Source: Odiellus spinosus
Taxonomy: Eukaryota > Arthropoda > Arachnida > Opiliones > Phalangiidae
Reading direction: 5' to 3'
NCBI GenBank assembly: GCA_963920705.1
Contig: OY987232.1
Location: 15,377,726-15,441,725, forward strand
DNA length: 64,000 nucleotides
The position numbers and the translations under genes were made by a program. Positions 1 to 64,000 of this stretch are shown here, piece by piece. Every line of letters starts with the position of its first letter. The first letter of the stretch is position 1. The notes under the pieces were generated by a model. That model saw only the letters and a program-made list of their open reading frames with translations, ran no database searches and had not been told where the DNA came from.

Positions 1-306
1 ATACTCTATAAAAATAAAATGATAACTTAAAAGTAGTAATTGTATTCATAGAAAACTGTTGTTAATCCGTTATTATCTTTTAAAATTCTCTCTCCAATAA
101 AAAAAACCTGTAAATTAGAGTAAGCCACAACCAAAAAAAAAAACAAGTCAAGTTATCGGCAATTCCTTCTCTGCCCGTGTCGCTTTTCACTACCCCCTTT
201 TTGAACCCGTAGTGTTCACATGACCCTCCATATCTATTCTCTACCTTGCGCGAAATTTCCTATCAATACGCTTTGATGTAAAAGTGTGAATCCTTAGGAC
301 GAATAT

Positions 307-319
307 GTCTCTTTTGCAG
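307..319 (+). other. Predicted 3' splice site before the ATG of cluster member 1
   Basis: TCTCTTTTGCAG followed by a short leader and the ATG at 339. The same layout occurs before the 17032 gene (acceptor ending 17012) and the 20336 gene (TCTATTTTGCAG ending 20316). This implies a non-coding 5' exon further upstream, outside the window for this gene. A trans-spliced leader is a less likely alternative. Confidence 0.55.
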
Positions 320-338
320 CGTTGCCGTTCATAAAGCA

Positions 339-1223
339 ATGATCGATCCAGAGTATATAATAAAAAAAGAAGTTGTAGAAGACAACACTCAAGGTCACGA
401 TGAACACAATTATATTCTCCCTGATCTTCAATCGAATGACGTTAAAGACGAAAACTCCTTGCCCAATGAAGACATCAGTTCTATGGAAGTCCAAATCAAG
501 ACGGAATGTCTTAGTGATTCTGGTGATTTGGACAAGAAGACACTGCCGACTAAAGAAGAGACACCAATTCAGAACGCAGCGACAGGGCAACTGATAAATT
601 TCAACTGTGAACAGTGTTCCTACGTCACAAATTGTAAATATAGGCTAAAAACACACAAGTTAAGTCATTTGGCCGTTAAGCCTTTTAAATGCGATCAGTG
701 TTCTTACGCTACTCATTTAAAATATAAACTTAAAATCCACAAGGAAACTCATTCGACCGAAAAACCCTTTAAATGCGATCAATGCTCCTACGCTTCTAAT
801 CGGAAACGTCATTTAAAAAGCCACAGGTTAATTCATTTGCCCGATAAGCCCTTTAAATGCGATCATTGTTCGTACGTTTCGATTTGGAAATGTGATCTGA
901 AAAACCACGCTGTTACCCATTCGGAGGATAGGCCCTTTAAATGCGATCAGTGCCCATACGCTTCTAGTCGGAAAATGTATCTAAATCGACACAAATTAAT
1001 TCATTCGTCCGATAAGCGCTTTAAATGCGATCAGTGTCCCTATGGTTCTCATCGTAAAATGTATTTGAATAGCCACATGTTAATTCATTCGCAAGGCAAA
1101 CCCTTTAAATGCGATCATTGTTCCTACTCTTCTATTTGGAAAGGAGATCTAAAAAAACACAAGTTTATTCATTCGATCGGTAACTCTTCTAAAAATCGGT
1201 TTCATGAAGCTGAAACCGTTTAG
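339..1223 (+). CDS. C2H2 zinc-finger protein, seven fingers (cluster member 1)
   Basis: Single-exon CDS of 294 residues, probably a nuclear DNA-binding protein. Residues 1-90 are acidic and carry two SUMO-type motifs, IKKE near residue 8 and IKTE near residue 53, the second followed by an acidic LSDSGD stretch. Seven fingers follow, all C-x2-C-x12-H-x3-H with the CDQCSYAS-type core and HSxDKPFKCD-like linkers in place of TGEKP. The ATG at 339 is chosen because paralogues start at the same alignment point (DPE-x-IKKE) and because a splice acceptor (CTCTTTTGCAG, ending at 319) lies just upstream, as in the paralogues. It lacks the YSRKK tail found in three relatives and ends FHEAETV. DNA target and function cannot be read from the sequence. 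Confidence 0.88.
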   Translation: MIDPEYIIKKEVVEDNTQGHDEHNYILPDLQSNDVKDENSLPNEDISSMEVQIKTECLSDSGDLDKKTLPTKEETPIQNAATGQLINFNCEQCSYVTNCKYRLKTHKLSHLAVKPFKCDQCSYATHLKYKLKIHKETHSTEKPFKCDQCSYASNRKRHLKSHRLIHLPDKPFKCDHCSYVSIWKCDLKNHAVTHSEDRPFKCDQCPYASSRKMYLNRHKLIHSSDKRFKCDQCPYGSHRKMYLNSHMLIHSQGKPFKCDHCSYSSIWKGDLKKHKFIHSIGNSSKNRFHEAETV

Positions 1224-1964
1224 CTGAATGTCAAGGGAACTATTCGTACTCATTACTAAACTAATTTGAAACCGTATTATTCATTTGGATAATCAAGTTT
1301 GTAATACTAGTTTCTTAGCAACTTTTGACTCAATTTGATCGATCTCAAAGCTAGAGTGTGCTCATTTAGTTGGTTTCTTGCAATTCAGTCTACATGGTTT
1401 ATACACTACCTGAAAAAGTCAGGGAATTCGTTGATTGCCCCAAGTAATCAGGGAATTTGAAAATGAGCCCAAATGATCAGAGAAATAATATATTTCGGTA
1501 CATGTCAAGGAACTGTTTATGATTGGTTGACCAATTGTAACATAATTATTATATACAGATAATATTTGCCTAAAGATTAAATTTGTTTCTCAAATTCTGA
1601 GTAAACTATCGACCCTGATTGATAAACTATAAATAAGAAGTGGTAATTGCCAAGAGCTCGCTCGTAAGAATAAATTAACGAAAAAAATATTAAATTGATA
1701 AGGGAAATTATTTAGAAATCGTCAGGGAAAACCTCAAAAATTTTGTACGAATCTGGACTCTAATTTGAAATTATTTGAAACTTTACTCGAATTTTGGGAA
1801 AATTTACATATTTATCTACGGATTATTCATATGAATAAACGAGTAATTTCTTTTTGGATAACCCTTGAAATTTATCTTCGAATATCCACTTCATATGGTC
1901 TTTGAAATAATTTGCCCTCTCAGCACCATAATAAAACTAGCTCTGTAAGAATTACATAAACATT
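1224..1964. other. Intergenic spacer with degraded CAGGGAA-type repeat
   Basis: No coding signal. Between about 1405 and 1745 the phrases 'agtcagggaa', 'atcagggaat' and 'gtcagggaaa' recur in a diverged repeat. Similar phrasing is seen at about 26815-27070 and 40610-40800. Ends could not be defined. Confidence 0.35.
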
Positions 1965-2120
1965 ACTCAGTCGTCAGTCCGTTTCTATAATCCACTCAAG
2001 CTGTTACCTATTAGTCTGACTGATTTGTAGGAGTGTATGAGTGTGCCACTTTGAGAAGAAGAAGCAGCGTTAGTAAGCGTTGAAATTATGCACGTAGGTC
2101 CTTGATATTTAAAGAAAAAG
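1965..2120 (+). other. Predicted non-coding 5' exon of the 4612 ZF-STPR gene
   Basis: This stretch is clearly related to 22285-22438 and, on the opposite strand, to 13390-13236 and 16800-16636. All share a core around ATAATCCACTC or ACAATCCACTC. It ends in a good donor (AAAAAG|GTAAGAA, donor at 2121). The first downstream gene on this strand is at 4612, whose acceptor TCTCTTTTAG ends at 4589. It contains a five-codon reading frame, M-H-V-G-P-stop at 2088-2105, that recurs as M-K-V-G-P-stop in the 22285 copy. The transcription start is not determined. Confidence 0.5.
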
Positions 2121-2559
2121 GTAAGAAATGCATGAGAAGTTACTGTAAATAATTCTGCATGTTTTAAATAAGGAGACTTTAAAGGGTATAAATAAAGGCA
2201 TTAAGGAAAGATCGCCAAGGCTTAAAGACAATTGACTCAATATGCTAGGTTGGTATAACCATATGTAAGAAGGCGAAAAGTGTAATTTTGTTTTTAGGCT
2301 TCTATGGTTTTGGCCAAAATTAGCTTACAAAACTTTCGTCTGCTATCATTGTGTTCTGGAATTTAACTCAAGATGTTTAGAGAAAAAGTCTATAGCCCCT
2401 AAAATGTTGAATAAAGTGAGGCTTTCACGCATGTTTCATGAACTCGACATGGAATTATAGTAGAAACATTACAGCAACAGTAAAAATACATATTTTAAAA
2501 TTACATTGTCGAAGATTCCAGGGCTTATACTAAGCTACAATTTCCACTAAAAGTTTCCC

Positions 2560-2695
2560 CTATTCTCATAATCTGATTACTAAAAGGTACTATTATTGTA
2601 ATTTGGTTACTAAAAGTTACTATTATTGTAATTTTGTTACTAAAAGATACTATTATTGTAATTTGGTTACTAAAAGTTACTATTTTCATAATTAG
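2560..2695. repeat. Short tandem repeat, about 29-30 bp unit
   Basis: Four to five imperfect copies of a unit built on 'ttactaaaagttactattat' plus 'tgtaatttgg'. The reading frame across it (2525-2740, minus) is a by-product of the repeat. Confidence 0.75.
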
Positions 2696-2798
2696 GCAAT
2701 TGTTATTTATATAAAAGATAAGAATTCTCGTGGTTTTCACGAGAAACTTGAGCGGAAAAATATATTTTCTAGCATAATTTATTTCCCCATGCCACTAT

Positions 2799-3089
2799 CA
2801 AGAAGGATCAGACAAGGAGAGGAAAAGTGGGGACGGCGCAGTTTTTACTGCGTCGGCCTTAACTCCCACTCTGGGAGAACGGGGGTAGAGATGTTTCTTG
2901 GTAAAATGTTGTCACGTGGGTAAAACGGATCCTTTATCAGCTTCCTAGAAGCCAACGACGCTAGTGACCACGTGACAACAGTTTACCTCGAGAATTTCCT
3001 ATCCCCCTTTCCACCCGAGTGGGAGGTTGGCTCTTCTCTCTCTAACTCAACGCAGCCCTAATTTTCCTCTCCTTGTCTGATCCTTCTTG
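2799..3089. mobile_element. Family B non-autonomous DNA transposon, copy 1
   Basis: 291 bp. Terminal inverted repeats begin CAAGAAGGATCAGACAAGGA and end with the complement. The flanks are CCACTAT at 2792-2798 and again at 3090-3096, a perfect 7-bp target-site duplication. The interior has GTCACGTG-containing inverted sequences. No coding capacity. It sits in the predicted first intron of the 4612 gene and touches a family A element on its right. Confidence 0.85.
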
Positions 3090-3102
3090 CCACTATTAAA
3101 CA

Positions 3103-3544
3103 TTAAAGGGAGAATGCAACCTAATAACAAGTGATTTTTTATCTATTCCTTATCGTTTAAATAGGAATAGTCCACCGATAAAAAGTTTACAATACAAATA
3201 TTAAACTAGAATTAAATTTAAAAGTTAACCAGAAAATAGGCTTAGCGGGATTCATGGAGATCCTGAATTGCGTCCGTGTAAGGTCTAGCGACCAATGAGC
3301 AAAGGGACGTCATTCTCACGAGATCTAAACGAGACTTACAGTTGCGTGCGATTGTTCGCTAGACCTTACACGCGAGGAAATCAGGACCTCCATGAATCCC
3401 TCTAAGCCTATTTTCAGGGTAAGTTTTAAATTTATTTCTAGTTTAATATTTGTTTGTAAATATTTTCAGTAGTGGATTAAGCCTATTTAAACAATAAGGA
3501 ATCGATAAAAAATCACTTGTTGTTAGGTTGCATCCTCCCTTTAA
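3103..3544. mobile_element. Family A fold-back MITE with TTAA ends, copy 1
   Basis: 442 bp including TTAA at both ends (3103-3106, 3541-3544). The termini AGGGAGAATGCAACCTAA and the complement are inverted. The arms continue inward (ATAGGCTTAGCGGGATTCAT and complement, then CTAGCGACCAATGAGC and related sequence), making nearly the whole element one hairpin. TTAA specificity suggests mobilisation by a piggyBac-like (or Kolobok-like) transposase; that is inference. Confidence 0.85.
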
Positions 3545-3652
3545 TATACGGAATGCCTACTTTCTAATGGTATAATCGGTTTATGCCTGGGAGGTTGCCA
3601 AGAAAAGTTACAGCCAGCCATTTAAATTTTAATATAGGGCCCATTATTGGGC

Positions 3653-3837
3653 CAAGAAGGATCAGACAAGAAGAGGAAAAGTGGGGCTGCGTTGAGTTAG
3701 GGAGAGAAGAGCCAACCCACGTGACAAAAATTTACCACGAAACGTCTCTACCCCCGTTCTCCCAGAGTGGGAGTTTAGGCCGACGCAGTAGGAACCGCGC
3801 CGTCCCCACTTTTCCTCTCCTTGTCTGATCCTTCTTG
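3653..3837. mobile_element. Family B transposon, copy 2 (internally deleted)
   Basis: 185 bp with the same CAAGAAGG...CCTTCTTG ends as copy 1. The 7-bp duplication ATTGGGC is perfect (3646-3652 and 3838-3844). About 106 bp shorter than copies 1 and 3. Confidence 0.85.
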
Positions 3838-3886
3838 ATTGGGCTTTCATAACGAAACACAGTGGGTTGATTATACTCAGTAATCC

Positions 3887-4326
3887 TTAAAGGGAGAATG
3901 CAGCCTAACATCAAATGATTTTTATCGATTCCTTATTGTTTAAATAGGCCTAATCCACTACTGAAAATATTTACAAACAAATATTAAACTAAAAATAAAT
4001 TTAATACTTACCCTGAAAATAGGCTTAGCGGGATTCATGGAGGTCCTGATTTCCTCGCGTGTAAGGTCTAGCGAACAATCGCACGCAACTGTAAGTCTCG
4101 TGGAGATCTCGTGAGAACGACGTCCCTTTGCTCATTGGTCGCTAGACCTTACACGGACGAAATTCAGGATCTCCATGAATCCCGCTAAGCCTATTTTCTG
4201 GTTAAGTTTTAAATTTATTTCTAGTTTAATATTTGTATTGTAAACTTTTTATCGGTGGATTAGGCCTATTTAAACGATAAGGACTCGATAAAAATCACTT
4301 GTTATTGGGTTGCATTCTCCCTTTAA
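3887..4326. mobile_element. Family A fold-back MITE, copy 2
   Basis: 440 bp with TTAA at 3887-3890 and 4323-4326, inverted relative to copy 1 in its central asymmetry. Fourth transposon in the predicted first intron of the 4612 gene. Confidence 0.85.
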
Positions 4327-4611
4327 AGGGTAACGAGATATTTTACTCAAAAGATTGAGCCGATATATTGATTTGGTATTATCATAAGTCTATTATTATC
4401 TTATAATAATAGACTTATGACGCCACATATAATTTTCTTTAACCTCATCTGACCATTTTGTTTTTGATGATATACTATTCAATTAAGATTTAATACTAGT
4501 TAACAACAGTTATGTTCATTAAATTAAATAAATTTGAACAAATATATGGCGCTAAATTCAAATTAATGTAACAAAAATGTCTCTTTTAGCCTCATTTAAT
4601 TTCGAAGAACA

Positions 4612-6330
4612 ATGGTTGACTCCGCGTTTGTGATAAAAAAAGAGGTCGAAGACTCGACTCAAGAATATGATAATTCCCTGGTCTGTCAATGGAAAGGCGT
4701 TTGTGACGAAATTGTTACGTCAGGACCAAGTAAAGAGGTAGATTCCTCGGAAGAAGAAATTTTGCCCGATGAAAACTTGAGTTCTGCATCAATCCACGTC
4801 AAAAGCGAATATCTCAGCGATTCCGATGAAACTAATTTGGACCAGTCAGAGACGTCACAGGAACTGATACTTCACAAATGCGATCAGTGTTCTTTCGCTA
4901 CATTTTGGAAAGAGGAATTAAATTTACACGAGTTAATTCATTCGCCGGATAATCCTTTTAAATGCGACCAGTGTTCTTACACGTCTTATTTGCAAGATGA
5001 ACTTCTCAAACACAAGCTAATTCATTCGATGGTAAGACTTTTAAATACCAGTAGTTTTGCTTTCTAGTTGGAAACAGACTCTGAATAGAGTATGTGCATT
5101 AATTTTGCCCGATAAGCCCTTGAAATGTTGTCAACGTCCCTACGCTTGTAATTGGAATATCCACATGATAATTCAATCGTCTGATAAGAATATGACGGAT
5201 AATTACCCTAGGAATGCCCGTCTCTTCATAGAACCTAGTCTTAAATTAAGCAACCCATAGTTTCGAGTTCCCATCGTAGGTTTTTAAGCTACATTCCAAA
5301 TCGCTTGATTGAATTTTGAGTAAGTACTTAGCGAAATGAGTTGGGTTGCCCCCTTGACAGATTGCTTAAGTATATTCACTTGTAATTATCAAAATATCAG
5401 CAAATTGCATAAATCTGTATGTAACAATGTCCGTCGCTAACGCTTCAAAATGGCTCTACTGTTTACGCTAACGTAGTATAATGAAAAAGAAAAATTGCGC
5501 TGCTGTTAACTTTTTAAATCGTTATGAAAGTGGGAAAAAGATAAATGATAAATGAGTCATTTGTTTTTTTAAAGAATATGTATACTGGCGAAACTAAACA
5601 AGAACGCAAGTTACGATTAAGTCGTGAAAGAAAGCGAAGATGGAAAGCTCGACAGAGTCAAGAATCTTTGCAGCGTTTAGCTCAACAAAACGCGGAGGCC
5701 AAACGCCAACGACGACTAAATGAATCGCCTGAAGAAGCTCACGCTCGAAGAGCTCAAGAAGCTCAACAGAGGCAGCGATTAAGATTTAGTCAACAAGCTC
5801 GGGAAACTGATGAGGAATCGATATTACGTCAGGCGCAAGAAGCTGAACAGAGACGGCGATCAAGATTAAATCAACAAGCTCGGGAAACTGAGGAGCAAAC
5901 AATATTACGACGAGCTCAAGAAGCTGAACAGAGAAAGCTTTCTAGATTAAATCAACAAGCTCGGGAAACAGAAGAGGAATCAATATTACGTCGAGCTCAA
6001 GAAGCTGAACAGAGGAAGCTATCCAGATTAAATCAACAAATTCAGGAAACTGAGGAACAATCAATATTACGACGAGCGCAAGAAGCTCAACAAAGGCAGT
6101 TGTCAAGATTAAGTCAACAAGCTCAGGAAACTAAGGAACAATCACTATTACGTCGAGCACGAACAAATGAACAAGTTCGTCTATCAAATTCATTACGGCG
6201 TGCCAATGAAACTGAAGAACAAATTGCTATACGTCGATTTCAAGTTGCTGAAAGAGTTCGTAGATCAAGAGCAAGAAGGCGTTCGTTAATTTCAAACCAT
6301 GGCACGTTCAATGAAGATAAAGATGCTTAA
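4612..6330 (+). CDS. Two-finger C2H2 plus STPR-like repeat protein, two exons
   Basis: Model: exon 1 4612-5031, intron 5032-5574 (GTAAGA...TTTAAAG), exon 2 5575-6330; both boundaries are phase 0, giving 391 residues. Exon 1 encodes the family's acidic N-terminus (IKKEVEDS; VKSEYLSDSDE) and two C2H2 fingers (HKCDQCSFATFWKEE..., FKCDQCSYTSYLQDE...). Exon 2 encodes an Arg/Gln/Glu-rich helix region with seven 27-residue units of the form ETxEExxxxRRAQEAxxRxxS. The spacing of ET-E and RR resembles STPR domains, which bind DNA in silkworm FMBP-1; vertebrate ZNF821 joins C2H2 fingers to an STPR region. An AATAAA lies at 6345-6350, 15 bases after the stop. Alternatively exon 2 is a separate gene starting at an internal ATG (5578). 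The mirror-image copy at 12550-11306 supports the fusion. Confidence 0.62.
5033..5200 (+). pseudogene. Decayed extra zinc fingers inside the ZF-STPR intron
   Basis: Immediately after the predicted donor, the sequence still resembles a finger linker (ACTTTTAAAT...CAGT...TTGCTTCTAGTTGG, then ...CCCGATAAGCCC..., then CCCTACGCTTGTAATTGG). Small deletions break the frame and the CxxC pairs are lost (KCCQRPYACNW). This suggests the ancestral gene had more fingers and the exon now ends early at a donor that arose within the finger array. Confidence 0.6.
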
Positions 6331-6344
6331 CACAGCTGGGGACC

Positions 6345-6350
6345 AATAAA
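6345..6350 (+). terminator. Possible polyadenylation signal of the ZF-STPR gene
   Basis: AATAAA 15 bases downstream of the stop at 6330. Position is plausible but the hexamer is common in AT-rich DNA. Confidence 0.35.
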
Positions 6351-6866
6351 TTAACTGCGCTTTTTGCTATTCTCATACTTATGAAGCTATCTACATGAGC
6401 ATTGACAAAATTATTTCCATTGACTTAAATTATGAAATAGATTTCCGGATCTATATATCCTTTTATATAGTAAAAGATTAGCTTCTATATTAATTATCGT
6501 AAGAATATTTTAGAGAGGTTATCTTCAAGTACGGGACGTAGCTCAAAGTACAGGGCGAGATAAGAATTGTAGGTAAGGTAAAGACAAAATACCTAGCAAT
6601 AATCGAACCTCTTTGTAATCATATACGCAGTGAAAAAGACGGAACAAAAAGGTGATTTTAAATGAATCGAAGACTTTTTTGAAATGATTAGGGCCTATTT
6701 AAGGATGATAAATATGAACCTAACTCACGCGAGTGTTACCAATAGTATGCGCGAGTTATGATTTAAGTTAATTCACCTAATAATTATAAAATTTTGAATA
6801 TATCGACAAAGCCAAGAAGTTGAAATTGTAAGCTCGGTTTAAATAATAATGAGATAAGAAGTCATA
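6351..6866. other. Intergenic, nothing recognised
   Basis: AT-rich spacer between the ZF-STPR gene and the glycosyltransferase gene. It presumably contains the promoter of the latter, but I see no specific element. Confidence 0.4.
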
Positions 6867-8847
6867 ATGTCACTTCACCATCGTGAGCGATCTACGGTAC
6901 ATTTGAAACACGCCCATCGTTGTTTATTATACTTATCATTTTGTAGAAATCAGTGGTACAAGATTTTTCTCGGTTTGGGCGTATTTTTCGTATGTTCTCG
7001 ATACGCGATAAATATCGTGGTGAAATCATACACAAAAAATACAACAATCCCGCCTTTTTCTGAGAATCTTGACTTGGTGACGTCAAAATTAAGATTTCTT
7101 AATCAGGATTTAATTTACTTTAAAAATGAAACTCAATTCGGTAATTTTGAACAGACTAAAAGTGAAATCTTCAACGATATTAAAATAAACGAAAACACTT
7201 ATGATGTTATCGCAGCGTCGTATAATTCATCAACAACGCGAACGGAATTGAAGAAATGTCCTTTGGTTCCCCCAAATTTAGGTAATTGGTTAGCAAAACG
7301 TTTCATTTCTGTGGGAAAAAAACGATATGAGTCTGAAGGGTAATGTCTCGAAGTTTCCTTGAGATGTGTCTTAGTTTCCCAACAATATATGTGTCAATGT
7401 TGCGCGAGAGATATGTGTCGATGTTGCCCGAGAGATATGTCTCGAAGTTGCCCGAGAGCTATCTCTCGAAATTGCCCAAGAGATATGACTGCAAGTGTCC
7501 TGAAAGATATGTTATGAAGTTTCCCGATAAATACCTTTCATAAGCTACGTTCAGACTTGACACTTTGAAGCCGTTTTCAAACCGTTTCGAGTCGTCAAAT
7601 CGACTTTTTTTAGATATTAATTTGCTTTCTTGATCAAAGGTCTACACGAGTGACCCCAAAATTTTATTATTTGACCTTTCCAAAACGGTTTAAAACTGTT
7701 TCAAAGTCTGTAGTGTGAACGTAGCTTAAGTGATCCGAAAGATATGTTTTGAAGTGGCCTAAGGGATAAGCTTGGAAGTGGCTTAAGGGAGATGTTTTGA
7801 AGTGGCTAAAGGGATAAGTTTGGAAGTGGCTTAAGGGAGATGTTTTGAAGTGGCTAAAGGGATAAGTTTGGAAGTGGCTTAAGGGAGATGTTTTGAAGTG
7901 GCTTAAGGGATAAGTTTGGAAGTGGCTTAAGGGATGTTTGGAAGTGGCTTAAGGCATATGTTTTGAAGTGGCTTAAGAGATAATCCATTTTATAGTTGGG
8001 AGACTTGGAATATTATGGGACGCCCCAGAATTTGTGGATCTGGATAAAATTTACCCTAAATTAGAACTCGGGGGTCGATTTCGACCTCATAATTGCGTGG
8101 CTAAAAGCAAAGTAGCCATTATAATCCCATATCGAAACCGAGAATATCACTTGAGAATATTTCTACACAACACCCATCGAATCTTACAAAAACAACAAGT
8201 GGATTACGGAATCTACGTTATCGAAGAAGCTGGTACTGAAAAGTTTAATAGGGCTATGCTAATGAATATCGGATTCGTGGAAGCCTCCAAGGACTACGAC
8301 TACCAATGTTTCGTTTTCCACGATGTAGACTTGATACCCGAAGACGACAGAAATCTTTACACTTGTCCTCAACAACCCAGACACATGTCGGTCGCGATTG
8401 ATAAATACCATTACAGGTAATTAACTCATTATTATAATTTTTTCACAAAAACATTCAATAATTGTATATTTTCGTAGGTTACCGTACCCGACCTTATTTG
8501 GTGGGGTGAGTTCAATATCGAAGGAACACTTCGAAAAGATCAACGGTTATTCGAACGAATTTTGGGGCTGGGGTGGCGAAGACGACGACATGTCTAATCG
8601 CCTCAAGTACCACGGATTACCCGTAACACGATATCCCGCTCACATCGCTACCTATACCATGTTAACCCATAAGGAAGACGATGCCGACCCGGACAGATTG
8701 GAAAAACTGTACAATGGTGAGAAACGTTTCGCGACAGATGGACTCAACAGTCTCGTTTACGAGAGACTCGATTTTGTTCTCAAGAAAACGCATACTTGGA
8801 TACTTGCGCAAATTAAACAACCCAAAAAAACAAGACCTCCAGGTTGA
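6867..8847 (+). CDS. Beta-1,4-galactosyl/N-acetylgalactosaminyltransferase, three exons
   Basis: Model: exons 6867-7281, 7996-8416, 8478-8847; introns phase 1 and 2; 401 residues. Golgi type II membrane protein: cytoplasmic tail, one membrane segment at about 31-52, a stem with possible N-glycosylation sites, then the GT7 catalytic domain. Family marks seen: CPLVPPNL with VGRL across the first junction, FNRAMLMNIGF (about 222), metal-binding DVD at 248-250, WGWGGEDDD at 308-316, and MLTH matching the Met-x-x-His metal ligands. The residue just before FGG, bovine Tyr289, is Leu285 here (LPYPTLFGG). In this family Leu or Ile there allows UDP-GalNAc as donor, so LacdiNAc synthesis is likely. The upstream ORF stop at 7343 is only reached if the first donor is ignored. 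Confidence 0.88.
7341..7985 (+). repeat. 24-bp minisatellite split by a transposon, in glycosyltransferase intron 1
   Basis: Imperfect 24-bp units ('gcccgagagatatgtctcga' type on the left, 'gaagtggcttaagggataag' type on the right). The two halves look different but share period and 'gagatatgt/ggatatgtttt' phrases, and are separated by the family D element at 7541-7728. About 19 units in all. The period is a multiple of three, so an eight-residue repeat frame (RYVSKLPE type) appears at 7343-7543; it is not a gene. Confidence 0.75.
7541..7728. mobile_element. Family D MITE with TA ends, full-length copy
   Basis: 188 bp. Begins TAAGCTACGTTCAGACTTGA and ends with the complement ...TGTGAACGTAGCTTA, with internal inverted arms (AAACCGTTT / AAACGGTTT-like). 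TA at each end fits a Tc1/mariner-type duplication, an inference. It lies inside the 24-bp minisatellite. Confidence 0.8.
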
Positions 8848-8934
8848 CGCGCTAAGAAGGTAACTTCGAAATTAAGGCGGTAGTCAATGGGTAACTCACC
8901 AAAAAGGGTCATTTTCCGTACCAATGCTATCAGT

Positions 8935-9280
8935 TCGGGGTTTTCACTTATTTGAATTGAAATCTACTTTAGTTCGTGATGTAATTTCGATAATTATAAC
9001 ATGAGAGATTAGCGAATCTTGTTTAAAAATTACTTATCGGAATTAATCATTTCCGCACCTATTATCTCGCGTTTTAATATCGCTAGATTCTTCAACTTTA
9101 CTTCCGACGAGCCATAAAAGTCAGACGTAGTTCGTGGTATAATTTGACCATTTTATGTTTAATTTTTCTCTAGTTACGATAAGAAATGTATATTATAACG
9201 GTGTTTTACGCCACAATAGAGCCTATTATCCGAGACCAGTCACCGTCTGGCCTACAGCGTGCCCACCTGCTTCCGCGAGA
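8935..9280 (+). repeat. Dispersed repeat E, copy 1
   Basis: Related to 12655-12860 (same orientation) and to 13812-14105 (opposite orientation). Shared phrases include TACGATAAGAAATGTATATT, CCTATTATCCGAGACC and CACCGTCTGGCCTACAGC. A short piece also occurs at about 18061-18090. Ends and mechanism unknown. Confidence 0.7.
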
Positions 9281-9291
9281 GGCGGGATACA

Positions 9292-9349
9292 ACAAACAAT
9301 AAGGAATCGATAAAAAATCACTTGTTGTTAGGTTGCATTCTCCCTTTAA
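9292..9349. mobile_element. Family A end fragment
   Basis: Only the right terminus of a family A element is present (ATAAGGAATCGATAAAAAATC to the TTAA at 9346-9349). The rest is missing; a full copy lies 110 bp downstream. Confidence 0.75.
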
Positions 9350-9458
9350 GTATAATTGGTCAGCGATTCAAATTGAACTCTACGAAATCTCCAGGCATTC
9401 CTAAAAAAAAAAATAAAATATATCCCAATATAATTCGGAACTTTCTATATATTTTCAT

Positions 9459-9858
9459 TTAAAGGGAGAATGCAACCTAACAAGTGATTTTTTTTTATCG
9501 CTTCTTTATTGTTTAAGTAGGCCTAATCCACTACTGAAAAGATTTACAAACAAATATTAAACTAGAAATAAATTTAAAACTTACCCTGGAAAATAGGCTT
9601 AGCGGGATTCATGGAGGTCCTGATTTCCTCTCGTGTAAGGCTAGCGACCAATCGCACGCGACTGTAAGTCCCGTGGAGATCTCGCGTGAACGACGGGCCT
9701 TTGCTCATTGGTCGCTAAGCCTATTTTCCTGTTAAGTTTTAAATTTATTTCTAGTTTAATATTTGTATTGTAAACTTTTTATCGGTGGATTGGGCCTATT
9801 TAAATGATAAGGAATCGATAAAAAAATCACTTGTAATTAGGTTGCATTCTCCCTTTAA
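9459..9858. mobile_element. Family A fold-back MITE, copy 3
   Basis: 400 bp, TTAA at 9459-9462 and 9855-9858. One arm lacks part of the AGGTC...CATGAATCCC segment, so the hairpin is asymmetric. Confidence 0.82.
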
Positions 9859-10359
9859 GGTGGATCTCCAGTTTCCTGTGCTTATTTCCGTCCCTTTCCT
9901 CCTTGATTTTGCTCATTGACATTGTTTAGCAAATGCCACTAGTCTTCTGTCACCGTCAACGTGTGGCTGTTTTTTCTCCTTCATTAAGCTTAGACTAGTT
10001 ATTTTACGATTCAAAATTCGACAATTCTTTATTTTCTCGTGTCATCTTCATTATAATTATCAGTTTTTTTTAATGACTATAACGCGTGCAAAATTTTAAA
10101 CCCGTTTCTCGAGTTAATCTCCACCCTACCTCACCCGGAACCAAGGTAACTGAATGAGTGTGTAATATAGTCCAAACATAAAGTTCATTCGAAATTAAAT
10201 TAGAACTAAATTTTTAAATAAGTCGAGTTGTGTGTGTATCGAAAAGAGGAATTGGTATAGGCTAAAATCAACCTGTGTGTGAAAATTATTACGCGAATGT
10301 GAAACATTAATCAATCACGCTGGATATAATTCTCGCTAAGCCTCGGCCGTAGAGCTTCG

Positions 10360-10544
10360 ATGATACTTCTTTTGTTTTTGGGATCAGCCTTTCATCATCC
10401 CCACTCTGATGTGACGTAAGTGAAATTTAAATTTCTACTTTATTTTGTATTTTGAGGGTTATTGTATCAATTAACTCGTTGCTTGATGACAGGAGTAACT
10501 TAATCAACCTTCTTTCGGGACGCAAGAAGAAATGTAAGATGTAG
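10360..10544 (+). CDS. Candidate small secreted-peptide gene, two exons
   Basis: Tentative. ATG at 10360 opens a signal-peptide-like start (MILLLFLGSA), with a donor after 10415 (GAC|GTAAGTG, phase 2). An acceptor TTGATGACAG ends at 10492; the joined frame reads ...TSNLINLLSGRKKKCKM then TAG at 10542-10544, 35 residues in all. G-R-K-K-K resembles an amidation plus basic cleavage site of peptide precursors. A second donor-like AAAT|GTAAGA at 10534 means the frame could instead continue into another exon. No homologue recognised; it may be fortuitous. Confidence 0.25.
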
Positions 10545-10725
10545 TAATTAACTAAACTAAAAAATGTTACTCGAGGTTTCAACATCTGAAATTGAGTCTT
10601 TTAATAGGCAAAAGATAGTGTAAGATTGAATTTACAAGTTCTTAGAAGCTATAAATTACTAAATTGTCATTTGCATATCTAGAAATTTTAAGTTTCCTTT
10701 GATATATTCTGAAAAAATAGTGTTA

Positions 10726-10830
10726 AATTAGGCATGCCACCTGACTCAATTCAAGCCTTGTCAAATTGATCTCGCGCCAAGCAGACGAATTTAAATCTTT
10801 AGAAACATTCTTTCATTTTTTGGATTAATG
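10726..10830. repeat. Dispersed repeat F, copy 1
   Basis: 'caaattgatctcgcgccaag' and flanking words recur in diverged form at about 54380-54460 and 58990-59070. A short interspersed repeat of unknown type. Confidence 0.5.
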
Positions 10831-10834
10831 ATCT

Positions 10835-10905
10835 TTACAGTTGACCCCTAAATTTTTCTATTTGACCTCTACAAAATGGTTAAAAACAGGCCTGAAATCA
10901 CTGGC
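10835..10905. mobile_element. Family D fragment
   Basis: The interior of family D (TTGACCCCTAAATTTT..., TATTTGACCTCTACAAAATGG) is recognisable by comparison with 7640-7710, but both termini are missing. Confidence 0.5.
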
Positions 10906-11099
10906 TTCGTTGTATTTTGATTCCATGACTTATCTGAACCCCTCTCACTTAAAATAGCTTTTTTCTGCATGTTTTAATTTCATCTTTACATTAATTAGTT
11001 CTTTCGTATGGCGTAAATAGTGCTATGCAAATCAATACACAATTCTATTTTTATATTCAATTAAAATAGTTTAGGAAACTTTACTTTTATAACACAAAA

Positions 11100-11270
11100 G
11101 TGTTAATGTAATAGAAATTATCTCAATTTCATTGGCTTGTCATAAGGAATTTGAAGTACCAACTCTTTCATTTGTTTGTAATCGAAGCAATAGTGATTTT
11201 GCTCTTCTTTTACCTTAGCTTTTTTCCTTAATATTATCTATGAATTTATTCACACACTTGCAATCTAAAT
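11100..11270 (-). pseudogene. Decayed STPR-like repeats downstream of the minus-strand gene
   Basis: On the minus strand the sequence still resembles the 11281-11360 repeat unit (CCAATGAAACTGAAGAA-like and AATCACTATT-like phrases) but is interrupted by stops and shifts. It is probably the former C-terminal end of the gene, cut off by the stop at 11306. Confidence 0.5.
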
Positions 11271-11305
11271 ATAACGGTTAGTTCTTCAGTTTCATTGGCT
11301 TGTCG

Positions 11306-12550
11306 TCAAGAATTTGATAGACATTTGCTTGTTTGTGCTCGACGTAATAGTGATTGCTCGTCAGTTTCCTGAACTTGATTTAATCTTGATAGCTTCACCC
11401 GTTTACTTTCTTTGGCTCGACTTAATAACGATTGGCCGTCTGTTTCCCTAGTTTTTTGACTTAATCTTGATAATTGCTTCCGTTTAGCTTCTCGCGCTCG
11501 ACGTAATAGTGATTGTTCCTCAGTTTCCTGAACTTGTTGATTTAATCTTGTTAGCCTAATCCGTTGAGCTTCTTGTGCTCGACGTAATAACGTTTGCTCC
11601 TCAGTTTCCAGAGTTTTTTGACTTAATCTTGATAATTTCATCCGTTGAGCTTCTTGCGCTCGACGTAACAAAGTTTGCTCCTCAGTTTCCTGAGCTTGTT
11701 GAGTTAATCTTGATCTTTGCATCCGTTTAGCTTCTCGCGCTCGTCGAATCTGAGCTTCTTCGGGTGTTTCATTTTGTCGTCGTTGGCGTTTGGCCTTCGC
11801 ATTTTGTTGACATATTCGCTGCAAAGTTTCTTGGCTCTGTTTAGCTCTCCATCTTTGCACTTTTTGACGATTCAATCGTAACTTGCGTTCTTCTGGAGTT
11901 TCATTAGCATGCGTATTCTATAAAAAAACAAATTGGACTAATTTAGGTTAGGGAATGAATATTATTGCGCTACTTAAGACAAATGGTCGCTTATTTATTT
12001 AAAGGGCTTATCAGGCTAACGAATTAATTACCTTATGGTTTATGAGATTAACTTGCCAACGAGAAGAAAAGCAACACTGATCGCATTGAAATGTTGCATC
12101 GGTCGAATGAATTAACTTATGATCAGTTAATTTTTCTTTCCAAAAAGTTGCGAAAGAATTGCATTTGTGAACTATCAATTGTGGGTCCTGTTCCGTTGCT
12201 TCTTTAGTCTGAAGTGTTTCCTGACCTAATTCAGTTAGAGGCACGTTGTAATCACTGGGACATTCGCTCTTGACGTGACCTTCCCACGAACACTCGTTTT
12301 CATTGGTCAGTAATTGTTCTTCTAACAAGTTGTCTTCTTTAATTGAACCTGACGGAGCAATTTGGTCACAAACGCCATGACATTGAGAGTCGAGATGATT
12401 ATGACTGTGTTCATCATATTCTCGTGAGTCGGGTAGAATAAATTCAAGCTCATTAGATTCTAGAGTGTCAGGTAGAATAGAACCAAGCCCATCAGATTCT
12501 CCGGGAGAGTCTTCAATTTCATTTTTTATCGCAAACTCGGGATCAAACAT
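11306..12550 (-). CDS. Two-finger C2H2 plus STPR-like repeat protein, inverted copy, probably decaying
   Basis: Model on the minus strand: exon 1 12550-12032, intron 12031-11918 (GTAATT...TTTATAG), exon 2 11917-11306; both boundaries phase 0; 376 residues. The ATG at 12550 gives MFDPEFAIKNE, matching the family; an upstream in-frame TTG is not used. N-terminus has IKNE and VKSE motifs. Finger 1 has lost residues around its second Cys (HKCNSFATF), so it cannot be a normal C2H2 finger. Finger 2 is FQCDQCCFSSRWQ...; its last His is supplied across the splice (HK joined to NTH). Exon 2 starts NTHANETPEERKLRL and has six 27-residue units, then stops at TGA where the plus copy has TTA. Paired with 4612-6330 as an inverted duplication flanking the glycosyltransferase. 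Function may be impaired. Confidence 0.55.
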
Positions 12551-12654
12551 ATTGTTCTTCAAAATTCAAATCCTGGTAAAGAGACATAAGCTTAAATTAG
12601 TGCCATATTTTTTAAATGTATATAATTTCAAAGACCTAACTGTTGTTAACAAGT

Positions 12655-12860
12655 TGAACCTTCACTCTTCTGACGAACTACAAAAATCAGACGTAGTTCG
12701 TTATATAATTTGACAATTTTAATTTTAATTTTTCCCCAGTTACGATAAGAAATGTATATTATAGCTGTGTTTTACGCGTAAACTCGAAATGTCGCCAGGA
12801 TAGAGCGTATTATCCGAGATCGGTCACCGTCTGGCCTACAGCATGCCCACCCGCCGCGAG
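12655..12860 (+). repeat. Dispersed repeat E, copy 2
   Basis: Matches copy 1 from the TCAGACGTAGTTCG phrase through GGCCTACAGC.TGCCCACC.GC, and matches copy 3 in inverse. It lies in the predicted first intron/leader region of the 12550 gene. Confidence 0.7.
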
Positions 12861-13235
12861 ATAGTTCCCAGACCCACAGAACAAGACCCTGATTACCCTA
12901 TTCTACCGCCTTAAGTTTTGACATTGATGTAGTGGGAACATTTTCGGAAAAAGGAGTGAAACACGTAGTAAAAATTCCAATGTTTTTGACAACTTATTTA
13001 GAAAAGGAGTACAGCAGACGACAGTTAGGTTATTTTTCCAAAATAAATTCTTGCTTAAAATATAAATTTTATTTTTCCTCGTCATTAGTCTTGTTCTACG
13101 AACCCACTGATTCGAGTGATTCTAGTCATCAATGTTTGGGGTTACTACCTTACGTGTTTATGCATATTTAAACTCGAATTGAAAGTAGTAATAACACATG
13201 TACAGTTTTAGACTTTATTATCATACAGTTCTTAC

Positions 13236-13390
13236 TTTCTTATCAAAAGAACAATGATTTTCGTGTAGCCTGAAGGCGTATGTTTGATGTTCCTCTCGTA
13301 GTGAATATCTACTCCCCGACCCAGTCTTTGATGTGTCTTCAACACACAGGTGACTTGAGTGGATTGTAAAGACGGACTGCCGATTTGGAA
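13236..13390 (-). other. Predicted non-coding 5' exon of the 12550 ZF-STPR gene
   Basis: Minus-strand relative of 1965-2120: contains the TTTACAATCCACTCAAG core and ends TTTTGATAAGAAA|GTAAGAA with a donor at 13235. The matching acceptor is CTCTTTACCAG close before the 12550 ATG, giving an intron of about 0.65 kb. Confidence 0.45.
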
Positions 13391-13811
13391 ATTATTATAG
13401 ACAGTAGACGACTTTAGTAGTTTTGTCTGCTAAACCTTATTTAGCAGTCGAAAACTCATTTGCATCGTACATTTTCTAAAGATAGAAAAGTTATTTTTCA
13501 AAGAAATCAGTTTTTCATAGTGTTTAATTATACAATAATTAGGCTGAGACTGTAATTAAATGATATTTTATTGGAAATAGGTAATTTACATTCTTAAAAA
13601 TACTACAGGTTATTTTAAATTGGTTAGAAATAAACGTTTCCCCTTGGATCTTGGTTGCTTTCATAATTGTTAAGGCGGAAGTATAGGGTTATTTAGTACT
13701 ATGAAAAACACGAAATGACATCTATTTTCATAATAGGAGTCCAAGTTCGGGGGTAAGTTTCGTTTGGGAATGATTTATTTTCCAGTCGACTGAACTCTCT
13801 CTTGCCTCTTT

Positions 13812-14105
13812 CTCGCAGCGGGTGGGCGCGCTGTAGGCCAGACGGTGACGGGGTTTCGGATAATAGGCTCTATTATGGAGACATCTTCGAGTTTAAGCAT
13901 AAATCATCATTTTAATATACATTTCTTATCGTAACTAGGGAAAAATTAAACTTAAAATTGTCAAATTATACCCGAACTACTTTTACGGTTCGTTAAAAGT
14001 AAAGTTCTAGCGATATTAGAACCCGAGATAATAGAAACGGATTTAATTATCAAAATTATATCATGAGCTAAAGATTTCAATTCAAATTTAATTGAAAACC
14101 GCGAG
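13812..14105 (-). repeat. Dispersed repeat E, copy 3 (inverted)
   Basis: Reverse complement of copies 1 and 2: GGCCAGACGGTGACGGGGTT, GGATAATAGGCTCTATTATG, ATACATTTCTTATCGTAACT, then AAAGTTCTAGCGATATTAGA. Together with copy 2 it forms widely spaced inverted repeats about 1 kb apart. Confidence 0.7.
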
Positions 14106-14330
14106 CTGATAATATTTGTGGTTCGCTTGATAATAGGTAGGAACATTGATCGTATTTAAAAGGTTTATCGGAAGAATAAATTAAAATATGGCTATTTAAA
14201 TATAGTTTGCGATTTGTAGAATTTGAACACTGATCACATTTAAATCGCTTATCGGTCGAATGAATTAATTTGTGTTCATTTAGATACAGTTTTCGACTAG
14301 AAGCATAGGGCACTGATCCGCATTGAAATA
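14077..14330 (-). pseudogene. Zinc-finger gene fragment
   Basis: Minus-strand remnant with parts of three fingers (FQC.. broken by a one-base shift at its start, then FKCDQCSNSTNRKLYLNSH, then FKYDQCSY with Cys to Tyr). No N-terminus is present, and it runs into repeat E at its 3' end. Nearest relative by eye is the finger array of the 339 gene (SSRKMYLN...HKLIHS). Confidence 0.75.
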
Positions 14331-14514
14331 AAAATAGATGATTTTAATAAGGATAGAGAGATTGAAATTTTTTTATTTCCCTTCTGTTTAATACAATCAT
14401 CATTATTCTTCAAGTTGACAAACTATTCAGTATTTTAAAGGATCATATTTGCGATTAAATTCCAAAGAGTGCCGAAGGGATATGCACCAACAGACAAAAT
14501 TGCTTCATATATCC

Positions 14515-14533
14515 AACATATATATATATATGT
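14515..14533. repeat. (AT)n microsatellite
   Basis: Short run of alternating T and A within a small palindromic setting (CATATAT...ATATATG). Confidence 0.7.
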
Positions 14534-14641
14534 TAGAACGCATAAAGAATTACATTGCACCCCTGGCTGCTAAGATAACTTTCTTCTGAATTTTCATGAC
14601 TTGATTTTTGTGATGTTAATTCTCATTGCTCTTTATCACAT

Positions 14642-14915
14642 TTAAAAGGAGAATGCAATTTATTTATCCACCAGTAGAAACATTACATACAAATACTAAA
14701 CTAGAAATAAATTTAAAACACCCTGAAAATAGGCTTAGCAGGATTCATTCAATTTATTCGCATTGAAGGGTCATCAACCAATGAGCAAAGGCGAGATCTC
14801 CAAGAGACTTCGGTCGCTCACCCTTCTATGCGAAGAAATTAGAATCTCCATGAATCCAGTTAAGCCTATTTTACGTTTTATATTTATTTATAATTTAATA
14901 TTTGTTTGTATATTT
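14642..14915. mobile_element. Degenerate family A element
   Basis: Starts TTAAAAGGAGAATGCAA and retains ATAGGCTTAGCAGGATTCAT, ACCAATGAGCAAAGG and ATCTCCATGAATCC. Much of the interior and the right terminus are lost. It is more diverged than the other copies, so probably older. Confidence 0.65.
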
Positions 14916-15000
14916 TTTGACCCTTCCTTGATGGCATTCCTAGAGCAATTTTCTATCATAATCTTGATCATATACGTTTATAAAAAAAAGCAACTGAGAC

Positions 15001-15810
15001 TTATTTTTTGCGAGAGTAGGTTGCCTTAGATTCCGAAATTTTATTATTAACCTCATTAACAGCGGAACTTAAATGAATTAAATTGTGATGATTTAGCCGC
15101 CCTTTCGTACTACATGTGTAGAAACACTGATCGCATTTATAATACTCCTTATTAGACAAATGGTTCAACTTGTGGACATTTAGAGCTTGTTTCCAACAAG
15201 AAGAGTATGGACACTCATCGCATTTAAAGGTTTTCTCGGGAAAATGATTCATCGTGTGGAATTTTAATGTATCTTTCCTACGAGTAGTGTAGGAACATTG
15301 GTCGCATTTAAAGGTCTGTTTGCGAGAATGAATTAACTTGTGTTTATCTAGTCTCTCTTTCAAATGAGACTCATAAGTACACAGATCGCATTTAAAAGAA
15401 TTCACGCGCGAATGTAGTAACTTGTGGTTTTTAAGACATTGGTTCCAGTTAGAAGAGTAGGAACACTGGTCGCATTTAAAGCGCTTTTCAAGCGAATTAG
15501 TGACGTCGGAAGACTTCTCAAATTTTTTAATTTTTGCTGGTCGCTTCGGCGCGGTCTCTGCATTGTGAAACTTTTCTTCTTTAAGCGGGAATGTTTGAGA
15601 CTCGCTAGAGTCACTGTGATATTCGCTCTTGACATTGACTACCATCGAACTGAAGTTTGCATGCGGTAAAATTAGTTCTTCCGAAGAGTTTGCCTCTTTA
15701 ATTGAACTTGACGGGGCAATTTTATCTGAAACGTCATTCCATCGAGAGTCGACGAGATTATCATGTTCTTCTTTAACCTCTTGTTTTATCACACACTCAG
15801 GGTCAGTCAT
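15001..15810 (-). CDS. C2H2 zinc-finger protein, five fingers (cluster member)
   Basis: Single-exon CDS, 269 residues, probably nuclear. N-terminus MTDPECVIKQEVKEE with a first SUMO-type motif IKQE, a second VKSE followed by YHSDSSES, then five C2H2 fingers (C-x2-C-x12-H-x3-H). The C-terminal tail NNKISESKATYSRKK ends at TAA after an A6 run. That tail is shared with the 17032 and 20336 genes and the orphan piece at 22097. An acceptor-like CTCTTTTTAG lies just upstream of the ATG at 15810. It is divergent from the 17032 gene (1.2 kb between start codons). Confidence 0.88.
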   Translation of the reverse strand: MTDPECVIKQEVKEEHDNLVDSRWNDVSDKIAPSSSIKEANSSEELILPHANFSSMVVNVKSEYHSDSSESQTFPLKEEKFHNAETAPKRPAKIKKFEKSSDVTNSLEKRFKCDQCSYSSNWNQCLKNHKLLHSRVNSFKCDLCTYESHLKERLDKHKLIHSRKQTFKCDQCSYTTRRKDTLKFHTMNHFPEKTFKCDECPYSSCWKQALNVHKLNHLSNKEYYKCDQCFYTCSTKGRLNHHNLIHLSSAVNEVNNKISESKATYSRKK

Positions 15811-17031
15811 TGTTCTTCAAAATGAAATGCTGCTAAAAAGAGACACACTTGTTGTGTTGAAAATATACCTCGTTGTTCTTAATTAGTTGAATCTTATTTC
15901 TTCAACACATTACCAAATTGTCATAGAAAAGAATATGAAAGCATTGTCTAATACAAGTTCAAACGGTATACTGATGCGCGCTAAAACTTATTTTATTCCA
16001 CTACAGTGGTCCCATCCCATCCTGTAAACGTAATCCCACCCTTTTAGGGTAATTACGTCAGATATGATATAGTCAAATCATTTTTTCTATATTTAATTAT
16101 ATGTTTGGACAAAAAAATAGAATGGGATATACTAATCTTCAAGAGGAGTTGGCAATGACTTTAGATGAGTTTAAACATTGTGTATCAAACCGCCTTAGCT
16201 CATCGCATTTTGCAAACTTCTCTTGAACTTAGGGAAAGGCAGGTCATAAGAACCAGCTGCCGTTTATAGGCTTAAAAAGAGCTAACGTTTTCTGCAAAAT
16301 TAAATATTCGCCGTTTCAGCGTTTCTATAGCGGGGAAACTTTTAAAACCCCACGATAATAACAATTGTAATTACTAATTAGTAATATTTTGCCTACAGTA
16401 AATGATATGGAAATAGAGTAGAGCAGACGAATTTAATGTAAATCTTGGCAGAAATAAGATATTATATTTGAAAAATATATTATATTTTTCGTCGTCATCA
16501 GTTTTGTTACATGAACCCACTGATACGAGTGAATCAGTTCACTCTACTGTTATATGTTCATGCCCATTTAATCTCGCCCTAAATGTATTAATGGCTCATG
16601 CAGTGTTTTAGAGTTAATTATGGTACAATTCTGACCTTTTCATTAAAAGAACAAGATTTTGTGTTAAGTATGAATGTGTCTGGTTGAGGTTTTTCCACTC
16701 GTGGCTGACAATACTGTCTCGGTCTACCTCCTCTTCATCAACTCTATGGTATGCGCAATATGAGTGGATTGTAATCACGAACTGACGATTGTGAAATGAA
16801 TACATACAACTTCAAACTCTTGCTTTTTCAAGAGAAGCTTATATAATAATTTAGATATCCGCTTCACTGCCAAAGAAGACAAAATCCTTGAGTATTTACA
16901 AGTGTCGCAAATCGAAATACCTTGAAATATATTAAGCCTAAATTGCCCTTGCTATTCCCACCAGTCTGATCTAAAAGTGTGAAACATTTGAACGAGTACA
17001 TCTCTTTTGCAGCGTTGCAGTCCATAAAGCA
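15811..17031. promoter_or_regulatory. Shared upstream region of two divergent zinc-finger genes
   Basis: 1.2 kb between head-to-head start codons. It holds the predicted minus-strand 5' exon (16800-16636) and the plus-strand acceptor TCTCTTTTGCAG ending at 17012. Segments near 16420-16700 resemble 13003-13240, so this spacer is also a duplicated unit. Core promoter elements were not identified. Confidence 0.4.
16636..16800 (-). other. Predicted non-coding 5' exon of the 15810 zinc-finger gene
   Basis: Minus-strand relative of the 1965 and 22285 exons (TTACAATCCACTCAT core; ends TTTTAATGAAAAG). The expected donor reads GTCAGA rather than GTAAGA, so use of this exon is less certain. Confidence 0.35.
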
Positions 17032-17955
17032 ATGAACAACCCCGAGGATTTCATCAAAAAAGAGGTTGTAGAAGACGACACTCAAGGTCTCGATGAGCTC
17101 AATTATATTCTCCCTGACCTTAAAGGGGAAAACTCCTCAGAAAGTCAATTTTTACCTAATAAAGGCGTCAGTTCTATCGCAGTCGCAATCAAGACAGAAT
17201 GTCTTAGTGACTCTAGTGATTTCGACCAGAAGATTCTGGCGATAAATGATGAGACATCCACTCAGAACACGAATACTGCGCGAGAATCGATAAATTTCAA
17301 CTGTGAACAGTGTTCCTACGTCACTAATGTTAAATGTACACTAAAAAGACACATGTTAACTCATTCGACCGATAAGCCATTTAAATGTGACGAGTGCCCG
17401 TATGTTTCTCGTCGGAAACATAATTTAATTCAACACAAGGTAATTCATTCGGCTGATAAACTTTTTAAATGTGATAAGTGTTCCTACTCTTGTATCTGGA
17501 AATGGAATCTAAAAAAACACGAGGCAATTCATTCGACCGATAAGCAATATAAATGCGATCACTGCCCCTATGCAACTAGTCTAAAACGGGATCTAAATGA
17601 ACACAAATCAATTCACAAACGATTTAAATGCGATCAGTGCGATTATATTTCTAAATCGAATCGTACTTTAAGTAACCATAAGGTTATTCATTCTTCCGAA
17701 AAACCATTTAAATGCGATCATTGTACCTACTCTTCTAGTCGGAAAGGGGATCTAAAAAAACACAAGTGTACAGTTCATTCGACCGATAAGTTTCTTAAAT
17801 GCGATCAGTGTAACTACACGTCTACTTCGAAAGTGCACATAGAAAAGCATAAAATGACTCATTCAAATTCTGTCGGTTACGAGGCTAATAAAATCTCGGA
17901 ATCGAGGACAACCTACTCCCGCAAGGAAAAAGTTGGGCTTGTGGATGGAATTTAG
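17032..17955 (+). CDS. C2H2 zinc-finger protein, seven fingers (cluster member)
   Basis: Single-exon CDS of 307 residues. N-terminus MNNPEDFIKKEVVEDDTQG and IKTECLSDSSD are close to the 339 gene, as is the leader (GCAATG context). Seven fingers; the link between fingers 4 and 5 is shortened to IHKRFKC and finger 6 has H-x4-H. The C-terminal tail KISESRTTYSRKEKVGLVDGI carries the family tail plus an extension, because the A-run that ends other copies in TAA is altered here. Nuclear DNA-binding role inferred from fingers only. Confidence 0.88.
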   Translation: MNNPEDFIKKEVVEDDTQGLDELNYILPDLKGENSSESQFLPNKGVSSIAVAIKTECLSDSSDFDQKILAINDETSTQNTNTARESINFNCEQCSYVTNVKCTLKRHMLTHSTDKPFKCDECPYVSRRKHNLIQHKVIHSADKLFKCDKCSYSCIWKWNLKKHEAIHSTDKQYKCDHCPYATSLKRDLNEHKSIHKRFKCDQCDYISKSNRTLSNHKVIHSSEKPFKCDHCTYSSSRKGDLKKHKCTVHSTDKFLKCDQCNYTSTSKVHIEKHKMTHSNSVGYEANKISESRTTYSRKEKVGLVDGI

Positions 17956-19051
17956 ACAATGTTCTTTTCAAACTAGTTTTGGATGAAAACGAGAGAAGTT
18001 TGGATTCTTACTGAATTTTAAATATCGAATGGTTAATTACCAAGAAGGTACAGATGAATTACAGACGGTGACGGGTCTCGGATAATAGGCGAAAAATAAA
18101 ATTAAAAAACGCGCCAAGACTAGAGGAAAGGGCGAAAAAGGCGGTTCATAAAGAAAGAAAAAACAGTTGCAACCGCCTGATATTGCTGAATACTACTGAA
18201 CGCACCCCTTATGTCTGGAAGTTATAGAATTTTGTGATTAATGTAAGAGCCTGTTTAACCTGTCTCTCTATTAACCTCCGTACTATAGTCTCTGAAACGG
18301 AGTGTTCGCTTGGGAGTCGGAACCAGATGAAATAGAAAATAAACCATACACGTTACATTCTGTACGAATATTAATTTTTTTTGAAGAAAAGGGAAGATAA
18401 GGTAAGAAATGTTTATTAATAAATTTGAAAATTGCGTGTATCATTATTATATTATAAGCCAGTTTAAAAGACCCAAATTGTACCGACGTCAATCTGCCAG
18501 GATACGCGGTAATAAGGCCTCGCGATTATTACACCAGTGCGGCGACGGCTCTTATAGCTATAACCATTTTAAAAGTACACTATAAATATAATTATCCATG
18601 TTTTCGAGTCCTACCGGTACCAAGAACTTATTTATGAACCTGAGAATATTGTGATAAAACATAAGCCTCTGGTACCATAAGAAAATTAAATTTAAAGGGG
18701 CTAAAGTGCTTCTTTAAAGTTAGTTTTTTCTTGCTTAGCAGACAACGCTGAGCATAAAAATTGTACAGTCAAATCTGTGAAGATTAGGAAAGATCATATT
18801 CAATCAAAATTGGACGACAAAGAGATAACATTGTACAATTACTTCTAAATTGAACTAAAATAGACCAAATAAAATGATGTAATTACTTTTAAATTGAGAA
18901 AAAATGAACCAACGTAGATAATTGCTTCTATATTGCAAAAGAATTAGTTAAAATAATTCGATCTAAACTGAACAAAATGGACCAACTGGAAAAGTTCCTT
19001 CTAAATTTGAAAGGAATGGACCGTATTCGAAAATTACCACATATTCAACTC
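17956..19051. other. Intergenic, with repeat E scrap and a weak tandem repeat
   Basis: A short piece of repeat E occurs at about 18061-18090 (ACGGTGACGGGTCTCGGATA). From about 18830 to 19030 a roughly 60-bp phrase ('attacttctaaattg... gaccaa') repeats imperfectly three to four times. No gene recognised. Confidence 0.4.
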
Positions 19052-19471
19052 TTAAAGGGAGAATGCAACCTAATTACAAGTGATTTTTTATCGATTCCTT
19101 ATCGTTTAAATAGGCCTAGTACACCGATAAAAAGTTTACAAAACGAACATTAAACTAGAAATAAATTTAAAACTTAACCGGAAAATAGGCTTAGCTGGAT
19201 TCATGGAGATCCTGAATTGCGTCCGTGTAAGGTCTAGCGACCAATGAGCAAAGGCCCGTCGTCCACGCGAGATCTGCACGAGACTTGCAGTCGCTAGACC
19301 TTACGCGAGGAAATCAGGACCTCCATGAATCCCGCTAAGCCTATTTTAAGGTAAGTTTTAAGTTTATTTCTAGTTTAATATTTGTTTGTAAATATTTTCA
19401 ATAGAGGATTAGGCCTATTTAAACAATAAGGAATCGATAAAAAAATATTTGTTGTTGCATTCTCCCTTTAA
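19052..19471. mobile_element. Family A fold-back MITE, copy 4
   Basis: 420 bp with TTAA at 19052-19055 and 19468-19471 and the usual termini; the right end has lost the TTAGG step (GTTGTTGCATTCTCCC). Confidence 0.82.
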
Positions 19472-20335
19472 TCGTAATTTTCTCTTCTAGAAATTGGTTT
19501 TCGCTTAATTAATTTAGTTAAAACTAAAAAGTGTGAATCTGTTTGATTATTTATTCCACGTATAGAGAGCATTTTCCTATTTATTAAATTTTTAATCGAA
19601 TTTAGGAAGATTTTTCCTATTTCCTCCTTGTCTAATTTGGGAGAGAAATTTAACCCTTTTGTTTGTTCTTCGTCTCCTTTTACATTACTAAATCAGCGAA
19701 TAATACAGAAACTCCGTGCTTCAGTTTTGCTTGAGGTGGAAGTGACTTTAATTACAAATTTATCCCACCAAAGGAGGGAGGAGTGTCTAGAAACTTAGAG
19801 TTTATGGGATGGTTCGCTCAGGATACCACTCGTCTTCATTAGCTTTATCAAGGGAACCAATAATGTAAGAAAAGCAGACGACTCTACTGAAAAATATCAC
19901 TTTATAGAAACCATTTATCGGCGTTTAATGAAATACCCTTCAAATATGATAGCCACTAAGCTTTAAAGCATATGTTCCAAGCTTAAGCGCGCGATTCAGC
20001 AGGCTTTGTGTCTATTGTTCAATTCTTAGGTACCTTTTATGTTGGATTGAGATAGTTACAGCCTACGTCAGTGACTTTTACATACATACATGCATGTGGC
20101 GAATCTATCTATAAGAGACTCCAGCAAATAAAACCAGGAAATTCCTTGCACTGGCCTTTTTAACGAAGGCAACGAGAGAAACCGGAGAAATTAACAAGTG
20201 GTCACGTGACCCTATCAGTTGCCTTCATTAATAAAGGCTCTTGCGAGCGAATTTTATTGCCTTCACCAACTTTGGTGTTAAAAGGCGAAACCTTAGGTCG
20301 AATGTCTATTTTGCAGTGTGGCCATTCGAAGAGCA
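19472..20335. other. Intergenic region upstream of the 20336 gene
   Basis: No coding signal. It ends with an acceptor TCTATTTTGCAG (ending 20316) 20 bases before the ATG, preceded by AAGGCGAAACCTTAGGTCGA, a phrase similar to that before the 339 gene. Confidence 0.4.
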
Positions 20336-21394
20336 ATGAGCCAACCCGAGTTTCTGATAAAAAAAGAGGTTGAAGACGACCCCCCTCAAGAAGAAAATGA
20401 GCTCAATTATATTCTTCCCTACTTACAATCAAATGACGTTGAAGATGAAGACTCCTCAGATAACCATTCTTTGTTCGACGAAAATTACATTTCAATGGTA
20501 TCCAAAATCAAGATGGAATGTCTCTCCGATTCCAGTGACACGAACCAGGAGACATCAATACCTAATAAAGAAGAGACACCTATTCAGAAGGCAGGAACAA
20601 CGCGTTCCAAGTTGAAACATCCGTCTGATAAACAATTTCAGTGCGACCAATGTTCTTACACCTGTAAATACAAAGCTGGTATAATTAACCACAAAAAAGT
20701 TCATTCGCGCAAGCGCATTCAATGCGATCAGTGTCCCTTCGCTTCTTGGGTGAAATGGAAGGTAACTAGACACAAGTTAACTCATTTGCCCGATAAACCA
20801 TATAAATGTGATCAGTGTTCGTATGGTTCTAATTTCAAATCGTGTCTAAAAAAACACAAGTTCGTTCATTTGCCTGTTAGACCCTATAAATGCGATCAGT
20901 GCCCTTTTTCTTCTGGTCAGGAAAGGAATCTAAAAATCCATATGTTACTTCATTCGCCCGATAAGCTCCCCAAATGCGACCAGTGTTCGTATTCTTCTCC
21001 TTGGAACAACGCTTTAAAAAAGCACATGTTGAATCATTTGTCCAATAAGGCATTTAAATGCGAAGAGTGTACCTACTCTTCTAATAGCTTACATGCTCTA
21101 AAATGCCACCAGTCCGTTCATTCGGCCAATAAGGTCCTGAAATGCGATCAATGTAGCTACTCATCTAATCGCTTACAGGCTCTAAATTGTCACAAGTTAA
21201 GTCATTCGGTCAGTAAGCCCTATAAATGCGATCAGTGTTCCTACTCATGTGGATCGAAAGTAATACTATATAATCACAAGTTAAGTCATTTTGATTCTCC
21301 CGTTTCCGAGGTAAATAAAATATCGGAATCAAAGACAACCTACTCTCGCAAAAAAATAAGTCTGGAATGTGGTGAGAAATCTGATATCTCCTAA
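20336..21394 (+). CDS. C2H2 zinc-finger protein, eight fingers, with transposon-derived stop codon
   Basis: Single-exon CDS of 352 residues from the ATG at 20336 (MSQPEFLIKKE); an upstream in-frame GTG at 20318 is disregarded. Motifs IKKE and IKME plus LSDSSD match the family. Eight C2H2 fingers follow. The tail reaches KISESKTTYSRKK but one extra A in the A-run shifts past the TAA used by relatives. Translation adds ISLECGEKSDIS and ends at TAA 21392-21394, the first three bases of a family D element. Nuclear role inferred. Confidence 0.88.
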   Translation: MSQPEFLIKKEVEDDPPQEENELNYILPYLQSNDVEDEDSSDNHSLFDENYISMVSKIKMECLSDSSDTNQETSIPNKEETPIQKAGTTRSKLKHPSDKQFQCDQCSYTCKYKAGIINHKKVHSRKRIQCDQCPFASWVKWKVTRHKLTHLPDKPYKCDQCSYGSNFKSCLKKHKFVHLPVRPYKCDQCPFSSGQERNLKIHMLLHSPDKLPKCDQCSYSSPWNNALKKHMLNHLSNKAFKCEECTYSSNSLHALKCHQSVHSANKVLKCDQCSYSSNRLQALNCHKLSHSVSKPYKCDQCSYSCGSKVILYNHKLSHFDSPVSEVNKISESKTTYSRKKISLECGEKSDIS

Positions 21395-21515
21395 GCTACG
21401 TTCACACTTAACACTTTTCAAACCGTTTCGAAAGTTCAAATCGACTTTTAAAGGTATTCATTTTGTTTCTCGATCAAAGGTCTATACGGGTGACCCCCGT
21501 AAAATGTACTAGAGT
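21392..21515. mobile_element. Family D MITE, left part only
   Basis: Begins TAAGCTACGTTCACACTTAA and follows the family D interior (AAACCGTTTCGAAAGTTCAA, GATCAAAGGTCTATACGGGT). The right terminus is missing. It abuts the 20336 CDS and gives it its stop codon. Confidence 0.75.
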
Positions 21516-22096
21516 GCACTTTGTAACGCCATTAGTTTCGGATTTTCTGTACGTTTTTCGATTTGAAACTTAAACGAATCTATATTAAGTATGCGAGGAT
21601 GGGCTTAATATATTTGCTCCTAAATATTTATGTGCAGTTATAGTGAGTTCTTAATAATAAAAATATTTAGCGAGAAAGTTGTGATATACAGCGAGGCATA
21701 GACTTATAATGTGTGGTTGACATGGCCAATATATATGTAATTCTCTGTGTAACAATGTCTGTTTGGCTGATTGTCTGATTGTCAGTGTGAACCATCTTTA
21801 ATCTCAAAACAAGTAGAATAATTAAATTCAGCTTTGTTAGGCGTAATTAAATCTCAAACGGAGTTTGCAATTCGGTGCATCTAACTTCGCGTGTACATTT
21901 TACGGACTTGACAGGGAGACAGACATACCTAGAGAATTATATATTTTGATGATGACTACTTATAGTGATTTTGCCTCGTAAAATTTCCACTTTGGTTATC
22001 ATTTTTGACGAGTAATTGCATAAAATGAATAAATTGTAACATGATTGTAATAATAACAATTATTACAATGTTATTAATAATAATTCATTAATTTTA

Positions 22097-22147
22097 GAGG
22101 TAAATAAAATCTCGGAGTCGAGGACAACCTATTCCCGCAAAAAATAA
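22097..22147 (+). pseudogene. Orphan C-terminal tail of a zinc-finger gene
   Basis: Encodes EVNKISESRTTYSRKK then TAA, the tail of the 15001, 17032 and 20336 genes, but no fingers precede it. Downstream GTCGGGCTTATGGATGGAT resembles the end of the 17032 gene. It is preceded by AATTTTAG, which could be a splice acceptor, but a deleted gene is the simpler reading. Confidence 0.7.
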
Positions 22148-22284
22148 GTCGGGCTTATGGATGGATCTATTCACTTTGTTTTTTTGACGAAAGCAAGACA
22201 CGTTTCGAACCTTAAATTACCAATTTCCTTAACTATCACCAATTCGAAAAACCCGCCTCTTGAAATATAGGTAGTCGTGCAAGA

Positions 22285-22438
22285 ACACAAAAACTTTACT
22301 CAGTCGTTAGTCCGTCTGCACAATCCACTCTAGCAGTTAGTTTTATTGCTGAATAGGAGTGTGTCGCTTAGAGAAGAAGAAGTGGCTTTAATTAGCGTTG
22401 AAATTATGAAAGTGGGTCCTTGATCTTTTGAGAAAAAG
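22285..22438 (+). other. Predicted non-coding 5' exon of the 23378 zinc-finger gene
   Basis: Closely related to 1965-2120 (GAAGAAGAAG, TTGAAATTATG, GGTCCTTGAT), ending AGAAAAAG|GTAAGAAATGC with a donor at 22439. The similarity continues into the intron to about 22660. The acceptor would be TTTTCTGTAG ending 23355. Contains the five-codon frame M-K-V-G-P-stop also seen in the 1965 copy. Confidence 0.5.
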
Positions 22439-22683
22439 GTAAGAAATGCTTTTTTTAACTAGAAAGATGCTTGTGTGTTTTAATAAAGATAGTGCTAAGA
22501 GCATAAGTGTAAGCACTAATCAGAAAGCTAAAGGCCCGATACATAGTTGATTCAATTTATCGGGTTGGTATAACAAAACTGAAGAAGACGGAATATATAA
22601 TTTGGTTTTTAGACTCGTAATATTTTGGCATTTGTTTGTTTACAAAATTGGCGTGCATTTTGAAATATAATTACTCTAGAGAC

Positions 22684-23095
22684 AAGCTACGTTCACACTA
22701 GACACTTAAGCTACGTTCACACTAGAAACTTAAGCTACGTTCACACTAGACACTTAAGCTACGTTCACACTAGACACTTAAGCTACGTTCACACTAGACA
22801 CTTAAGCTACGTTCACACTAGACACTTAAGCTACGTTCACACTAGACACTTAAGCTACGTTCACACTAGACACTTAAGCTACGTTCACACTAGACACTTA
22901 AGCTACGTTCACACTAGACACTTAAGCTACGTTCACACTAGACACTTAAGCTACGTTCACACTAGACACTTAAGCTACGTTCACACTAGACACTTAAGCT
23001 ACGTTCACACTAGACACTTTGCAACGATTTTCAAACCGATTCTTATGTTCAAATCGATTTTTAAAAAATTTTAATTTTTTTTGTTCATGCAAAAA
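22684..23095 (+). repeat. Fourteen exact-length copies of the family D terminal 24 bp, followed by D interior
   Basis: 336 bp = 14 x 24 at 22684-23019, unit AAGCTACGTTCACACTAGAC plus ACTT, nearly identical in all copies. Immediately after, GCAACGATTTTCAAACCG and GTTCAAATCGATTTTT continue as in family D. So the array is the terminal repeat of one D element amplified in place. It lies in the predicted first intron of the 23378 gene. There are no spacers, so it is not CRISPR-like. Confidence 0.9.
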
Positions 23096-23377
23096 AGTAC
23101 TTTACTTACGAGTAATTAACTTTTAATTGAAAATTTATCCTACACTACACCAATCGACGATGATGGATCATATTTATGGTTGTTAAACATATTAATCACA
23201 GTGTATTTCTAGAATATTTTAAAACTTCGGGAACCTCGCGTCCATGCCCCTAGCACCAACTCAGCTATTAACTATTTTAACAATAGTTCCTACCTTACCT
23301 TAATCCAAACCTCTAGGGTGTTTTTATTGGTTCGTGGATTGTCTCTTTTCTGTAGCGTTAAAATTCCAAGAACAATT

Positions 23378-24331
23378 ATGGAAACAGAAGTTTCAGAAGA
23401 CAATCATCAAGTAAAAGATGAGAACAGTTATATTCTCCCTGATTACCCATCAGATGAAGATGAAAACACCTCAGAAACACATGGTTTTCAGAATGAAAAC
23501 GTCAGTTCTTTGGTATCTCAAATCAAGACGGAATGTCCCAGTGATTCTAGTCAGTCATTCACTGATTTCGACCAGGATGCAATGCAAATTAAAAAGGAGT
23601 CACAGATTCAGAAGGCAGAAACAGCGCGAGAGTTATTTCATTCGGCCGAAAAGTCCTTTAAATGCGATGAGTGTGAATACGCCTCTCGTAAGAAATCGGG
23701 TCTTAAAACTCACAAGTTAATACATTCGTCTGATAAGGCCTTTAAGTGCGATCAGTGTGATTACGCTTCCAGTTCTAAAGGCAATTTTCATAAACACAAA
23801 AGAATTCATGTGGCCGATAAGCCCTTTAAATGCGATCAGTGTGAAATCGCATATTACCAGAAAGCGAGTCTTAAAACGCACAAGTTAACACATTTGTCTG
23901 ATAAGCCCTTTAAATGCGATCAGTGTGACTACGCTTCTTATCGAAAAATCAGTAAAAGTCACATGTTTATTCACTCTGGCGATAAGCCTTTTAAATGCGA
24001 TCAGTGTGACTACGCTTGTAACCAGAAGGCTAGTCTTAAAAACCACAAGTTAATACATTCGTCTGATAAACCCTTTAAATGCGATCAGTGTGACTATGCT
24101 TATTTCCAGAAATCTAGTCTTAAGGATCACAAGTTGACACATTCGTCTGATAAACCTTTTAAATGCGATCAGTGTGACTACGCTTCTTATCGAAAAAGCC
24201 ATCTAAAAAGCCACGTATTAACTCATTCTTCCGATAAGCCCTTTAAATGCGATCAGTGTTCCTACGCGTCTACTTCGAAAGTGCGACTAAATACCCATTA
24301 TTTAATTCATTCGAGTACCAATAAGAGGTAA
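23378..24331 (+). CDS. C2H2 zinc-finger protein, eight fingers (cluster member)
   Basis: Single-exon CDS of 317 residues from ATG 23378 (METEVSEDNHQ); the open frame runs further upstream but crosses the acceptor TTTTCTGTAG ending at 23355. The first SUMO-type motif is lost (METE instead of IKKE) and the second, IKTECPSDSS, is kept. Eight fingers of a CDQCDYAS subtype with SSDKPFKCDQ linkers are very alike, suggesting recent internal duplication. Finger 4 (DYASYRKISKSH) is one residue short between Cys and His. Ends HSSTNKR without the YSRKK tail; AAGAG|GTAATT at the end could be a donor to a tail exon. Confidence 0.88.
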   Translation: METEVSEDNHQVKDENSYILPDYPSDEDENTSETHGFQNENVSSLVSQIKTECPSDSSQSFTDFDQDAMQIKKESQIQKAETARELFHSAEKSFKCDECEYASRKKSGLKTHKLIHSSDKAFKCDQCDYASSSKGNFHKHKRIHVADKPFKCDQCEIAYYQKASLKTHKLTHLSDKPFKCDQCDYASYRKISKSHMFIHSGDKPFKCDQCDYACNQKASLKNHKLIHSSDKPFKCDQCDYAYFQKSSLKDHKLTHSSDKPFKCDQCDYASYRKSHLKSHVLTHSSDKPFKCDQCSYASTSKVRLNTHYLIHSSTNKR

Positions 24332-42659
<18,328 letters not shown>

Positions 42660-45600
42660 CTATTACGATACTAATCTTTAGCGTAATTTTGTTCTAGGTT
42701 TCTTGATCCGTAGTTTAATAATTTAATTGTAACAAATTGTATACGCTAGTAGAAATACTAATCCCGTATTAATTTGATTTTAGCTAAAGCGTTATAAGAT
42801 AAACCACCGTATTTAAACCCAGTATGATTCGGTTACTATTAACTATAAGGTAATTTTTGAACACAAAACCTCATTATTAACATTTGTCTTAAGGAAATTG
42901 TTGGTATTTCAAATATTTCATCGGAAATCGTATATATATTTGGAATTCTGACTTAAAACGTAAAAAAATATTAAACGGAGGTTAACGATTAAAGTTAGCC
43001 TAATGTATAATAAATCCTAACATTTGTATAAAATATATACGAGATGAAGAAATTTTTGGCTGATACTTAAATTAAGGTAAAAAGACAATCTTTGGAAACA
43101 AGGTACGCGCGCTTGATAATTAAATCTAGGTTTTTATTATATTTTTTTTAAAAAGGTGAAATTGCTGTAAACATTCCATTAATTTTAATTTTTGAGTTAA
43201 ACCTAACAGTTTAAAAACTCATTCTATTAAAAAATTTTAAAAACCTTTTAATTTATGTGTTAAAAATGTAAATCAAATTGTAACAATTATTTTATACTAG
43301 ACGTGTCGTGGTGATTTATGAAATAGCCCCAGATAATAAACCCTCATCTATTTAGTGATTAGTATTTATAACGAATAATGCCTGTTAATTCCTCCTATCC
43401 TTTATTCTACGTTTGAACGAAGAGCCTCGTGAAGAAATTGGCGTTTTTAGGTCAATGCATATTTTGATAGAGTTTCGGTAAAAGCTTTAAAAATATTATT
43501 ATTCATCAAGTTAATGTGCTTAGCCACGTGATCAAGAACTATTGTAATCCGAGCTTCGTAAACTACAGTAAAACAAGCTGAATATCTCCCTATGAACTAT
43601 ACATGCTAGTAACATAACAACTGCGTCTTGACGTATAGGCCTAAATAGAAATTTTAAAAATTTATTTTACATCTGTGAACTAATTTGAAAATTGCCTTGC
43701 GAATGTATTCAATTTATAATTTATGAATTCTCTAGCTTCGCGAGAGATAAATCAGACAAGTAATTCCACTTACGACTGATCAGTGAGCTACGTCACGTCA
43801 AATAGCTAGATTGCTTCATCTCCAATTTGATATTATTAAAGCTCTAATCGTAACCTCTATCCAAAAAAACGCAATTAATTTATTATCTCAGTTTATTCAC
43901 GAGTGTTTTCATTCAACACGTATCAAAATTTATACTTATGTTATAATTTAAAATTCTCTCTATATTTTTAATTTTCCCCTCGGGTTTTTATTTAGGTTAT
44001 TTTTAAATTTGTTTTGGTGCTTACAAGTATTTTTTTTTTCTAATGTAAATAATTTTGTTTATTTCGAAAAGAAACAAAACATGAAAAAAAAAAAACAAGT
44101 TTTACTTTTATTTTTAGAATGGTGATGGTTAATTGTGATACGAAAATTGTTATTTTATAATCTTGCCTTTACATAGATGCGCGATAATTTCGCACACATG
44201 GATTAAATAAAACAAAACATAAAAGGTGCCTGCAAAAATGGACTTTTTTTTTACGGCATAAAATGTTTAAAATAAACAAAAACGTAAAATTTGAGGAAAA
44301 ACATTTAAAAAAAAAAAACAAGGAACTAGTCGTTAAAATGTCAAATGGGTCACATTGATTTTTGTGTAATTATTTAATATTATTCTTTTTTACAGTTTGA
44401 GAGACAGTGATTATTTAACGGGCAAGTCACGTACTATCAAGTTTAACGCCGTTAGATATGAGACCTATTACGTTAACAAAAATATCAGTCAACAAATAAA
44501 GGTTAACGTACTAACTATGCATGCCAAAATGATTAAATTCTATCCTATCTTAAGTTATCTAAAATAATTTAAAAACTTAAAATACATTCATAAAGTGCAA
44601 AGGGTTAGACGGAACGTGATATATGAACGCATAGGTATTAATTTAAATAACATGTAATTGAAACCAATTGCATCGACTAAAATCAAATCTGAATTTTGCA
44701 AATTAATTCTAACAGGTGTCAGGGACTTATCTTGCCAAAAATATTGCACCAGCAGAGGTCTTCAAGACCAGGAAAACTGTTAGTTGGAAACATCACTATT
44801 ACCCCTTTAAAGCAATGAAAACAATTCTCAAAAAGATTTCAATGTCTAAGCAATTCAATGGCCAATCACTGTTTAAAATCAATTTTAAAGCTCAAGGCGC
44901 CTGCTCCAGCAGAGTGTAACCATGCGCGTGTCCAACGTTCTTTATTTTCAAACGAAATTAGTTCCGAATTAGGCTTAGCCCAAAATTAAGCAGAAAGAGG
45001 TTAACAGTTTTCACCATTTATTTAACTATTATGTCGAGAGGTTGTACACTTGCCTGGCTGGTGTACGAAATTTTTAGATCTTGGAATCTCAAAAGTTAAT
45101 TTCCCAAAGAGATTTTATGATTTTGGCCAAAGTGTCAGACCCCTCGCTTACGGAAAGTTTTATTTGTTGGCTGATATTTAAAGTAATAATGAAATTAGAT
45201 CTATTTAAATGAAGAACAGACGTGATTTTTTTTACATGACTTGCCCTTAAATAATTTCTACGTACAGTTAAGAATGACGGTGGTGTCAAAATTGCTCATT
45301 TATTTTCAGAAATTTGTTTCGGTACCAGAGTTTTATAAAACAAAATAGGCAGCTGAGTAGATTTTTTTAATCAAATATTTCAATAACCACAAAATATAAT
45401 TAAATGAACACATTCCTTAAATGTAAAATAAAATAAAAATGAATCTCTGATGTCAAAGAAACAAATGTATACGAAGCAATAGAAAAACAAAACCAAGGAG
45501 ATATTAGATTGTTTTAATGGAAAACTAAGAACTGAAATTTTATTAATTAATTTTAAATCTTGAAGAATTCGCAACAGATTTTTGCAGATTTTTTTTACAT

Positions 45601-45925
45601 TTCCAAAAGAATTTATAGGATTTCAACCTTGAGTTAGCGTCATGCGCGAAGCTTGAGTATCCATTATTTCTATTTGTTTTATTAAGAGATAATTGGAGCT
45701 CGTAGGTTTGAGAGTGGTGCCAACTTGAGGTGGAATTGGCTATAGTTAGTCATAACCTAAATCATTCCAAATTAGTTTGCTAGAAGAAATTAATCTATTT
45801 TAATTACTGCGAGAATAAATATCTTTTGGTCTTGTTTCCAATCAACCCTAGAAGTATATTGTATATTAAATATAAAATTCACAGGTCTTAGTTTTCCTAT
45901 TTAATATCCTTGTTGGAAAACGTGG

Positions 45926-45971
45926 AAAAAAAAAAAAAAAAAAAAAATTAAAAAAAAAAAAACTAAATGGT
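45926..45971 (+). repeat. Poly(A) tract
   Basis: A run of As interrupted by one TT. Could be the tail of a retroposed sequence, but no element is recognisable upstream. Confidence 0.6.
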
Positions 45972-46877
45972 TGTGGGTTTAAAAAATTTTTATTAGACAT
46001 TCCAAAAAAAAAATTTCCATTTAATTTCCAACATTATATAAATGAAGCCTAAATTTTTAGTGACTCGCCAAAATAAAAAGGGTTTAACTTGTAAATAACG
46101 TTTAAAAGTGTCATCTTAATGCCTTAAAAAGACGATCCCCGAACTGAACGTAATCGAGATTTTTTTTTAGCCTATCAAGCAATATGTTAGGCGAGAGTTG
46201 GAAATAAAACAACAAAGTAGTAAAGATATTTTCCAACAAGTCGAGTATAACGGATTTCTGATTTACTATTTTTATGAAATATGCCTCGTTATAATTTTAC
46301 GTTATAAACTTTCGTAATAACATTTGGACAATTGAAAAACTCTTTTTTTTTCCTGTTGATTGGTTAACTTTTAGTTATTCAGTCAACTTGTCAGCGTTCA
46401 ATGTTATGGGAACATAATGCAATTTCATTTTCCTTAAAAAAAGTTCAGTCATTATATATTATATGGTCTTGTCTTGCACTGATTTATAAACACCCCAAAG
46501 ATTACATAGAAGACTTCGTGTCTCTATCAAAAAAGCAGACTACATTAGGCCAAGGTTATTTAAGATAAAGTTTTGCAAGGGAGTCTCAGTCACGATATAA
46601 AATGTAACTTAACAGCGTGAGAAAAACAAATGTTAACATCACTCAGATGAGATTTTTTTTACCTCTTATTCCCTTCTTTGCTCGCGTGACCTCACCAAGA
46701 TGAGATAAAAAGTCCGTGATTCACGAGCTTGGAATAAAACTTAAGAAAATATACCCGACTGAGGCAACCTATTATACCATTATAGTTTTAAGAACATTTT
46801 GAGAAGTACCCTGGAGATAAAATTACTGTATTCTACTTCGTGTGAAAAATCAACATTACGATCTAAATAGGAAGCGT

Positions 46878-46994
46878 CCCTTACCAAAAAAAGTCAGTCT
46901 TAAGAGGTCTTGGGGAAGTCTTAAAGACTTCCCCAAGACTTTTGTAGTGTTCTTGAAGACCTCTTCAGATCAGACTAACTTTTTTCCGTAAGGG
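46878..46994. mobile_element. Family C MITE, 117 bp, intergenic
   Basis: CCCTTACCAAAAAAAGTCAG...TAACTTTTTTCCGTAAGGG with GT on both flanks. The arms are nearly complementary throughout. Confidence 0.82.
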
Positions 46995-49900
46995 GTGGTA
47001 ATTCCAACATGGCTCTAAGTATGATCTATGTATTGTAGAGCCATATTGAAATTACTGTTGAATTAATTCACAGTTGAAGTGCGGGGTTACATCCCACTTG
47101 CAAAACTTGATTTTAAATGACCCTTACAATGTAGCTTTTTCAAAATTCCTACGATAGGGCCTTTAAAAATCCAAACAAAACATGTTATAATTATGGTAAA
47201 TATCTCAATTTTAGCGAATCGGAAATCTCGTTACGAAACAACTTCAGATTTGAATTGATAGATTAACAGTTCCGGGGATTGGTCAAAATACATTGTATTA
47301 TTAAAATCATTAAAACAAAATCCCACTGGGCAAAAACAATTTTTTTTTTTTTTTTCAGTTGTTAGGTTTTATTATTATTTTATTAACTTATTTCTCGTGT
47401 TGTTTTTTTTTTTTTTTTATTTTTTTTTAATATGGGGCTAACTAAGCCAGAACAAAGAAAATAATACTTTTTTTTATTTATCTTGCGATTATTTTTCGGC
47501 TATGTTTCACGGAGGTTTGCAGAAGTTGTAAAGATCAAATTTTGAGAGAAATTGAACACCTCAATCTTGTTAACGAATCAAAATTATAACTACAATTTGA
47601 AATTTGTTAAATTTAAATAGGTAAAATAATTCAAGCCTTTTTTATTTCTTGTAGGTGGTGTCTGTTATTATCAAAAAGGGGTTATTGTGTAAAAATATCT
47701 GAAAGATACAGATTTTGGCAATGAGTTTATCTACCAAACAGTATCAAGACGGCTTTGTTTTAGTAAAATATCCTTGGCACTCTGTGTTTGCCCCCTATAT
47801 GCGGGACATGTATTAATAAATAGTACATGAACATCAGACGTAGATCTCTAAAATAGAAAAAAACCAACCTAGCTGTTACCTTTTTCTTATCTGCACTCCT
47901 TTCTGACACCCCCATAAGTGCGGCAAGCCAAGGCTTACGTAATTTTCTAATTTATTGCTAGATTAATTTGATTTAGAATTATAGAATGGATTTCCTGATG
48001 ATAAATTGTCGATTAGCATAACCCATTAGGCGAAGAAAACTTCTATTAAAGCCACGGTATTATCAGAGAGAGACCATTTTATTTGATGGTCATAAGCTAC
48101 GGTGGCTCCATCTTGGGCCCTTGAGCTTTGACTTTAAAAGTTAGAGAAAATTTAGCTCCAAAAAAAATAAAAACATAGTTTGACAATTTCGGTCGCTAGG
48201 TTGGGTTTGGAATGAGTAATTTTAACATTTCCGCCCTTTTGTTCATCCTTAGTGCTCTATTTATTAATAAATGATTTTGTGGGCCTCAGCGCGTGTTGCA
48301 GAGACGTTTCAATGCTAAAGATTGGTGTGTTGTGATTGGTTAGAGGATATTTGGCCAAAATCAAACTTTTTCCGATTTTTTTCCACAGTTCAGAGATGCA
48401 CAAACAAGTTTTTTAATTTTTTAAATTACTTGGTGTCTAGATTCATTGTTCCCATAACGTTTCTAACGACTTCCTCTTCTCAAAATGATAATTAATACAA
48501 ATTTTATTAAAGTAACTCGGGTATTTATTTATTTCAGTGCTCTTCAAAGTTTAATTTTTACATAATTTAAATAACCTTATTCTAATTTAGCCGAATACAT
48601 AATCGTAAGGCCTATTATGGGGATAGCAAAAATGTCTGTACCCTTTACAGTTCTATATGTTAAATGGTTGTTTAATTTTTTATTGTTTACAAAATTTATT
48701 TGTTAATCTTTATAATACGCAACCAATTATTTTTTTCCCACTAAATTTTGAAAAATTGCAATGTGCGGTAGGTCAGTAATTTGCTTCAAAAGCTGCAGAA
48801 TTAACATTATTTCGAATGAATTTAATTTAGTAAGTTTGTAAAGATGACTTCAAATGCAAAACAGCGCCGATTCAATTTGGTTAACAATTTTTAAAAATGA
48901 TATTTCGTGTGAAATAATTATAAGCGTCGCGCGACGCTACTAGCTAGGAAATTATCTACTCGATAGTTTTTCGGGGTATTTATTTCTCCTGTAAAGCTAA
49001 AAACTTTTAAAAATGGAGCTTAGTATACTATGAAAGCTGTTTCGTAAAATACTTTACGATTATTTGTAGGAAATAGAATAGATAGTTGTGGAACTAAACA
49101 AAAAGAAGCTATGCACACATTTAAGTATATTATAAACCAATTTCGCAACTGCCCATTCGCGCATTAATATAAGGAATTAACTGGACAAAAAAATGAGAAA
49201 TGTTTTGGTTTTGTCTTCCGCATTCTCGTCTATTGATGCAAAAAATGGTTTCATTGAATGAAAAATAAAAAAAATGTGTTTCATTTCTACTTAAAACAAT
49301 TGAAAATAGCGTGTATTAACTTGACTGTACAGAAAAACAAAAAAACTCAGTAAATAATTTTCTTTCACATTGCTTAGCCATTTATTTATCTTCCTGTCTG
49401 TTTGGACATGGAGTAACTTGATTATTGAGTTGACAATAAAATGTTTAGATCATTTTTTATCAATTAGAACAAGAATCAATTAAGGTTCAGAGAATGTGCA
49501 AGTGTAATATTGTTTTAAAGGCCTATTTAGTTGATAAAACAGTAATACAGTAATATAAAAGTCCCTTCCTCCACTTAAATATTTTTTATTCTCCTTAATT
49601 ACTCCAAAATTAAGGTTTAAAATCATCTTTTTATCCCCCTGACTTATTTGAAAGTTATGTTAGATGGCACCACAGTCTTTGAATACTTTTGTGTGGCGCC
49701 ACCTTTGGAGGACTTGCCACTTACATTATATTGGAATAAAAAGAGATCTGATTTAAAAAACAACAGAATGAAATATAGACAGAGTGGGGAATTGAACCAC
49801 TTGATTGGGTCGTGTGACATCTGCCTGAGGTTCTACTGTTGTAGCTTATTTCAAGAATATCAAGCTGTACTTTCTACCCTGGGACAGAGCTTCATGCTCC

Positions 49901-51300
49901 CTTTAAAATGTGTCAATCTGCCTCAAGGTTTTCCTACTATGCCAAGTTGATAGCCAACCCATATTCACATGTGAGATTCATAATCTAGGTTGAAGTTTCT
50001 CGCAAAAAAATCAGAATCCGTATTTCTCATAACCTAAATATTCAACACAAAAAATTAATTTTTAAAATTTGATATTTAAAGTTTGATGTTCTAAAAACAT
50101 TATAGCAGACGTTTGAGAGTGGGCTCGAGCAGACGAATATCTGAATATCCAATGGGCCGCGCTCAAGCTATATCACCACTGGAGTTGACTGGACCATGGA
50201 AGTTGAGTGATCCAAATAAGTTAATTTTTTATTTTCAACTAATCCTCAGTCTTTCCAATCTGACCAGAGACCCTTGTCCAGTTTTTCTTTGGGCTGCTCC
50301 GACTGCTCCAGGAGTAATCAAAAATACATTCACTTCTAAGGCTCCGGGAGCAGTACAAAGAAATACATTAGTGTAATTTTAATCTCATTTCGGTGACGTC
50401 ACGCCAATGAAGAAGGCAGTAGAGAGGTAAAAATAATATGAGTGACATATGGTGACATCGCACTTTTTTCACTATTTTCATTAGTGAAAACTTGATTTCA
50501 AGTTTAAGGAACCGTGTTCAGAGACGCATATTGAAGAGTCCGGTAGGCTACCGACAGAAGTATTTTTGGATGCTAAATCTCCCGTGAGAATTAGCAAGGG
50601 TTATTTATTGAAAACTGGTCACATTTTCATTTTATAAGAGTGGTACTTTAAAAAGTAATATTCCAGTGACAATTAATTTATATATCTAAGCAGCAAAGTT
50701 TTAAGTTATTTCTCGTTTACGATTATTTCCCAGCCCGTTGCAGAGGTTGTTGGTTTCTTGAAAGTCGCAAGCAACTTGCAAGAATCAGATTCAGTCCCCT
50801 AATCAATTCTAGTGTGACGTAAAGCAATGTCATAACCCTGGAAAGTTAAATACACTCTCTCAATTACTGAACAAAAGTAGGCCTAGATTAAGAGGCATTC
50901 CTGCTTTATCATTTTGATCTAAAAGAAGACAACGGAGAAATTATCAAATTGAAAGGAAAAGCTAGTTATTTATATATCAGCAAGTTTTACTGTAAAGAAC
51001 GGGTTATTAGCGCGTCCTATATATTTTTTCAGTCATTTCGACTTTTCGAGTTTATTTAGGATTTTTATATCGAATTAAAAGTATATTATTGGCCTAGGCC
51101 TAACGTTTCTTCATAAAGATAAGTTAACAATCGCTCAGTGGTTTACTATGAAATAACGTCAAATTATATGAAGCAAAGTGATGCCCTTTAAATGGAATTT
51201 AAGCTCAAGATATGTGCCCAAAGACTCACTCCGAATTTTGGTTTCTACTTCCAACCTGATGCGATTAAAATTATGTAATTTAGCCTATATTACCGGCTAA

Positions 51301-63775
<12,475 letters not shown>

Positions 63776-63831
63776 GTAAGTGTATATTCTTCAATGGAGT
63801 TAGTTTTTAACATTGTATATATAATAATTGA

Positions 63832-63996
<165 letters not shown>

Positions 63997-64000
63997 TAGA

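Follow-up and report, generated by a model that had tools for sequence, protein, structure and literature searches.

Two inverted loci in the 64,000-nucleotide stretch of Odiellus spinosus DNA analysed here (the window) each carry a zinc-finger reading frame followed by a frame of tandem repeats, which raises the question of whether the two frames belong to one gene and how such a gene could have come about. The inverted copies, coordinates, phase-0 donors and acceptors and 27-residue repeats given by an earlier note on this DNA were all borne out, the repeats independently by Tandem Repeats Finder (period 81 bp; 5.0 copies at 5750-6158 and 5.1 copies at 11333-11743). We consider it probable, as a whole account, that these are two-exon genes with a captured STPR-like terminal exon and a finger-only ancestor. 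Their features are as follows, with a slash marking the predicted exon-intron junctions.

4612-5031, plus: copy 1 exon 1, with ATG at 4612, an acidic N-terminus with IKKE/VKSE motifs, then two complete C2H2 fingers
5032-5574, plus: proposed copy 1 intron, donor ATG/GTAAGA after 5031, phase 0
5111-5188, plus: decayed C2H2 finger in the copy 1 intron
5427-5472, plus: 46-bp block, candidate regulatory element or promoter
5575, plus: predicted copy 1 acceptor, TTTGTTTTTTTAAAG/AAT, phase 0
5575-6330, plus: copy 1 exon 2, a 251-residue basic repeat with a tail and stop codon
6345-6350, plus: AATAAA, 14 nt 3' of the copy 1 stop, marking a terminal exon
12032-12550, minus: copy 2 exon 1, with the N-terminus, a broken finger 1 and a finger 2 without its last His
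11918-12031, minus: proposed copy 2 intron, donor AAG/GTAATT, phase 0
11997-12014, minus: inter-finger linker remnant in the copy 2 intron, 18 nt, Asp-Lys-Pro-Phe-Lys codons
11994-11999, minus: AATAAA in the copy 2 intron, a possible alternative early poly(A) site
11917, minus: predicted copy 2 acceptor, TTTGTTTTTTTATAG/AAT, phase 0
11306-11917, minus: copy 2 exon 2, a 203-residue repeat exon with its stop at 11306, whose opening Asn-Thr-His completes finger 2
11236-11305, minus: post-stop sequence of copy 2 that keeps its homology with exon 2 of copy 1

A single spliced zinc-finger and repeat protein, as the earlier note proposed, is well supported at each locus, because the predicted donors are top-ranked and in phase, the splice would complete a finger in copy 2, and a third copy of the repeat exon, on contig C17, on our reading agrees in phase with a predicted donor of its own host gene. 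An AATAAA follows each stop, 14 nt on in copy 1 and 55 nt on in copy 2, which also speaks for the spliced genes. When every GT in each gene was scored with a donor weight matrix, the proposed donor ranked first of 57 in copy 1 and first of 30 in copy 2, both in phase 0 with the frame open. The claim that each copy has two fingers holds for copy 1, where the pattern C-x2-C-x12-H-x3-5-H occurs twice, but not for copy 2, whose exon 1 contains no complete C2H2 motif, either alone or read through to a stop. Finger 1 of copy 2 has lost its second Cys through a 6-nt in-frame deletion, and the proposed intron cuts the last finger, whose missing His is supplied by exon 2 at the H-x3-H spacing, so that exactly one complete motif is found, solely across the splice. 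Histidine is rare in the two exon 2 proteins of the window, with 3 among 454 residues. The AATAAA within the copy 2 intron counts against a single spliced gene. The product would join the acidic N-terminus of a large local zinc-finger family and one or two C2H2 fingers (exon 1 pI 4.3 in copy 1 and 4.4 in copy 2) through the phase-0 splice to a captured terminal exon, which encodes an STPR-like repeat that is basic (pI 11.4 in both copies) and predicted to be helical almost throughout. Such a protein may act in the nucleus as a DNA-binding factor, the long helix taking the place of most of the finger array and the acidic N-terminus serving as a regulatory domain.

It is unlikely, in our estimate, that the repeat frame is instead a separate gene, or an alternative-promoter isoform with its own start, beside upstream finger frames that would be truncated neighbours; in that case the AG ahead of AAT would be an ordinary 5'-leader acceptor or a chance occurrence. 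In copies 1 and C17 the repeat exon does start at or close to an in-frame ATG, and the 46-bp block upstream of it is 80% identical in these two (43.7 bits, against 30.1 for the best of 40 shuffles). A 30-nt pattern taken from this block finds exact matches in the genome at copy 1 and C17 and a match with 3 mismatches at one further site, and the block could be a private promoter for the repeat exon at copy 1 and C17. Copy 2, however, is without this block and has ACG where the other copies lead one to expect ATG; the next in-frame Met lies in the third repeat unit, yet 203 codons remain open. The best-ranked in-phase donors in both copies and the completion of the copy 2 finger also speak against a separate gene and for the spliced one.

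The repeat units of copies 1 and 2 measure 24 and 20 residues for the first two and 27 thereafter, with one 26-residue unit in copy 2, so the 27-residue length previously given describes the later units. The 23-residue tandem unit of the STPR domain is not found in either copy. Of the 20 unit rows in the three copies, 14 have both Glu4 and Arg9; the six that do not comprise the 26-residue unit of copy 2 and all but one of the six short units at positions 1 and 2. All ten tabulated 27-residue units have both residues, in a tabulation that omits the terminal unit of copy 1, the 26-residue and shortened units of copy 2 and all units of C17. The Pfam profile search proposed in the earlier note gave a sub-threshold match for copy 2 and none for copy 1: STPR profile PF21107 matches residues 3-58 of copy 2 exon 2 at profile positions 17-74, with 19.5 bits, under the curated cut-off of 27 (E 0.0014 for the exon and 0.00013 for its first 76 residues), and neither copy 1 nor the C17 copy is matched, leaving one match in three copies. 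On this sequence evidence copy 2 shows a kinship with STPR that is weak, though it exceeds chance. The PF21107 genome search showed no canonical STPR gene outside these loci, but it also missed copy 2, which was matched by hmmscan. An STPR consensus gave no match in the species' own genome at E 0.1, the three known copies included, so that a canonical STPR gene may have been overlooked. A PF21107 match on contig C15, flagged with its neighbours as over the cut-off, was set aside, since the sequence at that place is a tandem repeat of low complexity. Scans of IMG/VR and GTDB confirmed no relatives of the repeat, and in the PDB no meaningful match was obtained by sequence (best E 0.15) and none by fold.

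The repeat exon is predicted by AlphaFold2 to form two helices, at residues 8-49 and 52-242, with a mean pLDDT of 88.7. A coiled coil was considered and rejected: the hydrophobic signal has a power of 0.04 at period 3.5, and its highest peak (period 3.86, power 3.52) lies inside the shuffled-unit 95% bound of 4.28. The repeat is STPR-like and, given its basicity and predicted helix, may bind DNA in the sequence-specific or AT-rich manner expected of an STPR domain.

The pairing of C2H2 fingers with STPR, which had been called known from FMBP-1 and ZNF821, stands for ZNF821: the human protein is described as having two C2H2 fingers and an STPR domain (PMC13362889). The main text on FMBP-1 of Bombyx mori (PMC4821344) contains no occurrence of 'zinc finger'; the regions it describes are acidic, hyper-basic and STPR. 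ZNF821 is the better parallel for this pairing, which these texts do not support for FMBP-1. Copy 1 has exactly two complete fingers and, if spliced, would join them to an STPR-like repeat of weak STPR membership, a possible likeness of architecture. The present genes differ from ZNF821 in that their N-terminus and fingers come from a large local family and the repeat comes as a spliced terminal exon, extended by 27-residue units. For the repeat itself, FMBP-1 is informative: its STPR has four 23-residue tandem units with Glu4 and Arg9, is rich in helix when bound to DNA, and has a Glu4/Arg9 salt bridge that is important for the DNA-bound form (PMC4821344). The tabulated 27-residue units share Glu4 and Arg9, are basic and are predicted helical, but the unit lengths differ, and most of the short units are without this pair.

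How these genes arose can be read from their neighbours and introns. As stated earlier, the finger-only neighbours carry the same N-terminus as copies 1 and 2, and all 35 other sampled members of the family are finger-only. These 35 relatives comprise the members from 32 fetched family stretches, less the dropped rows, together with one from L028 and four from the window; the start-motif filter dropped L033, L061, the window gene at 23213-24331 and one match inside L028. The copy 1 intron retains a finger remnant that aligns to family fingers with 32.7 bits, where none of 15 shuffles exceeded 22.3, and an exact family match of 19 nt (at most 17 in 50 shuffles). The copy 2 intron holds an exact family match of 18 nt (at most 14 in 50 shuffles); a tblastn search there for a remnant finger gave 18.1 bits, not above shuffles (18.9). 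Because both introns hold remnants of finger sequence, the finger-only form appears ancestral and the repeat exon gained, which resolves, at the level of sequence, the direction that the earlier note had left undecided between gain and loss. The ancestor would have been a one-exon multi-finger gene; a repeat exon bringing its own acceptor would have come to sit downstream of it, a donor would have arisen within finger or linker codons, and the distal fingers would have turned into intron and then decayed. The likely outcome is a transcription factor rebuilt by exon capture, with most of its DNA-reading fingers swapped for a helical repeat block.

The third copy, which the earlier note does not mention and which is on another contig than copies 1 and 2, lies in an unrelated zinc-finger gene; no fourth was found in the searches run. 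The N-terminal exon of this host shows no detectable homology to the window finger family (E 0.09), in which it differs from the window genes. Its predicted donor scores 10.15 bits in phase 1. On our reading, the repeat exon agrees in phase with this donor and a downstream finger exon of the host fits it too, much as in multi-exon C2H2 genes that have alternative terminal exons. The donors of copies 1 and 2 sit at different points of the finger sequence, their introns share little beyond the finger-linker piece and the last bases before the acceptor, the upstream sequence common to copy 1 and C17 is absent from copy 2, and synonymous divergence is lower in exon 2 than in exon 1. A more far-reaching reading, which we hold to be less likely than not, is that three zinc-finger genes belonging to two unrelated families each took up one and the same STPR-like terminal exon in a separate event, through an in-phase host donor, and so re-created the ZNF821 architecture independently; copy 2 would then have been joined so tightly that one zinc ligand sits across the intron.

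It seems to us quite improbable that neither locus makes a working chimeric protein and that both are relics in decay, finger genes disrupted when the repeat exon was inserted. Copy 2 does show damage: finger 1 lacks a Cys, the frame stops early, one codon is deleted and one unit has Gly and Ser at the two key sites. It is truncated, because homology to copy 1 exon 2 continues 3' of its stop; copy 2 may be decaying. Moreover, dN/dS between copies 1 and 2 in exon 2 is weakly below neutral, at 0.62 (pN/pS 95% interval 0.51-0.97), differences fall at 46, 45 and 42 by codon position, and pN and pS over the first 76 codons are 0.196 and 0.222. The pN/pS intervals of both copies against C17 include 1, and amino-acid constraint on exon 2 is weak. 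Against decay of both loci, copy 1 is intact in both exons, is followed by its AATAAA and is probably functional. Exon 1 has a dN/dS of 0.335, and of 5000 neutral simulations that placed every change on a single branch, 1 kept the frame open over 203 codons and 133 differences. The low synonymous divergence in exon 2 is less likely to be due solely to gene conversion between copies 1 and 2, since C17 lies on a different contig and is about as close.

If the account of a captured terminal exon is true, a finger-only gene has gained a repeat exon, its finger codons have become donors and its lost fingers have fossilised in the intron, giving a transcription factor that changes its DNA-reading part with the intermediates still readable. 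The genes would also be a natural experiment on whether DNA is still bound by an STPR-like helix whose units have 27 residues instead of 23. Donor-like sites at least as strong as that of copy 1 occur in the coding regions of 2 of the 35 sampled relatives, and sites at least as strong as that of copy 2 in 14 of them; finger arrays may therefore be primed for such captures.

The 64-kb window lies on contig C8 of a eukaryotic genome of 443 Mb in 286 contigs. The window carries a run of C2H2 genes with a common N-terminus of the type MIDPEYIIKKEVE...ILPD...VKxECLSDS, and a whole-genome search found at least 253 matches to copy 1 exon 1, among which further fingers of the same genes recur. Copies 1 and 2 are inverted relative to each other and about 5 kb apart; their coordinates, phases and 81-bp repeat, recorded in an earlier note, were borne out on re-reading of the sequence. 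They are likely two-exon genes with an acidic N-terminus, encoding a finger-plus-STPR-like protein (STPR, the FMBP-1-type tandem repeat DNA-binding domain of 23-residue units), formed by terminal-exon capture, in which a finger gene would have taken up a terminal exon with an STPR-like repeat to give a two-exon finger and repeat gene. Copy 1 probably works, and copy 2 is doubtful.

Features of the repeat-exon loci (L018, stretch of contig C17 around the third repeat exon)
4612-6330 (+), copy 1: exon 1 4612-5031, proposed intron 5032-5574, repeat exon (exon 2) 5575-6330
12550-11306 (-), copy 2: exon 1 12550-12032, proposed intron 12031-11918, repeat exon (exon 2) 11917-11306
Between copies 1 and 2, beta-1,4-galactosyltransferase-type gene, from Pfam Glyco_transf_7N and 7C
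L018:4309-4535, C17 relative of the repeat exon: 74 codons, 67% identical
L018:1888-3213, pogo-like transposase ORF: open, 442 codons, DDE_1, HTH_psq just under its cut-off

The strongest single observation for one spliced protein is the finger completed by the splice in copy 2. Finger 1 of this copy has lost its second cysteine via a 6-nt in-frame deletion and finger 2 has Asn in place of the last His, so the two fingers formerly ascribed to each copy do not hold for copy 2, whose exon 1, alone or read through to its stop, lacks any complete C2H2 motif. Once exon 2 is added, exactly one appears, CDQCCFSSRWQVNLINHK|NTH, with H-x3-H spacing. His accounts for 3 of 454 residues across both exon-2 proteins, so by arithmetic a chance His at any of the three allowed spacings has a probability of about 2%; the position is Tyr in copy 1 and Asn in C17. 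When every GT site was scored with a donor weight matrix, the proposed donors ranked first of 57 sites in copy 1 (8.82 bits; next best 5.33) and first of 30 in copy 2 (7.73 bits; next best 5.66), both in phase 0 and in open frame. Together with the completed finger, these donors support the single spliced protein predicted earlier. A site as strong as the copy 1 donor occurs in 2 of 35 finger-only relatives and one as strong as the copy 2 donor in 14 of 35; the latter alone is thus weaker evidence than its rank suggests. AAG|GTAATT, corresponding to the finger codons His-Lys-Val-Ile, makes up 11 of the 17 sites listed at copy 2 donor strength (from 12 of the 14 members). As a good donor-like site, it may leave finger arrays primed for splicing into new exons. 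Phase 0 applies to 10 of the 11 listed AAG|GTAATT sites; family coding regions carry it in phase 0 in L028, L036, L040, L043, L047, L051, L056, L058 and L060, and in phase 1 in L063.

Coding constraint differs between the exons, with a copy 1/copy 2 dN/dS of 0.335 in exon 1 and 0.62 in exon 2 (203 codons; pN/pS 95% interval 0.51-0.97). Exon 2 differences fall at codon positions 1, 2 and 3 in 46, 45 and 42 cases, its first 76 codons alone are almost unconstrained (pN 0.196 vs pS 0.222), and its pN/pS intervals against C17 include 1. Neutral simulations that placed every change on one branch broke the frame in 4999 runs out of 5000, and the actual exon 2 is open; that of copy 2 has an early stop and a codon deletion. 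We read this pattern as a coding exon under relaxed or changing amino-acid demand, with decay of copy 2 in addition.

The earlier proposal that one form arose from the other by gain or loss of the repeat exon most likely stands as a gain, through finger leftovers in both introns. At 5111-5188 the copy 1 intron preserves a decayed finger, which scores 32.7 bits against fingers of the family where the best of 15 shuffles scores 22.3; with it goes a 19-nt exact match to the family (50 shuffles reach 17). The copy 2 intron has an 18-nt exact match to finger linker codons (50 shuffles reach 14); by tblastn its finger remnant, at 18.1 bits, was not above shuffles (18.9). These leftovers, and the 4 to 24 finger motifs in each of the other 35 sampled members, make a finger-only ancestor that later gained the repeat exon the most likely history.

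In the 37-gene family tree (bootstrap/SH-aLRT), copies 1 and 2 are sisters with mixed support (96/43), joined next by L039 (98/90), another family member, and then by the window gene 15810-15004 (95/89); genome searches found no repeat exon beside either. Synonymous divergence between copies 1 and 2 is lower in exon 2 (pS 0.29) than in exon 1 (0.52; Fisher p 0.0013 on rounded counts), the C17 exon lies at a similar distance (dS 0.35 from copy 1 and 0.44 from copy 2), and a 46-bp upstream block is common to copy 1 and C17 and absent from copy 2. These features are consistent with the exon having spread when the finger genes had already diverged; a slower synonymous rate within the repeat, or conversion, would also produce the same divergence pattern. 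The C17 repeat exon has a phase 1 acceptor, an exon-like open ORF upstream has a phase 1 donor (AATG|GTAAGT), and the downstream finger exon likewise has a phase 1 acceptor; on this gene model, read from sequence, it would be an alternative terminal exon. The pogo-like transposase ORF lies upstream of it in the same zinc-finger gene intron. Kinship of the host N-terminal exon with the window family was not detected (E 0.09). A genome search with the C17 protein (E up to 10) gave three loci and no fourth copy; other queries agree, and weak matches can escape the first pass.

The repeat itself is probably not a simple STPR. Its units measure 24, 20 and then 27 residues, so the 27-residue length described before applies to the later units and not to the first two. 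PMC4821344 reports that a Glu4 and Arg9 pair matters for FMBP-1 in its DNA-bound form. Across the three copies, 14 of 20 unit rows carry both residues, and 5 of the 6 units missing the full pair are short ones, nearest STPR length, which disfavours a simple STPR. A Pfam STPRs profile matched copy 2 only, under the curated cut-off and within the short-unit part, and did not match copy 1 or C17. AlphaFold2 with a two-sequence alignment predicts helices at 8-49 and 52-242 (pLDDT 88.7, pTM 0.31), and no coiled-coil periodicity was found in the repeat. By arithmetic, 23 helical residues span about 34 Å, one B-DNA turn, and 27 about 40 Å; the longer units may therefore read DNA differently from STPR units, or not at all.

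ZNF821 is described in PMC13362889 as two C2H2 fingers plus STPR, so the C2H2 and STPR pairing is already known, as the earlier note held. What differs here from ZNF821 is the proposed route of exon capture and the 27-residue extension. No description of such capture was found among the listed titles and abstract openings of accessible papers, mostly outside subscription journals, on STPR/zinc finger, ZNF821, FMBP-1 and intronization/exonization.

Several other repeats were observed. A 24/48-bp minisatellite (7741-7982) immediately precedes the open frame of the galactosyltransferase-type gene. Related stretches beginning AATAGGCTTAGCGGGATTCATGGAGGTCCTGATTTCCTC, at about 4020-4200 upstream of copy 1 and at about 9580-9740 between the copies, look like a dispersed element. 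Tandem arrays of a AGTCTTAAGAGGTCTTGGGGAAGTCTT-like unit (32358-32765 and 53868-54193) have similar text on contig C17 (L018:1-60 and 1261-1430), and the unit is a dispersed tandem repeat family. A 24-bp unit repeated 14 times with 99% matches, at 22684-23019, is a very recent array.
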